Below, piece after piece: positions 1 to 64,000 of a stretch of DNA of 64,000 nt. Location of the stretch: contig NZ_JAAGOH010000005.1 in NCBI RefSeq assembly GCF_010499455.1, positions 1 through 64,000 of the forward strand, read 5' to 3'. This DNA is from Ideonella livida (lineage in GTDB: Bacteria; Pseudomonadota; Gammaproteobacteria; Burkholderiales; Burkholderiaceae_C). The position numbers and the translations under genes were made by a program. How positions within the stretch are numbered: position 1 is the first letter of the stretch; every line of letters begins with the position of its first letter. The notes beneath the pieces were generated by a model. That model made no database searches. It was not told the DNA's origin and worked only from the letters and a program-made list of their open reading frames with translations.

Positions 1-164
1 CCGGCGACACCAAGTACCAGGGCGCCTTTGGCGGCTACACCTTCGGCCTGTTCGACATCAAGGGCGCCAGCATGACCCCCTCCTTCGGCACCCAGTCCAC
101 CGACGACGGCACCGCCAAGGTCACCAACTCCAAGTTCGCCCTGCGTGTGAACTACACCTTCTAA
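1..164 (+). CDS. Outer-membrane beta-barrel protein, C-terminal fragment
   Basis: The open frame enters from the left edge (first full codon at 3) and stops with TAA at 162-164, leaving 53 residues. These alternate polar and hydrophobic residues as beta strands do. The protein ends NYTF; a terminal Phe is the usual C-terminal signature by which the BAM complex recognises outer-membrane barrels. The fragment is too short to choose between porin, OmpW-like or other barrel families. A strong hairpin follows within 12 nt of the stop, so this is probably the last gene of its transcript. Confidence 0.6.
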   Translation, partial: GDTKYQGAFGGYTFGLFDIKGASMTPSFGTQSTDDGTAKVTNSKFALRVNYTF

Positions 165-175
165 GAGGCCCAGGC

Positions 176-219
176 CGCCGGCCGGGGTCAGGCCCGGCCG
201 GCGCCACCTCCAGGTTTTT
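176..219 (+). terminator. GC-rich hairpin downstream of the barrel gene
   Basis: A perfect 11-bp stem pairs 176-186 with 193-203 around a 6-nt loop, just after the stop codon at 164. A run of five T follows at 215-219, about 11 nt beyond the stem. That is further than in a canonical intrinsic terminator, so the hairpin may instead protect the mRNA 3' end. Confidence 0.5.
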
Positions 220-285
220 CAGGTCTCAAGCGAGGGATCGCGGCAGTGTCCGAACTCGGCACGGCGCCGGGCCTGCGGCGATCTT

Positions 286-324
286 GGCCGGTGTGCCCCA
301 TGACGGGACCACCGGCCTTTTTTT
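286..324 (+). terminator. Intrinsic terminator
   Basis: GGCCGGTG at 286-293 pairs with CACCGGCC at 310-317, and seven T follow directly at 318-324. This is a canonical rho-independent terminator for plus-strand transcription. It probably backs up the first hairpin and keeps barrel-gene transcription out of the antisense of the aldo-keto reductase gene. Confidence 0.75.
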
Positions 325-337
325 CATGCTGCGTGCC

Positions 338-1474
338 TTACTGGGCCGGATCGCGCATGTCCCAGCGGATGGCGTCCAGTTCGTCCAGCAGTTCTTCGCT
401 GAGCTCGACCTGCCAAGCTTGCAGGCAGTCCTGCAGCTGGGGCAGCGACGTGACCCCGATCAGCGTGGAAGTCACACGCCAGCTGCGGTAGCAGAAGGCC
501 AGCGCCAGCTGGGTGGGGGTCAAGCCATGGGCCCGGGCCAGGGCGTTGTAGCGTTGGGCGGCCAGCAGGGTCTCAGGTCGAGCCCAACGCTGCTTGCGCA
601 TGGACTCGAAGCGGGAGAGCCGCCCCAGCGACGGCTGCGATGGGTCAAAACCCGGCGCATCGTACTTGCCCGTCAAGGTGCCAAAGCCCAGGGGTGAGTA
701 GGCCAGCAGGCCGAGCTGCTCCCGGTGAAGCACCTCGTCCAGGCCGTTGTCGACGCTGCGGTTGACCAGCGCGTAGGGGTTCTGCACCGAGACCACCCGC
801 GGCAGGCCATGGCGCTCGGCTTCCCGCAAGAAGGCCATCACACCCCAAGGTGTCTCGTTGGACAGGCCGATGTGGCGCACCTTGCCATCGCGCACCAGCT
901 GCGCCAGGGCACGCAACTGCGCCTCGATGGAGGTCTGCTCGGCATCTTTGGCCGGGTCCAGGTAAAGGGCGCCAAACACCGGCGCGTTGCGGTTGGGCCA
1001 GTGGATCTGGTAGAGGTCGATAACGTCGGTACGCAGGCGCTGCAGACTGGCCTCGCAGGCGGCCACGATGTCGGCCGGACGCAGGTCGCGGCCCCCCTGC
1101 CGGATCCAGGCCATGTTGCGGCTGGGCCCCGCCACCTTGGTGGCCAAAACCACCTTCTGCCGCACGCCCGGGCGCTGGGTGAACCAGTCGCCCAGGATTC
1201 GCTCCGTAGCCCCGCAGGTCTCGGCGCGGGCCGGCACCGCATACATCTCGGCAGTGTCCAGCAGGGTCACGCCGGCGTCCACCGCATGGTCCAGGATGGC
1301 ATGGGCTTGGGCGGGGTCCACCTGCTCGCCAAAAGTCATGGTTCCCAGGCCGATCGGAGACACCTGCAGGTCAGAGCCACCCAGTGGCCGGCTACCCCAG
1401 CCGGGCAGTGCGGACAGCGTCATCGGGGCATGGGGGGCGCCAGCAGGCGCTGCAGGGTGGGTGGGTGTGCTCAT
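338..1474 (-). CDS. tas: NADP(H)-dependent aldo-keto reductase, Tas-like
   Basis: A cytosolic aldo/keto reductase of 378 residues. The catalytic tetrad is visible: Asp in LLDTAEMY, Tyr in the same segment, Lys in LATKVAGPS and His in YQIHWPNRN. The fold starts at LQVSPIGLGTMTFGEQ, which closely resembles E. coli Tas (about 346 aa), and the YSPLGFGTLTGKY segment is also shared. The extra N-terminal length is a Pro/Ala-rich stretch, so translation may instead start at the Met at 1423. The gene is divergent from the DUF2975 gene across an AT-rich gap. The physiological substrate is unknown; Tas is only loosely tied to tyrosine prototrophy and prephenate/NADPH chemistry. Confidence 0.85.
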   Translation of the reverse strand: MSTPTHPAAPAGAPHAPMTLSALPGWGSRPLGGSDLQVSPIGLGTMTFGEQVDPAQAHAILDHAVDAGVTLLDTAEMYAVPARAETCGATERILGDWFTQRPGVRQKVVLATKVAGPSRNMAWIRQGGRDLRPADIVAACEASLQRLRTDVIDLYQIHWPNRNAPVFGALYLDPAKDAEQTSIEAQLRALAQLVRDGKVRHIGLSNETPWGVMAFLREAERHGLPRVVSVQNPYALVNRSVDNGLDEVLHREQLGLLAYSPLGFGTLTGKYDAPGFDPSQPSLGRLSRFESMRKQRWARPETLLAAQRYNALARAHGLTPTQLALAFCYRSWRVTSTLIGVTSLPQLQDCLQAWQVELSEELLDELDAIRWDMRDPAQ

Positions 1475-1540
1475 GCGAGTCGAGTGTGCCCCAAAGACAA
1501 GGGAGCTGCCGACTGGTGTTTTCGCGTCGTCTACCGCAGA

Positions 1541-1568
1541 ATGTTTATTGTTTTACAGTAATTTTTTT
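1541..1568 (+). promoter_or_regulatory. AT-rich divergent promoter region
   Basis: This is a markedly AT-rich patch in an otherwise GC-rich intergenic space between the divergent tas and DUF2975 genes. On the plus strand TACAGT (1554-1559) or TAATTT (1559-1564) could act as a -10 box for the start at 1578. The short palindrome TTACAGTAA (1553-1561) could be part of an operator. No convincing -35 box is present, so the exact boxes are uncertain. Confidence 0.45.
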
Positions 1569-1577
1569 CTGCAAGAC

Positions 1578-2180
1578 ATGATCAACACCCACTCCCCCGT
1601 CCATATCGCCTCACCCGTGGCCCAGGGTCCCGAGGTCGCCGCCGCGCTGCGTGGGCCCCTTCGGTTGCTGCAGGTTCTGGCCGGATTGGGCTTGCCGGTG
1701 GCCCTGCTGGCGCCCTGGCTGCCCCTGGTGGATGGGCAGGCCTGGCGCCAGCTGCTGGCACTGGGCTTTCAGCCGCAGCTGCAGGAGCTGCTGCCCGCGG
1801 GCCCTGGCCTGCCGCCCGGCATGGGCCTGCGCCTGTTGTGGGCACAGGCTCCGCTGTGCTGGACAGTGGCGGCCCTGCTGGCCTGCCTGCTGATCCTGGC
1901 GCGCTGCTGGGGCCGGGGTGACGTGCTGGCCCCGGAGCCGCTGCGCTGGCTGCAGCGGGTGAGCTGGCTGGGGGTAGGCTATGCGGTGCTGATGCCGCTG
2001 CAGGAAACCTGGACGGTGCTGGCCCTGACCTGGGACCTGCCGGCCGGCCAGCGGCTGCTGGTGCTGAGCCTGTCCGGTGGCGATTACGCCAGCGCGCTGG
2101 CTGCGTGCCTGGCGGTCCTGGTGGTGCGCATCCTGCGGGTGGCCCTGGTGGTGGCCGAGGACCAGCAGGGCTTTGTCTGA
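1578..2180 (+). CDS. DUF2975-family four-helix membrane protein
   Basis: A 200-residue integral membrane protein with four predicted helices at about residues 28-50, 92-112, 125-146 and 168-190. This layout, and an HTH gene starting 9 nt downstream, match DUF2975 proteins (Bacillus YoaS is one), which are habitually paired with a small YozG-type HTH protein. The start was placed at ATG 1578 because the frame upstream lies antisense to tas and the promoter-like patch sits just before it. The molecular function of DUF2975 is not established. A role in sensing or controlling the neighbouring regulator is inference from the conserved pairing. Confidence 0.75.
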   Translation: MINTHSPVHIASPVAQGPEVAAALRGPLRLLQVLAGLGLPVALLAPWLPLVDGQAWRQLLALGFQPQLQELLPAGPGLPPGMGLRLLWAQAPLCWTVAALLACLLILARCWGRGDVLAPEPLRWLQRVSWLGVGYAVLMPLQETWTVLALTWDLPAGQRLLVLSLSGGDYASALAACLAVLVVRILRVALVVAEDQQGFV

Positions 2181-2189
2181 GGCGCTGGC

Positions 2190-2477
2190 ATGCCCATCAT
2201 CGTGCACCTGGATGTGATGCTGGCCCGGCGCAAGATGCGCTCGCGGGAGCTGGCCGAGCACATCGGCATCACCGAGGCCAACCTCTCGCTGCTCAAGTCC
2301 GGCAAGGTCCGGGGCGTACGCTTCGAAACCCTGGCCGCCATCTGCGCCGCCCTGTCCTGCCAACCGGGTGACCTGCTCTCCTGGACACCAGACCCATCCG
2401 ATGCGACGCCGGCCGGCGCGACCCGTCCCGAGGACACCGGCGCAGACCCTCTCTGCCCCCCCGACGCCCCCGCATGA
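2190..2477 (+). CDS. YozG-type HTH (Cro/C1 family) transcriptional regulator
   Basis: A 95-residue protein. Residues 1-68 form a compact Cro/C1 helix-turn-helix: MLARRKMRSRELAEHIGI, then TEANLSLLKSGK as the recognition region, then FETLAAICAALSCQPGDLL. This matches the short YozG/XRE group. The rest is a Pro/Ala-rich tail of about 27 residues. It follows the DUF2975 gene by 9 nt and its last codons overlap the next start (ATGA at 2474-2477), so the three genes are probably co-transcribed and translationally coupled. Targets are unknown; autoregulation from the upstream AT-rich region is plausible but not shown. Confidence 0.8.
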   Translation: MPIIVHLDVMLARRKMRSRELAEHIGITEANLSLLKSGKVRGVRFETLAAICAALSCQPGDLLSWTPDPSDATPAGATRPEDTGADPLCPPDAPA

Positions 2478-3154
2478 ACGACATCCAGCGCCAGCGGCTG
2501 ATCGGCTTGGCGGTGCTGGCCGCGCATGTCGGCGTGCTGCTCGGGCTCCCCATTGGCGCTCCGCCGCCCGCCGTGCGCCGTGCCCCCCAGGGCCAGGCAC
2601 CGCAGGCGGCCCAGCCCCAGGCACCGTTGCAACTGCTGTGGCTCGCCACCGGCCCGAGCGCCGGGCACCCCACGCCTATGCGCCCTGACGCGCGCCGCCC
2701 GGTGTCATCCGCGCGTGGAGTGCCCTCTCCCCTGACGGCCCCCCGGTCCGTGCCCAGGGCGCACGTGCCCGCCCCGGCCCCCGTGGCCGACAGCAGCACT
2801 ACCGCCCCGGCCACACCGCACAGCGACAGCACGCCCATCGCCCTGACAGCCCGCGCGCCGGAGCCTGCCACTGGCAGCAGCGCGCCCACGCCCGCCAGCG
2901 CCCCCTCCCGGCTCACGCCGGAGTCCACGCGCCAGGCCTGGATCGGCATCGCCCGTCAGCCGTCCCTGGCCACTCGGTCCCTGGAGGCGGCAGGCGGCAT
3001 CACGCCGCCCAGCGCAGCGCAGCGCATGGCGCAGGCGGCCTCGTCAGCCGGCCGGGGCGACTGCAGCCGGGGCGAATACGCCGGCGCGGGCATGGGCCTG
3101 TTGAGCCTGCCGGCCCTGGCCTACGCCGCCGCCGCCGGACACTGCGCACGGTAG
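2474..3154 (+). CDS. Proline-rich, N-terminally anchored protein of unknown function
   Basis: A 226-residue protein not assigned to a named family. Residues 8-26 (LIGLAVLAAHVGVLLGLPIG) form one hydrophobic segment, either a signal anchor or an uncleaved TonB-like N-terminus. Residues 30-190 are dominated by Pro, Ala, Ser and Thr, like a periplasm-spanning linker. The last 35 residues contain two cysteines (DCSRGEY and GHCAR) around LLSLPALAYAAAAG, which looks like a small disulfide-closed module. I recall similar DC...LL.LP.L...A...C endings in other Burkholderiales hypothetical proteins, but could not check this. It overlaps the HTH gene by 4 nt. Confidence 0.6.
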   Translation: MNDIQRQRLIGLAVLAAHVGVLLGLPIGAPPPAVRRAPQGQAPQAAQPQAPLQLLWLATGPSAGHPTPMRPDARRPVSSARGVPSPLTAPRSVPRAHVPAPAPVADSSTTAPATPHSDSTPIALTARAPEPATGSSAPTPASAPSRLTPESTRQAWIGIARQPSLATRSLEAAGGITPPSAAQRMAQAASSAGRGDCSRGEYAGAGMGLLSLPALAYAAAAGHCAR

Positions 3155-3190
3155 GACTGCCCCCCAGAGGCCAGTCTGCCGCGCTCCGGC

Positions 3191-3976
3191 TCATCGCCAG
3201 CTTGGCGCCCGCTTGTCCAGGAAGGCCTGCACCCCTTCCAGCGCGGCGGGGTCCATCATGTTGCAGGCCATGGTCTGGCCGGCATCGGCAAAAGCGGCTT
3301 CCATGCCGGCCTGGACCTGCCGGTAGAACAGGGCCTTGCCCAGGGCCACCGCCTCACGCGGCTTGGACACGATGCTGGCCACCAGGCGTTCGGTCTCCTC
3401 CTCCAGGGCCTGCGGCTCCACCACCCGGTTGACCAGCCCCAGGCGACGGGCTTCCTCGGCGTCGATGAAGTCGCCGGTGACCAGCATCTCAAACGCTGCC
3501 TTGCGGGGAATGTTGCGGCTCAGGGCCACCGCCGGCGTCGAACAGAACAGGCCCAGGTTGACGCCGCTGACGGCAAACCGGGCCGTGCGGGCCGCCACCG
3601 CCAGGTCACACAGGGCCACCAGCTGGCAGCCCGCCGCGGTGGCCACCCCCTGCACCTGGGCAATGACAGGCACCGGCAGGCGCTGCAAGGCCATCATGAC
3701 CTTGGTGCACCGGGCAAACAGCTGCTGGTAGTAGGCCAGCGAGGGCTCGGCGCGCATCTCGCGCAGGTCGTGCCCGGCGCAGTAAGCTCTGCCGGCGGCG
3801 GCCAACACCACCACGCGCAGCGTCGGGTCGACCACCAGTGAGTCCAGCTCGGCTTGCAAGGCATCCAGCAGGGCCTCGGACAAGGCATTGAAGGCCTGTG
3901 GCCGGTTCAGGGTGAGTGTGACCACACCGCGGCCGTCCGCATGGCGCCGCAGCAGGGGATCGTCGGTGGTGAGCAT
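3191..3976 (-). CDS. ECHDC3-like enoyl-CoA hydratase/isomerase family protein
   Basis: A 261-residue crotonase-fold protein. RPQAFNALSEALL and AGHDLREM mark CoA binding and the first oxyanion strand, and GVATAAGCQLVALCD gives the second oxyanion loop. True hydratases carry Glu in GGGCE and again near the following helix. Here the first position is Gln (AAGCQ) and the second segment reads GVNLGLFCSTPAVALSR, without Glu. This pattern and the GLFCSTP motif match eukaryotic ECHDC3 and its bacterial relatives, so hydratase activity is doubtful although acyl-CoA binding is likely. ATG 3976 is preceded by AGGAG and by a TACAGT -10 box at 4011-4016; an upstream in-frame extension to 4072 is not favoured. 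Confidence 0.85.
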   Translation of the reverse strand: MLTTDDPLLRRHADGRGVVTLTLNRPQAFNALSEALLDALQAELDSLVVDPTLRVVVLAAAGRAYCAGHDLREMRAEPSLAYYQQLFARCTKVMMALQRLPVPVIAQVQGVATAAGCQLVALCDLAVAARTARFAVSGVNLGLFCSTPAVALSRNIPRKAAFEMLVTGDFIDAEEARRLGLVNRVVEPQALEEETERLVASIVSKPREAVALGKALFYRQVQAGMEAAFADAGQTMACNMMDPAALEGVQAFLDKRAPSWR

Positions 3977-4010
3977 GGAAGGGCTCCTGAGGGCTCTTGG
4001 TGGGCGCTTT

Positions 4011-4016
4011 ACTGTA
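4011..4016 (-). promoter_or_regulatory. -10 box for the ECHDC3-like gene
   Basis: Read on the minus strand this is TACAGT, about 35 nt before the ATG at 3976 and followed by an AGGAG ribosome site. No good -35 hexamer lies at 16-18 nt spacing. Confidence 0.45.
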
Positions 4017-4044
4017 GTGGCGGGGCGCACGCGACCGATGCCGG

Positions 4045-4091
4045 GCTTGCCCGGGGCCAGCGCCGCGCCCACGGCAAGCGCTGGCTACACT
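4045..4091 (+). promoter_or_regulatory. Inverted repeat and -10 box abutting the DUF815 start codon
   Basis: GCTTGCC (4045-4051) and GGCAAGC (4073-4079) form a 7-bp inverted repeat with a 21-nt spacer. TACACT at 4086-4091 is a good -10 hexamer and lies only 8 nt from ATG 4100. Initiation the usual 6-8 nt past the box would give a leaderless or nearly leaderless mRNA. The repeat sits where a repressor or activator could bind. Confidence 0.45.
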
Positions 4092-4099
4092 CGCGCCCC

Positions 4100-5032
4100 A
4101 TGCAAGACAACGCCCTGGAGACCCTGCTGGTGCGCGCCGAGCGCGTGCTGGCCCGCCTGGAGGCCCTGCTGCCGCAATCCCTGACGGCACCGGACTGGAC
4201 CGCCTCCGTCGCTTTCCGCTACCGCCGCCGCGGCACCACCACCTGGTTGGAGCCGGTGCGGCAGGTGGCCCGCATCCACTTGGAAGACCTGCGCGAGGTG
4301 GACACCCAGAAGGAGCGCCTGCTGCGCAACACCCGGCAGTTTGTGCAGGGCGCTCCCGCCAACAACGTGCTGCTGACCGGGGCGCGGGGCACGGGCAAGA
4401 GCTCGCTGATCAAGGCCTGCCTGCAGGCCTTCCATGCCCAGGGGCTGCGGCTGATCGAGGTGGACAAGGCCGACCTGGTGGACCTGCCGGACCTGGTCGA
4501 CCTGGTGCAGGGACGCCCCGAGCGATTCATCATCTACTGCGACGACCTGAGCTTTGACGAGGGCGAGGCGGGCTACAAGGCGCTCAAGTCCATCCTGGAC
4601 GGCACCGTGGCCGCCAGCGGCGACAACGTGCTGGTCTATGCCACCAGCAACCGCCGTCACCTGCTGCCTGAATACATGAAGGACAACCTGGGCGCGCGGC
4701 ACGACGAGGAGGGAGAACTGCATCCCGGCGAGGTGGTCGAGGAAAAGATCTCCCTGTCCGAGCGCTTCGGCCTGTGGATCAGCTTCTACCCCTTCAGCCA
4801 GTCGGAGTATCTGGAGATCGTGGCCCAATGGCTGCGCCACCATGGGCTGGAGGAGGCGGCCATCGCCGCGGCCCGCCAAGAGGCCCTGGTCTTCGCCCTG
4901 GAGCGTGGCTCGCGCTCGGGACGGGTGGCCTTCCAGTTCGCCCGCGACTGGGCCGGCCGGGGCCAGGCAGCGCAGTCCGAACTGAACGCCTCGATCGATG
5001 CCCCTGGACCGGAGGGCCTGGACCATGTCTGA
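4100..5032 (+). CDS. DUF815-family AAA+ ATP-binding protein
   Basis: A 310-residue cytosolic P-loop ATPase of the DUF815 group. The Walker A motif GARGTGKSS is near residue 95 and the Walker B segment is FIIYCDDLSFDEGE. ATSNRRHLLPEYMKDN serves as the sensor-1 region, and SEYLEIVAQWL lies in the C-terminal lid. The family has no proven substrate. In Burkholderiales it commonly sits beside mutT, as here, where the stop (TGA 5030-5032) overlaps the mutT start (ATG 5025). The overlap implies coupled expression. Start at 4100 chosen because the upstream frame is antisense to the ECH gene and a -10 box lies directly before this ATG. Confidence 0.8.
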   Translation: MQDNALETLLVRAERVLARLEALLPQSLTAPDWTASVAFRYRRRGTTTWLEPVRQVARIHLEDLREVDTQKERLLRNTRQFVQGAPANNVLLTGARGTGKSSLIKACLQAFHAQGLRLIEVDKADLVDLPDLVDLVQGRPERFIIYCDDLSFDEGEAGYKALKSILDGTVAASGDNVLVYATSNRRHLLPEYMKDNLGARHDEEGELHPGEVVEEKISLSERFGLWISFYPFSQSEYLEIVAQWLRHHGLEEAAIAAARQEALVFALERGSRSGRVAFQFARDWAGRGQAAQSELNASIDAPGPEGLDHV

Positions 5033-5519
5033 GGCTGTGCTGTCTGCCGACGGCGTGGCACGTGCCGAGCGTCCCCCGGTGGACGTGGCGGTGGGCGTGC
5101 TGCTGCAGCGGGACGCCCTGGGGCAGGAACACGCCTTCTTGCTCACCTCCCGCCCGCCCGGCAAGGTCTACGCAGGCTACTGGGAGTTTCCGGGGGGCAA
5201 GCTGGAGGCAGGCGAGTCGGTCCATCAGGCGCTGGTGCGTGAGCTGCAGGAGGAACTCGGCATTACCGTGCTGGCCAGCCAGCCCTGGCGCGAGATGGTG
5301 ATGGACTATGCCCACGCCCGGGTGCGCCTGCATTTCCGCAAGGTGCATGACTGGCAAGGCGAGCTGCAAATGCGGGAAGGCCAGCAGATGGCCTGGGAGC
5401 AGCTGCCCGTGCACAGTGGCCCCGTGCTGCCGGGCACCATTCCCGTGCTGGAGTGGCTGGCCCAGGAACGTGGACACGCTGGACCGCGCTTCATCCCCGT
5501 CGATCCGCCGGCTGCCTGA
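5025..5519 (+). CDS. mutT: NUDIX hydrolase MutT (8-oxo-dGTP diphosphatase)
   Basis: Removes 8-oxo-dGTP from the nucleotide pool so that it is not incorporated opposite A. The 164-residue protein has the Nudix box GGKLEAGES followed by RELQEELGI near residues 61-84, with the REXXEE metal-binding glutamates intact, and an upstream GYWEFPGGK typical of MutT. It consists of the Nudix domain only, without the ThiE-like C-terminal fusion seen in some MutT proteins. The start at 5025 lies within the last codons of the DUF815 gene, and the alternative Met at 4998 would deepen the overlap without adding conserved sequence. Confidence 0.88.
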   Translation: MSEAVLSADGVARAERPPVDVAVGVLLQRDALGQEHAFLLTSRPPGKVYAGYWEFPGGKLEAGESVHQALVRELQEELGITVLASQPWREMVMDYAHARVRLHFRKVHDWQGELQMREGQQMAWEQLPVHSGPVLPGTIPVLEWLAQERGHAGPRFIPVDPPAA

Positions 5520-5569
5520 ACCGACAGCCCCTGGTGCCGGACGGCGCGAGGGGTCGCGGGGTCAGGCCC

Positions 5570-5578
5570 TGCTACACT
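5570..5578 (+). promoter_or_regulatory. Extended -10 promoter for rhlE
   Basis: TGCTACACT is an extended -10 element (TGn plus TACACT). It lies 160 nt before the rhlE ATG at 5739, so the transcript would carry a long 5' leader. No strong -35 box is visible, as is common for extended -10 promoters. Confidence 0.5.
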
Positions 5579-5738
5579 GCGCCAGCCTCGGCGGCCCCGG
5601 CCCGCTGCGGGCGGTCATCTTGACCCGGTGTCGCGCCTCCCGGTGCCGCCGTCCCTCCCCCACCCTGCGCTTGCTGGATCTGGCCCATTGCGGCTGGAGG
5701 CGCCAGGGTTGACGCCGCGCAGGCGGCTTCCCCTTCCC

Positions 5739-7127
5739 ATGAGTTTCGAATCCCTCGGCCTGTCCGAGTCCCTGGTGCGCGCCGTTCGTGACCAGGGCTA
5801 TTCCGAGCCCACGCCCATCCAGGCCCAGGCCATCCCCATGGTGCTGAGCGGCCGGGACCTGATGGCCGGCGCACAGACCGGCACCGGCAAGACCGCCGGC
5901 TTCACGCTGCCCACCCTGCAGCGCCTGCAGAGTGGCGCGCCGCGCCGCGATGCACGCGGCCGCCCGGCCATCCGGGCCCTCATCCTGACCCCCACCCGGG
6001 AACTGGCGGCGCAAGTGGAGGAAAGTGTGCGCCTCTACGGCAAGTACCTCTCGCTGACCAGCATGGTGATGTTCGGCGGCGTGGGCATGGGCCCCCAGAT
6101 CGACCGGCTGCGCAAGGGCGTGGACATCCTGGTGGCCACCCCCGGCCGACTGCTGGACCACCACCAGCAAGGCACCCTGGACCTGAGCCAGGTGGAGATC
6201 TTCGTGCTGGACGAAGCCGACCGCATGCTGGACATGGGCTTCATCCATGACATCAAGAAGGTCCTGGCCATCGTGCCCAAGCAGAAGCAGAGCCTGCTGT
6301 TCTCGGCGACCTTCAGCGATGACATCAAGGCCCTGGCCGAGCGGCTGCTCAACCAGCCTCAGCTCATCGAGGTGGCGCGCCGCAACGCGACCGCCGACAC
6401 CATCGCCCAGAAGGTGATCCCGGTCAGCCGGGACCGTAAGAAGGAACTGCTGGCCCACCTCATCCGCGAGGGCGACTGGCACCAGGTGCTGGTCTTCACC
6501 CGCATGAAGCACGGCGCCAACCGCCTGGCGGAGTACCTCAACGAGCACGGCATCACCGCCATGGCCATCCATGGCAACAAGAGCCAGGGGGCCCGCACCA
6601 AGGCCCTGTCGGAGTTCAAGGCCGGCACCCTGCAGGTGCTGGTGGCCACCGACATCGCCGCCCGCGGCATCGACATCGACCAACTGCCGCACGTGGTGAA
6701 CTACGAGCTGCCCAACGTGCCGGAAGACTACGTGCACCGCATCGGCCGCACGGGCCGCGCCGGTGCCCAGGGTGAGGCGGTGTCGCTGGTGTGCGTGGAC
6801 GAAGAAGCTTTCCTGCGCGACATCCAGAAGCTCATCAAGCGGGAAATCCCGCGCGAGTCCCTGCCCGGCTACGCACCGCGCGCCGACGAGAAGCCCGAGC
6901 CCATCGTGCTGGGTCGCCGCATGACGCTGGGCGGTCCGGCCCCGCGCCAAGGCCAAGGCGGCCGTGGCCGGCCCGGCGGCGGCGCCCCTTCTCAAGGCGC
7001 TGGCGGCCGTGGTGGCCCGGGCCGTGGTGATGCCCGAGGCGGCGCCGGCGCACAGCGCCAGGGAGCACCTCGTCCGGCAGGTGGCCAAGGCCCTGCCCGC
7101 GCCCCCGCCCCGCGCAAGCCCCGCTGA
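5739..7127 (+). CDS. rhlE: DEAD-box ATP-dependent RNA helicase RhlE
   Basis: Unwinds short RNA duplexes; RhlE proteins act in ribosome maturation and cold-dependent RNA turnover. In order, the 462-residue protein shows the Q motif region ([14 protein letters not shown]), motif [21 protein letters not shown] in [17 protein letters not shown], and the second RecA domain with [17 protein letters not shown] and [10 protein letters not shown]. From about residue 390 the tail is Gly/Arg/Pro-rich, as expected of an RNA-binding RhlE tail. [12 protein letters not shown] is the usual RhlE N-terminus, which fixes the start at 5739. A promoter lies 160 nt upstream and a hairpin follows. Confidence 0.92.
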
Positions 7128-7173
7128 TCCCCCGGTGCGGCACCGCGGCGGTGACGCACCAGTGCCTTCGAAC

Positions 7174-7211
7174 AGCCCCTGGCGCCACACCCCTCTGGCG
7201 GCAGGGGCTTT
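7174..7211 (+). terminator. Probable rhlE terminator
   Basis: AGCCCCTG (7174-7181) pairs with CAGGGGCT (7202-7209). The inner GCGCCA/TGGCG segment extends the stem imperfectly, and a short TTT ends at 7211. It lies 47 nt after the rhlE stop and before the chemoreceptor gene. The T-run is weak. Confidence 0.5.
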
Positions 7212-7327
7212 CGTCCATTTGGCGCCCACCTTAAGCCGCAACTGTGCGGCGCTCACCCTTCGACTCCAGGGACCGGCCATGGCACATCCGGCTTGAAATC
7301 CAGGGCACTTCTATCGAAGAGGCCCCC

Positions 7328-9103
7328 ATGCGCACCAATCTGCCGGTCACGCCCCGCCGCCATCCCTTTCCTCATGGCGAGACGCTGGTCTCCACCACCG
7401 ATCTGAAGGGCCGGATCCTCTACTGCAACAGTGCGTTCGTGGAGGTGAGCGGCTACACCAGCGCGGAATTGCTGGGGCAGCCTCACAACATGATCCGCCA
7501 CCCGGACATGCCCGAGGAGGCCTTCCGGGACATGTGGGTCACCATCCAGTCCGGCCGACCCTGGTCAGGCTTGGTCAAGAACCGCTGCAAGAACGGTGAC
7601 CACTACTGGGTGATGGCCAACGTCATCCCCCTGATCGACGACCAGGGCAAGCCGGCGGGCTACATGTCGGTGCGCACCGAACCGGGAGAAGCCGAGGTGG
7701 CCGCAGCCGAGCAGCTCTACGCCCGGATGCGGCAAGAGGAGCAGGCCGGCCAGCTGAGCGTGGTGCTGCAGAGCGGCGAGCTGCTGGCCGCACGGGGACT
7801 GGGGCGCTGGCTGCACCAGATGCGGCCAGGCCTGCGGGCCCGCATGACCTTGGCAGCCACCGGCATCGGTGCCCTGGGCTTTCTGTTGGGCGAGCACCAG
7901 GCCGACGGCCTGTCTCACATGACCTGGGCCGAGGCCCTCGTCGGCCTGATGGCTGTGGCCACCTGTGGCGCGCTGGGCGGCTGGTACCTCAGGCGCCTGG
8001 TGGCCCAGCCGGTGCTGGAGCTGGTCGTGGCCGCCAACCAGATGGCCGGAGGCAACCTCACCCGCGCGGTGACCAGCACCCGTCGTGATGAGATGGGAGA
8101 GCTCGCCAAGGCGCTGTCGCAACTCAACGTCAACTTGCGCTCCATCGTGCGTGACGCCCGCCGCGGCATGGAGGACGTGCGCCAGGGCACAGCCACCATC
8201 GCCGAGGGTAACCTGGACCTGTCCTCGCGCACCGAATCGCAGGCCAGCAGCCTGCAGCAGACCGCCGCGTCCATGGAGCAAATCACCGCCACGCTGCGCC
8301 AGAGCACCCAGATGGCCGGTCAAGCCGCCTCGCGGGCGGATCACGCGCTGGAGCTCACCGGCCAAAGCGATCAGCGGGTAGCAGCCTTGACCGAGACCAT
8401 GGCCCGCATCAGCGAGGCGTCCCGGCGTATCAGCGAGATCATCCAAGTGGTGGACAGCATCGCCTTCCAGACCAACATCCTGGCCCTGAACGCCGCGGTG
8501 GAAGCCGCCAGAGCCGGCGAGCAGGGCCGCGGCTTTGCCGTGGTGGCCGGCGAGGTACGCGCCCTGGCGCAACGCACCACGGTGGCCGCGCGCGAGATCC
8601 GCGGCCTCATCCAGGCCTCCGTGGAAGAGGTCACCCAAGGCGATGGTCAGACCCAGGAAGTCCAGTCGGCGATGCAACAGGTCCGTGAAGCCACCTCCGA
8701 GCTGCAGGCGCTGGTGGCCCAGATCAGCCACGGCATGAACGAGCAGCTGCTGGGTGTGTCGCAGATCAACCAGGCCGTCTCGGACATGGACGGCATGACG
8801 CAGAAGAATGCGGCACTGGTCGAGGAGATCGCCGCCTCGGCTTCGGAACTGGAGACCAAGGCGCGGGAAGTGGCCAACGCGGTCGCGGTGTTCCGGCTGG
8901 AGCATGGCGAAACCGGGCAAGCCACCGGTGACGCCGTGGCCCTGAGACGTCAGGCCAAGACCTCCCCCTCGGCGCCCGCGGGCAAAGCGGTCAAGCCCCA
9001 AGCCCCCTCGCCCTCAGCCCCCCTTGCCCCGCCACGTCCGGCCAAGGCCGCAGCGCCCGCGACGACGCAGGACCAGGGTCAGGAGGAATGGACGACCTTT
9101 TGA
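7328..9103 (+). CDS. PAS-domain methyl-accepting chemotaxis protein (Aer-like)
   Basis: A 591-residue chemoreceptor. Residues about 10-120 form a cytoplasmic PAS domain typical of Aer redox or energy-taxis sensors ([21 protein letters not shown], then [10 protein letters not shown] and [10 protein letters not shown]). Two close hydrophobic segments at about 172-190 and 203-222 make a membrane hairpin with almost no periplasmic loop. HAMP and coiled-coil regions follow, with the conserved signalling tip [19 protein letters not shown] near 378-397. The protein ends EEWTTF after a Pro/Ala linker, which resembles the xWxxF pentapeptide that tethers CheR and CheB. ATG 7328 has GAAGAGG upstream. 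No che genes are nearby. Confidence 0.88.
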
Positions 9104-9193
9104 GGCGGCCCGCCGCAGACGCTGCAATCGGCCCTTAAAGCGCCCGTTCGGGCACGGCGGGCCGGCCCCCGCAGTGCGCCGGGTGCCAGGGCT

Positions 9194-9982
9194 TCAACCC
9201 AGCCGCTGGCGAGCGCTTTCGTACAGGCAGATGGCGGCAGCGGCGCCGACATTGAGGGATTCCTCACCACCGGGCTGCGGAATCATCACCCGCTGCGGGC
9301 AAGCCGCCAGCAGTTCCGCGCCTATACCTTGCCCTTCGTGGCCAAAAACCCAAGCGCAAGGTTGGGGCAAACGGGTGCGGTGCAGCGGCTGGGCGGCATA
9401 AGAACTGGTCGCCACCAGGGGCACATCCAGACCCAGTACCGCCTCCAGGCTCAGGCCTTCTTGCAGATGCAGGGCGAAATGGGCCCCCATGCCCGCACGC
9501 AGCACCTTGGGCGACCACAGCGCCGCCGTCCCCTTGAGTGCCAGCACCCGGCACACGCCCATGGCCGCAGCAGTGCGCAGGATGGTGCCGACGTTGCCGG
9601 CATCCTGCAGCCGGTCCAGCACCACGGCGGCGGTGCCCGCGGCAGCGTCCTTGGGCGCCAGATCGGCCAGGTCCGCCAGCAAACCCATCGGGGGCGGCGA
9701 CTCCAGGCCGCTCAGTCCGGCCATCAGCGCCGTCTCCACCAGCACCCACTCCGCTGCCGCCGGCCACAGCGTCCGCAGCTCGGCCTGACCCTCCCAGGCC
9801 TGCGCCGTCATCACCCCCAGCCGGGCCTGCCGCCCGCGGGCCAGCAAGGCCCGCGCCAGGTGATCCCCCTCCAACCACACCTGCCCTTGGCGGCGGTAGG
9901 CCGTGGGCTCGGTGGCCAGCCGGCGCAGCAGCTTGACCAGCGGGTTGGCCGCCGAGCTGATGAGCTTGGGGTCCGCGCTCAT
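9194..9982 (-). CDS. TrmH/SpoU-family RNA 2'-O-methyltransferase
   Basis: A 262-residue SPOUT methyltransferase that should transfer a methyl group from S-adenosylmethionine to a ribose 2'-OH of rRNA or tRNA. The N-terminal substrate-binding domain begins [16 protein letters not shown]. The knotted C-terminal domain carries the three SpoU motifs: [29 protein letters not shown] and [19 protein letters not shown]. The exact target nucleotide cannot be read from sequence. It is the last gene of the rpsB-to-rnhB cluster; its ATG overlaps the rnhB stop (ATGA, 9979-9982). It is convergent with the chemoreceptor gene. Confidence 0.85.
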
Positions 9983-10629
9983 GCCGCCCCCCCGACGCGC
10001 ACGGCGGGCGCCTGCAGCACGGTGCGCACCGGCCCGAACGAGCGGCGGTGGGCATTGCAAGCACCGTGGCGCCGCAAGGCCTCCAGATGGGCGCTGGTGG
10101 GATAGCCCTTGTGCACTGCAAAGCCGTACACCGGCCAGCGGCGGTCCAGGTCGGTGCACAGCCGGTCGCGCGTCACCTTGGCCAGGATGGACGCCGCAGA
10201 GATGGCTGGCACCTTGTCGTCCCCCTTGACGATGGCCTCGGCCGGCATGCGCAGCACCGGAATGCGGTTGCCATCGACCAGCACCTTACCCGGCACCAGC
10301 CTCAGGCCTTCCACGGCACGCCGCATGGCCAGCAGCGAGGCCTGAAGGATGTTGAGGCTGTCGATCTCCTCGACGCTGGCCTCGGCGATGCAGCTGCACA
10401 GGGCCTTGGCACGGATCTCGTCGAACAGGGCCTCACGGCGCCGGGCCGTCAGCCGCTTGGAGTCACGCAAGCCCTCGATGGGCTGCTGGTCATCGAGGAT
10501 GACCGCGGCGGCCACCACCGGGCCCGCCAGGGGGCCACGGCCGGCTTCATCCACCCCGGCCACCAAGCCACAGGAGGGAAAGGAGAAACTCAACTGGGAA
10601 TCAGGCGCCCAGCACTTGCGCGACGGCAT
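9979..10629 (-). CDS. rnhB: Ribonuclease HII
   Basis: Cleaves RNA of RNA-DNA hybrids and starts removal of single ribonucleotides from DNA. The N-terminal [21 protein letters not shown] holds the DEAGRGP active site, and [37 protein letters not shown] and [11 protein letters not shown] follow in order. With the ATG at 10629 the protein has 216 residues and overlaps the end of lpxB by 29 nt. A TTG at 10593 would give a shorter N-terminus, and neither start has a strong ribosome site. The 4-nt overlap with the downstream methyltransferase gene suggests coupling. Confidence 0.92.
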
Positions 10630-11761
10630 CGGCAGCTTTCTGCGCCATGTTCTGGCGCAACTGGACATGCAAGGCGTCAAAGCGCTGCGCCAGACGCTCA
10701 CAACGGGCGGGGTCGTCCAACCAGGCCAGGGCCTGTTCACACAGGGCCTCAGGCGTGAGGGCGTCCTGCACCAACTCCGGCACACAGGTCTCCTGGCACA
10801 GGATGTTGGGCAGGCTGATCCAGGGCAGATACGCCTTGCGTCGCATGTAGAGGTGGTTGAGCCAGTGCAGGCGATAAGCCACCACCATGGGGCGCTTGAA
10901 CAGCGCTGCCTCCAGGGTGGCCGTGCCACTGGCGATCAAGGTCAGGTCACAGGCGGCCAACGCAGCATGCGCCTGCCCCTCAAGCAGTCGGACGTCGGCC
11001 TGACGGATGTGACGGGCCACCAGGGGCTCTAGCAGCCCGCGGAGGCCGGGCACCACCGGCAGCACAAACCGCAGACCCGGCCGCTTCGCGGCCAGCAGCT
11101 CGGCCGCCTTGAGCAAGGACGGCGCGATGTGAGTGATCTCACTGCGCCGGCTGCCCGGCAACAGCGCCACCACCTCACCCTCGCCCTCCAGACCCAACTG
11201 CTGCCGGGCGGCATCACGAGGCACCTCGCGCGGAATCAGGTCCGCCAGCGGGTGACCGACAAAGGTGGCGGCGATGCCATGACGTGCCAGCAGCGCAGGC
11301 TCAAACGGAAACAGGCACAGCACATGGTCGGTGGCTTCGGCCAGGGTCTTCACCCGCTCGCCACGCCAGGCCCAGATGGAGGGGCACACAAAGTGGATCG
11401 TGCGCACGCCCTGCGCTTTCAACCGGCGCTCGAGGCCAAAGTTGAAGTCAGGCGCGTCCACCCCGATGAACACCGCCGGCCGCTCTGCCAGCAGGCGGTC
11501 TCCCAGCTCGCGGCGCAGGCGCAGCAGGCTGCGCAACTGCTTGAGTGCATCCACATAACCGAACACCGACAAGCGCTCGGCAGGCCACCAGGCCTGGAAG
11601 CCCTCGGCCAACAGGCGAGGTCCGCCGATACCCTCGGCCTGCACCTCAGGCCAGCGGGCCTTGAGGCCCTGCAACATCAGGCTGGCCAACAGGTCGCCAG
11701 AGGCCTCACCCGCCACCATGCCCAGGCGCAGAGGGCGCCGGGCCCCGTTCACAGCTGCCAT
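10601..11761 (-). CDS. lpxB: Lipid-A-disaccharide synthase
   Basis: Joins UDP-2,3-diacylglucosamine and lipid X to form the lipid A disaccharide at the inner membrane. The 386-residue protein starts with the GT-B N-terminal motif [34 protein letters not shown] and [10 protein letters not shown]-like [15 protein letters not shown] follow, then PGSRRSEI and the sugar-nucleotide region [21 protein letters not shown] 11761 shares one base with the lpxA stop (TGATG). This is the classic lpxD-fabZ-lpxA-lpxB order. Confidence 0.95.
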
Positions 11762-12615
11762 CAACGCACGATGCCGCGCTTGGCGGCGGCCAGAAAGTCG
11801 ACCATCGTGGCAACGTCGCTGGCGACGTCGCCAGGCACCAGCGCCTCCACGCGGGCGGCGGCTGAAGGGGCCTCGACAGCCTCAGCCGGCGCCGGCTCCT
11901 CGGCAGTGGCCAAGCCTTGGATGGCTGCGACCGCCTGCTCCAGCGTGAGGCCGGAGCGGTAGAGCAGCTTGTGCATCTGCTTGATGGCGGAGATGCGGGC
12001 GGCACTGAAACCGCGGCGCCGAAGCCCCGTCAAGTTGATGGCACGCGCGGCCAGCGGATTGCCCTCCACCGTCATGAAGGGAGGGACGTCCTGGGCCACA
12101 TGCCCCTGGAAGCCGATCATGGCGTGGGCACCGATGTGGACGAACTGGTGCACGCCGGTCAGGCCGCCAATGACCGCCCAGTCGCCGACGTGCACATGGC
12201 CGGCCAGGGTCGCGTTGTTGGCGAGGATGGTATGGCTGCCCAAGCGGACGTCATGGGCCAGATGCACATAGGCCATGATCCAGTTGTCCGACCCCACCCG
12301 GGTCACGCCCTCTTCCTTCCAGGTCCCGGTGTTGAAGGTGCAGAACTCGCGCACGGTGTTTCGGTCACCGATGCGCAGCTCGGTCTCCTCCTGGCCGTGG
12401 CTGATGTCCTGAGGCACAGCACCGATGGAGCAGAACTGGAAGAAGCGGTTCTGGCTGCCGATGGTGGTGCGCCCCTCGATCACGCAGTGCGGACCGACAA
12501 CGGTACCTGCGCCGATACGGACATGGGGCCCGATGAGGGTGTAGGCCCCGACCTGCACGTCCTCGGCCAGTTCGGCGGCCGGGTCGACAATGGCTGTCGG
12601 GTGAATGATCGCCAT
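11761..12615 (-). CDS. lpxA: UDP-N-acetylglucosamine O-acyltransferase
   Basis: First enzyme of lipid A synthesis; moves a 3-hydroxyacyl chain from acyl carrier protein to UDP-GlcNAc. The 284 residues form a left-handed beta-helix of hexapeptide repeats starting [45 protein letters not shown] contains the catalytic His, and GLRRRGFS opens the helical C-terminus. It is about 20 residues longer than the usual 262, because of an Ala/Glu-rich insertion near residues 225-250. ATG 12615 lies 33 nt after fabZ and the gene runs directly into lpxB. Confidence 0.95.
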
Positions 12616-12648
12616 GTGCTGCTGCTCCTGGTGCTGCGGATCGCCCGA

Positions 12649-13092
12649 TCAGGCGATCTTGCGCATGGTGCACATCAGCTCGGCTTCCGCGGCCAGTTGG
12701 CCATCCACCAGGGCACGCCCCTTGTACTTGTAGATGCCGGCCTTGGCGCGCTCGATGCTGGCTTCCAGGATGAGCTGGTCACCGGGCTCCACCGGCCGCT
12801 TGAAGCGTGCGCCGTCGATACCCGCGAAATACACCACGGTGTCGTCGCCCGGATCCTGGTCCAGGGAGGCGAACGACAGCAGGGCGGCGGCCTGGGCCAG
12901 CGCCTCCAGGATCATCACGCCCGGCATGACCGGTCGGTGAGGGAAGTGCCCCAAGAAAACCGGCTCGTTGATGGACACGTTCTTGAGCGCCTTGATGCGC
13001 ACGTTCTTCTCGATCTCCAGCACCCGATCCACCAGCAGGATGGGATAGCGGTGGGGGAGACGCTTGAGGATCTGATGGATGTCCATGGTCAT
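12649..13092 (-). CDS. fabZ: 3-hydroxyacyl-ACP dehydratase FabZ
   Basis: Dehydrates 3-hydroxyacyl-ACP in fatty acid elongation and competes with LpxA and LpxD for the same acyl-ACP pool. The 147-residue hot-dog protein carries [13 protein letters not shown] and the catalytic [20 protein letters not shown] region, with the active-site His and Glu present. The ATG at 13092 overlaps the lpxD stop (ATGA); a second in-frame ATG lies at 13086. Confidence 0.95.
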
Positions 13093-14159
13093 GGTGTGAG
13101 CTTCTTCTCGACCGCTCGCAGGCGGCTTCTCAGTTGGTGCAGCTGACGCAGGGTCGCTGCGTTCTTTTCCCAGTTGCCGTTCTCGTCGATCGGGAACACG
13201 CCGCTGTATTGGCCGGGCTTGAGGATGGAACTCATGACCACGCTGGCCGCGGAGATGTGCACGTGATCGCCGATTTCGAGGTGCCCCAGGATCATGGCGG
13301 CCCCGCCGAAGGTGCAATGCGCACCGATGCGGGCACTGCCGGCCACGCCCACACATCCGGCCATGGCGGTGTGGGCACCGATGCGCACGTTGTGAGCGAT
13401 CTGGATGAGGTTGTCCAGCTTCACGCCATCCTCGAGCACCGTGTCCTCCAGCGCACCGCGGTCGATGCAGGTATTGGCGCCGACCTCGACGTCGTCCCCC
13501 ATCCACACGGCCCCCAGCTGTTCGATCTTCTCCCAGCGACCCTGGTGGGGTGCGAAGCCGAAGCCGTCCGCACCAATGACTGCGCCGGAATGCAACACAC
13601 CGCGCTGCCCCATGCGGCACTCCGCCCCGAAGGCCACGCGGGCTGCCAGGCGGGAGCCCGCACCGATCTCGGCATCGCGGCCCACCTGGCATTGCGGACC
13701 GATCACCACGCCATCTCCCAGGCAGGCACCCTCTTCGATGACACTCAGCGGGCCAACGCTCACGCCCGTTCCTAACCTCACCCCCTGCCCCAGCACGGCA
13801 CTGGGGTGGATGCCCGGGGCGGCCGCCGGCCGCACGCGGGCTGCCCACCAGCGGGTGAGCTGTGCGAAAGCGCGGTAGGGATCGGCCACGATCAGCGCTG
13901 TGCCTCCCGCCGCCACCACGTCCTCGGCGGCATCAGCGCGCACGATCACCGCACTGGCGCAGCAGGTGGCCAGCTTGGACTTGAGCTTGGGATTGGCCAG
14001 AAAGCTCAGCTCGCCGGCCTGAGCCGTCTCCAGGGGAGCCATGCGCCGGATGCGCAGCCCCGCATCCCCCAGCACCTGGGCGGCCAACTCGGCCGCGATG
14101 TCCGCGATCAGTGGCGCCTGTTCATCTTGCAGTGCGCGCACGGTCTCACTTGCCCGCAT
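13089..14159 (-). CDS. lpxD: UDP-3-O-(3-hydroxyacyl)glucosamine N-acyltransferase
   Basis: Third lipid A step; adds the N-linked hydroxyacyl chain. The 356-residue protein has an N-terminal uridine-binding domain (about 1-110, with [12 protein letters not shown]) and a hexapeptide left-handed helix. [17 protein letters not shown] contains the catalytic His. It ends in a basic helix, [18 protein letters not shown]. The start lies inside the last 14 nt of ompH, and the stop overlaps fabZ by 4 nt. Confidence 0.95.
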
Positions 14160-14652
14160 TCAGGGCGTCAATGACCTTCTTGGTGATGTCCACACGAGGA
14201 CCGGCAAACACCACCTCCTGCAGGATCAGGTCGTACTTTTCCTGCTCGAAGATCTGCTTGATGACCTTACTGGCGGCCTCGGTCACCCGGGAGAGCTCTT
14301 CGTTCTTGCGCTGGTTCAGGTCTTCCAGCAGCTCGCGGCGGCGGCGCTCAAACTCGCGCTGCTGCTCGGCCAGCTCACGCTGGCGGCGGGTACGCTCAGA
14401 CTCGGCCAGCATAGGGCTGTCCTTCTCCAGCTTCTCAGCCAAGCTGCGCAGCTTGTTGCCGAAGTCGTTGAGCTCGGTCTCACGCTTCTTGAATTCCGCC
14501 TCCAGCTTGGCCTGGGCCGCCTTGGCGGGCAAGGATTCGCGCAGGACACGCTCGCCGTTGACGTAGCCGATCTTCAGTTCCTGGGCGGTGGCAGCGCTCG
14601 CACCAATCGCCAGCACCAGTGCCAGCAGCCAGCGTTGGGGGGTATGCATCAT
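14146..14652 (-). CDS. ompH: OmpH/Skp periplasmic chaperone
   Basis: Holds unfolded outer-membrane proteins on their way to the BAM complex. The 168-residue precursor has a signal peptide ([23 protein letters not shown], cleavage after about residue 23) and mature [15 protein letters not shown] long charged coiled-coil arm follows at residues 45-120, rich in Lys, Glu and Arg, and then [20 protein letters not shown]. Its start overlaps the bamA stop by one base (TGATG), so chaperone and BamA are made from one message. Confidence 0.93.
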
Positions 14653-16967
14653 CAAAAGGCCGTTCCGATCTGAAACTGCAAACGTTGAATCTTATCCCGA
14701 CTGAATGCCCTCAAGGGCAGGCCGTAGCTCAGCTTGAGCGGCCCGACCGGCGAGATCCAGGACAGGCCCACGCCATAGGACGAGCGCAGGTCCGACAGCT
14801 CCACCGGCTGGTAGCTGGCCCAAACGTTGCCCGCGTCCACGAAACCGAAGATCCGCAGGGTCTTGTCGTTGCCGGTGCCCGGCAGGGGCACATACAGCTC
14901 GGAGTTGAGGTTGAGTCGGCGGTTGCCGCCGTTGTAGGCGCCCGTCACATCCACTGCCCCCAGCGAACTCTGCTCGAAGACCCGGACCGAGCCCAGACCA
15001 CCGCCATAAAAGTTCTTGAACACCGGATAGGGGCGGCCGTTGAGGCCCTCTCCCCAGCCCAGCTCCGCGTTCAAGCCCAGCGTGAACTTGCGCAGGAAGG
15101 GCAGGTACTGCTGAAACTGGTAGTTGGCCCGGGCGTACTGCATGTCGCCCACCAAGCTGGTCTCCAGGTTGACCCGCTGGTAGCGGCCACGCGTGGGCGC
15201 GATGGGGTTGTCTCGCTCCTCCCGCGCCCAGCCCAGGGTCACCGGGAAGCCGGTGCTGTTGTTGCCGAAGATGGCCACATGGTTGCGGTAGCTCAGCGGA
15301 ATGCCGGTGGCGGTGCCCACGCGCATCTGCTCGGCCCCCAGGCCGACGAAGACGGTATCGGTCTCGGTGTAGGGAATGCCGAAACGGATGGTGGCCCCCG
15401 GCGTGGCCAGCGTGTAGGCGCTGCCCAGGCTGTTGACCGGCCGGCTGGTGCGGTAGTAGACCTCGATGGCGCGCGAGATGCCGTCCTCGGTGTAGTACGG
15501 GTCCACCGTCGAGACCATCATCGAGCGGCTCAGGCGGCTGGTGTTCAGGTCGATGCCCAGGTAGTTGCCGGTGCCGAAGATGTTTTCCTTGCGGATCGAG
15601 GCGGTCAGGGCCAGACGGTCGGCCGTCGAGTAGCCCGCTGACAGCATCAGGCTGCCGGTGGGCTTCTCCACCACACGCAGCAACAGGTCCACCTGATCCG
15701 GAGCACCCGGGACCTCCTGGGTCTCGACCGCCACCTCGGTGAAGTAGCCCAGGCGTTCGACGCGATCCCGGGAGAGCTTGATCTTGCGACCGTCGTACCA
15801 AGCCGACTCAAACTGGCGGAACTCCCGGCGGATCACATCGTCGCGGGTCAGGGAATTGCCTGAGATGTTGATGCGCCGCACGTTGACCCGCAGCCCAGGC
15901 ACGCCGGTCAGCACCACAGTGACGGTGCCGGTGGCACGGTCCAACTCGGTGCGCTGCTCGACCCGTGCAAAGGCGTAGCCGTAGTTCGCGAAGACCTCGG
16001 AGAACTGGCGTACCGTGGCGCTCACATCGTCGCCCCGGTAGGGCTCACCCGGCCGAATCTGCACCTTGGTGCGGAATTCCTCCTCACGCCCCAGGTACTC
16101 GCCTTCCATGCGGACCGCCGCCACCGAATAGGGGCGTCCTTCATGCAAAGTGATGCCGATGTCGATGGACTGCTTGTCCGGGGACATGGTCACCAGGGTG
16201 CCCTTGATATCGAACTCCAGGAAGCCGTTGTTCAGGTAGAACGAGCGGATCTTCTCCAGGTCGGCGTTGAGCTTGGTGCGGGCATAGCGGTCGGACTTGG
16301 TGTACCAAGTCATCCACCCACCGGTCGTCAGGTCCAGCAGGTCAAGCAACTCCGATTGGCTGTAGGCCTGATTGCCGCTGATGCTGATGTCCCGGATGCG
16401 GGCGATCTCGCCTTCGACCACGGTGAAAGTAACATCCACCCGGTTGCGCTCCACCGGCGTGGCCGTGGTGACCACCTCCGCCCCATAGAAGCTGCGGGTG
16501 AGGTACTGACGCTTGATCTCCTGCTCGGCACGGTCGATGACCGCCTTGTCAAAAGGCATGCCCTCGCCAATGCCGTTGTCCTTGAGCGCCTTGAGGATCG
16601 TGTCCTTGTCGAACTCCCGCAAGCCGGAGAAGTTCACCGCGGCGATGAAACTGCGCTCATCGACGACGAGCACCACCACCGGCCCTTCCAAGTCAATGCG
16701 CACGTCCTTGAAAAGCCCAGTGGCGAACAAGGCACGCAGCGCCGCCGCGCCCTTCTCGTCGTTGTAGGTGTCGCCAATGCGGAACGGCAATGCGCCAAAG
16801 ACCGTGCCCGGGTCGCTGCGCTGCATGCCCTCGACCCGGATGTCCCGGATCTCGAAGGGCTCTACCGCCCAGGCGGGCATCGCCGCCTGCACTGACGCCG
16901 TGACCACGAGCACCCGCAGCGGGTGCAACCCTTGGAGAAACGAGGGGAGACGCATCAGCACATTCAT
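14652..16967 (-). CDS. bamA: Outer membrane protein assembly factor BamA
   Basis: Central Omp85 barrel that folds and inserts outer-membrane proteins. The 771-residue precursor has a signal sequence ending near PAWA (residue 34). Five POTRA repeats follow, starting FEIRDIRVEGMQRSDPGTVF, and then the 16-strand barrel with the conserved GLSWISPVGPLKLSYGLPL near the end. The C-terminal residue is Phe (FQIGTAF). ATG 16967 overlaps the rseP stop (ATGA). Partners BamB and BamD are encoded elsewhere in this window. Confidence 0.96.
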   Translation of the reverse strand: MNVLMRLPSFLQGLHPLRVLVVTASVQAAMPAWAVEPFEIRDIRVEGMQRSDPGTVFGALPFRIGDTYNDEKGAAALRALFATGLFKDVRIDLEGPVVVLVVDERSFIAAVNFSGLREFDKDTILKALKDNGIGEGMPFDKAVIDRAEQEIKRQYLTRSFYGAEVVTTATPVERNRVDVTFTVVEGEIARIRDISISGNQAYSQSELLDLLDLTTGGWMTWYTKSDRYARTKLNADLEKIRSFYLNNGFLEFDIKGTLVTMSPDKQSIDIGITLHEGRPYSVAAVRMEGEYLGREEEFRTKVQIRPGEPYRGDDVSATVRQFSEVFANYGYAFARVEQRTELDRATGTVTVVLTGVPGLRVNVRRINISGNSLTRDDVIRREFRQFESAWYDGRKIKLSRDRVERLGYFTEVAVETQEVPGAPDQVDLLLRVVEKPTGSLMLSAGYSTADRLALTASIRKENIFGTGNYLGIDLNTSRLSRSMMVSTVDPYYTEDGISRAIEVYYRTSRPVNSLGSAYTLATPGATIRFGIPYTETDTVFVGLGAEQMRVGTATGIPLSYRNHVAIFGNNSTGFPVTLGWAREERDNPIAPTRGRYQRVNLETSLVGDMQYARANYQFQQYLPFLRKFTLGLNAELGWGEGLNGRPYPVFKNFYGGGLGSVRVFEQSSLGAVDVTGAYNGGNRRLNLNSELYVPLPGTGNDKTLRIFGFVDAGNVWASYQPVELSDLRSSYGVGLSWISPVGPLKLSYGLPLRAFSRDKIQRLQFQIGTAF

Positions 16968-18319
16968 TCAAGGCCCAGCAACCGGACCAGATCGTTGGAC
17001 AGGGCGATGGACATCATCAACAGCAGAACGACGGCGCCACCGCGCTGCAACCTGGCCAGCCACCGCTCGGGAATCGGCCGGCCGGTCAACCCCTCGACGG
17101 CGTAATATATCAGGTGGCCTCCGTCGAGCATTGGCAGCGGCAGCAGGTTGAGCACACCCAAGCTGACGCTCACAACCGCCAGGAACGAGAGGAAAAAGCC
17201 CACGCCCATGCCGGCCGATTGCCCAGCGTGCTCCGCGATGGTCAACGGCCCGCTGAGCTGGCGCAAAGAGGCTTCACCCACCAGCATCCGGCCGAAGGTA
17301 GACACACTCAGCGCCGCCATGTCCCAGGTGCGGCTCAGGCCCTGCAAGACCCCTTCCAGCGGACCGGCCTGCACCAGCAGCCGCTCCGGCATGGCGCCCA
17401 CCACGGCATCGATCCTGCCGATGTGGCCGCCGCCATCCTGCCGATGCGAGCGAGGCGTCACCTCGACCAGCAGGGTTTGACCACCGCGCTCCACGGTCCA
17501 GCGCTGCAGACGACCCGGCGCGGATTGGATGCGGGTACGCAGGTCCGAAGCATCGACCACCGGCACCTCGTCCACCGCCAGGACACGGTCGGCGGGACGC
17601 AGCCCGGCCCGCTGGGCTGGACCGTCCTCGCGGACAGCCCCCATCACCGCGTCGGCACGCACGGACGCCAGGCCCAGACGCGCCCAGTCGACGGTATCGG
17701 CCGCTGGCGGCTGTGCGCCCGGCATCATCAGGCGCAGCACCCGCTCGCCCGAGGCACCTGCCGGACGCACCCGCAGACCGATCTCCGGACTGTCCTGCCA
17801 CGCACTCAGCAACTCCCGGCGCAGCGCGCCCATGGAAGGCACCTCGACCCAGTCCTGACCCTGTGCCGCCAGCGCCAACACCCGGTCGCCCGAAGCCAGG
17901 CCGGCTTCAGCCGCCACGGAGGCCGCAGGCGGGTGTCCGACGACCGGTGCCAGCTCCTCCACCCCCCACCAGGCGGAAGCGGCGTAGAGCACCACGGCCA
18001 GCATGAGGTTGGCCGCCGGCCCCGCGGCCGCGATCTGCGCGCGCTGGCCCGGCCCCAGGCGGTCGTGTGGCCGCCCGGCCACCGCCGGTGCCAAGGGCCC
18101 CTCCCGGGAGTCGGCCATCCGGACATAACCCCCCAAGGGCAAGGCACACACCACAAACTCGGTGCCGCTGGCCAGCGAGCGCCGCCACAGCACCGGCCCG
18201 AAGCCCACGGAAAAGCGAAGCACGGCCACCCCAAGACGCCGGGCAGCCGCGTAATGCCCCCATTCATGGACCACGATCAGCAGGCCCAGGGTGAGCAGAA
18301 AGGCCAGCAAGGTCTGCAT
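16964..18319 (-). CDS. rseP: Site-2 protease RseP
   Basis: Inner-membrane zinc metalloprotease that makes the intramembrane cut of anti-sigma-E and clears signal peptides. The 451-residue protein opens MQTLLAFLLTLGLLIVVHEW, so the zinc motif HEWGH is at residues 18-22. The third zinc ligand lies in LPMLDGGHL near residue 397. Two PDZ domains lie between: AGLASGDRVLAL is in the first and AGLRPADRVLAVDEVPV in the second. C-terminal helices follow. Co-transcription with bamA links envelope stress signalling to outer-membrane assembly. The stop overlaps bamA. Confidence 0.95.
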   Translation of the reverse strand: MQTLLAFLLTLGLLIVVHEWGHYAAARRLGVAVLRFSVGFGPVLWRRSLASGTEFVVCALPLGGYVRMADSREGPLAPAVAGRPHDRLGPGQRAQIAAAGPAANLMLAVVLYAASAWWGVEELAPVVGHPPAASVAAEAGLASGDRVLALAAQGQDWVEVPSMGALRRELLSAWQDSPEIGLRVRPAGASGERVLRLMMPGAQPPAADTVDWARLGLASVRADAVMGAVREDGPAQRAGLRPADRVLAVDEVPVVDASDLRTRIQSAPGRLQRWTVERGGQTLLVEVTPRSHRQDGGGHIGRIDAVVGAMPERLLVQAGPLEGVLQGLSRTWDMAALSVSTFGRMLVGEASLRQLSGPLTIAEHAGQSAGMGVGFFLSFLAVVSVSLGVLNLLPLPMLDGGHLIYYAVEGLTGRPIPERWLARLQRGGAVVLLLMMSIALSNDLVRLLGLE

Positions 18320-18324
18320 GGCAG

Positions 18325-19521
18325 TCAGGTCCGTTGTGCGACGACCAGGGCCTGCGCATGCCGGCGCGCACGCAGGTCCAACTCCAGCAGGTCCTCGACA
18401 GGCGGCAGCGCAGACAGGCCCGGCTGGCAACCTGCCAGGGTGTCGGCCACCACACGGTGGATGTCCGTGAAGCGAAGGCGCTCCTCGAGGAAGGCCTGCA
18501 CCGCGACTTCGTTGGCGGCATTGAGCACCGCCGTGGTGCCGGTGGGGCCCCTCAGCGCCTCCCACGCCAGGAACAGACCCGGGAAGCGGGAAGCCAGAGG
18601 TGCCTCAAAGGTAAGCCCGCCGAGTGCCAGCAAGTCCAACGGCGCGGCACCTGACGTCACCCGCTGCGGGAAGGACAGCCCGTAGGCAATCGGCACGCGC
18701 ATGTCCGGCGTGCCCATCTGGGCCAGCACCGATTGGTCGCGGCAAACCACCATCGAATGCACGATGCTCTGCGGGTGGATGAGCACCCGGATCTGCTCAG
18801 GCGCCAGGCCGAACAGCCAGCGGGCCTCGATGACCTCCAGCGCCTTGTTCATCATCGTGGCCGAATCCACGGAGATCTTGCGTCCCATCACCCAGTTGGG
18901 ATGGGCGCAGGCCTGGGCGGGGGTGACCGCATGCAGGGTCTCGGGATCCCGCTGGCGGAATGGCCCACCCGAAGCGGTGAGCACGATGTGGTCAATCCGG
19001 TCCTGCCAGGTGGTCCGGTCTTCCGGCAGGCACTGGAAGATGGCGGAGTGTTCGCTGTCGATGGGCAGCAGCAGCGCCCCCCCCTGCTCCACGGCCTGCA
19101 TGAAGGTGGCGCCCCCCACCACCAAGGCTTCCTTGTTGGCCAGCATCAGGCGCTTGCCGGCGCGGGCAGCCGCTATACAGGCCGGCAGCCCGGCGGCCCC
19201 GACCACCGCGGCCATGACGGCATCGGCCTGCGGATGACTCGCCAAGTCGCACAAGGCCTGCGGGCCGGCCAGCACCGGAATCTCCAGCCCCTGCGCACGC
19301 AGCCGTTCAGCCAGCAAACGGGCGCTGGTCTCATCCGACATCGCAGCCAGTGCAGGGCGGTGCTGCAGGCAGGCCTGGGCCAGCTCCTCCACCCGGGTAT
19401 GGCCGGTCAATGCCCATGCCCGGTAGCGGTCCGGATGACGTGCCAGCACATCGAGTGTGCTGCCGCCGATCGAGCCGGTGGCGCCCAGCACCACCACGTT
19501 CAGCTTCTTGTCGCCACCCAT
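18325..19521 (-). CDS. dxr: 1-deoxy-D-xylulose 5-phosphate reductoisomerase
   Basis: Second enzyme of the MEP isoprenoid pathway; converts DXP to MEP with NADPH. The 398-residue protein shows the nucleotide-binding VVVLGATGSIGGSTLDVL, LANKEALVVGG, the metal site in PIDSEHSAIFQCL, the flexible loop HPNWVMGRKISVDSATMMNK and IHPQSIVHSMV. Start MGGDKKLNVVV at 19521 shares a base with the cdsA stop (TGATG). It supplies precursors for uppS two genes upstream; ispG of the same pathway lies at 41100. Confidence 0.95.
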   Translation of the reverse strand: MGGDKKLNVVVLGATGSIGGSTLDVLARHPDRYRAWALTGHTRVEELAQACLQHRPALAAMSDETSARLLAERLRAQGLEIPVLAGPQALCDLASHPQADAVMAAVVGAAGLPACIAAARAGKRLMLANKEALVVGGATFMQAVEQGGALLLPIDSEHSAIFQCLPEDRTTWQDRIDHIVLTASGGPFRQRDPETLHAVTPAQACAHPNWVMGRKISVDSATMMNKALEVIEARWLFGLAPEQIRVLIHPQSIVHSMVVCRDQSVLAQMGTPDMRVPIAYGLSFPQRVTSGAAPLDLLALGGLTFEAPLASRFPGLFLAWEALRGPTGTTAVLNAANEVAVQAFLEERLRFTDIHRVVADTLAGCQPGLSALPPVEDLLELDLRARRHAQALVVAQRT

Positions 19522-20360
19522 CACGCGCCTCCCAGACTGGCCAGGGCCAGTGCCGCGGGCAGCACCGGCAGCAGGGCATCGATGCGGTCCAGGACACCGC
19601 CATGGCCAGGCAACAGGCCGCTGGAGTCCTTGACGCCCACGGCCCGCTTGACCAGGGACTCGATGAGGTCGCCCATCACACTGAGCACCACCAACAGTGC
19701 CACCATGGCCAGCATGGCTACCAAACCCCACCGCTGCCGCAGCAGCGTGAACAGGTCAGGCGCCAGCGCGCCCTGGCCAAGGTGGGACCAGACGGCCGCC
19801 ATGAGCAACACGCCCGCCGCCCCGGTCAGCGCCCCCTCCCAGCTCTTGCCCGGGCTGATGGTGACGGCCAACTTGCGTCGCCCCAGGGTGCGACCTCCGA
19901 AATAGGCCGCGATGTCCGCCATCCAGACCAGGCAGCAGACCGAGGCCAGGAAAGCCAGCCCCATCCGCCAGGCACTGAACAAGGCCAACCACGCCACCGC
20001 CAGGGCCAGGATGCCGGCCACCAGCCGGGGCACCCGGGGCAACCCGGCCCATAGACCGGGGCCGACCTGCAGGGCCTTGGCGCCACCGGTCAGCCACAGC
20101 AGCGCCACGGCCCACCACAGCGGGGTAAGCCCACCACCGTGGACCAGCCATCCTGCACCCGCCCCGCCCAGCACCACCACCACGGCACCCGCCACCAGCG
20201 CCGACAGACCCTTGAGGCCATTCAAACGCCCCCACTCCCAGCCCCCCGCGCTCAACATCAGCAGGGTGACACCCACGAAGGGCCAGGGGGAATGGGCCAG
20301 GACAGCCGGGATGAGGATCGCCAACAAGACGATCGCAGTCAGGATGCGAGGCAGAAGCAT
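19521..20360 (-). CDS. cdsA: Phosphatidate cytidylyltransferase
   Basis: Makes CDP-diacylglycerol, the branch point of phospholipid synthesis, in the inner membrane. The 279-residue protein has seven to eight hydrophobic helices. The family signature near the C-terminus is complete: SPGKSWEGALTGAAG, then SVMGDLIESLVKRAVGVKDS and LPGHGGVLDRIDALLPVLP. It sits between uppS (15 nt upstream) and dxr (1-nt overlap). Confidence 0.94.
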   Translation of the reverse strand: MLLPRILTAIVLLAILIPAVLAHSPWPFVGVTLLMLSAGGWEWGRLNGLKGLSALVAGAVVVVLGGAGAGWLVHGGGLTPLWWAVALLWLTGGAKALQVGPGLWAGLPRVPRLVAGILALAVAWLALFSAWRMGLAFLASVCCLVWMADIAAYFGGRTLGRRKLAVTISPGKSWEGALTGAAGVLLMAAVWSHLGQGALAPDLFTLLRQRWGLVAMLAMVALLVVLSVMGDLIESLVKRAVGVKDSSGLLPGHGGVLDRIDALLPVLPAALALASLGGA

Positions 20361-20375
20361 CAGCGGAGAATCCGT

Positions 20376-21089
20376 TCAAGCACGCGGGGAGGCGGCGGCG
20401 TCCTTGACGCCCCCGAAGCGCCGATCGCGCAGGGCGTAGGCGGTCAGGGCCTTGTCGAGCTCTGCCGCATCGAAATCCGGCCACAGGCAGTCGGTGAAAT
20501 AGAACTCGGTGTACGCCATCTGCCACAGCAGGAAGTTACTGACACGCAGTTCCCCCCCGGTGCGGATGAAGAGGTCGGGATCGGGCACATGGGACAGCGA
20601 GAGGTGGCGCGCCAGCGCCTCCTCGGTCACCTGCTCCGGAGGACAACCCTGCCGCACAAGGGCCTGGCAGGCCTGCACCACGTCCCAGCGACCGCCATAG
20701 TTGAAGGCCACATTGAGCTGCAGGCCTTGGTTGCCAGCCGTCCGGGCTTCCGCCTGGGCCCAGGCCTGCCGTACACGCTCCGCCACCACGCTGCGGTCAC
20801 CCACGATGTGGATGCGCACACCCGACTGGGCCAGACGCTCCAAGTAGCGGGCCACACCCAGCAGCACCAAATTCATGAGGCCCGAGACTTCTTCGTCGGG
20901 CCGACGCCAGTTCTCGGAGGAAAAGGCGTAGACGGTCAGCGCCTCGATGCCGCGGGCTTGGCAGGCGTCGATGAGCGACACCAGGGCATCCATGCCGAAC
21001 TTGTGGCCGACCAGCCGCGGCAGGAAGCGCTTCTTGGCCCACCGTCCATTGCCATCCATGACGATGGCCACATGCCGCGGAAGATTCAT
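20376..21089 (-). CDS. uppS: Undecaprenyl diphosphate synthase
   Basis: Cis-prenyltransferase that builds the C55 lipid carrier for peptidoglycan and O-antigen. From MNLPRHVAIVMDGNGRWAKK the catalytic Asp is residue 12. ALTVYAFSSENWRRP, NVAFNYGGRWDVV and DLFIRTGGELRVSNFLLWQ follow, and YTEFYFTDCLWPDF ends the core. The 237-residue form starts at 21089. An in-frame ATG at 21146 would add 19 residues (MPVARTAWRWWG...) that are not conserved, and neither start has a clear ribosome site. Confidence 0.94.
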   Translation of the reverse strand: MNLPRHVAIVMDGNGRWAKKRFLPRLVGHKFGMDALVSLIDACQARGIEALTVYAFSSENWRRPDEEVSGLMNLVLLGVARYLERLAQSGVRIHIVGDRSVVAERVRQAWAQAEARTAGNQGLQLNVAFNYGGRWDVVQACQALVRQGCPPEQVTEEALARHLSLSHVPDPDLFIRTGGELRVSNFLLWQMAYTEFYFTDCLWPDFDAAELDKALTAYALRDRRFGGVKDAAASPRA

Positions 21090-21239
21090 CAGGCGTCCGA
21101 ACTCAGGCCAGCCCCACCAACGCCACGCTGTGCGCGCGACGGGCATTGGCGGCTGGCCTGCAGAGTGAAGACCACCATGACATCTGACCGTCGACTCATA
21201 CCCAGTCTGAGACGGCCTGCATCACGGCGGGACAGACCC

Positions 21240-21260
21240 GACCGGATCCGCGATCCGGTC
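21240..21260 (-). terminator. Perfect hairpin overlapping the frr stop codon
   Basis: GACCGGATC (21240-21248) pairs with GATCCGGTC (21252-21260) around a 3-nt loop. On the minus strand the stem begins within the frr stop codon (21259-21261). No T-run follows, so it is more likely an mRNA-stabilising or transcription-slowing element between frr and uppS than a full terminator. Confidence 0.45.
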
Positions 21261-21819
21261 AGACGGCCAGGATGTCGGCTTCCTTGGCCTGCACCAGCTT
21301 GTCAACCTCCGCGATGGTGCGATCGGTCAGCTTCTGGATATCGTCCTGGGCACGGCGCTCCTCGTCCTCGGTGACCAGCTTGTCCTTGAGCAACTTCTTC
21401 AGCTGCTCATTGGCATCGCGACGCAGGTTGCGCACGGCCACTTTGCTGTCCTCGCCCGCATGGCGCACCACCTTGGTGAGTTCCTTGCGACGCTCCTCGG
21501 TCAGCGCCGGCATCGGCACGCGGATGAGGTCACCCATGGCAGAGGGGTTCAGGCCCAGGTCGCTCTCACGGATGGCCTTCTCGATCTTGGAGCCCATGTT
21601 CTTTTCCCAGGGCTGCACGCTGATGGTGCGGGCATCGAGGAGACTGAGGTTGGCCACCTGGCTGAGCGGAACCATGGAGCCGTAGTACTCCACATGAACC
21701 TGGTCCAGGATGCCCGGATGGGCGCGACCCGTCCGGATCTTCTGCAGCTCCACCTTGAAGGCCTCGATGGACTTGCCCATCTTGGACTCGGCGTTCTTCT
21801 TGATGTCGGCGATGCTCAT
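21259..21819 (-). CDS. frr: Ribosome recycling factor
   Basis: Splits the post-termination ribosome together with EF-G. At 186 residues from [20 protein letters not shown] it has the standard length; [22 protein letters not shown] and [18 protein letters not shown] are diagnostic. The upstream in-frame Met at 21849 would add ten non-conserved residues inside the end of pyrH, so 21819 is preferred. It follows pyrH by 26 nt, and its stop lies in a perfect hairpin. Confidence 0.96.
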
Positions 21820-21845
21820 GGTCGTCAAATGCTTGAAGTCGGAAC

Positions 21846-22556
21846 TCAAACGTGCACCAGCGTGCCCTCGTCCTCACCCATCACGACGCGGCGAAGTGCC
21901 CCGGCCTTGAAGATGGAGAAGACCTTGATGGGCAACTTCTGGTCGCGGCACAGGGCAAAGGCCGTGGCGTCCATCACCTGCAGGTTGCGGGCGATGGCTT
22001 CGTCGAAACTCACCTGCGCATAGCGGGTGGCCGACGGGTCCTTCTTGGGGTCGGCGGTGTAGACGCCATCGACCTTGGTGGCCTTCAGCACCACCTGCGC
22101 ACCGATCTCGGCACCGCGGAGCGCCGCGGCGGTGTCGGTGGTGAAGAAAGGGTTGCCAGTGCCCGCAGCGAACACCACCACCTTGCCCTCCTCCAGGTAC
22201 TGCAGCGCCTTGGGCCGGACATAGGGCTCCACCACCTGATCGATGGCGATGGCCGACATGACACGGGCGGTCATGCCCTCCTGTCGCATGGTGTCGGCCA
22301 GCGCCAGGGAATTCATGACGGTGGCCAGCATTCCCATGTAGTCGGCGGTCGCGCGGTCCATGCCCACAGAACCACCGGCCACACCGCGGAAAATGTTGCC
22401 GCCACCGATGACCACGGCCACCTCGCACCCCAACTGCACGACTTCCTGCACTTCCCGCACCATGCGGACGATGGTCGCCCGGTTAATGCCATAGGCATCG
22501 TCGCCCATCAGGGCTTCACCAGAGAGTTTGAGCAGGATGCGCTTGTAGGCTGGCAT
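21846..22556 (-). CDS. pyrH: UMP kinase
   Basis: Phosphorylates UMP to UDP and is normally activated by GTP and inhibited by UTP. The 236-residue amino-acid-kinase-fold protein has [69 protein letters not shown] and [17 protein letters not shown] in order. The position between tsf and frr is the one seen across most bacteria. Confidence 0.96.
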
Positions 22557-22639
22557 GCAGGATCCGGGTCGGGTTGGGGGAAAGAAAGTTTAGCGGGACG
22601 GGCGGCTGATGCCCCCGCCCACCTTGCAAAGAAGTGCGA

Positions 22640-23536
22640 TCAGGCGCCCTTGGCCGCCGCGACCTGCGCCGCCACCTCAGCAGCGAAGTCGTCCACCTTC
22701 TTTTCGATGCCTTCACCCACGACGAACAGGGTGAAACCGGCCACAGCGGTGCCGGCAGCCTTCAGGTAGGCGGCCACGGTCTGCTTACCGTCGGCAGCCT
22801 TCACAAAGACTTGGTCGAGCAGCGACACTTCCTTCAGGTACTTCTGCACGGAACCGTCGACCATCTTGGCGATGATCTCGGCCGGCTTGCCGGACTCGGC
22901 AGCCTTCTGCTCGGCCACAGCACGCTCCTTGGCGATCAGCTCGGCCGGGACATCGGCGGAGGACAGCGCCACGGGCTTCATGGCAGCCACGTGCATGGCC
23001 ACATCCTTGCCAGCCTCAGCGCTGCCGGTGTACTCGACCACCACGCCGATGCGGGTGCCATGCAGGTAGCAGGCCAGGTCGTTGGCGCCTTCCCAGCGCT
23101 TGAAGCGGCGGATGGTCATGTTCTCGCCGATCTTGCCGATCAGACCCTTACGCACGTCTTCGACGGTGGGGCCGAAGCCATCTTGCTCCAGCGCCAGGGC
23201 CGACAGGGCAGCCACATCGGCCGGGTTCTGGGCGGCCACCAACTCGGCGCAAGACTTCACGAATGCCAAGAAGGCGTCGTTCTTGCTGACGAAGTCGGTT
23301 TCGCAGTTCACTTCCACCAGTGCACCCACCTTGCCGTTGACGGCGGCGGACACCACGCCTTCGGCGGTGATGCGGGCGGCGGCCTTGCCAGCCTTGTTGC
23401 CCAGCTTGACGCGCAGGATCTCCTCAGCGCGGTCCATGTCGCCATCGGCCTCCGTCAGCGCCTTCTTGCACTCCATCATCGGGGCATCGGTCTTGGCACG
23501 CAGGTCGGCAACCATCTTTGCGGTAATCGCAGCCAT
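22640..23536 (-). CDS. tsf: Translation elongation factor Ts
   Basis: Exchanges GDP for GTP on EF-Tu. The 298-residue protein begins [20 protein letters not shown], with the MMECKKAL segment of the N-terminal UBA-like domain and [16 protein letters not shown] in the core, where the EF-Tu-contacting TDFV motif is seen. The start at 23536 is fixed by this N-terminus; the frame upstream runs into a hairpin. It is transcribed from rpsB through the intergenic hairpin at 23605-23638. Confidence 0.96.
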
Positions 23537-23604
23537 CTCAGTTCTCCGTATGTTCAAGCCACCCTGCTCTTGGCAAGGCGGCGCGGTATCGAGGGTATCG
23601 AGGT

Positions 23605-23638
23605 GTGAAAAAGGGGCTGTGACAGCCCCCTTTTTCAC
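23605..23638 (-). terminator. Hairpin with A/T flanks between rpsB and tsf (attenuator)
   Basis: GTGAAAAAGGGGCTG (23605-23619) pairs with the CAGCCCC...TTTTTCAC arm ending at 23638, giving a G/C stem flanked by A5/T5. It can act as an intrinsic terminator on either strand. It lies 19 nt after the rpsB stop and about 70 nt before tsf. Partial read-through would set a higher level of S2 than of EF-Ts mRNA, as known for the rpsB-tsf operon of E. coli. Confidence 0.75.
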
Positions 23639-23656
23639 CAGCGCGGGAAACGCGGG

Positions 23657-24403
23657 TCAGGCTTCTTCGCTGACTTCCACGAACTCGTCGCCGTCGGCGG
23701 CCACAGCCTGCACCACTTCGTTGGTGGCAGCCGCCTTGCCTTCCAGCACGGCATCGGCAATGGCCTTGGCGTACAGCGCCACAGCCTTGGCGGAGTCGTC
23801 GTTGCCCGGAATCACGTAGTCCACGCCATCCGGGGAGTGGTTGGTGTCAACCACGCCGACGACCGGGATGCCCAGCTTGTTGGCTTCGGCCACGGCAATC
23901 TTGTGGAAACCCACGTCGATCACGAAGATGGCGTCCGGCAGGGAGTTCATGTCCTGGATGCCGCCGATGTCCTTCTCGAGCTTGGCCAGCTCGCGATCGA
24001 ACAACAGGGCTTCCTTCTTGATGCGCATCTCGGAGCCGGACTCCTTCTGAGCCTGCATGTCCTTGAGCTTCTTCAGGGAGCCCTTGACCGTCTTGTAGTT
24101 GGTCAGCATGCCACCCAGCCAGCGGGTGTCGACATAGGGCATGCCGCAACGCTGGGCTTCCATGGCCACCACGTCACGAGCCTGGCGCTTGGTGCCCACC
24201 AGCAGGATGGTGCCGCGCTTGGCCGACAGCTGGCGCACGAACTTGAGAGCTTCCTCGAACTTCGGGAGGGTCTTCTCAAGGTTGATGATGTGGATCTTGT
24301 TGCGATGGCCGTAGATGAACGGGGCCATCTTGGGGTTCCAGAAGCGGGTCTGGTGTCCAAAGTGGACACCGGCTTCCAGCATTTCGCGCATAGAAACGGA
24401 CAT
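23657..24403 (-). CDS. rpsB: 30S ribosomal protein S2
   Basis: Structural protein of the small subunit, assembled late near S1. The 248-residue protein from [20 protein letters not shown] contains [54 protein letters not shown] and [21 protein letters not shown] second ATG two codons upstream (24409) is possible, but MSVSMREML matches the usual betaproteobacterial start. It is the first gene of the large cluster and has a leader of roughly 220 nt, where S2 itself may repress translation as in other bacteria. Confidence 0.96.
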
Positions 24404-24748
24404 GGTCATGCTCCGAAGGTTGGGACTGGAGCGCCGGCCTGATCCGGTGCAGCCTGGGAAAGACCGCGCGGACACCTCGAATGCCGGGCTCGCGATTAAG
24501 AGGACCGCCACCGGCCACATGCCGGAAACGGGAACCTCACGACGGTTGTGCGCCGCCACTTTGAAGAGCGGCAGTGAACGCGACAGCTTCTAAAGAGAGC
24601 TCCCCAAGAAAAGCCGCGTCGAGCACAACCCGTAAGTGTAGCAGGACTCACGACAAGACCCCACCAAGCTGCACCCACCGCAAGCCGCCCTCGGGCAGCG
24701 GTACTGGAACCCCACGATCGACCACGCCCCAAGGTGTAGCCTCACGTC
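24404..24748. promoter_or_regulatory. Divergent intergenic region: rpsB leader and nnr upstream
   Basis: This 345-bp gap separates rpsB (minus) from nnr (plus) and holds no convincing gene. The extended -10 box at 24635-24643 would give rpsB a leader of about 220 nt. On the minus strand the leader includes the small hairpin CCGGC-ATGT-GGCCGG close to the start. I saw no clear promoter for nnr. Confidence 0.45.
24635..24643 (-). promoter_or_regulatory. Extended -10 promoter for the rpsB cluster
   Basis: On the minus strand this reads TGCTACACT, an extended -10 element identical to the one before rhlE (5570-5578). It lies about 230 nt before the rpsB ATG. It is the best candidate for the main promoter of the 16-gene cluster. 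Confidence 0.5.
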
Positions 24749-26485
24749 ATGCCCCCACACCGCCTTGAGGCCTCCGATGCGGCGCTGTCCACCGCCCTGC
24801 ACCGCCTGCTGCCCCCCGATCACGATCTCCCTTTGACCTCGACCGCACAGGCCCGCCGCGTGGAGCAAGCTGCGCGAGACACCCTGCCGGCCTTCACGCT
24901 GCTCCCGCATGCCGGCCTGATGGTGGCCCGGTGGATACGTGCACTGCATCCGCATGCATCGCGGATCTGGGTGATATGCGGCCCGGGACACAATGGCGGA
25001 GACGGGCTGGTGGCCGCAAGCTGGTTGCAGCGTTGGGGCGCACAGGTGGAGGTCAGCCTGCTGGCCGCCGCCGAACAACTGCCGCCTGAGGCAGGCCAGG
25101 CCTTGGCTGTAGCCAGACAAGCTGGCGTGCAGATCCACCAAGACCCGACGCCCCGGCATCGCCCCATGCTGACCGTGGATGCCCTGCTGGGCCTGGGCCA
25201 ACGCCGTGCCCCGGAAGGGGCCATGGCCTGCGCCCTGAGATGGGCCGCAAAAGGTCGGCAGCATGGGGTATCCGTGCTTGCGGTGGACCTGCCCACCGGC
25301 CTGCACGACGAAACCGGACAACCGACAGGAGGCCTCCCGGGTGGCGCGGACGCCACGCTTTGCCTGCTCACCCTCAAACCAGGCCTGTTCACCGGACAAG
25401 GCCGCGATTGGGCGGGAGCCCTGTGGTGGGCCCCCCTGCTGCCGCCGGAACACCCCGCCTGGCAAAAAGCGGAAGGCTCGCTCCGGCTGTCAGGGCGCAC
25501 GGCGCGGCAACGGGCATTGGCACCACGCCAGCACCATCAGCACAAAGGCAGCTTTGGAGACGTGTGGGTGCTGGGTGGCGCCCCGGGCATGCAGGGGGCC
25601 GCCATGCTGGCCGCCGGTGCCGCCCTGCATGCCGGCGCGGGCCGCGTCTACTGGTGCCCACCGGGCGCGGGAGGCCTTGCCCCGGCCGCCCCGTCCCCAT
25701 GGCCCGCGCTGATGACACGCCCTCCAGGCGCCTGGCAATCCTCAGGGGTGCTGGAGCATGGGGTGACCGTCTGCGGGTGTGGCGCCGGGACAGATCTTCA
25801 GACCGACCTGGCCGAGATCCTGCTCAGGGCGCAGCGCCTGGTGTTGGACGCAGATGCCTTGAATCTGATCGCTGCCCATCCTGAACTGCCAGGCCTGACC
25901 CGGTCGCGCGCTGGCCGGGGTCAGGTGACGGTGGCGACACCCCACCCCCTGGAAGCGGCGCGCCTGTTGCAGACCTCCACGGCGCTTGTCGCCCAAAACC
26001 GGGTGCAAGCCGCACGCGACCTGGCCCAAACCTTGGCTTGCGCCGTGGTGCTGAAGGGCTCTGGCTCGGTGGTGGCCACACCTTCTGCCGCCTGGGATCC
26101 AAGCACTGCCGAGCAAGCCGCCCCGCCCCCTCCACCCACTTGGATCAATCCCACCGGCCATGCACGCCTGGCCACCGCCGGCTCGGGCGATGTGCTGGCC
26201 GGCTGGCTGGGCGGCCTGTGGTCCAGCCTCCCGGCCACTACACATCCACTGGCCGACGTCACCGACAGCAGACTGCCGTCGGCAGCCCCTCTACCCCGGT
26301 GCGAACCCGCATGGGAAGCGGCATTGGCGGCCTGTCTGCTGGCCGTGTGGTGGCACGGTCGTGCGGCAGAACCCAGGCAGGACAGCCCCACCCAGACAGC
26401 AGGACACGGAGCTAGACGCGTGGAAGACTTCCTCCCCTTACCCGCCCAGGACCTGATCTCCGCCATGACACGCGTATCGCCCTGA
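24749..26485 (+). CDS. nnr: Bifunctional NAD(P)H-hydrate epimerase / ADP-dependent dehydratase
   Basis: Repairs hydrated NAD(P)H. The 578-residue fusion has an N-terminal YjeF epimerase domain (about 30-250) with VICGPGHNGGDGLVAASWL, VDALLGLGQRR and AVDLPTGLHDETG. The C-terminal ribokinase-like dehydratase (about 265-570) shows HKGSFGDVWVLGG, LDADALNLIA, TPHPLEAARLL, VVLKGSGSVVA and ATAGSGDVLAGWLGGL. A Pro-rich insertion near residue 460 and an odd Ser/Pro stretch near 510 are low-complexity. The gene is alone on the plus strand, divergent from rpsB and convergent with rnr. Confidence 0.92.
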   Translation: MPPHRLEASDAALSTALHRLLPPDHDLPLTSTAQARRVEQAARDTLPAFTLLPHAGLMVARWIRALHPHASRIWVICGPGHNGGDGLVAASWLQRWGAQVEVSLLAAAEQLPPEAGQALAVARQAGVQIHQDPTPRHRPMLTVDALLGLGQRRAPEGAMACALRWAAKGRQHGVSVLAVDLPTGLHDETGQPTGGLPGGADATLCLLTLKPGLFTGQGRDWAGALWWAPLLPPEHPAWQKAEGSLRLSGRTARQRALAPRQHHQHKGSFGDVWVLGGAPGMQGAAMLAAGAALHAGAGRVYWCPPGAGGLAPAAPSPWPALMTRPPGAWQSSGVLEHGVTVCGCGAGTDLQTDLAEILLRAQRLVLDADALNLIAAHPELPGLTRSRAGRGQVTVATPHPLEAARLLQTSTALVAQNRVQAARDLAQTLACAVVLKGSGSVVATPSAAWDPSTAEQAAPPPPPTWINPTGHARLATAGSGDVLAGWLGGLWSSLPATTHPLADVTDSRLPSAAPLPRCEPAWEAALAACLLAVWWHGRAAEPRQDSPTQTAGHGARRVEDFLPLPAQDLISAMTRVSP

Positions 26486-26526
26486 CGCCATGCGGGGGCA
26501 GTGTCCCCTGCCGCCCCACCTTCGCA

Positions 26527-28806
26527 TCAGCGGCGTTTGCCACGGACCGGGGCGCCGCCAGACACCTTGGCTGCACCGCGCTCCCCCTTGCCGCCCCGTG
26601 CAGGGGCACGCGGCGTTGCCGCCCCTCCACCGCGCCCCCGCCCCTCTGCGGTTGACTGGCGGCTTTGCCGTGCCGAACGGGCCGCGCGCTTGTGAGCGCG
26701 GTCCGCCTGCAGCACCACCGACAGGGCCTCTTCAGCGCCGACCTCGGCCTCAGGGGTCGCGCTTCGCGACCCACCACGACCCGAGGCAACGGACCTTCCT
26801 CGCTCCAGCAGGCGGTCGGTCTCACCTTCACGCACCACCCTGAAATCGATGCGCCGACCATCCAGGTCCACACGGCTGACCTGCACACGGACCTTGCCAC
26901 CCAGCACGTACCGAAGACCGGTGCGCTCTCCGCGCAGTTCCTGCCTCACTTCGTCATGGCGGAAATACTCCCCACCCAACTCCGTGATGTGCACCAACCC
27001 CTCCACGTAAAGGCTGTCGAGCGTGACGAAAAGGCCGAATGGGGCAACGCCCGAAACGGTCCCGGTGAATTCCTCGCCCAAGTGCTCGCGCATGTAGCGG
27101 CACTTGAGCCAGGCTTCCACGTCCTTGGAGGCCTCATCGGCGCGCCGCTCGTTGGCACTGCAATGCTGCCCCCATTCGCGCCACTGCTCCAAGTCAGGCC
27201 GGTAGCGGCGGCGGCGACTGCCGGACTTCTCCGTTGCGCTGGCCAACAGCTCCTTGAGGACGCGATGCACCAGCAAATCCGGGTAGCGACGGATGGGACT
27301 GGTGAAATGGGTGTAGGCCTCATAGGCCAGCCCGAAGTGGCCTGCGTTGTCAGGGCTGTAGATCGCCTGCTGCATGGAACGAAGCAAATGCGTCTGGATC
27401 TGGGCGGCATCAGGCCTGTCACGGGTGGCCTGCAGCAACGCCTGATAGTCCGCTGGCCGAGGCTCCTCCGGCAGCGAGGCCGGCACGCCCATGACACGCA
27501 AATAGTCCGCCAACGCCCGGCGCTTCTCTGGCGTGGGGCCCTCATGCACTCGAAAGAGTGCGGGCAAACCAGACTGCAGGATGAAGTCCGCCGCACAGAC
27601 GTTGGCCGCCAGCATGGCTTCCTCGATCAAGCGGTGGGCATCGTTGCGCACCCGCGGCACGATCTGCTGGATGCGCCCCTGCTCGTCGCTGATGATCTGG
27701 GTTTCGGTCGTCTCAAAGTCCGCCGCCCCACGCCGGCGCCGGGCGCGCTGCAGCAGCAGGAACACCTCATGCAGATTCTGCAACTGCGGCAACCAGGCCC
27801 GGGCACGCTGGCCTTCGGGCGTTGGGGCCTGACCCAAGGCGGACGCGACCTCGGTATAGGTCAAACGCGCATGGGACCGGATGGTGGCGGCAAAAAACTG
27901 ATAGGCCTCCACCTCACCGTCGCCATTGACGACCATGTCGCAGACCATGGACAGGCGGTCCACTTCAGGGTTGAGCGAACACAACCCATTGGACAACGCC
28001 TCCGGCAGCATGGGGATCACGCGCCGCGGGAAATACACGGAGGTGGCCCGTTCAAGCGCCTGCTCATCCAGCGCGTCACCGGGGCGCACGTAGTGGCTCA
28101 CATCGGCAATGGCCACCACCAAGCGCCATGCATCGGGGTCTGCCGTCGGATCGCTGTCACGAAGCGGCTCGGCATACACGGCGTCATCGAAATCCCGTGC
28201 GTCATCGCCATCAATGGTGACCAGGGCCACATCGCGCAGGTCGAGGCGCCCGCGCCGGTCCACGGCACGCACAACGGGAGACAAGGCCTCGGCCTGCGCC
28301 ACCGCCGCCGCACTGAAGACATGCGGCACGTCGTACTTACGCACCGCAATCTCGATCTCCAGGCCAGGGTCATCCACCTCGCCCAGGATCTCGACCACGC
28401 GCCCCACCGGCCGAGCCTGCAAGGCAGGGGCCTCGATCAGCTCCACCGCCACCACCTGGCCGGGACTGGCACCGGCGGTGCCGGTCTTGGGAATGAGGAT
28501 ATCCTGGCCGTAACGCCGATCTTCAGGCGCCAGCAGCCACGCGCCGCCCTCCTGGAGCAATCGCCCCATGATGGGACCTTTGCGACGCTCCAGGATTTCA
28601 ACCACCCGACCTTCAGGCCTGCCCTTGCGGTCGTGGCCGGTGACTTGCGCCCTCACGCGGTCCTGATGCATCACCCCCCGCATCTCGGTGGCGGGGATGA
28701 ACAGGCCCGGCCCCCCTTCGGCGGGCTGGACCACACCATGGCCTTCACGGTGCCCCTGCACGGTGCCCACACATTCGATGGACTGCACGGACTTGGCCGC
28801 CGTCAC
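26527..28806 (-). CDS. rnr: Ribonuclease R (RNB-family 3'-5' exoribonuclease)
   Basis: Degrades structured RNA from the 3' end. With a GTG start at 28806 the protein has 759 residues. Cold-shock domains occupy about 12-150 (GTVQGHREGHGVV, then LFIPATEMRGVMHQDRV). The RNB domain carries the catalytic TIDGDDARDFDDAV near residue 200 and HFTSPIRRYPDLLVHR near 500. An S1 domain follows (GTVSGVAPFGLFVTLDSLYV), then a basic Lys/Arg/Gly tail of about 90 residues. The winged-helix region usually found before the first cold-shock domain is missing: a TAG lies 12 codons upstream of the GTG and there is no ATG between. Confidence 0.88.
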   Translation of the reverse strand: MTAAKSVQSIECVGTVQGHREGHGVVQPAEGGPGLFIPATEMRGVMHQDRVRAQVTGHDRKGRPEGRVVEILERRKGPIMGRLLQEGGAWLLAPEDRRYGQDILIPKTGTAGASPGQVVAVELIEAPALQARPVGRVVEILGEVDDPGLEIEIAVRKYDVPHVFSAAAVAQAEALSPVVRAVDRRGRLDLRDVALVTIDGDDARDFDDAVYAEPLRDSDPTADPDAWRLVVAIADVSHYVRPGDALDEQALERATSVYFPRRVIPMLPEALSNGLCSLNPEVDRLSMVCDMVVNGDGEVEAYQFFAATIRSHARLTYTEVASALGQAPTPEGQRARAWLPQLQNLHEVFLLLQRARRRRGAADFETTETQIISDEQGRIQQIVPRVRNDAHRLIEEAMLAANVCAADFILQSGLPALFRVHEGPTPEKRRALADYLRVMGVPASLPEEPRPADYQALLQATRDRPDAAQIQTHLLRSMQQAIYSPDNAGHFGLAYEAYTHFTSPIRRYPDLLVHRVLKELLASATEKSGSRRRRYRPDLEQWREWGQHCSANERRADEASKDVEAWLKCRYMREHLGEEFTGTVSGVAPFGLFVTLDSLYVEGLVHITELGGEYFRHDEVRQELRGERTGLRYVLGGKVRVQVSRVDLDGRRIDFRVVREGETDRLLERGRSVASGRGGSRSATPEAEVGAEEALSVVLQADRAHKRAARSARQSRQSTAEGRGRGGGAATPRAPARGGKGERGAAKVSGGAPVRGKRR

Positions 28807-28998
28807 GGCCTTCTTCAGTCGGGTCTTGATCTCGGTACCCTATGGTGAAACCCACCAGACGGACCGGCCCCAACTCGAAGGCTGCCTCCGCAGCCCCAGC
28901 AAGGGCGCCCATCATGGAGAGCCTAGCCGGCAGCCATGGCACCGCGCGCTGCCTGGACGCGGGTCTGCAGACAGGCCTGGCGGCCTGCCCTGTGCGAA

Positions 28999-29520
28999 TC
29001 AGACCGAGAACTTGCGGGCCAGACCATCCGGTCGCAGGTTGTCGTACTCCTCGAAAGGCTGGTGAATCCAAGGACTGGTCGCCAGCATCTCGACATAGTA
29101 GTCGGGGGTGTAGGACGACACGGCCTTCGTCCAGATCACGGCGGAGCGGAGCTCCTGGATCGCCGGCATGCCGCGCAGCCGGTCCACCACAGCCTTCAAG
29201 GTCACGCCCGAGTCCGCCAGGTCATCCACCAGCAACACGCGACCGGCAAGTTCGCCCTTGGGCATGGTGATGTACTTGGCCATGTCCAGCCGGCCCTGGA
29301 TCGTGCCAGCCTCGGCACGGTAGGAACTCGTGGACATGATGGCCAGCGGCTTGTCGAAGACACGGGACAGGACATCGCCAGGGCGCATGCCGCCACGGGC
29401 CAGACACAGGATTTGGTCAAACTCCCAGCCGGAGTTGTGGACCTTCAGCGCCAAACGCTCGATGAGCATGTGGTACTCGTCCCAAGAGACGTACAGGTGC
29501 TTGCCGTCATCAGTCAGCAT
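28999..29520 (-). CDS. Purine phosphoribosyltransferase (Hpt/Gpt type)
   Basis: Salvages a free purine base with PRPP. The 173-residue type I PRTase has the PRPP loop VLLVDDLADSGVTLKAV and an upstream base-side segment LCLARGGMRPGDVLSR. The C-terminus IHQPFEEYDNLRPDGLARKF resembles proteins annotated as hypoxanthine or xanthine-guanine phosphoribosyltransferase, and base specificity cannot be settled by eye. It follows purA by 46 nt on the same strand, which fits a purine role. Confidence 0.82.
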   Translation of the reverse strand: MLTDDGKHLYVSWDEYHMLIERLALKVHNSGWEFDQILCLARGGMRPGDVLSRVFDKPLAIMSTSSYRAEAGTIQGRLDMAKYITMPKGELAGRVLLVDDLADSGVTLKAVVDRLRGMPAIQELRSAVIWTKAVSSYTPDYYVEMLATSPWIHQPFEEYDNLRPDGLARKFSV

Positions 29521-29566
29521 GGATTGAGCCTTCCAGCGGTAGAAATGAGGTGCCGGTTCGGCACGG

Positions 29567-30967
<1,401 letters not shown>

Positions 30968-31002
30968 TCAGTTCTCAAAAAGTTGGAAGGCGTGGCGCTG
31001 AT

Positions 31003-32163
31003 TCAAAGCGCCCGCAGGGCCCAGCGCCCGTCGATCTCGAACAGTTCCCGATCGCAGAGAAACTCGTCCGTTTCGTGCTCGTGCCCCGGAAGCACGCACA
31101 CCACCGTCTCTCCGTCCTGCCTCAGGCGGCGCACCGCCGCACGCAGGCCCGGATCCTCGCCCCAAGGCGCGCGGATTGCAGCGCGCGGAGGCGTGTCTCC
31201 CACGCGGGGCGACAGCAGCTTGAGGTCGAGGCTGGCACCCACCGCGGGGCGGCGACGGCCAAAGACGGCCCCAACCTCGTCATAGCGACCACCACGCGCC
31301 AGGGAGTTCACCGCCCCTTCGCCGTAGGCCGCAAAGCGCACACCACTGTAGTAGGCGTAGCCACTCATGTCGGCCAGATCAAAGCCGACCCGCACGTCCG
31401 GGCAACTGGCACGGAGATGGCCACAGAGCCAGGCCAGATCATCCAGGGCCTGGGTGATCACGGGATCCTGCGGCAGCAGACCGCGAGCCCGCTCAAGCAC
31501 CTGCTCGCCACCGTACAGGTCCGGCAACTGCAGCACCGCCCGGCGCAACGTCTCAGGCCATTCGGCGGACAGGCGGGCCAGCAACTCCTGATCCTTGGCG
31601 GTCAGGGCGGCGACCAACTCCGCGGCATCGATCCCGGCGGGCGCGCGGGCCAGCAAGGCCCGCACAATCCGCGCGTCGCCCAGATCCACCGTCAGGCGCT
31701 TGACGCCGGAAGCAGCCAAGCCATCGAGCACCAGTTCCATCACTTCCAGCTCGGCCTCAAGACCGGCGTGACCGAAGATCTCGACCCCCAGCTGAAGCGG
31801 CTCTCGCCCAACATGCAGCCCCGCAGGCAGCGCATGCAGCACCGGTCCGCAGTAGCACAGACGGGTCACGCCACGACGATTGAGCAAGTGGGCATCGATG
31901 CGCGCCACCTGGGGGGTGGTGTCAGCCCGAAGCCCCAAGGTACGACCACTGAGCTGGTCCACCAACTTGAAGGTCTTGAGGTCCAGCTCGCGTCCCGTAC
32001 CGGACAGCAAGGACTCCAGATGCTCCAGCAAGGGAGGCATCACCAATTCGAAGCCGTGTGCGCGGGCCAGATCCAGCCACAAACGCCTCAGCTCCTCGAT
32101 GCGACGGGCCTCTGAGGGCAGCACGTCGGCCAGATGCTCCGGCAGCAGCCAAGCAGAGGACAT
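31003..32163 (-). CDS. hisZ: ATP phosphoribosyltransferase regulatory subunit HisZ
   Basis: Histidyl-tRNA-synthetase paralogue that activates short-form HisG in the first step of histidine synthesis. The 386-residue protein keeps the class II core ([50 protein letters not shown]). It lacks the C-terminal anticodon-binding domain, and its active-site loops differ from HisS, which is encoded separately at 39643. Start [16 protein letters not shown] at 32163. No hisG is in the window; HisZ lying by purA and the hfl genes is typical of Burkholderiales. Confidence 0.9.
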
Positions 32164-32283
32164 GAATGAGCACGTGGTTAAAAACAGGATTGTACCTGCC
32201 GTGCATGGCCGGAGATTGAATCCACCCCTGCCAACCACCCCGCGCCGCCACATCCGCAGGTCCAACACCTGCCCTCTGCAGGC

Positions 32284-32466
32284 TCAACGCCACCAGAGCA
32301 AGATCAAGCCAAGCCCCAAACAGACCGCGCCCACCAAGCGAATTTGCCGATCTTCCAAGCGGACCAGCTGGGCAAAGACCTCACGCCACAGCCCAGGCGC
32401 CAAAAAAGGCAGCAAGCCCTCCAGCAGCAGGGCCAGACCGGCCGCCAACCAGAGGGCGTCAGCCAT
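32284..32466 (-). CDS. DUF2065 (YjeT-like) small inner-membrane protein
   Basis: A 60-residue protein with two hydrophobic helices, residues 5-25 (LWLAAGLALLLEGLLPFLAP) and 42-59 (IRLVGAVCLGLGLILLWW), joined by a charged loop. Size, topology and position directly after hflC match YjeT/DUF2065. Its function is unknown; linkage to HflKC hints at a role around the FtsH-HflKC complex. Confidence 0.85.
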   Translation of the reverse strand: MADALWLAAGLALLLEGLLPFLAPGLWREVFAQLVRLEDRQIRLVGAVCLGLGLILLWWR

Positions 32467-32493
32467 GCGCAGGCACGGCCTTCATGCCCAACA

Positions 32494-33387
32494 TCACTTC
32501 TTGGCAGGACCCGGCGCAGCGCTGCCACCGCGCATGGCCCGGAAGAAATCGCTGCTCGGATCCACCACCATCACGTCCTGCTTGTTACGGAAGCTGGCGC
32601 GGTAGGCCTCGAGGCTGCGGTAGAACTGGGCGAATTGGGGATCCTTGCCAAAGGCCCCGGCATAGAGCGACGAGGCACGGGCGTCGCCCTCGCCCTTGAT
32701 CTTCTGCGCATCGCGGTACGCCTCGGCGATGATGACCTCACGCTGGCGGTCGGCATCAGCGCGGATCTTCTCTCCTTCGGCGGAACCTTGGGAGCGCAGC
32801 TGGTTGGCCACCTGCTTACGCTCCGACTCCATTCGACGGTAGACGGAATCCGTGATATTGGCCACAAAATCAACGCGCTTGACGCGCACATCCACGATTT
32901 CGATGCCGAAGGCCTTGGCTTCCTCGGACAACCGGTTGCGCACATCGGTCATCACCCGATCACGCTCGCTGGCCAGCATCCCGCCCACTGTGCGCTTGGT
33001 GATTTCCTCATTGAAGGCCGCCTGCACCACAGGACTCAGGCGCAAGTCCACGTTCCGCAGGTCCACGCCGTTGTTGCGGATGAACTGACGCGGCTCTGCG
33101 ATTCGCCATTTCACCAGCCAATCCACCACCACGCTCTTCTTCTCGGCGGTGAAGATCGGACGGGATTCCGGACTGTCCAGCGTCTGGATGCGGCGATCCA
33201 GGAAAACGACATTCTGGAAGGGCGGGGGCAGCTTGGCATGCAGCCCCGGCTCTGCGATGACTTCACGGATCTCACCCAGCGCATAGATCACGCCAACCTG
33301 GGTCTGATCCACCACGAACAGGCTGCTGGAAGCGGCGATGACTGCCACCAGACCTGCGCCCAGGCCAAGGGCCACTCGGTTGCTCAT
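32494..33387 (-). CDS. hflC: Protease modulator HflC (SPFH domain)
   Basis: With HflK it forms a membrane cage around the FtsH protease. The 297-residue protein has one N-terminal membrane segment (5-24, ALGLGAGLVAVIAASSSLFV), an SPFH domain starting VDQTQVGVIYALGEI, and a long helix with MESERKQVANQLRSQGSAEG and ADADRQREVIIAEAYRDAQK. The ATG at 33387 lies 13 nt after the hflK stop. Its last gene partner is DUF2065. Confidence 0.94.
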   Translation of the reverse strand: MSNRVALGLGAGLVAVIAASSSLFVVDQTQVGVIYALGEIREVIAEPGLHAKLPPPFQNVVFLDRRIQTLDSPESRPIFTAEKKSVVVDWLVKWRIAEPRQFIRNNGVDLRNVDLRLSPVVQAAFNEEITKRTVGGMLASERDRVMTDVRNRLSEEAKAFGIEIVDVRVKRVDFVANITDSVYRRMESERKQVANQLRSQGSAEGEKIRADADRQREVIIAEAYRDAQKIKGEGDARASSLYAGAFGKDPQFAQFYRSLEAYRASFRNKQDVMVVDPSSDFFRAMRGGSAAPGPAKK

Positions 33388-33400
33388 TGCAGAAGTCTCC

Positions 33401-34720
33401 TCAGCGGGTGTCGCGATCGCGGCTGCGGGCGGTATCACGGGCCCGCGCGTCCGCGGAGGCCGCCGTGGACGGCTCACCGGAGGCCGGCGTCGCCGGACTG
33501 TTGGACACCGCAGGCGCCGGCGTGGCCGGAGCCCCGGCCTGCATCAGCTTGTCCAGCGGCAAATACAGAAGATTGGAACCGGAGCGGCTGTCCACCATCA
33601 CCTTGGTGACGTTGGCATACACCTGCTGCATGGTGTCCAGGTACAGGCGGTCGCGGGTCACCCCCGGCGCCTTCTGGTACTCCGCCAACACACTACTGAA
33701 GCGCTGGGCATCGCCCTCGGCCTGGGCGACCACACGGGACCGGTAGCCCTCAGCCTCCTCCAGCAACCGGGCGGCTGTACCTTGGGCCTTGGGGATCACG
33801 TCACTCGCGTAGGCCTGCCCTTCATTCTTGAAACGGTCACGGTCTGCGCCAGCGCGGACCGCGTCGTCGAAGGCCGCCTGCACCTGCTCCGGCACTTGGA
33901 CATGCTGCAGGTTGACGTTGGCCACCGCGATACCGGCGTTCAGCCGGTCCATCTGGTTTTGGATGGATTTCACCAAATCCGCAGCGATGGCGTCGCGTCG
34001 CTCGTACAGCACCGAGTCGACCTTGCTTCGCCCAACGATCTCGCGCACCGCGGACTCCGCTGCCTGCATCACCGCCTCGTCCGGATCTCGATTCTCGAAC
34101 AGGAAGGCCCGGGCGTCCTTCAGGCGGTATTGCACAGAAAAGCGGATGTCCACGATGTTCTCGTCCTGCGTCAGCATGGACGAGTCACGCAACCCTGTGG
34201 CGGCGACGATGTTGCTTCGACCAATCTCAATGGTGCGCAACTGGGTGACCGCCACCGTACGGTGCTGCTGCACCGGATAGGGCAGGCGCCACTGCAGGCC
34301 GGCACCCACGGTGCTGGAATACTTGCCAAAGGTGGTGATGACGGCTTGTTGGCCTTCCTGCACGATGAAGACGCCGCTGCCAGCCCAGATGAGCACAACC
34401 AAGCCGCCGATCATGCCCAGGCCAAAGCGCGCTCCCTTGAAATCCGGCGGCAAGCCACCACCAGCCTCGGGCGGCGGCTCATCGGAGCGGCCGGGACCAC
34501 CAGCGCCCTGACGGCCAAACAGGCCATTGAGCTTGCGGTTGAAATCGCGCCAAAGCTCGTCTAAGTCGGGCGGGCCATCGTTGCGCCCGTTGTGAAGCAC
34601 CGACCAGCCTCGCTGCCACAGGCGGCGCAGCGCGTGGGGAACCGGGCGCAGGGCCTGCGCCGGAGGCGACGGCGAGGCCGTGTCGGCCAGCAAGGGATCC
34701 GGTGTGTGGAGTTTGTCCAT
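33401..34720 (-). CDS. hflK: Protease modulator HflK (SPFH domain)
   Basis: Partner of HflC in control of FtsH. The 439-residue protein has a Pro/Gly-rich cytoplasmic N-terminus (1-95, with PDLDELWRDFNRKLNGLFG). One membrane helix follows near 98-119, then the SPFH domain from IVQEGQQAVITTFGKYSST and a C-terminal Ala/Pro/Asp-rich tail ending in RDR repeats. It stands between hflX and hflC, the same order as in E. coli hfq-hflX-hflK-hflC. Confidence 0.94.
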   Translation of the reverse strand: MDKLHTPDPLLADTASPSPPAQALRPVPHALRRLWQRGWSVLHNGRNDGPPDLDELWRDFNRKLNGLFGRQGAGGPGRSDEPPPEAGGGLPPDFKGARFGLGMIGGLVVLIWAGSGVFIVQEGQQAVITTFGKYSSTVGAGLQWRLPYPVQQHRTVAVTQLRTIEIGRSNIVAATGLRDSSMLTQDENIVDIRFSVQYRLKDARAFLFENRDPDEAVMQAAESAVREIVGRSKVDSVLYERRDAIAADLVKSIQNQMDRLNAGIAVANVNLQHVQVPEQVQAAFDDAVRAGADRDRFKNEGQAYASDVIPKAQGTAARLLEEAEGYRSRVVAQAEGDAQRFSSVLAEYQKAPGVTRDRLYLDTMQQVYANVTKVMVDSRSGSNLLYLPLDKLMQAGAPATPAPAVSNSPATPASGEPSTAASADARARDTARSRDRDTR

Positions 34721-34763
34721 GGCTTATTCCGTCGTCATGGTGAAGTCGTCTCAGGAGTCCGAG

Positions 34764-35999
34764 TCAGCCGGCCGGGCTAGGTTCCCCGGAACTCACGGCC
34801 ACCGTGCTGCCATCGGGCAAGATGAAGCCGCTAGGGACGGTTTTCAAGCCATCGCGGGCCGCGACCCGCGAGGCGATAAGGCGCCGAAGCGCATCCAGTC
34901 CTTCGCCCGTCAGAGCACTCACCGCCACCCGTGTGACCGGAGTGTCATGGGCGCCCGGCACCTGACCGACCAGTTCATGCGGGCGGCGGCTGTCTTCCAA
35001 CAGGTCGAGCTTGTTCCACACGTGGACCTGCTCGATGTCCTGCGCCCCGATCTCCGCGAGCACACGTTCGACTTCGACCTGCTGTTCGCGCCAGTTCGGG
35101 CTGGACACGTCCATGACATGCAGCAGAAGGTCGGCATCGGCGGCCTCCTGCAAGGTGGCCTGGAACGCCTCGACCAGCTTGTGGGGCAAATCTCGGATGA
35201 AGCCGACGGTGTCCGAGAGGGACACGGAACAGCCCACATCGCCGAGGAACATCGACCGGGTGGTCGTGTCCAGCGTGGCAAAGAGCTGGTCGGCGGCGTA
35301 GGTGCGGGCCTTGACGAGGGCATTGAACAACGTGGACTTACCAGCGTTGGTGTAGCCCACCAGCGACACACGGAAAGTGCCGCTGCGCTCGCGCGCCTTG
35401 CGCTGGGTCCCGCGCTGCCGCTGCACCTTGTGCAGCCGCTCCTTGATGGCCTTGATGCGGTCACCAATCATGCGCCGATCCAGCTCGATCTGCGCCTCAC
35501 CAGGACCGCCACGGTGGCCTACACCACCGCGCTGACGCTCAAGGTGGGTCCAACGGCGCACCAGGCGAGTGGAGAGGTATTGCAACTGGGCCAGCTCCAC
35601 CTGGAGCTTGCCTTCGTGGCTCTGGGCGCGCGCGGCAAAGATCTCGAGGATGAGGGCCGTCCGGTCGGAAACCGGGACGCCCAACAGCCGTTCCAGATTG
35701 CGCTGCTGAGCCGGCGACAGGGCCTGGTCGAAGATCACACCCTGCGCCTTGTGCGCCTGCACAAGAAGCAAGATCTCTTCGGCTTTCCCGCTGCCTACGA
35801 AGAGGGCGGGATCGGGTGCCTTGCGTTTGGCCGCCAGACGGGCCAATACGACATCCCCGGCGGACTCGGCCAGCAGCGCGAGTTCGTCCAGGGAAGCGTC
35901 AAAGGCATGTCCCGGCCCCAGATCCACCCCCACCAGCACAACGCCCGCGTGGGCGTCAGCGCTGGTTTGCACAGGGTCCTTGGGAGAGTTTCCGTTCAA
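34764..35999 (-). CDS. hflX: GTPase HflX
   Basis: Ribosome-splitting GTPase that rescues stalled 50S/70S particles. In order: the N-terminal HflX domain (GSGKAEEILLLVQAHKAQGV, FDQALSPAQQRNLERLLGVP), a basic coiled region with GGPGEAQIELDRRMIGDRI, and the G domain with GYTNAGKSTLFNAL, DTVGFIRDLPHKLVEAF and NKLDLLE. The frame offers no ATG before the conserved region. TTG at 35999 gives 411 residues and starts 28 nt after the hfq stop, but it has no obvious ribosome site. Confidence 0.93.
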   Translation of the reverse strand: MNGNSPKDPVQTSADAHAGVVLVGVDLGPGHAFDASLDELALLAESAGDVVLARLAAKRKAPDPALFVGSGKAEEILLLVQAHKAQGVIFDQALSPAQQRNLERLLGVPVSDRTALILEIFAARAQSHEGKLQVELAQLQYLSTRLVRRWTHLERQRGGVGHRGGPGEAQIELDRRMIGDRIKAIKERLHKVQRQRGTQRKARERSGTFRVSLVGYTNAGKSTLFNALVKARTYAADQLFATLDTTTRSMFLGDVGCSVSLSDTVGFIRDLPHKLVEAFQATLQEAADADLLLHVMDVSSPNWREQQVEVERVLAEIGAQDIEQVHVWNKLDLLEDSRRPHELVGQVPGAHDTPVTRVAVSALTGEGLDALRRLIASRVAARDGLKTVPSGFILPDGSTVAVSSGEPSPAG

Positions 36000-36027
36000 G
36001 ATGGAGACGGTCTGCCGCAGGTCGGTT

Positions 36028-36270
36028 TCAGTGGTTGTCGGCGCTGTCGGCCGGATGGAAGTTCACCGCGCGGCCCGGCACGACGGTGGAAATCGCATGC
36101 TTGTAGACCATCTGGGTGACGGTGTTGCGCAGCAGGACCACGTACTGGTCGAAGGATTCGATGTGGCCTTGCAGCTTGATGCCGTTGACCAGATAGATCG
36201 AAACCGGGACATGCTCCTTGCGCAGCAGGTTCAGAAAGGGATCTTGCAGGAGTTGTCCTTTGTTGCTCAC
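36028..36270 (-). CDS. hfq: RNA chaperone Hfq
   Basis: Sm-like hexamer that pairs small RNAs with mRNAs. The 80-residue protein starts at a GTG (36270) with GGAG nine bases upstream and reads [20 protein letters not shown]. Sm1 ([20 protein letters not shown]) and Sm2 ([12 protein letters not shown]) are complete, including the YKHAIST distal and proximal residues. The C-terminal tail is short ([13 protein letters not shown]), as is usual in betaproteobacteria. It precedes hflX. Confidence 0.95.
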
Positions 36271-36346
36271 GATATGCTCCGTGTTGGAAGTCGGTGGAGT
36301 GATGCGGTGGACGTTAACACAGGCAGGCAAAGACCCCGCACCAGTG

Positions 36347-36352
36347 TGTCAA
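36347..36352 (-). promoter_or_regulatory. TTGACA -35-like hexamer upstream of hfq
   Basis: On the minus strand this reads TTGACA, a perfect sigma-70 -35 hexamer about 77 nt before the hfq GTG and outside the der coding sequence. No good -10 follows at 16-18 nt, so the assignment is tentative. It lies in the 107-bp gap between der and hfq. Confidence 0.3.
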
Positions 36353-36377
36353 GCATCTACCGGGCAGCAGCCGCGAT

Positions 36378-37724
36378 TCAGTCGGCGCCGTCGGTGAAGG
36401 GGTTGTGCGAGGTCTTGAACTCGATGCGCAGGGGCGTGCCCACCAGTTTGAAATGTTCGCGGAAGCGACCTTCCAGAAAGCGCCGGTACGCATCACTCAC
36501 CCCATCCAGGGCGTTGCCGTGGATCACGATGATCGGCGGGTTCATGCCGCCCTGGTGGGCATAGCGCATCTTGGGCCGGGACAGGCCCGCCCGCTTGGGC
36601 GCTTGGTGGGCTGCCGCTTCATGCACCAGTCGGGTGAGCACTGGGGTCGGCATCTTGCACACGGAAGACCGGTAGGCGTCACCGATAGCCTTCCACAGCG
36701 GTCCGAGGCCCTGGCGCCGCAGCGCAGAAATGTGTACGACCGGCGCGAACCGGAGGAAGGCCAGTCGCGTCTCGATGGACCGCTCCAGCAGCTCACGCTG
36801 GTAGCCATCAATTGCGTCCCACTTGTTGATCGCCACCACCACCGCGCGCCCAGAGTCGAGCACGTAACCGGCGATATGGGCATCCTGTTCGCTGACCCCC
36901 TGCGTCGCGTCCACCATCAGGACGACCACATTGGCGTCAGCAATGGCCTGCAGCGTCTTGACCACCGAGAACTTCTCGATGGCCTCAAACACCTTGCCCT
37001 TGCGCCGCAACCCCGCGGTGTCGATCAACTCGAAACGCTGGCCATCGCGCTCCAGCGGCACTTTGATGGCGTCGCGCGTGGTGCCGGGCATGTCAAAGGC
37101 AATGAGGCGCTCCTCGCCCAGCCAAGCGTTGATCAGCGTGCTTTTGCCCACATTGGGACGTCCGGCCACGGCCAGCCGGACCGGACGATCCTGGGTAGCG
37201 GCCTCTTCGTCCCCCGCCTCCGGCTCGGGCTCAGACACCATGTCCAGCGCCGCCTCCACCAGACTGCGGATGCCTTGGCCGTGGGCCGCGGAGACGGGCA
37301 TGGGCTCACCCAGGCCCAGCTCATGGAACTCAGCCAGCAACGGCGATTCCTGCATGCCCTCGGCTTTGTTGACGACCAACAGCACCCGCTTGTTGGCCTG
37401 CCGGAGGTAGCGGGAAATTTCCATGTCTTGGGCCGACAAGCCCAGGCGCACATCGGTGACAAACACCACCACATCTGCTTCCGCGACAGCCTGGCGGGTC
37501 TGCTTGGCCATTTCGCGCACGATGCCGGTGCTGCTGTCGGGCTCGAAGCCACCGGTGTCGATCACGATGAACTCGCGCGAACCCAGGCGGCCGTCCCCGT
37601 AGTGCCGGTCACGGGTCAAGCCCGCGAAGTCGGCCACGATGGCGTCACGGCTCTTGGTCAGCCGGTTGAACAGGGTGGATTTGCCTACGTTTGGCCGGCC
37701 CACGAGGGCAATCACTGGTTTCAA
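36378..37724 (-). CDS. der: Ribosome-associated double GTPase Der (EngA)
   Basis: Essential assembly GTPase of the 50S subunit with two G domains. The 448-residue protein shows [20 protein letters not shown] at the N-terminus and [20 protein letters not shown] near residue 185. The matching DTGGF and DTAGLRRKG switch motifs follow, and then a KH-like C-terminal domain ([14 protein letters not shown]). The start is TTG 37724, supported by GGAGAAG about 10 nt upstream and by the match MKPVIALVG. It follows bamB by 46 nt. Confidence 0.95.
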
Positions 37725-37770
37725 GTCTTCTTCTCCAAGGAGCGTCGGCCCGCGGCCGACCGCCCTCAAT

Positions 37771-38895
37771 TCATCGCCACTGCAGGGCCAACAGGCTGCC
37801 CTTGGACGTCACCACCAGCACCCGACCGTCAGGCAGCGACATCGGCGCCTGCCGGATGGCACTGCCGTCGGTCTCCATGCGCATCAGCGCGTCTCCCGCC
37901 TCGCGGGAGAAGAGGTGGAGCCACCCCTGGGTGTCGCCCACCAGAAGCCCCTGGGGCAACAGAGCCGGCGCCCCGAGCCCGCGGTATAGCAGCGCTTCTT
38001 GCAACCAGGCCTGCTCACCCCGATTCCGACGTCTGACCACGATCCGGTCGGCGCCGTCCACGGACGCCAGGACTTCACGGTCCGCGGCCACAGCCCCCAC
38101 ACCCCCCATGGGGGCCGACCACTGGACGGCTGCACGCTCGGTGTCGACGCAACCCACGGCGTTCTGGAAGGCCCGCATGCACAGTACCCGTCCGTCCCGG
38201 GCCACCGGCCCCACCAGATCGGCCAGCCGCTCCACCTCATTGGTGCCGCGCGGGGAGGCCACCAGAACCTCCCAGCGCACCTGGCCATTCAGGGGGTCGA
38301 CCCCCAACAGGCGCGAGGCATGGCCCACCACCAGGGTATCGCCCACCGCAGTGAGTACCCCGAACTGGGACAGCGTGAGCGGATCTGCCGGGCGGCGCAA
38401 CGTCCACAGCCGGTGGCCATCGCGCACATCAAAGGCATGGACACTGCGGTCCACCGCCTGAACGAAAACGCGCTCACCCGCCACCAGCGGCGGAGTGGCC
38501 ACGTGGACACCCAATCGATCGCGCCACTTGACCCCGTCTCGGGTCAACACCTGCAGTTCCTGGTCCTGGGTCACCACGGCCACATGCTGGCCGTCATAGC
38601 CCGGCCCCGTCGCCAATGGTCGCGCCAGCGCTACACGCCACTGTTGGGTGCCATTCAAGTCCAGTGCCTGGACCTCACCCTCATCGCTGGCCACCAGCAA
38701 CTGGTCCGCCTTGAGGGCAACGCCGCCGCGAAGCAGGCCACCGACGCGTTGCTGCCACGCAGTCTTCGCCGAAACCTTGGCCACCAGAGGCTGCAGTTCA
38801 GCAGGCTTGGGTCGATCGGACGATGCGCATGCCCCCAGCAGCAGCACCAACAAGCCAGCCGCGAATCCCCGCCAAGCGCTGGGAGGCTGCCACAT
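37771..38895 (-). CDS. bamB: Outer membrane protein assembly factor BamB
   Basis: Lipoprotein of the BAM complex; an eight-bladed PQQ-type beta-propeller that binds BamA POTRA domains. The 374-residue precursor has a lipoprotein signal with lipobox LLGAC (Cys near residue 23). Blade repeats follow, such as [40 protein letters not shown] and [18 protein letters not shown] 38895 overlaps the stop of the TPR gene by one base (TGATG), and der follows. Confidence 0.93.
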
Positions 38896-39575
38896 CACTT
38901 CTGCTCCTTGCCGTCCGCCGGGGCCGAGGCGGCGGCGGGTGCCGCACCGGCCGCCGCCAGCTTGGCCTCGACGACTCGACGGTATTCCAGCGTTTCAGCC
39001 AGGTCGGCATGGGCCTTTTGCCAGGCGCTCACGGCGGCTTCGCGCTGTCCCTGCCCCATGGCCAGGTCGCCACGCCGGTCATTCACCAGGGCCTTGAAGG
39101 CGGGGTCATCCACCGCATCCAGATACTTGCCGGCCTGTACCCAGTCGGCCCGGTCCATGGCCAACCCCGCCAGTCGCAGCTGGGCCAATGCGCGGTGCCC
39201 CTTGTCCGCGGCATGGCCCGCCACCCAGTCCAGCACACCCGCGGCGGATTCAATTTGGCCCTTCTCGGCCTGGCTGCGGGCCAGCAGCAGGCCGGCATGA
39301 CCCGTCAAGGTGGCACGCCCGAAACGGTCCTTCATTTCTCCAAACAGGGTCTGGGCCTTGTCCAGGCTGCCACCTTGCAGCGCCTGGTCCACCTGCTCGA
39401 ACACCACAGCCGCCTTGGCGGCCTGTTCACGCTGCCACCAGTTCCAGCCGTTCCACCCGGCAAAGGCCAGCAGCACAAGCGTGGCCACGGCGGTGATCAA
39501 GTTGCCATATTGCTTCCAGAACGCCTTGAGCTGGTCGATCTGTTCCTGCTCTTCAAGATCAAGTTGTTGGGCCAT
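38895..39575 (-). CDS. YfgM-like inner-membrane TPR protein
   Basis: A 226-residue single-pass protein: short acidic cytoplasmic N-terminus (MAQQLDLEEQEQIDQLKAFW), one membrane helix at about 25-43, and a periplasmic Ala-rich helical repeat domain. The C-terminal tail is Ala/Pro/Lys-rich. Topology, size and location between hisS and bamB match YfgM, which in E. coli binds the PpiD chaperone and the Sec translocon. It couples translationally to bamB through the TGATG overlap. Confidence 0.9.
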   Translation of the reverse strand: MAQQLDLEEQEQIDQLKAFWKQYGNLITAVATLVLLAFAGWNGWNWWQREQAAKAAVVFEQVDQALQGGSLDKAQTLFGEMKDRFGRATLTGHAGLLLARSQAEKGQIESAAGVLDWVAGHAADKGHRALAQLRLAGLAMDRADWVQAGKYLDAVDDPAFKALVNDRRGDLAMGQGQREAAVSAWQKAHADLAETLEYRRVVEAKLAAAGAAPAAASAPADGKEQK

Positions 39576-39642
39576 GAGGGCTGCCCGCCAGGGGCTGAAA
39601 CATTGAACACGCGGGGCACAGGGCCCCGGACAAAGCGGTCGA

Positions 39643-40929
39643 TTATGCGGCGCTCAGCTCGGACGCCCAGGCGGCCAGACCGGCCAGGGGCAGGAGCCGC
39701 TGCTCACCGGCCCCATCACGCAATGGCTTGAGCGCCACCTCTGCGCGCGCCAGCTCATCACTGCCAAAGACCAGCGCGTAGCGCGCGCCACTGGCATCAG
39801 CTTTTTTGAACTGGGACTTGAAGCTGCCCTGCCCAGCCGAGCCCCCTGCGTGCATCTGCACTTTCAGGCCAGCCGCACGCAGAGCCTCCAATGCCGGCAT
39901 CACCTGCGGCCAGGCCTGGGCGTCAGGAACCACCGCATAGACGTCCGGAGCGCCAGCGTCCACTTGGACCCCCATCTCCTCCATCAAGGCCAGGATGCGC
40001 TCGATGCCCAAGCCCCAACCCACCGCCGGGGTGGCCTTGCCGCCGATCTGTTCAAACAAGCCGTCATAACGGCCCCCTCCGCAAACAGTGGCCTGAGACC
40101 CCAACCGGTCCGTCACCCACTCGAACACGGTGAGGTTGTAGTAGTCCATGCCGCGCACCAGGCGAGGGTTCAGACGGTAGGGTTGACCCACGGCGTCCAA
40201 CATGGCGCAGACCTGTTCCAGGTGCCGGCGGGAACCCTCGCCAAGGAAGTCGACCAGCCGGGGGGCGGCGTCCACAAGGGTCTGCATGGCCGGATTCTTC
40301 GTGTCAAGAATGCGCAGCGGGTTGCTGTGCAGGCGGCGACGGGCGTCCTCGTCGAGCGCTTCGGCATGGGCCTCAAAGTAGGCGATCAAGGCCTCGCGGT
40401 GCGCCTTGCGCTCCTGAGGCTGACCCAGGGTGTTGAGCTCCAGACTGAGGCCCTCCAACCCCAACTCCTGCCAGAGCGCGCGGGCCATGAGAATCACTTC
40501 CACATCGACATCGGCGCCGGCAAAGCCAAGCGCTTCGACGCCCACCTGGTGGAACTGGCGGTAGCGGCCCCGCTGCGGTCGCTCATGGCGAAACATCGGC
40601 CCGGTGTAGAACAGACGACGCGGACCGTCATAGAGGAGATTGGACTCGGCCACCGCCCGCACCACGCCGGCGGTACCTTCCGGGCGCAAAGTCAGCGGAT
40701 CCCCGTTGAGACGGTCCTCGAAAGAGTACATCTCCTTCTCGACGATGTCGGTCACCTCACCCAACCCACGCACGAACAAGGGCGTGTGCTCCACGATGGG
40801 GGTGCGAATGTTTTGGTAGGCATAGCGCTGCATCACACGACGCACCGCCGCTTCCAGATGCTCCCACCGGGAAGACTCCGGCGGGAGGATGTCGTTCATG
40901 CCTTTGACGGCCTTGAAGGTGTCTGCCAT
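39643..40929 (-). CDS. hisS: Histidyl-tRNA synthetase
   Basis: Class II synthetase charging tRNA-His. The 428-residue protein from [20 protein letters not shown] shows motif 2 in [20 protein letters not shown] and the HisA/B motifs [15 protein letters not shown] and [15 protein letters not shown]. Motif 3 is [12 protein letters not shown], and an anticodon-binding C-terminal domain ([20 protein letters not shown]) follows. It differs from the regulatory paralogue HisZ at 31003, which lacks that domain. An intrinsic terminator lies between ispG and hisS. Confidence 0.96.
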
Positions 40930-41027
40930 GGGATTCCTGGACGCAGGCCATGAGGTTGGGCCCGCCATGGGGAGAGGCGGTCAGCGCCGGTGTCTCGAGG
41001 GACACCCATGGCTGCCGCCGATCGAAG

Positions 41028-41066
41028 AAAAAGGCGCACCGGGTGGGACACCCCGCCATGGTGCGC
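41028..41066 (-). terminator. Intrinsic terminator between ispG and hisS
   Basis: On the minus strand GCGCACC pairs with GGTGCGC (plus-strand arms 41060-41066 and 41034-41040), enclosing a small inner hairpin. TTTTT follows (plus A-run 41028-41032). It lies 34 nt after the ispG stop, so hisS may also have its own promoter in the remaining 100 nt. Confidence 0.7.
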
Positions 41067-41099
41067 GCCGTAGGCGGGGGCAGCGGATCCGGTGTGGCC

Positions 41100-42395
41100 T
41101 CAGGACCCGCCGAAGCGACGCTGGATGTAGCTCTCGACCAGCGCCTGGAACTCGCGGGCGATGCCCTCGCCCCGCAGCGTCAAGGCCTTCTGGCCGTCGA
41201 TGAACACGGGGGCGGCCGGTGCCTCGCCCGTGCCCGGCAGGCTGATGCCGATGTCGGCATGCTTGCTTTCGCCCGGGCCGTTGACGATGCAGCCCATGAT
41301 GGCCACCTTGAGCGATTCCACCCCAGGGTAGCGCTGACGCCAGACCGGCATCTGGGCCCGCAGGAAGTCGTCGATTTGCTTGGCCAACTCCTGGAATGTG
41401 GTGCTGGTGGTGCGACCACAACCTGGGCAGGCCGTGACGCTGGGATTGAAGCTGCGAAGTCCGAGCGACTGAAGGATCTCCAGGGCGACCACCACCTCCT
41501 GCGTACGGCTTTCACCCGGCTGCGGGGTCAACGACACGCGGATGGTGTCGCCAATGCCCTGCTGCAGCAACAAAGCCAGCGCGGTGGACGACGCGACGGT
41601 CCCCTTCACACCCATACCCGCCTCGGTCAGGCCCAGGTGCAAGGCATGGTCGCAGCGCTGCGCCAGCGCTTGGTACACGGACACCAGGTCCTGCACGCCA
41701 CTGACCTTGCAGCTGATGAGGATCTGCTCTGCCGGCAGCCCAATGGTGCGCGCCTCATGCGCCGACTGCAGTGCCGACTGCACCAGCGCCTGATACATGA
41801 CCTGTTTGGCATCCCAGGGCGTCGCGCGCCGGGAGTTCTCGTCCATCATCGACGCCAAGAGTTCCTGGTCCAGGCTGCCCCAGTTGACGCCGATGCGCAC
41901 CGGCTTGTCCCACCGGCAGGCGGCCTCAATCATCTGGGCGAACTGGCGGTCGCGTTTGTCGCCCTTGCCCACGTTGCCGGGGTTGATGCGGTATTTGGAC
42001 AAGGCCTGCGCGCAAGCCGGATGCTCCGTCAGCAGACGGTGGCCGTTGTAGTGGAAGTCGCCCACCAGCGGCACGTCCACCCCCATACGGTCCAGCTGCT
42101 CGCGGATGGCGGGCACGGCCTCTGCCGCTTCCGGCGTGTTGACGGTGATGCGTACCAGTTCGGAGCCAGCCTGCGCCAACTCCTTGACCTGGATCGCGGT
42201 GCCGATGACGTCCACCGTGTCGGTGTTGGTCATGGACTGCACCCGAACCGGGGCGTCACCGCCAATGGTGACCACCCGCTGCCCCCAGGCCACACGGGCC
42301 TGCAGGCTGCGCCGGGGACGCGGCAGTGCCGCCTCAATGGGCTGATCCCAGGAGAACAAGGACTTGTCCTGCGTCACGTGCGGCGCCTCCGTCAC
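41100..42395 (-). CDS. ispG: (E)-4-hydroxy-3-methylbut-2-enyl-diphosphate synthase
   Basis: Iron-sulfur enzyme of the MEP pathway converting MEcPP to HMBPP. The 431-residue protein shows [41 protein letters not shown] and [12 protein letters not shown]. Cluster ligands are seen in [16 protein letters not shown] and [19 protein letters not shown]. It is longer than the E. coli enzyme (372 aa), from an N-terminal extension and an insertion. GTG start at 42395 overlaps the rodZ stop (GTGA). Confidence 0.95.
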
Positions 42396-43348
42396 TTCCA
42401 GTCGAATTTGGCCACGTTGTCACGCGACCAGGCGGCCAAGTCCACAGACTGCCCCCTGAGGGACAACTCGGTTCCGGCCACATTGCCGATGCGCACACGC
42501 ACCGGGGCCACGGCCACGCCTTCAAGCACCTCACCCACACCCAGGGCCCTCCCGCCCAGGACGCGACCGTCGGCGCCGGTGAACTCCACCCAGGTGACTT
42601 GACGCGCAACGACACGGATCGGCACCGGAGCAGCAACGCCTGCGGCCGGCCCTGATGTCGCAGTCGAAGTCGCAGTCGCAGAGGCCACCGGCACGGCACT
42701 GCCCGCCCCGACCGGCACCACCGCCATCGAGGCCGCCGGCAGCACCGCACTGGCCCCGCTCACCGCCACGGCTACCGACGCGACTGCGGCCGGCGCCGAG
42801 GCCTGACCCACGGCTGACTCCAAGGCGGCCGAAGCGGCCTCCGCCGCGGAGGCCGCTTCGGCCGGCGCCATCTGGCTGGCGGCCTCGCGCCAGCCCAGGA
42901 CCCAGTCCTCCGGCGCCGCCCACAGCGCCGCGCTGGCCACCACCAGCACGCCCATGCCGGCCAGCAACCGACTGTGGCGCCCCACCACGGCACCCACGCC
43001 ATGCGGACTGAGATCGGGATCGGCAAACGATGCGTTCAGCCCGGGACCCACACGGGTCAGGTCGTTGCTGCCCTGCACGGGCAGGAGGGCCAGCACCGGA
43101 GCGGTCTCAATGCGCAGCGCGCGACAGGCACTCTGTGCCAAGGCACGCAGAAAGGTTGGGCTGACAAAGGCAGCATGGTCATCACGCTCCAATGCCTGCA
43201 GCTTGGCTGCGGGCACCTTCAGCTGTAACGCCAAGGCCTCCAGATCCAGGCCAGCGGTCTCGCGAGCCTGGCGAAGCATGGCGCCCGCGCTGCGGCCCAC
43301 GGCCGACACGGTCTCCTCAGCGGCCGGGGTGGCCTCTTGCTCACTCAT
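42392..43348 (-). CDS. rodZ: RodZ-like cytoskeletal HTH membrane protein
   Basis: Bitopic protein that links MreB filaments to the cell-wall elongation machinery. The 318-residue protein has an N-terminal Cro-like HTH (about 20-90, with [20 protein letters not shown] and [19 protein letters not shown]) and one membrane helix near 128-150. A periplasmic linker of almost pure Ala/Val/Ser/Gly (155-245) and a DUF4115 beta domain ([19 protein letters not shown], ending NVAKFDWK) complete it. Its start overlaps the pilW stop by 8 nt, and its stop overlaps ispG. Confidence 0.88.
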
Positions 43349-44228
43349 CAAACAGCCCTTTTTCGTACAGCTGCACTTCAGGCGAACCCTGGAACCGCTC
43401 GGACAGTTGGCGACCCAGGACACGCATCACCGCTGGCTGGTCCAGCTTGCGCTCGATGCGGATGGCCAGCCACAGCGACTGGGCGCTGACCATGTCCTCG
43501 CTGACGTTGACGCGACGCACATAGAAGCGCGCACGCTCGAACTCACCTCGGCGATAGAGCACCTCGGAGAGGTTTACCGCCACGGTCGGACTGCCGGGAT
43601 CCAATTCAAAGGCCCGCATCAGCGACTGCTCAGCCTCAGGCAGACGCCGATCGCGCGCCTGACACACCCCCAACGCCAGGAACGTCTTGCCCTGCTCGCG
43701 ATAGGACGGCTGGGCATTGGCGCGCAGGAACTGCCGCTCCGCTTCCCCGTAACGGCGCTGCTGGCACAGGAACCAGCCATAGTTGTGCAAGGTGTCGGCG
43801 TGGTCGGCGTCCACCGACAAGGCCCGACGGAAACTTTCCTCGGCCAGCACCGGCTCCTTCATGGCGCCATAGATCAAGGCACGCAAGTTCAGGGCGTCAA
43901 GGTAAGTGGGCTTGGCCACCAGGGCCTGCTTGACCTCATCGAGCGCCGTGGTGTGCTGGCCACGTTGGAAATAGGCAGCCGCCAGCTCCAAACGCACGCG
44001 GGCTCGGCGATCCAGGTCGGTCTCGTCCGAGGCGGTGCGCACATCCCTGCCGGTCGGGCCGGTGGAGCAGCCGCCCAGGCCCGCCCCGGCTACTGCCACC
44101 ACCACCAGGGTCAGGCTCATCAATGCCTTGCTCCAGGCGGCATCCTGACGCCGCCAAGGCTGTCTCCGCGAGCCGGCTTGCGGCCCCACCACAAGCCACT
44201 GGCCATGTCGGCCCCGACCTTCAGACAT
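43341..44228 (-). CDS. pilW: Type IV pilus biogenesis lipoprotein PilW/PilF
   Basis: Outer-membrane TPR pilotin that helps the PilQ secretin assemble. The 295-residue precursor has a long N-terminus before a lipoprotein signal ([17 protein letters not shown], Cys near residue 54). TPR units follow, such as [20 protein letters not shown] and [20 protein letters not shown]. The translation start could be the internal Met before SLTLVVV, which would give a normal-length signal peptide. It overlaps rlmN upstream and rodZ downstream by 8 nt each. Confidence 0.9.
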
Positions 44229-45372
44229 CGTCGTCCCCCTGGATCACGTTGATCGGAATGGTGAATCGATGGGCCATTCTCTCGGCAGCTCGAGTGCGGT
44301 CCATGACCTCACCGGCCAGCTGGCCGCAGGCGGCATCGATGTCATCCCCCCGGGTACGGCGGACGGTGCAGACCAAGCCGGCGCCCTGCAGATGGCGGGC
44401 GAAGGCCTGAACCTGCTCAGGTGCAGAACGCTTGAGCCCCGAGGCCGGGAAGGGGTTGAACGGAATGAGGTTGATCTTGCAGGGAACGCCATGCGGGCCC
44501 TGCACCAGATCGAGAAGGGCTTGCGCATGCTGCAGGCTGTCGTTGACGCCATCCAGCATGCAATATTCGAACGTGATGAAGTCGCGCGGCGCGCGGCTCA
44601 GGTAGGCCCGGCAGGCCGCCATCAGCTCCTGCAGCGGGTACTTGCGATTGAGCGGAACCAGCCAGTCACGCAGGCCGTCCTGGGGCGCATGCAGCGACAC
44701 CGCCAGCGCCACAGGACAATCTTCCTGCAGACGCTCCATCATGGGCACCACACCCGAGGTCGACACGGTCACCCGGCGCCGCGACAGGCCGTAGCCGTGG
44801 TCGTCCAGCATAACCCGCAGTGCCGGCACCAGCGCAGAGTAGTTCTGCAGGGGCTCGCCCATGCCCATCATGACCACATTGGTCACGGCACGATCCCCCG
44901 AGGACCGCACACCGCGGGCGGTCAACTCGCGCTCAGCGTGCCAGAGCTGGGCCAGGATCTCACCGGTGGAGAGGTTGCGGCTGAACCCCTGGTGACCGGT
45001 GGAACAGAAGCGGCATCCGACCGCACACCCGGCCTGCGAGGACACGCACAGCGTGCCACGGTCGGCTTCAGGGATGAACACCGCCTCCACAGCATTGCCC
45101 GCCCCAACGTCGAAAAGCCACTTCACGGTGCCATCGGCTGAGGTTTGCTCGGTGAGGACCGACAGCCCCCGGATTTCCGCCGTGGCCGCCAGCTTGGCCC
45201 TGAAGGGCTTGGCCAGGTCCGACATGGCGGAGAAATCGGCGCAGCCGCGCTGGTGGATCCAGCGGAACAGCTGCGTGGCACGGAATCGCTTCTCGCCAAG
45301 CGACTCGCACCAGGCCGTCATGCCCTCCAGATCCAGATCAAGCAGATTGGTCACGTGGCGGGCTCCGGACAT
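44221..45372 (-). CDS. rlmN: Dual-specificity 23S rRNA/tRNA adenine-2 methyltransferase RlmN
   Basis: Radical-SAM enzyme that methylates A2503 of 23S rRNA and A37 of some tRNAs. The 383-residue protein has the radical-SAM cluster motif [19 protein letters not shown] (CX3CX2C), [19 protein letters not shown] and the SAM-binding region [39 protein letters not shown] holds the C-terminal catalytic Cys. It follows ndk by 51 nt. Confidence 0.95.
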
Positions 45373-45423
45373 GGGTGCGAGGGCGCTCAGGCTCGGTTCA
45401 GGCGGACAGGGGCAGACGTGCGA

Positions 45424-45849
45424 TCAGCGCGAGCAGATCTGCATGCCGGGGAAGAAGAACGCCACTTCAACGGCGGCGGTCTCGGCGGCGTCAGAGCCGT
45501 GCACGGCGTTGGCGTCGATGCTGTCAGCGAAGTCGGCGCGGATGGTGCCCTTGTCGGCCTTCTTCGGGTCGGTGGCGCCCATCAGCTCACGGTTCTTGGC
45601 GATGGCGCCTTCGCCTTCCAGCACTTGAACCATGACCGGGCCGGAGATCATGAACTTGACCAGGTCACCGAAGAAGGGACGGGCCTTGTGGACGGCGTAG
45701 AAGGCTTCGGCTTCGGCTTGCGACAGCTGCATCATGCGGGCGGCGACCACCTTCAGGCCGGCGCCTTCGAAGCGGGCGTAGATCTGGCCGATCACGTTCT
45801 TGGCAACGGCGTCGGGCTTGATGATGGACAGGGTACGTTCGATGGCCAT
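45424..45849 (-). CDS. ndk: Nucleoside diphosphate kinase
   Basis: Equilibrates nucleoside triphosphates through a phosphohistidine. The 141 residues from [20 protein letters not shown] are standard length, and the active-site His is in [20 protein letters not shown]. The ATG at 45849 has GGAG upstream. Two strong hairpins and a TAGAAT box lie between rluB and ndk, so it may be expressed from its own promoter. Confidence 0.96.
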
Positions 45850-45900
45850 GGAGGGCTCCTGATGTGAACGGCGCAAAGGCCGATCGGTACTGGGAAATGA

Positions 45901-45927
45901 AGCCGGGACGGAAGTTCCGTCCCGGCT
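45901..45927 (-). terminator. Perfect palindromic hairpin upstream of ndk
   Basis: The 27-nt element AGCCGGGACGGAA-G-TTCCGTCCCGGCT is perfectly self-complementary apart from its centre. On the minus strand it is followed by TTCATTTCCC, a weak T-rich stretch. It most likely ends rluB transcription or attenuates transcription into ndk. Confidence 0.6.
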
Positions 45928-45939
45928 GGTGAATCGCGG

Positions 45940-45966
45940 ATTCTAGCGGGCCGCCTGCCGGCGGCC
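45940..45966 (-). promoter_or_regulatory. Second hairpin and TAGAAT box between rluB and ndk
   Basis: GGCCGCC (45949-45955) pairs with GGCGGCC (45960-45966) directly after the rluB stop. On the minus strand TAGAAT (plus 45940-45945) follows and would be an acceptable -10 hexamer. A transcript from it would begin just before the palindromic hairpin at 45901-45927. Confidence 0.35.
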
Positions 45967-45971
45967 CCGGC

Positions 45972-48080
45972 TCAACGACGGCCCTTGCGGCCGCCGCCAC
46001 CACCACCACCGCCGCCGCCAGAGCGGCCTTGCAGCTTGCGCACGAAGGCATCAGCGCCGATGTAGCCCACAGAAGTCTGCATCGGATCGGGCTGGCGTTG
46101 GCTGTTGCCACCACGACCGCCCTTGCCCATCAGGCCAGAACCCCGCCCCCCCTGGACAAAGCGCTTGTCGTAGGTCTGCTCCAACGGGTTGGGAATGGGA
46201 CCGTTCTCCAGGTCCTCGTCAGTGCGTCGGCTGCCGCGGGGTTTTTGCGCGGCGCGCCGGTCGAAGGTCTGCAGCAACGGGTTGGGGATGCGGGACGGAT
46301 CACCCGGCTCGCGCTGCATACGGTCCTCGCGACGGTCATCACGGCGCTCCTCACGGGGCTTGCGCTCAGCACGGCCTTCCGGACGGCCCTCGACCCGCTC
46401 GCGCTTGCCCGCTCCAGCCCGGGACGACTCCTGCCGCGGACCACGTTCGGCACGCTCACCGCGCTCACCACGGTCGCCGCGCTCATTGCGCTTGCCACGG
46501 CCCTCTTCACCTGCCAGCGCCTCGCGCACCGGCTTGTCGGCGGCTTCGCCGCGGGCACGTTGCCCCCCGCGCCCGGGCTTGCCTGCCGGAGTGCCCTGTG
46601 GACGCTCGCCACCCGCGCCACGGCCTGCAGCGGCTTCCTGGGCCGCAGTCAGTTGCTTGAGCAGTCGCACTTCCTGATCGCCCAGGTCCACCCAGACACC
46701 CCGCTTGAGGCCCTTGGGCAGGACGATGTTGCCGTAGCGGATGCGGATCAAGCGGCTCACGGTGAGGCCCACAGCGTCGAAGAGCTTGCGCACCTCGCGG
46801 TTGCGGCCTTCGGTGATCACGACGCGGTACCAGCGATTCACGCCCTCGCCACCCCCATCCTGTACGGACTTGAAGGCCGCGGCCTGCCCTTCGATGTCCA
46901 CGCCCTTGAGCAACTGCTCGCGCTGCATGTCCTCCAGGGTACCCAGCACACGTACCGCGTACTCACGCTCCACGCCAAACCGCGGGTGCATGAGCTTGTT
47001 GGCCAGGTCCCCGGACGTGGTGAAAAGCAGCAAGCCTTCGGTATTGAGGTCCAGACGCCCGACGGACTGCCACTTGCCGTGTGGCAAACGCGGCAGGTTG
47101 CGGAACACCGTCGGCCGTCCCTGCGGGTCATTGAAACTCACCACTTCGCCAGCAGGCTTGTGGTAAGCCAACACGCGGGTGGGCGGGGGCGCGATCCGGA
47201 TGCGCACAGCCTTGCCATCCAGCGTCACCTTGTCGCCAAAGGAGACGCGCATACCCACATGGGCCGCCTCACCATTGACCGCCACACGGCCTTCCTGGAT
47301 GGCGGCCTCCATGTCCCGACGCGAACCCACACCCGACTGGGCCAGCACCTTGTGCAGCTTGGGCGTGTCGCGGTCAGGCTGCAGCACGCGCTTGGTGGTC
47401 GAGGCCTCAGTAAGGGCCGAAGCCAGATCGGCTTCCGTGGCCTCTCCGAGCACGTCGTACTCACCTTCGAGCACGCTCAGGAACACCTCGCTGCTCACAC
47501 CCGACACATCAGGCAATGCCACGTCGCCGACCTCGCCCACCTCCTCGGAAGGCGACTCCTCTTGCAGGGCGACCACGTCCTGCACGGCCGGAGCCGACAC
47601 CACTGCCTGCACGTCGGCAGACTCGGCCACCGGCGTCGTCTGCTCAGCAGCGGCAGGCGCCGCCACAGCGTCGGCCGCCGCCTTGCTGACCCGGGGCTTG
47701 CGCTTGGCAGGGATCTTGGGCGCAGCAGCCGGCTCCACCGGCGTGGCCGCCATGGCCCCGACGTCTGCCTGGACCTCCAACTGGGGCGGCACCTCGACCA
47801 CCGGCTCCGCCAAGGCCTGAGCCGCCGCAGCCGCCTCCTGTGCCAGCGACTGGCTGGCCACCGCCGGCTTGCGGGCCCGCGGAGCGCGCGGCTTGCGCGC
47901 TGGAGCCTCCACCTCGGCTGGGGCCACCGGGGCCTCGGCCTCAGCAGAAGCCACCGGGGCCTCGCCCACCTGCTCCGCCGCCTTGGTGCGCCGCACACGC
48001 GGCTTTTTGGCGGGCGCGGCAGGGGCACCCAGGTCGTCGGCGCCTTGGGGCGGCAGGGAGTCAGGAGTCTCGGTAGTCAT
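45972..48080 (-). CDS. rluB: 23S rRNA pseudouridine synthase RluB with very long extensions
   Basis: RsuA/RluB-family enzyme expected to form pseudouridine 2605 in 23S rRNA. The family core (about residues 230-475) is standard: S4 domain TPKLHKVLAQSGVGSRRDME, then catalytic GRLDLNTEGLLLFTTSGDLA with Asp near residue 340, and EGRNREVRKLFDAVGLTVSR. It is framed by about 230 residues of Ala/Pro/Glu/Val-rich sequence before and about 225 residues of Arg/Gly/Glu-rich sequence after, making 702 residues against some 290 in E. coli. MTTETPDSLPP at 48080 is the chosen start. The tail ends in a poly-Gly and GRKGRR stretch. Confidence 0.92.
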   Translation of the reverse strand: MTTETPDSLPPQGADDLGAPAAPAKKPRVRRTKAAEQVGEAPVASAEAEAPVAPAEVEAPARKPRAPRARKPAVASQSLAQEAAAAAQALAEPVVEVPPQLEVQADVGAMAATPVEPAAAPKIPAKRKPRVSKAAADAVAAPAAAEQTTPVAESADVQAVVSAPAVQDVVALQEESPSEEVGEVGDVALPDVSGVSSEVFLSVLEGEYDVLGEATEADLASALTEASTTKRVLQPDRDTPKLHKVLAQSGVGSRRDMEAAIQEGRVAVNGEAAHVGMRVSFGDKVTLDGKAVRIRIAPPPTRVLAYHKPAGEVVSFNDPQGRPTVFRNLPRLPHGKWQSVGRLDLNTEGLLLFTTSGDLANKLMHPRFGVEREYAVRVLGTLEDMQREQLLKGVDIEGQAAAFKSVQDGGGEGVNRWYRVVITEGRNREVRKLFDAVGLTVSRLIRIRYGNIVLPKGLKRGVWVDLGDQEVRLLKQLTAAQEAAAGRGAGGERPQGTPAGKPGRGGQRARGEAADKPVREALAGEEGRGKRNERGDRGERGERAERGPRQESSRAGAGKRERVEGRPEGRAERKPREERRDDRREDRMQREPGDPSRIPNPLLQTFDRRAAQKPRGSRRTDEDLENGPIPNPLEQTYDKRFVQGGRGSGLMGKGGRGGNSQRQPDPMQTSVGYIGADAFVRKLQGRSGGGGGGGGGGRKGRR

Positions 48081-48124
48081 GATGTGTGAGGCAACGGGGC
48101 CACCCTGTGGGGCGGCAGGAAAAA

Positions 48125-48769
48125 TCAATGAGGAAGGTCGGGGGACGCGACGGCTTGCGACGTGGCTTCGACGAGGACCGGCAGAGGAGCAGTCTCCAGC
48201 GACAGTTCATCCTGCTCGGCCAGCAGCGGGAGCTGGGACACCGCCTCGACCAACTGCCCTTGGGCGTTGAGCACGGGCAAGCCATCCAGACTGGCCAAGC
48301 CCAAATCATCCAGAAACTGCCGGGTGGTCGCGTACAGCGCAGGACGGCCAGGGGCATCGCGATAGCCAATGGCCTCGATCCAGCTACGCTCTTCGAGCTG
48401 CTTCATGATCTGCGTGGAGACGGCCACACCGCGGATGTCTTCAATGTCCCCCCGCGTCACCGGCTGACGGTAAGCGATGATCGCCAGCGTCTCCAGCACG
48501 GCGCGGGAATACCGGGGCGGCTTCTCGGGGTGGAGGCGATCCAGGTAGGGCCGCAGTTCCGCCCGGCTCTGAAAACGCCAACCCGAAGCCACGGTGATCA
48601 GCTCCACCCCCCTGCCCTGCCAGTCCCGGGCCAATTCCTCCAACAGCCGCCGGATGGAATCGGCCCCTAGCTCATCCTCGAAGAGTTGGCGCAAGCTGCG
48701 CACGGACAAAGGCTCGCCGGCGCACAGCAGTGCTGCTTCCAGGATCTTCTTGGCCTCGCTGATGTCCAT
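48125..48769 (-). CDS. scpB: Segregation and condensation protein ScpB
   Basis: Winged-helix partner of the SMC-ScpA condensin. The 214-residue protein starts [20 protein letters not shown] and shows the family core [62 protein letters not shown] and [21 protein letters not shown]. An acidic tail follows. No scpA or smc is in the window. It is followed after 44 nt by rluB, a common pairing, and preceded by a 419-bp gap. Confidence 0.93.
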
Positions 48770-49188
48770 GCGATGGAATGTGGCGGATAGGGCGTGTGGC
48801 GCTGCGCGTTGCGCGAGCCTGGCGACTTGCTTGCGTCGCCGCGCGACGCTCAGGTCTGGGAAGGCCCGGCGCACGAGGCCGGCCACGGTTCTTTGGGTAA
48901 GGATCCAATCGGTCCGGTTCGCGGGTCTACGCCCCGAACTGCGGCGACAGCGGTACGTTTCGCTTGGACGGGCCGCCCGGGCGGCACTGAAGCCCCTAGG
49001 GTGCAACGTCTTCATGGGCCTGCTGTGCAGCCTGACGCGGCATCCGACGGTGCCGGCAGTCGTCGCATTCGCTGATCACTCAGACACCGCGACTTCCGCG
49101 ATTGCCTCGCATTGTAGTATGAACCCATGGCGCCACTGACCTTCATGCGCGCAAAGACGGGACCTTTCACACGCCGGGACGGGGATGC
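48770..49188. other. 419-bp gap upstream of scpB without a convincing gene
   Basis: Between scpB and rluD, both on the minus strand, I see no recognisable gene. The only support is a clean TACAAT box on the minus strand at 49111-49116, which would give an scpB leader of about 335 nt. The scpB frame stays open upstream to 49015 with an Arg/Ala-rich, unfamiliar sequence that I do not count as coding. pgeF, which often follows rluD in related bacteria, is absent. Confidence 0.5.
49111..49116 (-). promoter_or_regulatory. TACAAT -10 box, putative scpB/rluB promoter
   Basis: On the minus strand TACAAT is one base from the TATAAT consensus. The only -35 candidates at 17-18 nt are poor (TCAGTG, GTCAGT). 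It lies 78 nt upstream (plus-strand side) of the rluD stop region and faces scpB. Confidence 0.4.
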
Positions 49189-50211
49189 TCAGGGCGGGGA
49201 CAGGTTCGGGAGTTCACCTTGCCAGGGTTTCACGGCCAGCAGCGCCCAGGCCTGCGCCATGTCTGCCGGCAGGGGCGCCTCAAAGCTCAATGGCGCTCCC
49301 GTGGCGGGATGACAAAAGCCCAGACGACGCGCATGTAGGGCCTGGCGTCCCAGCCCCAAAGCCGGCCGGCCGCCGTAGACCGTGTCGGCCACCAAGGGAT
49401 GTCCGGCCTGCGACAGGTGGACGCGAATCTGGTGGGTACGCCCGGAATGCAGCTTGCACACCCACGCGGCCATGCCCTGGCCGCCGCCCAGGCATAGGGC
49501 ATCGGTCATGGCAGGCTTTCCAGCCGCCACCACCGCCATACGGATCCGGGAAGCAGGGTCCCGCCCGATGGGGCCATCAAATCGCCGCTGCTCGCCGGCC
49601 TGCGCAGCGCCCCAGGCCAAGGCCAGGTAATGCCGACTGACCTGGCGCGCCGCCAGATCACGCACCAGCGAAGTCACCGCGGCCAGCGTCTTGCCGACCA
49701 CCATCAGCCCTGAGGTGTCCTTGTCCAGACGGTGCACGATGCCAGCGCGTGGAAGCTGGGCCGCTGACGCATGGTGCCCCAGCAGGCCGTTAAGCAAGGT
49801 CCCCTGCCAGTGTCCGGCCGCAGGATGCACCACCAAACCGGCAGGCTTGTTCACCACCAGCAGGTGTTCATCCTCGAACACAATGTCCAGCGGCAAATCT
49901 TCCGCCTGAAATGCGCGTTGGGCCTCTGGCGCCACCACCCGGGCCTGCAGTCGCTGCCCGGATTTCAGCTTGCGGGAGCTCTGCAGTACCGGAAGCCCGT
50001 CCAGCAGCACATGTCCAGCCTCTATCAATCCCTGGAGGTGGGACCGCGAGTAGCTGCTGATCTGGGCAGCAAGATAGCGGTCCAGGCGCTCGCCGTGATC
50101 TGCCGCCGGCACCCGGGCGTCAAACTCGAGCAACGCCTCTTCGCCCTCGCCTGCCTCTGCGGCCTCCGGCTCCTGGCCCCCGGAAAGGGGCCGACTACAA
50201 TCGTCAGTCAT
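49189..50211 (-). CDS. rluD: 23S rRNA pseudouridine synthase RluD
   Basis: Makes pseudouridines 1911, 1915 and 1917 in helix 69 of 23S rRNA. The 340-residue protein has an S4 domain (RLDRYLAAQISSYSRSHLQG), DEHLLVVNKPAGLVVHPAAG and the catalytic IVHRLDKDTSGLMVVGKTL. SGRTHQIRVHLSQAGHPLVA and VYGGRP close the fold. ATG 50211 is favoured because upstream codons lie in the divergent bamD promoter. Divergent rluD-bamD is a typical gammaproteobacterial and betaproteobacterial arrangement. Confidence 0.94.
   Translation of the reverse strand: MTDDCSRPLSGGQEPEAAEAGEGEEALLEFDARVPAADHGERLDRYLAAQISSYSRSHLQGLIEAGHVLLDGLPVLQSSRKLKSGQRLQARVVAPEAQRAFQAEDLPLDIVFEDEHLLVVNKPAGLVVHPAAGHWQGTLLNGLLGHHASAAQLPRAGIVHRLDKDTSGLMVVGKTLAAVTSLVRDLAARQVSRHYLALAWGAAQAGEQRRFDGPIGRDPASRIRMAVVAAGKPAMTDALCLGGGQGMAAWVCKLHSGRTHQIRVHLSQAGHPLVADTVYGGRPALGLGRQALHARRLGFCHPATGAPLSFEAPLPADMAQAWALLAVKPWQGELPNLSPP
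50196..50201 (+). promoter_or_regulatory. TACAAT -10 box for bamD
   Basis: TACAAT on the plus strand lies 66 nt before ATG 50268, inside the first codons of the divergent rluD. No clear -35 box is seen. Confidence 0.45.
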
Positions 50212-50267
50212 TGGCTGCGGCGCCGGCAAGGCCTGCACGGCTGAAGTAACGGGCCCCTGCGGGCAGG

Positions 50268-51080
50268 ATGATGAAAGTACAGACGCATTCGCACCCCCTC
50301 AAGCTGGCACTGGGCGCGCTGTCGCTGGCGGTGCTGAGCGCCTGCAGCACAGGCCCGAAGGACGAGGAGCTGCGTGGATCTGCGGAAAAATTGTACGCAG
50401 ATGCCCGTGAACTCATGGACAACGGCAACTGGGGCAGCGCGATCAAGCCGCTGGAGCGTGTGGAAAGCCGCGCCGGGGGCAGCCTCCTGGCCCAGCAGGC
50501 GCAGCTCGATCTGGCTTATGCCTATTGGAAGACCCAGGAGAAGGCCCAGGCCCTGGCCACACTCGACCGGTTCATCCGCCTCAACCCTTCCAGCCCGGGG
50601 CTCGACTACGCGCTTTACCTTCGGGGGCTGATCAACTTCCAGGCGGAGACAGGATTTTTGAGCACGCTGGGTGGGCAGAACATGGCCGAACGCGACCAGC
50701 AGGCCACGCGCGACGCCCATCAGTCCTTCAAGCAGCTCGTCGAGCAGTTCCCGGATTCGCGCTACGCCGCCGACGCCCGCCTGCGCCTGGACCACATCGT
50801 GAACGTGCTGGCCGAGTACGAGGTGCATGTGGCCCGCCACTACCTGCGTAAGGGAGCTTACCTGGCCTCGGTCAACCGGGCCCAGCTGGCGTTGACGACC
50901 TACCCGCAGACGCCGGCGGCCGAAGATGCGTTATTCGTGATGATGCAGGCCTACGACCGGCTTGGGCAGGCCATGCTCAGGGATGACGCGCGTCGTGTGC
51001 TGGAGCGCAATTTCCCGCAGAGCGAACTGGTGCGCAACGGTTTCCGCGCCGCCGAGAAGCCTTGGTGGCAGCTCTGGTAA
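50268..51080 (+). CDS. bamD: Outer membrane protein assembly factor BamD
   Basis: Essential lipoprotein of the BAM complex. The 270-residue precursor has a lipoprotein signal with lipobox LSAC (Cys at about residue 26). Five TPR-like units follow, for example EKLYADARELMDNGNWGSAI, AQLDLAYAYWKTQEKAQALA, QATRDAHQSFKQLVEQFPDS and YLASVNRAQLALTTYPQTPA. A second ATG directly follows the first (50271), with GGGCAGG just upstream. A GC hairpin without a T-run follows at 51085-51100. Confidence 0.94.
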   Translation: MMKVQTHSHPLKLALGALSLAVLSACSTGPKDEELRGSAEKLYADARELMDNGNWGSAIKPLERVESRAGGSLLAQQAQLDLAYAYWKTQEKAQALATLDRFIRLNPSSPGLDYALYLRGLINFQAETGFLSTLGGQNMAERDQQATRDAHQSFKQLVEQFPDSRYAADARLRLDHIVNVLAEYEVHVARHYLRKGAYLASVNRAQLALTTYPQTPAAEDALFVMMQAYDRLGQAMLRDDARRVLERNFPQSELVRNGFRAAEKPWWQLW

Positions 51081-51120
51081 GACGCGGGCCCGAGGGCCCG
51101 GGTGCCTCACCCTGACGCAG

Positions 51121-53199
51121 TCAGGAGCCTTCCGCGTCTGACGCTTTCAGCATGCGACCCTGATCGAGGGTGCGCAACCAAGACAGCGCGTCCTCTCCGC
51201 TCTCCAGCGCGGTCATGGGCGGCAGGCATTCCAGCAGGCGGCGCCCATAGCGCGCACTGAGCAGACGGGTGTCACACAGCACCAGCAAGCCTTGGTCCTG
51301 CACCGTGCGGATCAGACGCCCCGCCCCCTGCTTCAGGGCCACCGCCGCCTCGGGAACGAAGTAGCTCATGAATGGGTCACGCCCCTGCTCGCGCAGGTGC
51401 CTGACCCGCGCCTCCACCAGCGGATCCTTGGGCGAAGGAAAGGGCAGCTTGTCTATGAACACGCACTGCAGCTTGTCACCCGGGACGTCCACCCCTTCCC
51501 AGAAGCTGTGGGACCCCACCAGCACGGCGCGGCCGGCGAGGAACCTGTCCAGCAGGGTCCGCTTGCTCGCACTGCCCTGCACCAAGATCTCCAGATCCGC
51601 GCCGAGCTTGACCAGTTCGTCACGCATGGCCTCGGCCACAGGCTGCAAGACCCGCAACGACGTCGTCAAGACAAAGCAACGCCCCGACAGGGCCTTCGCG
51701 CAATGGGCCGCCGCCCGGCCGACCATGCGCGGATGGGCTGCCTCATGCGGCAGGGGAAAGCGGGCCGGCACATAGACTCGGGCATTGCGGGCATAGTCAA
51801 ACGGGCTTCCAAGACGAAGCCGCCGCGCATGGCCCAAGCCCGCGGACTCACAGAACCAGCTCAAGGCCTCGTCGTCACCCAGCGTTGCCGAGGTGAACAC
51901 CCAGGCCTTGCCGCCTATTGCCTGCTGTTCCGCCATCAAGGCGCGTATATCCAAAGGCGAATCTACAGCCCGCACGTGCTGGGCCCCCACATCCAGCCAC
52001 CGCACACGGCTTGGTGCCACCGCCGTCTCCAGCATCGCGGCGCGCTGGCGCAGCTCCACGCAGCGCTCGGCCAGCCGTTTGAGGTCAGCTGACTGCTCCT
52101 CATGCTGCTGCAGCGCGCCGCCTACCGCGTCCAGGGCCTGCTGAAGGGCGGCGGTAGCGGCCGACCAGTCCGGCAAGGATTGGACCTCCTCCCAGGGTAG
52201 GCGTCCAACTGCCGCCGCGTCGGCACGCGCGGGTTGACCCGCCAGCCGCCAGCGCTTGACCGCCAACTCCAGCCCTGCACACAACTCCTGCCACGGCGCC
52301 AGGCCGCGGGCCTGACCCAGGCCGGCAGCCAGCACGTCCTGCCCCAGATCGAGCACTTGGGAGGAGCTGAGCTGCACGCCCAGGAACTGCACCCCCGTCT
52401 CCACCATCTGGTGCGCCTCATCGAAGACGGCCACGTCCACGCTGGGCAGCAGTTCGGCCGCACCGGTCTCCTTGAGTGCCACATCGGCAAAGAAAAGGTG
52501 ATGGTTGACCACCACCACATCGGCCGCCATCGCCTCTCGCCGGGCGGCTAGCACATGGCATTGGGTATAGGACGGACACTCGGAGCCGAGACAGTTGTCA
52601 CGGTTGGAGGTGACCAGGCCGGCTACATCCGGACGCTGCTCCAGCCCATCGATGTCGCTCATGTCCCCGTCGCGGGTCTGCTGGGCCCAGCCGATGATGC
52701 GGGTGAGCATCTGCTGGCCGCGGCGGTCCAGCAGCACGGCCGTCTCATGGGCCTGCTGTAGACGGTGCCGGCACAGGTAGCTGCCCCGCCCCTTGAGCAA
52801 GGCACAGCTGACCGGTCGCCCCAGCCGCTCACGCAGGCGCGGCAGGTCCCGCAGAAACAACTGGTCCTGCAGGTTCTTGGTGGCGGTGCTCACCAACGCA
52901 CGTCGGCCGGAGAGCAGCACCGGCACCAGATAGGCGAAGGTCTTGCCCACACCGGTCCCCGCCTCCGCCACCAGCGTCTCCTGCCGGTCGATGGCCTGGG
53001 CAATGGCCTGCGCCAGGTCCACCTGCTCCTGGCGCGGCTCATACGCGGGGTCGCTGCGCGCCAGCGCCCCATGCGGGCCGAAGGCCAGCTCCACCTCGGC
53101 GGACAAGGCCCCCGGTAGGCGGGATGGGGTGGGTGGCCGTGCTTCGTCGGACCGGGCCGCGGAGACTGGCGCCGCCGGCGCTCTTGCAGCATCGGTCAT
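51121..53199 (-). CDS. DinG/YoaA-family iron-sulfur DNA helicase
   Basis: XPD-like 5'-3' helicase expected to resolve R-loops or repair intermediates. The 692-residue protein from MTDAARAPAAPVS has Walker A EAGTGVGKTFAYL near residue 79. Cluster cysteines lie in GSYLC and DNCLGSECPSYTQCHVL; the last three have the C-x4-C-x5-C spacing of E. coli DinG. The DEAH box is VAVFDEAHQMVE, and LIRTVQDQGLLVLCDTRLL gives motif VI (QGAGRLIRT). A GTG at 53313 would add 38 low-complexity residues. DinG and YoaA cannot be separated by eye. Confidence 0.9.
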   Translation of the reverse strand: MTDAARAPAAPVSAARSDEARPPTPSRLPGALSAEVELAFGPHGALARSDPAYEPRQEQVDLAQAIAQAIDRQETLVAEAGTGVGKTFAYLVPVLLSGRRALVSTATKNLQDQLFLRDLPRLRERLGRPVSCALLKGRGSYLCRHRLQQAHETAVLLDRRGQQMLTRIIGWAQQTRDGDMSDIDGLEQRPDVAGLVTSNRDNCLGSECPSYTQCHVLAARREAMAADVVVVNHHLFFADVALKETGAAELLPSVDVAVFDEAHQMVETGVQFLGVQLSSSQVLDLGQDVLAAGLGQARGLAPWQELCAGLELAVKRWRLAGQPARADAAAVGRLPWEEVQSLPDWSAATAALQQALDAVGGALQQHEEQSADLKRLAERCVELRQRAAMLETAVAPSRVRWLDVGAQHVRAVDSPLDIRALMAEQQAIGGKAWVFTSATLGDDEALSWFCESAGLGHARRLRLGSPFDYARNARVYVPARFPLPHEAAHPRMVGRAAAHCAKALSGRCFVLTTSLRVLQPVAEAMRDELVKLGADLEILVQGSASKRTLLDRFLAGRAVLVGSHSFWEGVDVPGDKLQCVFIDKLPFPSPKDPLVEARVRHLREQGRDPFMSYFVPEAAVALKQGAGRLIRTVQDQGLLVLCDTRLLSARYGRRLLECLPPMTALESGEDALSWLRTLDQGRMLKASDAEGS

Positions 53200-53338
53200 G
53201 ACAGTGTCGGTCGGAGCGGTGTGGGCGGAAGGGGCGCCCTCGGCGGGCCATGGCGCCGCCGGCGCCGGAGAGGACAGGGTCAAGTCCGGATCCAGTGAGA
53301 TGTGCGCAGGCACAGGCTTGGGGGAGTCACGGGCAGTT

Positions 53339-53344
53339 TATATT
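53339..53344 (+). promoter_or_regulatory. TATATT -10 box abutting the PP2C start codon
   Basis: TATATT ends 7 nt before ATG 53352, so initiation at the usual distance would yield a leaderless mRNA. The best -35 candidate, TTGGGG at 53318-53323, is only 15 nt away. Confidence 0.4.
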
Positions 53345-53351
53345 GGACGTC

Positions 53352-54125
53352 ATGAATGCCCCCTCCCCCGTACCCTACCGCCTGCTGGCCTCCACCGGAC
53401 TGCACAAGGGTGACCGCGCCTATCAACAAGATCAGGTCACCATCCTGACCCACCCGCGCGCCCCGGGGTGCGCCTTGGGGCTGGTGGCCGACGGCATGGG
53501 GGGCAAGAGCGGTGGACGCACTGCCTCGGATCAGGTCATGCTCACCGCCAAACAAATCTTCGAGCGCTACAGCCCGGCGCACGATGAAGCGGAAGACATG
53601 CTGCGGCAATTGGTGGTTGAGTCCCACCTGATGATCAAGCTGACCGCCATCTCGGCGGAGGAAGAGCCGCACAGCACACTGGCGGCCTTCCTGCTGCTGC
53701 CAGACCGGCGCGCCTTCACCGTCCATGCAGGCGATTCACGGGTCTACCACTTCCGCGGACCGGACCTGGTGAGCCGCACACTGGACCACTCCTACGTGCA
53801 GCGCCTGGTGTCGGAGGGTCGACTCACCGAGCAGCAGGCCAACGACCACCCGCAGAGCAACCTGCTGACCGGCTGCCTGGGCACCCAGGCCGACCCGCCC
53901 ATCGCGATCCAACGCATCGAGCGCGTGGAGGTGGGCGATGCGCTGATGAGCTGCTCCGACGGGCTGTGGCACTACCTCAGCGCCAAGGAGCTCGGGGCCA
54001 TCATCAACGCCCTGTCCCCCCGGGAAGCCAGCGAGATGCTGATCAACAAGGCTCGCCAGCGGGCACGGGGTGGCGGGGACAACCTGTCCCTGGCACTCGT
54101 GCGCGTGGACCCCTTCAAGGGTTGA
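53352..54125 (+). CDS. PP2C-type serine/threonine protein phosphatase
   Basis: A 257-residue metal-dependent phosphatase. Motifs in order: GDRAYQQDQVTI with a metal Asp, LVADGMGGKSGG, AFTVHAGDSRVYHFRG, the LTGCLG segment, ALMSCSDGLWHYLS and GGGDNLSLALVRV, so all usual metal ligands are present. It is related to the stand-alone Stp/PrpC group. No Ser/Thr kinase gene is adjacent, although many such phosphatases lie beside one. It is divergent from the helicase and convergent with zapE. A hairpin at 54142-54159 follows. Confidence 0.9.
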   Translation: MNAPSPVPYRLLASTGLHKGDRAYQQDQVTILTHPRAPGCALGLVADGMGGKSGGRTASDQVMLTAKQIFERYSPAHDEAEDMLRQLVVESHLMIKLTAISAEEEPHSTLAAFLLLPDRRAFTVHAGDSRVYHFRGPDLVSRTLDHSYVQRLVSEGRLTEQQANDHPQSNLLTGCLGTQADPPIAIQRIERVEVGDALMSCSDGLWHYLSAKELGAIINALSPREASEMLINKARQRARGGGDNLSLALVRVDPFKG

Positions 54126-54204
54126 AGCGGGCAGAACCGCGCGCTCCCTCTGGGGAGCGGCACACCGGTTCAAGCCGCAACCCGGCAAGGGCCGCCATTG
54201 CACC

Positions 54205-55302
54205 TCAGGTCAGCGAGGTATCGACCTTGCGGTGCTCCAGGTCCAGGAACTCCTGCGACTGCATCTCATTGAGGCGTGAGACGGTGCGCGGAAACTCATG
54301 GGCCATCGGCCCTTCGGTGTAGAGCTGTTCGGGCGGCACGGCCGCCGAGACGATGAACTTGCAACGCCGGTCGTACAGCACATCCACCAACCAGGTGAAG
54401 CGCCGCGCCTCGGAGGCCAGGCGCACCGGCATCTCGGGCACGTTGGAGAGCATCACCGTATGGAACCGTGAGGCGATTTCCAGGTAGTCGTTCTGTGAAC
54501 GGGGCCCGCCGCACAAGGTCTGAAAATCGAACCACACCACACCGCCAGCGCGACGCAAGGCGCGGATCTCGCGGTGTTCGATGTGCAGCAGGGGCGCCTC
54601 GTCGCGGCTCTCCGCGATCTCCTCGAAAGCTGCCTTCATGGCACGGTCAGCCACCTCGCCCAAGGGGGTGTGGTAGAGCTGCACATGCATGAGGGTGCGA
54701 CGCCGGTAGTCGTTGCCGGCATCAACGTTGAGCACCTGCATCTTGTCCTTGAGCAGCTCGATTGCGGGCAAGATGCGGTCGCGGTGCAGCCCGTTGGGGT
54801 ACAGGCCGTCGGGATGGAAGTTGGAGGTGGTGACGATGGACACCCGGTTCGCGAACAGCGAATCCAGCAGGCGGTGCAGGATCATCGCGTCGGTGACGTC
54901 GGCCACATGGAACTCGTCGAAGCAGATCAGGCGGTAGCGGCGGGCGATGCGCCGCCCCAGTTCGTCCAGCGGGTCGCGCACACCCTTGAGCTCCTGCAGC
55001 TCGCGGTGCACCTCGCGCATGAATTCATGGAAGTGCAGGCGCGTCTTGCGCTTGAGCGGCACGGACTGGAAGAAGCAGTCCATCAGGAAGCTCTTGCCGC
55101 GCCCCACGCCACCGTACATGTAGACGCCGCGCGGGATCGGCGGCTTGACCAGCATCTTGGTCAGGGCATTGGAGCGGCGCGCCAGATAGGCGGTCCATTC
55201 GTTCTCGCAGCGCTCCAGCGCGTCGATGGCGCGCAGCTGCGCCTCGTCGGCCTTGTAGCCGCGCTCCTGCAGGGTGGCTTCGTAGAGCTGGCGGACGGTC
55301 AT
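54205..55302 (-). CDS. zapE: Cell division ATPase ZapE (AFG1 family)
   Basis: AFG1-like ATPase that destabilises FtsZ polymers in E. coli. The 365-residue protein has Walker A YGGVGRGKSFLMDCFF near residue 68, Walker B LICFDEFHVADVTDAMIL, sensor ATTSNFHPDGLYPNG-type VTTSNFHPDGLYPNGLHRD and IEHREIRALRRAGGVVWFDF. Start MTVRQLYEATLQERGYKADE at 55302 was chosen over the Cys-rich upstream frame. It follows lpdA by 133 nt. Confidence 0.93.
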   Translation of the reverse strand: MTVRQLYEATLQERGYKADEAQLRAIDALERCENEWTAYLARRSNALTKMLVKPPIPRGVYMYGGVGRGKSFLMDCFFQSVPLKRKTRLHFHEFMREVHRELQELKGVRDPLDELGRRIARRYRLICFDEFHVADVTDAMILHRLLDSLFANRVSIVTTSNFHPDGLYPNGLHRDRILPAIELLKDKMQVLNVDAGNDYRRRTLMHVQLYHTPLGEVADRAMKAAFEEIAESRDEAPLLHIEHREIRALRRAGGVVWFDFQTLCGGPRSQNDYLEIASRFHTVMLSNVPEMPVRLASEARRFTWLVDVLYDRRCKFIVSAAVPPEQLYTEGPMAHEFPRTVSRLNEMQSQEFLDLEHRKVDTSLT

Positions 55303-55435
55303 GGTGGAAACCGGGTGAGGGATCGGAAAACAGAACAGCCCGCCGCTTCTGCACGACAGGGCACAGAAACGCGCGGGCTGGGCCAACGGACACGGACAGG
55401 CGCAGCCCACGCAGGGCCGCACCCGGCGCCGCTCA

Positions 55436-56863
<1,428 letters not shown>

Positions 56864-56887
56864 CTTTGAAATCCTGAAAATCTTGGC

Positions 56888-56908
56888 AAAACGCCCCCGA
56901 AGGGGCGT
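56888..56908 (-). terminator. UUCG-loop hairpin with T-run between odhB and lpdA
   Basis: On the minus strand ACGCCCC-TTCG-GGGGCGT forms a stem with a stable TTCG tetraloop (plus arms 56902-56908 and 56891-56897), followed by TTTT. It lies 36 nt after the odhB stop, where it should terminate part of the transcription before lpdA. Confidence 0.7.
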
Positions 56909-56944
56909 CTTTCTCAGCACATGTCAGCGATCGCTGGCAAGGCC

Positions 56945-58192
56945 TCAGATGTTGAACAGCAGGCGGGACGGATCTTCCAGCGCATCCTTCATGGCCACCA
57001 GGCCCAGCACGGCCTCGCGACCGTCGATGATCCGGTGGTCGTAAGACATGGCCAGGTAGTTGATCGGGCGAACGACCACTTGGCCGTTCTCGACCACGGC
57101 GCGGTCCTTGGTGGCGTGCACGCCCAGGATGGCCGATTGCGGCGGGTTGATGATCGGAGTCGAGAGCATCGAGCCGAAGGTGCCGCCGTTGGAAATGGAG
57201 AAGGTGCCGCCGGTCATCTCTTCAATGCCCAGCTTGCCGTCACGGGCCTTAGCACCGAATTCGGCAATCTTTTTCTCGATGTCGGCGAAGCTCATCTGGT
57301 CGGCATTGCGCAGGATGGGCACCACCAGGCCGCGCGGAGAGCCGACAGCGATGCCGATGTCGAAGTAGCCGTGGTAGACGATATCGTTGCCATCGACCGA
57401 AGCGTTCAGGATCGGGAACTTCTTCAGGGCGTGCACAGCAGCCTTGACGAAGAAGCTCATGAAGCCCAGCTTGCAGCCGTGTTCCTTCTCGAAGGACTCC
57501 TGGAACTTCTTGCGCATGGCCATCACCGGCGCCATGTTCACTTCGTTGAACGTGGTCAGGATGGCGTTTTGGGCCTGGGACTGCAGCAGACGCTCGGCGA
57601 TGCGGGCGCGCAGGCGGCTCATCGGCACGCGCTGTTCGGTACGGTCGCCCAGGGCCACGGGCGCGGCCGGCGCGGCCACGGCGGGCAGCGGCTTGGCCGC
57701 CGGGGCCGGGGCAGCCACCGGAGCGGCTGCCGGCTTGGCGCCGGCAGCCACAGCGGCCAGCACGTCACCCTTGGTGACGCGGCCGTCCTTGCCGGAACCG
57801 GCCACATCCGCGGTGGCCAGGCCGTTGTCGGCCAGCAGCTTGGCGGCGGCGGGCATGGCCACATCCGCCTTGGAGGCCACGGCCGACGCAGCGGCCGGAG
57901 CAGCCACAGGGGCCGCCGCTGCAGCCATCGGCGCAGCGGCGCCAGCCTTGCCCTCAGTGTCCAGCTTGGCAATCAGTTGGTCGCTGACCACGGTGCCGCC
58001 GTCACCAACGACGAGCTCGGCAAGGACGCCGGCGGCAGGAGCCGGCACTTCGAGCACCACCTTGTCGGTCTCGATCTCGATCAGGATTTCATCGGCAGCG
58101 ACGGCCTCGCCGGGCTTCTTCTTCCATTGCAGCAGGGTGGCTTCGGCCACGGATTCGGAAAGCTGCGGAACCTTGACTTCTACGATTGCCAT
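56945..58192 (-). CDS. odhB: 2-oxoglutarate dehydrogenase E2 (dihydrolipoyl succinyltransferase)
   Basis: Core of the 2-oxoglutarate dehydrogenase complex. The 415-residue protein has an N-terminal lipoyl domain with the lipoylated Lys at residue 44 ([15 protein letters not shown]). Next come an Ala/Pro hinge, an E3-binding domain ([20 protein letters not shown]), a second Ala/Pro hinge, and the catalytic domain with [16 protein letters not shown] and the active-site His in [20 protein letters not shown]. Start [20 protein letters not shown] at 58192. Hairpins lie on both sides. Confidence 0.95.
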
Positions 58193-58282
58193 GATGTGCT
58201 TGTACGAGTAGTGGGGGTTGGAGGAGCCAGGCACTGTCGGCGTTCAAGCCCGCGCCGGCCCACGGCCGGAGCGGGAATGTCG

Positions 58283-58317
58283 CGTCAAAGCGGTGCCCAT
58301 GGACATCCGCTTTGACG
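58283..58317 (-). repeat. 11-bp perfect hairpin directly after the odhA stop
   Basis: CGTCAAAGCGG (58283-58293) pairs with CCGCTTTGACG (58307-58317) around a 13-nt loop. On the minus strand it begins 1 nt after the odhA stop codon (58319-58321). No T-run follows, which favours mRNA protection or processing rather than termination. Confidence 0.55.
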
Positions 58318-58318
58318 G

Positions 58319-61174
58319 TTACTTGGTCAGGGTGAAGCCCTTGAGCTTGGCGAAGGCCTGCTCCAGCAGCGACTTCTGCTGCTCCTGGTGCAGGTGGGCG
58401 TAGCCCACGGCCGGCGATGCGGAGGCCGGACGGCCGGCATAGCCCAGACGCTGGCCGTCGAGCATGTTCTCGTGGATCTGGTGCTGAATGAAGAACCAGG
58501 TCCCCTGATTCTGCGGCTCGTCCTGGCACCACACGATGTCGGTCGCGTTGGGGTACTTCTTGACCTCGGCGGCAAACGCCTTGTGCGGGAAGGGATACAG
58601 CTGCTCGACACGGACGATCGCCACGTCGTTGGCCTTCTTCTCCTCGCGCTTCTTGACCAGGTCGAAATACACCTTGCCCGAGCAGGCGATGACACGCTTG
58701 ACCTTGGCCGCGTCGATGTCGGCCTTCTGCTCACCGATGACGGTGCGGAATTCACCCTTGGTGAACTCGGTCAGCGGCGAGGTGGCGTCCTTGTTGCGCA
58801 GCAGGGACTTGGGCGTGAAGATGACCAGCGGCTTGCGGAACTGGCGCACCATCTGACGACGCAGCACATGGAAGATCTGGCTGGCCGTGGTCGGCTGCAC
58901 GATCTGCATGTTGGTGTCGGCGGCGAGCTGCATGAAGCGCTCGACACGGGCCGATGAGTGCTCCGGGCCCTGACCCTCGTAGCCGTGCGGCAGCATCAGG
59001 GTCAGACCATTGGCGCGGCCCCACTTCACCTCGCCCGAGGCGATGAACTGGTCGATCACCACCTGGGCGCCGTTGGCGAAGTCACCGAACTGCGCTTCCC
59101 AGATGGTCAGCGTGTTGGGTTCAGCGCTGGCATAGCCGTACTCGAAGCCCAGCACCGCCTCCTCGGAAAGGATGGAGTCGATGACCGTGAAATCAGCCTG
59201 GTTCTCCGCCACGTGCTGCAGCGGGATGTAGGTGCCTTCATCCCACTTTTCGCGCTTCTGGTCATGGATGACCGCGTGGCGGTGGGTGAAGGTGCCACGA
59301 CCGCAGTCTTCACCCGACAGACGCACGGCATAGCCGGCGGCCACCAGGGAGGCGAAGGCCATGTGCTCACCCATGCCCCAATCCACGTTCACGTCGCCGC
59401 GGCCCATGGCTGCGCGATCTTCGTAGACCTTCTTGACCAGCTGGTGCGGGCTGACGCTGGCCGGCAGGGTGGTGATGCGCTCCGCGATACGCTTCCACTC
59501 GGTCAGGGGAATGGCGGTATCGGCCGCGTCGGTCCACTTTTTGCCCAGGAAGGGCGTCCAGTCCACCGCGTACTTGCTCTTGAAGTTGGTCAGCACCGGA
59601 TCGACCGTGTGGCGACCCTGGTCCATGGCGGCACGGTACGCCTTGACCATGTCATCACCCAGGGTGGCGCCCAAGCCCTGTGCCGCCAGCTTGTCGGCGT
59701 ACAGGCGGCGGGTGCCCGGGTGCTGGCTGATCTTCTTGTACATCAGCGGTTGGGTCAGGGCCGGCGTGTCCTGTTCGTTGTGGCCCAACTTGCGGAAGCA
59801 GATGATGTCCACCACGACGTCGCGGCGGAAGGTCATGCGGAACTCAAGCGCCAACTGGGTGGCCAGCACCACAGCTTCCGGATCGTCGCCGTTCACATGC
59901 AGCACCGGCGAATCGATCATCTTGACGATGTCGGTGCAGTACAGCGTGGAGCGCAAGTCGCGAGGATCGCTGGTGGTGAAGCCGATCTGGTTGTTGATGA
60001 TCAGGTGGACGGTACCGCCCGTGGAGTAGCCACGGGTTTCCGACAGGGCCAAGGTTTCCTGGTTGACGCCCTGACCGCCGAAGGCGGAGTCACCGTGCAC
60101 CAGCACCGGCAGCACCTGCGCGCCGATCTTGTCGCCACGTCGGTCCTGACGGGCTCGCACCGAGCCCTCCACCACCGGGTTGACGATTTCCAGGTGGGAC
60201 GGGTTGAAGGCCAGGCTCAGGTGGACGGGGCCGCCCGGAGTCGTGATGTCGGAGCTGAAGCCCTGGTGGTACTTCACGTCACCCGCCGGCAGATCCTCGG
60301 GCGCGGTGTGGTCAAACTCGGCGAACAGGTCCTTGGGCATCTTGCCAAGGGTGTTGACCAACACGTTCAGGCGGCCACGGTGAGCCATGCCGATCACGAT
60401 TTCCTGCACGCCCTTCTCGCCGGCGCGCTGGATCAATTCGTCCATGGCCGCGATGAAGCTTTCACCCCCTTCGAGCGAGAAACGCTTCTGGCCGACGTAC
60501 TTGGTGTGCAGGAAGCGCTCGAGGCCTTCAGCCGCGGTCAGGCGATCCAGGAGGTGCTTCTTCTGCTCGGCGTTCAGACTCGGCTTAGAACGGATGGTCT
60601 CCAGCTTCTGCTGCCACCAGCGGCGCTGCGCCTGGTCGGTGGAGTGCATGAACTCCACACCCAAGGTGCCGCAATAGGTCTCGCGCAGCGCCTGAAGGAG
60701 CTGGCGCAGCGTCATGTTCTCGGCTTTGCCGAAATAGGTGTTGGCGGCGCTGAAGGAGATGTCCAGATCGGCTTCGCTCAGGCCGTAGAAGCTGGGCTCG
60801 AGCTCGGGGATCTTGGGGCGCTCCTGGCGCTTGAGCGGATCCAGATCGGCCCAGCGAGCGCCGACGTTGCGGTACGCAGCCACCAGAGACTGCACGTGCA
60901 CCTGCTTGCGGGCAACTTCCAGGTCGGCGGAGCTGGCGCGGGATGCCAGCACGTTGGACTTGGCGCGCTGGGCGAAGGACTCAACCACCGGCGCATGGGC
61001 GACGTCTCGGCTGTCCGTGCCATCGGCGGCCGGCACGTTCTGCAAGGCGTCGAAGTAGGCTCGCCAGTTGTCAGGCACCGAGCCCGGATTGTCGAGGTAG
61101 GCCTCGTACATTTCTTCCACGTACGGGGCATTTCCGCCGAACAGATAGGAGTTCGACGCGGACTGCTGCATCAT
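58319..61174 (-). CDS. odhA: 2-oxoglutarate dehydrogenase E1
   Basis: Thiamine-diphosphate decarboxylase of the TCA cycle. The 951-residue protein starts MMQQSASNSYLFGGNAPYVE and shows the E1-type HRGRLNVLVNTLGKMPKDLF and VKYHQGFSSDI segments. The TDP motif region VHVNGDDPE-like LHVNGDDPEAVVLATQLALE is present, with CFRKLGHNEQDTPALTQPLM. The C-terminal half has LSGEDCGRGTFTHRHAVI and LPHGYEGQGPEHSSARVERF. A longer frame to 61303 exists but contributes non-conserved Arg/Gly sequence. An extended -10 box lies about 157 nt upstream. Confidence 0.95.
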   Translation of the reverse strand: MMQQSASNSYLFGGNAPYVEEMYEAYLDNPGSVPDNWRAYFDALQNVPAADGTDSRDVAHAPVVESFAQRAKSNVLASRASSADLEVARKQVHVQSLVAAYRNVGARWADLDPLKRQERPKIPELEPSFYGLSEADLDISFSAANTYFGKAENMTLRQLLQALRETYCGTLGVEFMHSTDQAQRRWWQQKLETIRSKPSLNAEQKKHLLDRLTAAEGLERFLHTKYVGQKRFSLEGGESFIAAMDELIQRAGEKGVQEIVIGMAHRGRLNVLVNTLGKMPKDLFAEFDHTAPEDLPAGDVKYHQGFSSDITTPGGPVHLSLAFNPSHLEIVNPVVEGSVRARQDRRGDKIGAQVLPVLVHGDSAFGGQGVNQETLALSETRGYSTGGTVHLIINNQIGFTTSDPRDLRSTLYCTDIVKMIDSPVLHVNGDDPEAVVLATQLALEFRMTFRRDVVVDIICFRKLGHNEQDTPALTQPLMYKKISQHPGTRRLYADKLAAQGLGATLGDDMVKAYRAAMDQGRHTVDPVLTNFKSKYAVDWTPFLGKKWTDAADTAIPLTEWKRIAERITTLPASVSPHQLVKKVYEDRAAMGRGDVNVDWGMGEHMAFASLVAAGYAVRLSGEDCGRGTFTHRHAVIHDQKREKWDEGTYIPLQHVAENQADFTVIDSILSEEAVLGFEYGYASAEPNTLTIWEAQFGDFANGAQVVIDQFIASGEVKWGRANGLTLMLPHGYEGQGPEHSSARVERFMQLAADTNMQIVQPTTASQIFHVLRRQMVRQFRKPLVIFTPKSLLRNKDATSPLTEFTKGEFRTVIGEQKADIDAAKVKRVIACSGKVYFDLVKKREEKKANDVAIVRVEQLYPFPHKAFAAEVKKYPNATDIVWCQDEPQNQGTWFFIQHQIHENMLDGQRLGYAGRPASASPAVGYAHLHQEQQKSLLEQAFAKLKGFTLTK

Positions 61175-61330
61175 CTTTCGCTCACCTTTCGCCCTGGTTT
61201 CCAGAGCTCCGATGGGTTGAATAACCTTCCGCGGCCCGGCTCGACCGGTTGGCGGATTGCGACCCGCCTTGCTGAGTTTGTCTCTTAACCAGCAAGGGGA
61301 CACAGAAGGGACTAATTGGCCACGGCCGGC

Positions 61331-61339
61331 ACTGTAACA
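61331..61339 (-). promoter_or_regulatory. Extended -10 promoter for odhA
   Basis: On the minus strand this reads TGTTACAGT (TGn plus TACAGT), about 157 nt before the odhA ATG at 61174. It is the best promoter candidate for the odhA-odhB-lpdA operon. Confidence 0.45.
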
Positions 61340-61447
61340 CCGTTGCAGCTCCTGCTTGTACGCAGTATTACGCCTGTCCGCCCCTTCAACAGGCTGACAG
61401 GACGACCGTGGGCCGCTCAGAATCGACCCGGATTGACAGTCACTTAA

Positions 61448-61867
61448 GTGCCGAAATCACGACCACCCCCATCTGCCCGCAGCGACCACAGCCTGGCCAA
61501 TGACGCGTCCGGAGACGCAGCAGGCGGCACCCCAGCGCGTGTCCTGTGGTTGCACCCTGAAGCGCCTGCCAAGCCGCCTGCCGGCGGCACTTGCAACGGC
61601 TGCGGCGTCTGCTGCCAGTGGGAGCGCTGCCCGCTGGGCCACCTGCTGCGGCCGCCCAAAGACGGCCGCACCTGTGCTGCCCTGGTCTGGAGTGCCGAGT
61701 CGGGCCGTTACCTGTGTCAATGGGTGAGTGCACCGCAGCAGTTGCTGCCGCACTGGCCCCGCTGGTGGCACAAGGTGGCGGGGCGCCTGGCCCGTCGATG
61801 GATCGCAGCGGGCCAGGGCTGTGATGCCCATCTAGAGGTCAACCCAAAGCCGGATGGTCCGGACTGA
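61448..61867 (+). CDS. Cysteine-rich protein of unknown function
   Basis: A 139-residue protein starting at GTG 61448; no ATG is available in this frame before the conserved part, and no ribosome site is obvious. The core is GGTCNGCGVCCQWERCPLGH (near residues 46-65) followed by GRTCAALVW and GRYLCQWV. That is a CxxCxxCC-xxxx-C group plus two further cysteines, with a final one in GQGCDAH. Such clusters usually bind zinc or an iron-sulfur centre. C-terminal residues 95-120 are basic and Trp-rich (PHWPRWWHKVAGRLARRW). It is divergent from odhA and convergent, 10 nt apart, with the nitronate monooxygenase gene. Confidence 0.65.
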   Translation: MPKSRPPPSARSDHSLANDASGDAAGGTPARVLWLHPEAPAKPPAGGTCNGCGVCCQWERCPLGHLLRPPKDGRTCAALVWSAESGRYLCQWVSAPQQLLPHWPRWWHKVAGRLARRWIAAGQGCDAHLEVNPKPDGPD

Positions 61868-61877
61868 ACCTTGTGCG

Positions 61878-62840
61878 TCATGCCAGGGCCAGCCGCTGGC
61901 GTGCCTGCGCGTATTCACGCCGCAGGCGCTCCACCAGGGCCTGCGCCGGCACCACCGCCTGCACCGCGCCAATGCCCTGACCGCAACCCCAGATGTCCTT
62001 CCACGCCTTCTTGGCATCGCCGCCGAAATTCATGCGGGAAGGATCGCTTTGCGGCAGTTGCTCCGGATCCAGGCCGGCGGCCACGATGGACGGCTTCAGG
62101 TAGTTGCCATGCACCCCGGTAAACAGGTTGCTGTAGACGATGTCGTCACTGTTGCAGTCCACCACGCATTGCTTGTAGGCCTCGGCCGCACGCGCCTCCT
62201 CGGTGGCAATGAATGCCGAGCCGATGTAGGCGAAGTCCGCCCCCATGGCCTGGGCCGCCAAGATCGCATCACCCGTGGCGATGGCCCCAGAAAGCGCCAG
62301 GGGACCCTTGAACCAGGCTCGAATCTCCTGGATCAGCGCAAAGGGACTCTTGGTGCCCGCATGGCCGCCCGCACCCGCGGCCACCGCAATCAGTCCGTCT
62401 GCCCCCTTCTCGATGGCCTTGCGTGCAAAGGCATTGTTGATGACGTCATGCATCACCACCCCACCCCAGGCATGCACGGCTTGATTCACATCCTCGCGGG
62501 CGCCCAGCGAGGTGATGACGATAGGCACCTTGTAGCGGGCACACACGGCAAGATCTTGCTCCAGCCGGTCATTGCTGCGGTGCACGATCTGATTGATGGC
62601 GAAGGGTGCCGCGGGCCGATCAGGGTGTTGGCGATCATGCGCAGCCAGCGCCTCGGTGATCTCGGCCAGCCAGTCCTCCAGCTGGGCCGCGGGCCGTGCG
62701 TTGAGAGCTGGCATCGAACCCACCACTCCCGCCTTGCACTGGGCAATGACCAGCTTGGGGTTGGAAATGATGAACAGCGGGGAACCGATGACCGGGAACG
62801 GCAGACGGTTCAGTGGAGCAGGCAGGATAGAGTCAGACAT
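61878..62840 (-). CDS. Nitronate monooxygenase (2-nitropropane dioxygenase family)
   Basis: FMN-dependent oxygenase that detoxifies alkyl nitronates such as propionate-3-nitronate. The 320-residue TIM-barrel protein shows PFPVIGSPLFIISNPKLVIA, AVAAGAGGHAGTKSPFALIQ with the catalytic His, LSGAIATGDAILAAQAMGAD and YIGSAFIATEEARAAEAYK. It starts at ATG 62840, overlapping the acyl-CoA dehydrogenase stop by one base (TGATG), so the two are translationally coupled. Family members can also be enoyl reductases, so the substrate is not certain. Confidence 0.87.
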   Translation of the reverse strand: MSDSILPAPLNRLPFPVIGSPLFIISNPKLVIAQCKAGVVGSMPALNARPAAQLEDWLAEITEALAAHDRQHPDRPAAPFAINQIVHRSNDRLEQDLAVCARYKVPIVITSLGAREDVNQAVHAWGGVVMHDVINNAFARKAIEKGADGLIAVAAGAGGHAGTKSPFALIQEIRAWFKGPLALSGAIATGDAILAAQAMGADFAYIGSAFIATEEARAAEAYKQCVVDCNSDDIVYSNLFTGVHGNYLKPSIVAAGLDPEQLPQSDPSRMNFGGDAKKAWKDIWGCGQGIGAVQAVVPAQALVERLRREYAQARQRLALA

Positions 62841-64000
62841 CAGAAAGCCTCCAAAGGCATGGCCAGCAGCGCCTCAGCGCCGCCCACGATGGCCTCACGC
62901 CATCCGCGGGTGCGCGGCAGCACGTGATCGGCATAGAAGCACGCGGTCAGCACCTTGGCCGTCAGGAAATTGGTTCCCTCACCTCGTGAGGCCGCAGCCT
63001 GCGCCGCCAACAGGGCTCTGGCCATCTGCCAACCGGCCACCAGATTGCCTGCCAACATCAGGTACGGCACGCTGCCGGCATACACGGCGTTGGGCTGGCT
63101 GCGGCTCTGCGCGACCATGAAGTCCACCACGGCCAGAAAGTCCTCACGGGCCGCCGCGAGCCGATGCGCCACCGCGCGGGCCTGCGCATCCTCTCGTGCG
63201 AGGAGCTCCGCCTCGGTGGCTGCCACCTGCGCAGCCAATGCCTTGGCCTGCGCACCACCGTCGCGGACCGTCTTGCGCCCGACAAGGTCGTTGGCCTGGA
63301 TGGCCGTCGTGCCCTCGTAGATGGTCAAGATCTTGGCATCTCGGTAGTGCTGGGCGGCACCGGTCTCTTCAATGAAGCCCATGCCGCCATGCACCTGGAC
63401 CCCCAACGAAGTCACCTCCAGGCTCATTTCGGTGGAGTACCCCTTAATCAGGGGCACCATGAATTCGTAGAAGGCCTGACTGTCGCGTCGGACCTCGGCA
63501 TCCGGGTGGGCATGCGCCGCGTCGTGGGCGCCAGCAGCCACCAGCGCCATGGCGCGACATCCCTCCGACAGTGCGCGCATCGTCATCAGCATGCGTCGCA
63601 CATCCGGGTGGTGGATGATGGGGGCAGCCTTGGACATCGAACCATCCACCGGACGCGATTGCACGCGGTCATGCGCATATCGAACCGCACGCTGGTAGGC
63701 CCGGTCGGCCACGGCAATGCCCTGGACACCCACGCCGAAGCGGGCCGCGTTCATCATCACGAACATGTACTCAAGGCCACGGTTTTCCTCACCCACCAGG
63801 TACCCCACCGCCCCGCCACCATCGCCAAACTGCAGCACCGCCGTCGGGCTGGCCTTGATGCCCATCTTGTGCTCGATGCTCACGCACTGCACATCGTTGC
63901 GGGCTCCCAGACTGCCGTCAGCCTGCACCAGAAACTTGGGGCAGATGAATAAGGAGATGCCCTTGACCCCTTCCGGCGCCCCAGCCACCCGCGCCAGCAC
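62840..64000 (-). CDS. Acyl-CoA dehydrogenase, N-terminally truncated by the window edge
   Basis: The 386 visible residues are the C-terminal two-thirds of an acyl-CoA dehydrogenase. CVSIEHKMGIKASPTAVLQF and GEENRGLEYMFVMMNAARFG cover the middle beta domain and the start of the FAD-binding helical domain. SLGVQVHGGMGFIEETGAAQ and AKILTIYEGTTAIQANDLVG follow, with the catalytic Glu in YEGTTA. An additional C-terminal domain (about 130 residues, ending MPLEAF) places it with the roughly 600-residue DmdC-like or long-chain types. Substrate chain length cannot be read here. The gene runs off the right edge. Confidence 0.88.
   Translation of the reverse strand: MLARVAGAPEGVKGISLFICPKFLVQADGSLGARNDVQCVSIEHKMGIKASPTAVLQFGDGGGAVGYLVGEENRGLEYMFVMMNAARFGVGVQGIAVADRAYQRAVRYAHDRVQSRPVDGSMSKAAPIIHHPDVRRMLMTMRALSEGCRAMALVAAGAHDAAHAHPDAEVRRDSQAFYEFMVPLIKGYSTEMSLEVTSLGVQVHGGMGFIEETGAAQHYRDAKILTIYEGTTAIQANDLVGRKTVRDGGAQAKALAAQVAATEAELLAREDAQARAVAHRLAAAREDFLAVVDFMVAQSRSQPNAVYAGSVPYLMLAGNLVAGWQMARALLAAQAAASRGEGTNFLTAKVLTACFYADHVLPRTRGWREAIVGGAEALLAMPLEAF

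Follow-up and report, generated by a model that had tools for sequence, protein, structure and literature searches.

The stretch of Ideonella livida DNA analysed here, referred to as the window, is 64,000 nucleotides long and carries towards its left end three consecutive plus-strand genes. The first two are separated by 9 nt, while the second and third share an ATGA overlap (2474-2477). The initial annotation had described this arrangement, and its coordinates are correct. The locus contains the following features:

338-1474, minus strand: aldo/keto reductase gene, divergent to the trio, at the left end of the window
1544-1562, no strand: operator candidate TTTATTG-TTTTA-CAGTAAT, an interrupted palindrome (7-5-7) of 19 bp
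1578-2180, plus strand: gene 1, DUF2975 (YoaS-like) membrane protein, ATG start, 200 aa
2190-2477, plus strand: gene 2, YozG-type HTH_26 (Cro/C1) regulator, presumed repressor, 95 aa
2474-3154, plus strand: gene 3, the third protein, with His anchor, Pro-rich stalk and Cys-pair tip, 226 aa
2492-2563, plus strand: residues 7-30 of the third protein, a hydrophobic anchor by hydropathy, with the invariant His18
2558-2923, plus strand: Pro/Ala-rich stalk of the third protein, residues 29-150, with 28 Pro in 122 residues
2903-3151, plus strand: C-terminal tip of the third protein, from a 50-row tip alignment, with Cys197 and Cys224 and the terminus GDCSRGEYAGAGMGLLSLPALAYAAAAGHCAR
3191-4072, minus strand: enoyl-CoA hydratase open frame, 3' of the trio

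An AT-rich promoter patch had also been proposed at 1541-1577. The sequence bears this patch out, and within it the conserved palindrome at 1544-1562 makes a strong operator candidate. Scans of 1450-3400 detected neither a consensus sigma-70 promoter nor a terminator. An aldo/keto reductase match and an acyl-CoA synthetase match are each present in 31 of 52 non-orphan loci, counted anywhere in the locus at any distance and on any strand; in the window, the enoyl-CoA hydratase takes the place of the acyl-CoA synthetase. These mostly divergent or convergent neighbours mark a fairly stable chromosomal site.

Gene 1 encodes what is, by sequence, a diverged DUF2975 protein at the edge of the Pfam cut-off. 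Against PF11188 it scores 25 bits as a whole protein (hmmscan) and 29 bits in a six-frame search, the cut-off being 27; the 11 other DUF2975 matches of the genus score 41-70 bits. The assignment is supported by the position of the gene and by 41 aligned relatives, to which identity is 22-35%. The product of gene 2 matches HTH_26 (PF13443) with 84.8 bits (E 5e-24; cut-off 22). Alignments of 68-102 columns with 11 relatives from the genus show 66-87% identity. The HTH proteins of the genus are 71-95 residues long. Relatives of this protein are also present in 15 phage records (H41-H55), including Listeria and Faecalibacterium phages.

DUF2975 is present in 12 of 16 genus genomes and in 60 of 398 phylum genomes, and the 299 family genomes contain 65 matches, 59 of them above the cut-off. 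Genes for DUF2975 and YozG-like HTH proteins had been called habitual neighbours, and they are: an HTH_26 gene adjoins DUF2975 in all 29 newly fetched, best-scoring phylum loci. Among the family DUF2975 matches with no third-gene match behind them, the HTH gene is present in 25 of 30; the five without one nearby (L267, L269-L272) are all below the cut-off. One genome (G677, locus L213) has two tandem DUF2975 matches ahead of a single HTH gene.

The structural model of the DUF2975 protein (pLDDT 77.5, pTM 0.68) contains long helices at residues 18-51, 82-112, 119-150 and 167-199. Foldseek returned nothing at E < 1 for this model (best 1.3), and VIA-align gave Z up to 8.9, for the most part with GPCRs, BAR domains and designed helical chains, a result that says little about a helical bundle. 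The C-terminal tail ends alike (ENELTI, ENAEFV or similar) in 26 of 33 rows, out of 41 in the alignment, although the gap to the HTH gene varies between -1 and 45 nt. Of the other rows, two from Streptomyces differ and five took the wrong frame. Since similar tails occur at such varying gaps, the tail would seem to be more than a ribosome site. It is likely to be a contact with the HTH protein.

The strongest and most testable result of the analysis is the operator candidate. In the window, the 18-base palindrome pattern occurs once at up to three mismatches (shuffle mean 0.00). All 54 operons examined have a consensus 19-mer, TTTAYTG-TTTTA-CARTAAA, upstream of their DUF2975 gene; they comprise 42 third-gene loci and 12 genus operons, with 50 distinct rows and three genomes counted twice. 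Between 12 and 19 of the 19 letters match the seed, the weakest rows being L117 and L119 (12/19), and eight columns are invariant in the 49 distinct full-length rows. The palindrome of the window is imperfect. Across the 54 rows, the number of matching arm positions, out of seven, is four in 7 rows, five in 23, six in 21 and seven in 3. The 19-bp palindrome is thus described here as a candidate for the operator of the pair's operon, conserved both in sequence and in position.

Of the 299 family genomes, 41 contain the exact 17-mer core, always as a single copy, whereas a control search with the reversed pattern gave 0. Thirty-nine of these sites are located 168-296 nt before a DUF2975 match, the other two being those of G178 and G308. 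A YozG-type HTH gene lies about 445-757 nt away from all 40 core sites checked; the site left out of this check is in G236, which has a DUF2975 match. G308 (L185) has a broken, short DUF2975 divided between two frames, and the HTH gene and an anchored Pro-rich frame in the third slot are still open. In G178 (L165/L243, C1:1849305), DUF2975 is followed by the HTH gene, and a PF00144 serine hydrolase (E 1.4e-35) is divergent across the same site, so that a single operator copy may serve both directions.

A search of the host genome at up to two mismatches returned no second site and gave no sign of a wider regulon. The host genome has seven HTH_26 matches, and other proteins could therefore bind the operator candidate. 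In several Ideonella relatives, TTGACG is located 17 nt upstream of TACATT, and the latter lies inside the site; a bound repressor would thus cover the presumed -10 element.

The same operator geometry is seen in other classes, in Bacillota and in Streptomyces. It was evaluated with a half-site score derived from the family operons, the weights of which were set after the family, Bacillota and Streptomyces sites had been seen, so that the score is not blind. With a 5-nt spacer, a score of 9 is reached by 28 of 28 family, 14 of 28 phylum and 9 of 12 plasmid loci; with control spacers of 4 and 6 nt, respectively, it is reached by 1 and 6 family, 6 and 4 phylum, and 0 and 3 plasmid loci. The family and phylum sets had 29 loci each, one of which was too short and was dropped, and the plasmid set includes one Mitsuaria locus and three loci (L218, L223 and L224) with a guessed gene start. 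With 60 shuffles per locus, which sets a floor of 0.016, p is at most 0.05 for 28 of 28 family, 13 of 28 phylum and 10 of 12 plasmid loci. Ten of the 14 phylum loci below the score belong to a single taxonomic family (f44). The scored stretch ended 420 nt upstream, and the site of L197, at -492, was thus missed.

Individual sites can be given for several of these groups. In two loci from Priestia and one from Peribacillus, the site is TTTATTGTAAAACGATAAA and DUF2975 follows 65-67 nt further on; it is ATTATTGTTTTATAATAAT in Lactococcus, TTTATCGTTTTTCGATAAA in Enterococcus raffinosus and ACTATCGATTTTCGATAGA in Streptomyces. The Klebsiella pneumoniae plasmid NZ_CP097193.1 (L230, 20800-24600) carries a run of five genes, in the order MipA/OmpV, PF00144 serine hydrolase, a gene without assignment, DUF2975 (20.8 bits, below the cut-off) and HTH. 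There is no site ahead of DUF2975, the fourth gene, but there is one ahead of the first gene, MipA/OmpV, a position that fits an operon operator. The same kinds of gene as in this run appear in a description of the mcr-8.6 island (PMC12708576).

The operator candidate tracks the pair and not the third gene, since pairs without a third-gene match carry the site, and 18 of the 19 third-gene loci without the pair have none at up to three mismatches. The remaining locus, L133, where the HTH gene is kept, has one site with three mismatches. Of the 25 pairs that have a confirmed HTH gene but no third-gene match, 23 carry a site with a score of at least 9 in the 1,100 nt ahead of the HTH gene, as counted without a shuffle control.

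The third gene had been regarded as the new element of the locus, and a neighbourhood check had been proposed to see whether relatives keep it beside the pair. In the genus, it lies behind the HTH gene in 9 of the 12 DUF2975-bearing genomes, and in 9 of the 10 loci that are testable, so that the absence from close relatives, named in the initial annotation as a refutation, is not what is seen. G011 (L022) has the pair without the third gene, and two loci (L014 and L021) run off their contigs. Furthermore, G012 has the tail of a third gene at the end of another contig, and in G015 the third gene is present and DUF2975 is absent. The nine genus proteins, one of which is cut by a contig end, align over their full length with 32-37% identity. 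In the family, the third-gene profile matches in 56 of 299 genomes, in a search that scored ten candidates per genome and may have missed some.

The third gene is thus kept as a partner of the pair across the family, while none of the 36 members scanned matches a Pfam or NCBIfam entry above its cut-off. Against Pfam, these members gave nothing better than E 0.08, and no TonB family is among their matches up to E 1. Against NCBIfam, 33 of 36 match GltJ (best E 1.5e-5), the single listed match having 15 bits against a cut-off of 450 and lying in the Pro-rich part, and 2 of 36 match a TonB model (best E 0.017) among other weak matches.

The protein begins with a hydrophobic helix in which one His is invariant, continues with a Pro-rich stretch and ends in a tip. 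His18 is invariant in the nine genus proteins, and 36 proteins have the equivalent His. The tip is of the type GDCLKGE(F/Y)xGGGMGLLSxP...GKC; in the 50-row tip alignment, D53, C54, G57, G61, G63, G65, S68 and P70 are invariant, and C81 is present in at least 90% of rows. The model of the tip has four helices at low confidence (mean pLDDT 62.7, pTM 0.25), too low for a useful fold search. The third protein is presumably exported and anchored at its N-terminus, and it may span the periplasm. A search of 274 class genomes with the tip alignment, which scored up to 20 candidates in each, gave a match in the host genome alone. However, the third slot of L197, a locus outside the family but within the order, holds a Pro-rich protein with an anchor and a variant tip, which indicates that the tip profile under-reports. 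The third-gene profile gave no match on plasmids, where the search is insensitive, because the Mitsuaria plasmid record does have a gene in the third slot.

In 35 of the 56 family genomes, the third gene is directly behind a same-strand DUF2975 match; in five, DUF2975 is elsewhere, and 16 have no DUF2975 match. The third gene starts 213-413 nt behind the DUF2975 match in 34 of the 35, and 832 nt behind it in G305. Two second matches, one in G168 and one in G305, were excluded; the 832 nt of G305 refers to a C-terminal piece, and the excluded piece is nearer. The 16 genomes without a DUF2975 match divide into eight with strong third-gene matches (E 1e-14 or better) and eight with weak ones (7.5e-9 to 6.7e-4). 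The weak matches may be chance Pro-rich matches, although one of them, G178, actually has a DUF2975 gene that was overlooked by the HMM. Counted by locus, DUF2975 and HTH are upstream in 42 of 61 third-gene loci, and the remaining 19 include two at contig edges (L139 and L149) and L133, which has the HTH gene and no DUF2975 by the model used. A Rhizobacter MAG (L143) has a lone third gene between the aldo/keto reductase and the acyl-CoA synthetase, with no pair.

Conversely, 30 of the 65 family DUF2975 matches have no third-gene match behind them. The initial annotation had suggested that the three proteins could form a signalling relay across the envelope. Since the third gene is also found without the pair, a relay that requires all three is unsupported. 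The trio may still have a signalling role, and the idea narrows to an autoregulated envelope module in which the cargo looks swappable.

The contents of the third slot point in the same direction. Where the HTH gene is confirmed and the third-gene match is lacking (25 pairs), the slot holds an anchored Pro-rich protein in 7 cases, a signal-peptide or lipoprotein-like protein in 7, and no evident exported protein in 11, as judged by eye with uncertain start codons. The anchored Pro-rich proteins of L249 and L250 have one tip type, and those of L252, L253 and L260 another; the end of L247 is unclear, and L273 is cut by its contig. Among the signal-peptide or lipoprotein-like proteins, those of L244, L256, L261 and L262 are alike, the others being in L245, L246 and L266. 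From these sequences, the third slot looks to carry swappable exported proteins.

An alternative is that the third gene is functionally independent of the pair and has only the promoter in common with it. The eight strong matches in genomes without a DUF2975 match are consistent with this, as is the lone gene of L143. Nevertheless, independence seems unlikely given that the third gene directly follows the pair in most of the genomes that have it, that its overlap with the HTH gene in the window recurs in a Mitsuaria record, and that other anchored Pro-rich proteins with unlike tips occupy the same slot.

The reading that we favour, with a probability of about 0.5, is that the locus is a self-contained, autoregulated envelope module, in which the HTH protein represses its own operon, DUF2975 is its partner and the third slot provides an exported cargo. 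In such a module, the HTH protein would bind the palindrome at 1544-1562 as a dimer, for which the conserved site is indirect evidence, and would repress its own operon only. DUF2975 would be a four-helix inner-membrane protein and the presumed partner of the repressor, and its conserved cytosolic tail may capture or release the repressor depending on how the membrane or the envelope fares. Once repression is relieved, the operon would be induced and more of the exported third-slot protein would be made; in Ideonella, this protein would be held by its N-terminal anchor, with the Pro-rich stalk and the Cys-pair tip in the periplasm. We infer a local switch, the sole output of which would be the operon itself.

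It is also conceivable that the pair resembles a membrane toxin and its antitoxin. Free DUF2975 would then harm the membrane, the HTH protein would be an autorepressing antitoxin and the third gene a passenger. The presumably autorepressing Xre protein, the one operator and the short membrane partner have the look of such a system. Makarova et al. (2009; PMC2701414) counted 32 Xre/YoaS-like pairs among their toxin-antitoxin candidates and set them aside, since none of the type II systems known then included a membrane component; in their reply to a reviewer, they noted that a membrane protein as the putative toxin could mean novel toxin-antitoxin systems. This possibility is nonetheless improbable here. 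The operon often has common neighbours (aldo/keto reductase and acyl-CoA synthetase, each in 31/52), and a conserved exported cargo is unlike toxin-antitoxin systems. In addition, DUF2975 is broken in G308 and undetected in L133, where the HTH gene and the third-slot frame are kept, although the loss of a toxin would also be tolerable.

Equally hard to favour is the proposal that DUF2975 is a permease for a compound bound by the HTH protein, which would be a ligand-controlled repressor of its own transporter with the third protein as an envelope accessory: YoaS-like proteins were termed 'a membrane protein, likely permease' in the same study (PMC2701414) and the host genome has a single operator site, but an HTH protein of 71-95 residues is barely larger than its DNA-binding domain and leaves scant space for a ligand pocket, while DUF2975 is modelled as four long helices with uninformative structural matches.

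A bolder reading extends the idea beyond the family. DUF2975-HTH would then be a plug-in sensor cassette used across bacteria, its regulon limited to a single operon: the membrane protein would hold or free a near-minimal repressor, which would read a dedicated 19-bp operator in front of a lineage-specific exported cargo. The cargo would range from anchored Pro-rich stalks, whose Cys-pair tips are of three or more unlike kinds, to lipoproteins, secreted proteins and a serine hydrolase with MipA. This wider proposal is tentative, and we hold it as somewhat doubtful.

YoaS/YozG-type pairs span several phyla, and their role is unassigned in the literature searched, which was mostly without subscription journals and gave no function for the DUF2975-HTH pair or for the operator; the operator sequence strings are also absent from it. 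A Streptomyces cluster has cppC (DUF2975) and cppD (HTH) adjacent to each other (PMC7827011), and a YozG gene is included in a table of a Snodgrassella paper (PMC9239279). With a defined operator candidate, whose exact core occurs once in each family genome that has it, and with the exported genes behind it listed, the role of the pair becomes directly testable. Protein family libraries would gain a new entry in the third-gene family.

The closest known counterpart is the Bacillus YoaS/YozG pair, which has the same families (DUF2975 and HTH_26) in the same order as the Ideonella pair; B. subtilis itself served only as a control match for DUF2975. The plasmid pairs of Priestia and Peribacillus, annotated as DUF2975 followed by HTH, have an operator of the same kind as Ideonella, but no gene annotated like the third gene of Ideonella stands behind them.

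Parallels can also be drawn with unrelated systems. The LytTR regulatory systems (BrsRM/HdrRM) consist of two genes, for a membrane inhibitor and a DNA-binding regulator, and are autoregulated. They are similar to the Ideonella pair in combining a membrane protein with a small regulator, whereas the DNA-binding domain and the membrane family are unrelated. In envelope proteins of the TonB/TolA type, the N-terminal anchor contains a His and is joined by a Pro-rich stalk. The third protein shares both the anchor His and the stalk, but its tip is short, helical in a low-confidence prediction, and has a Cys pair. Finally, Xre toxin-antitoxin pairs are alike in their small Xre protein and presumed autorepression, while the Ideonella locus has, in addition, a membrane partner and an exported cargo.
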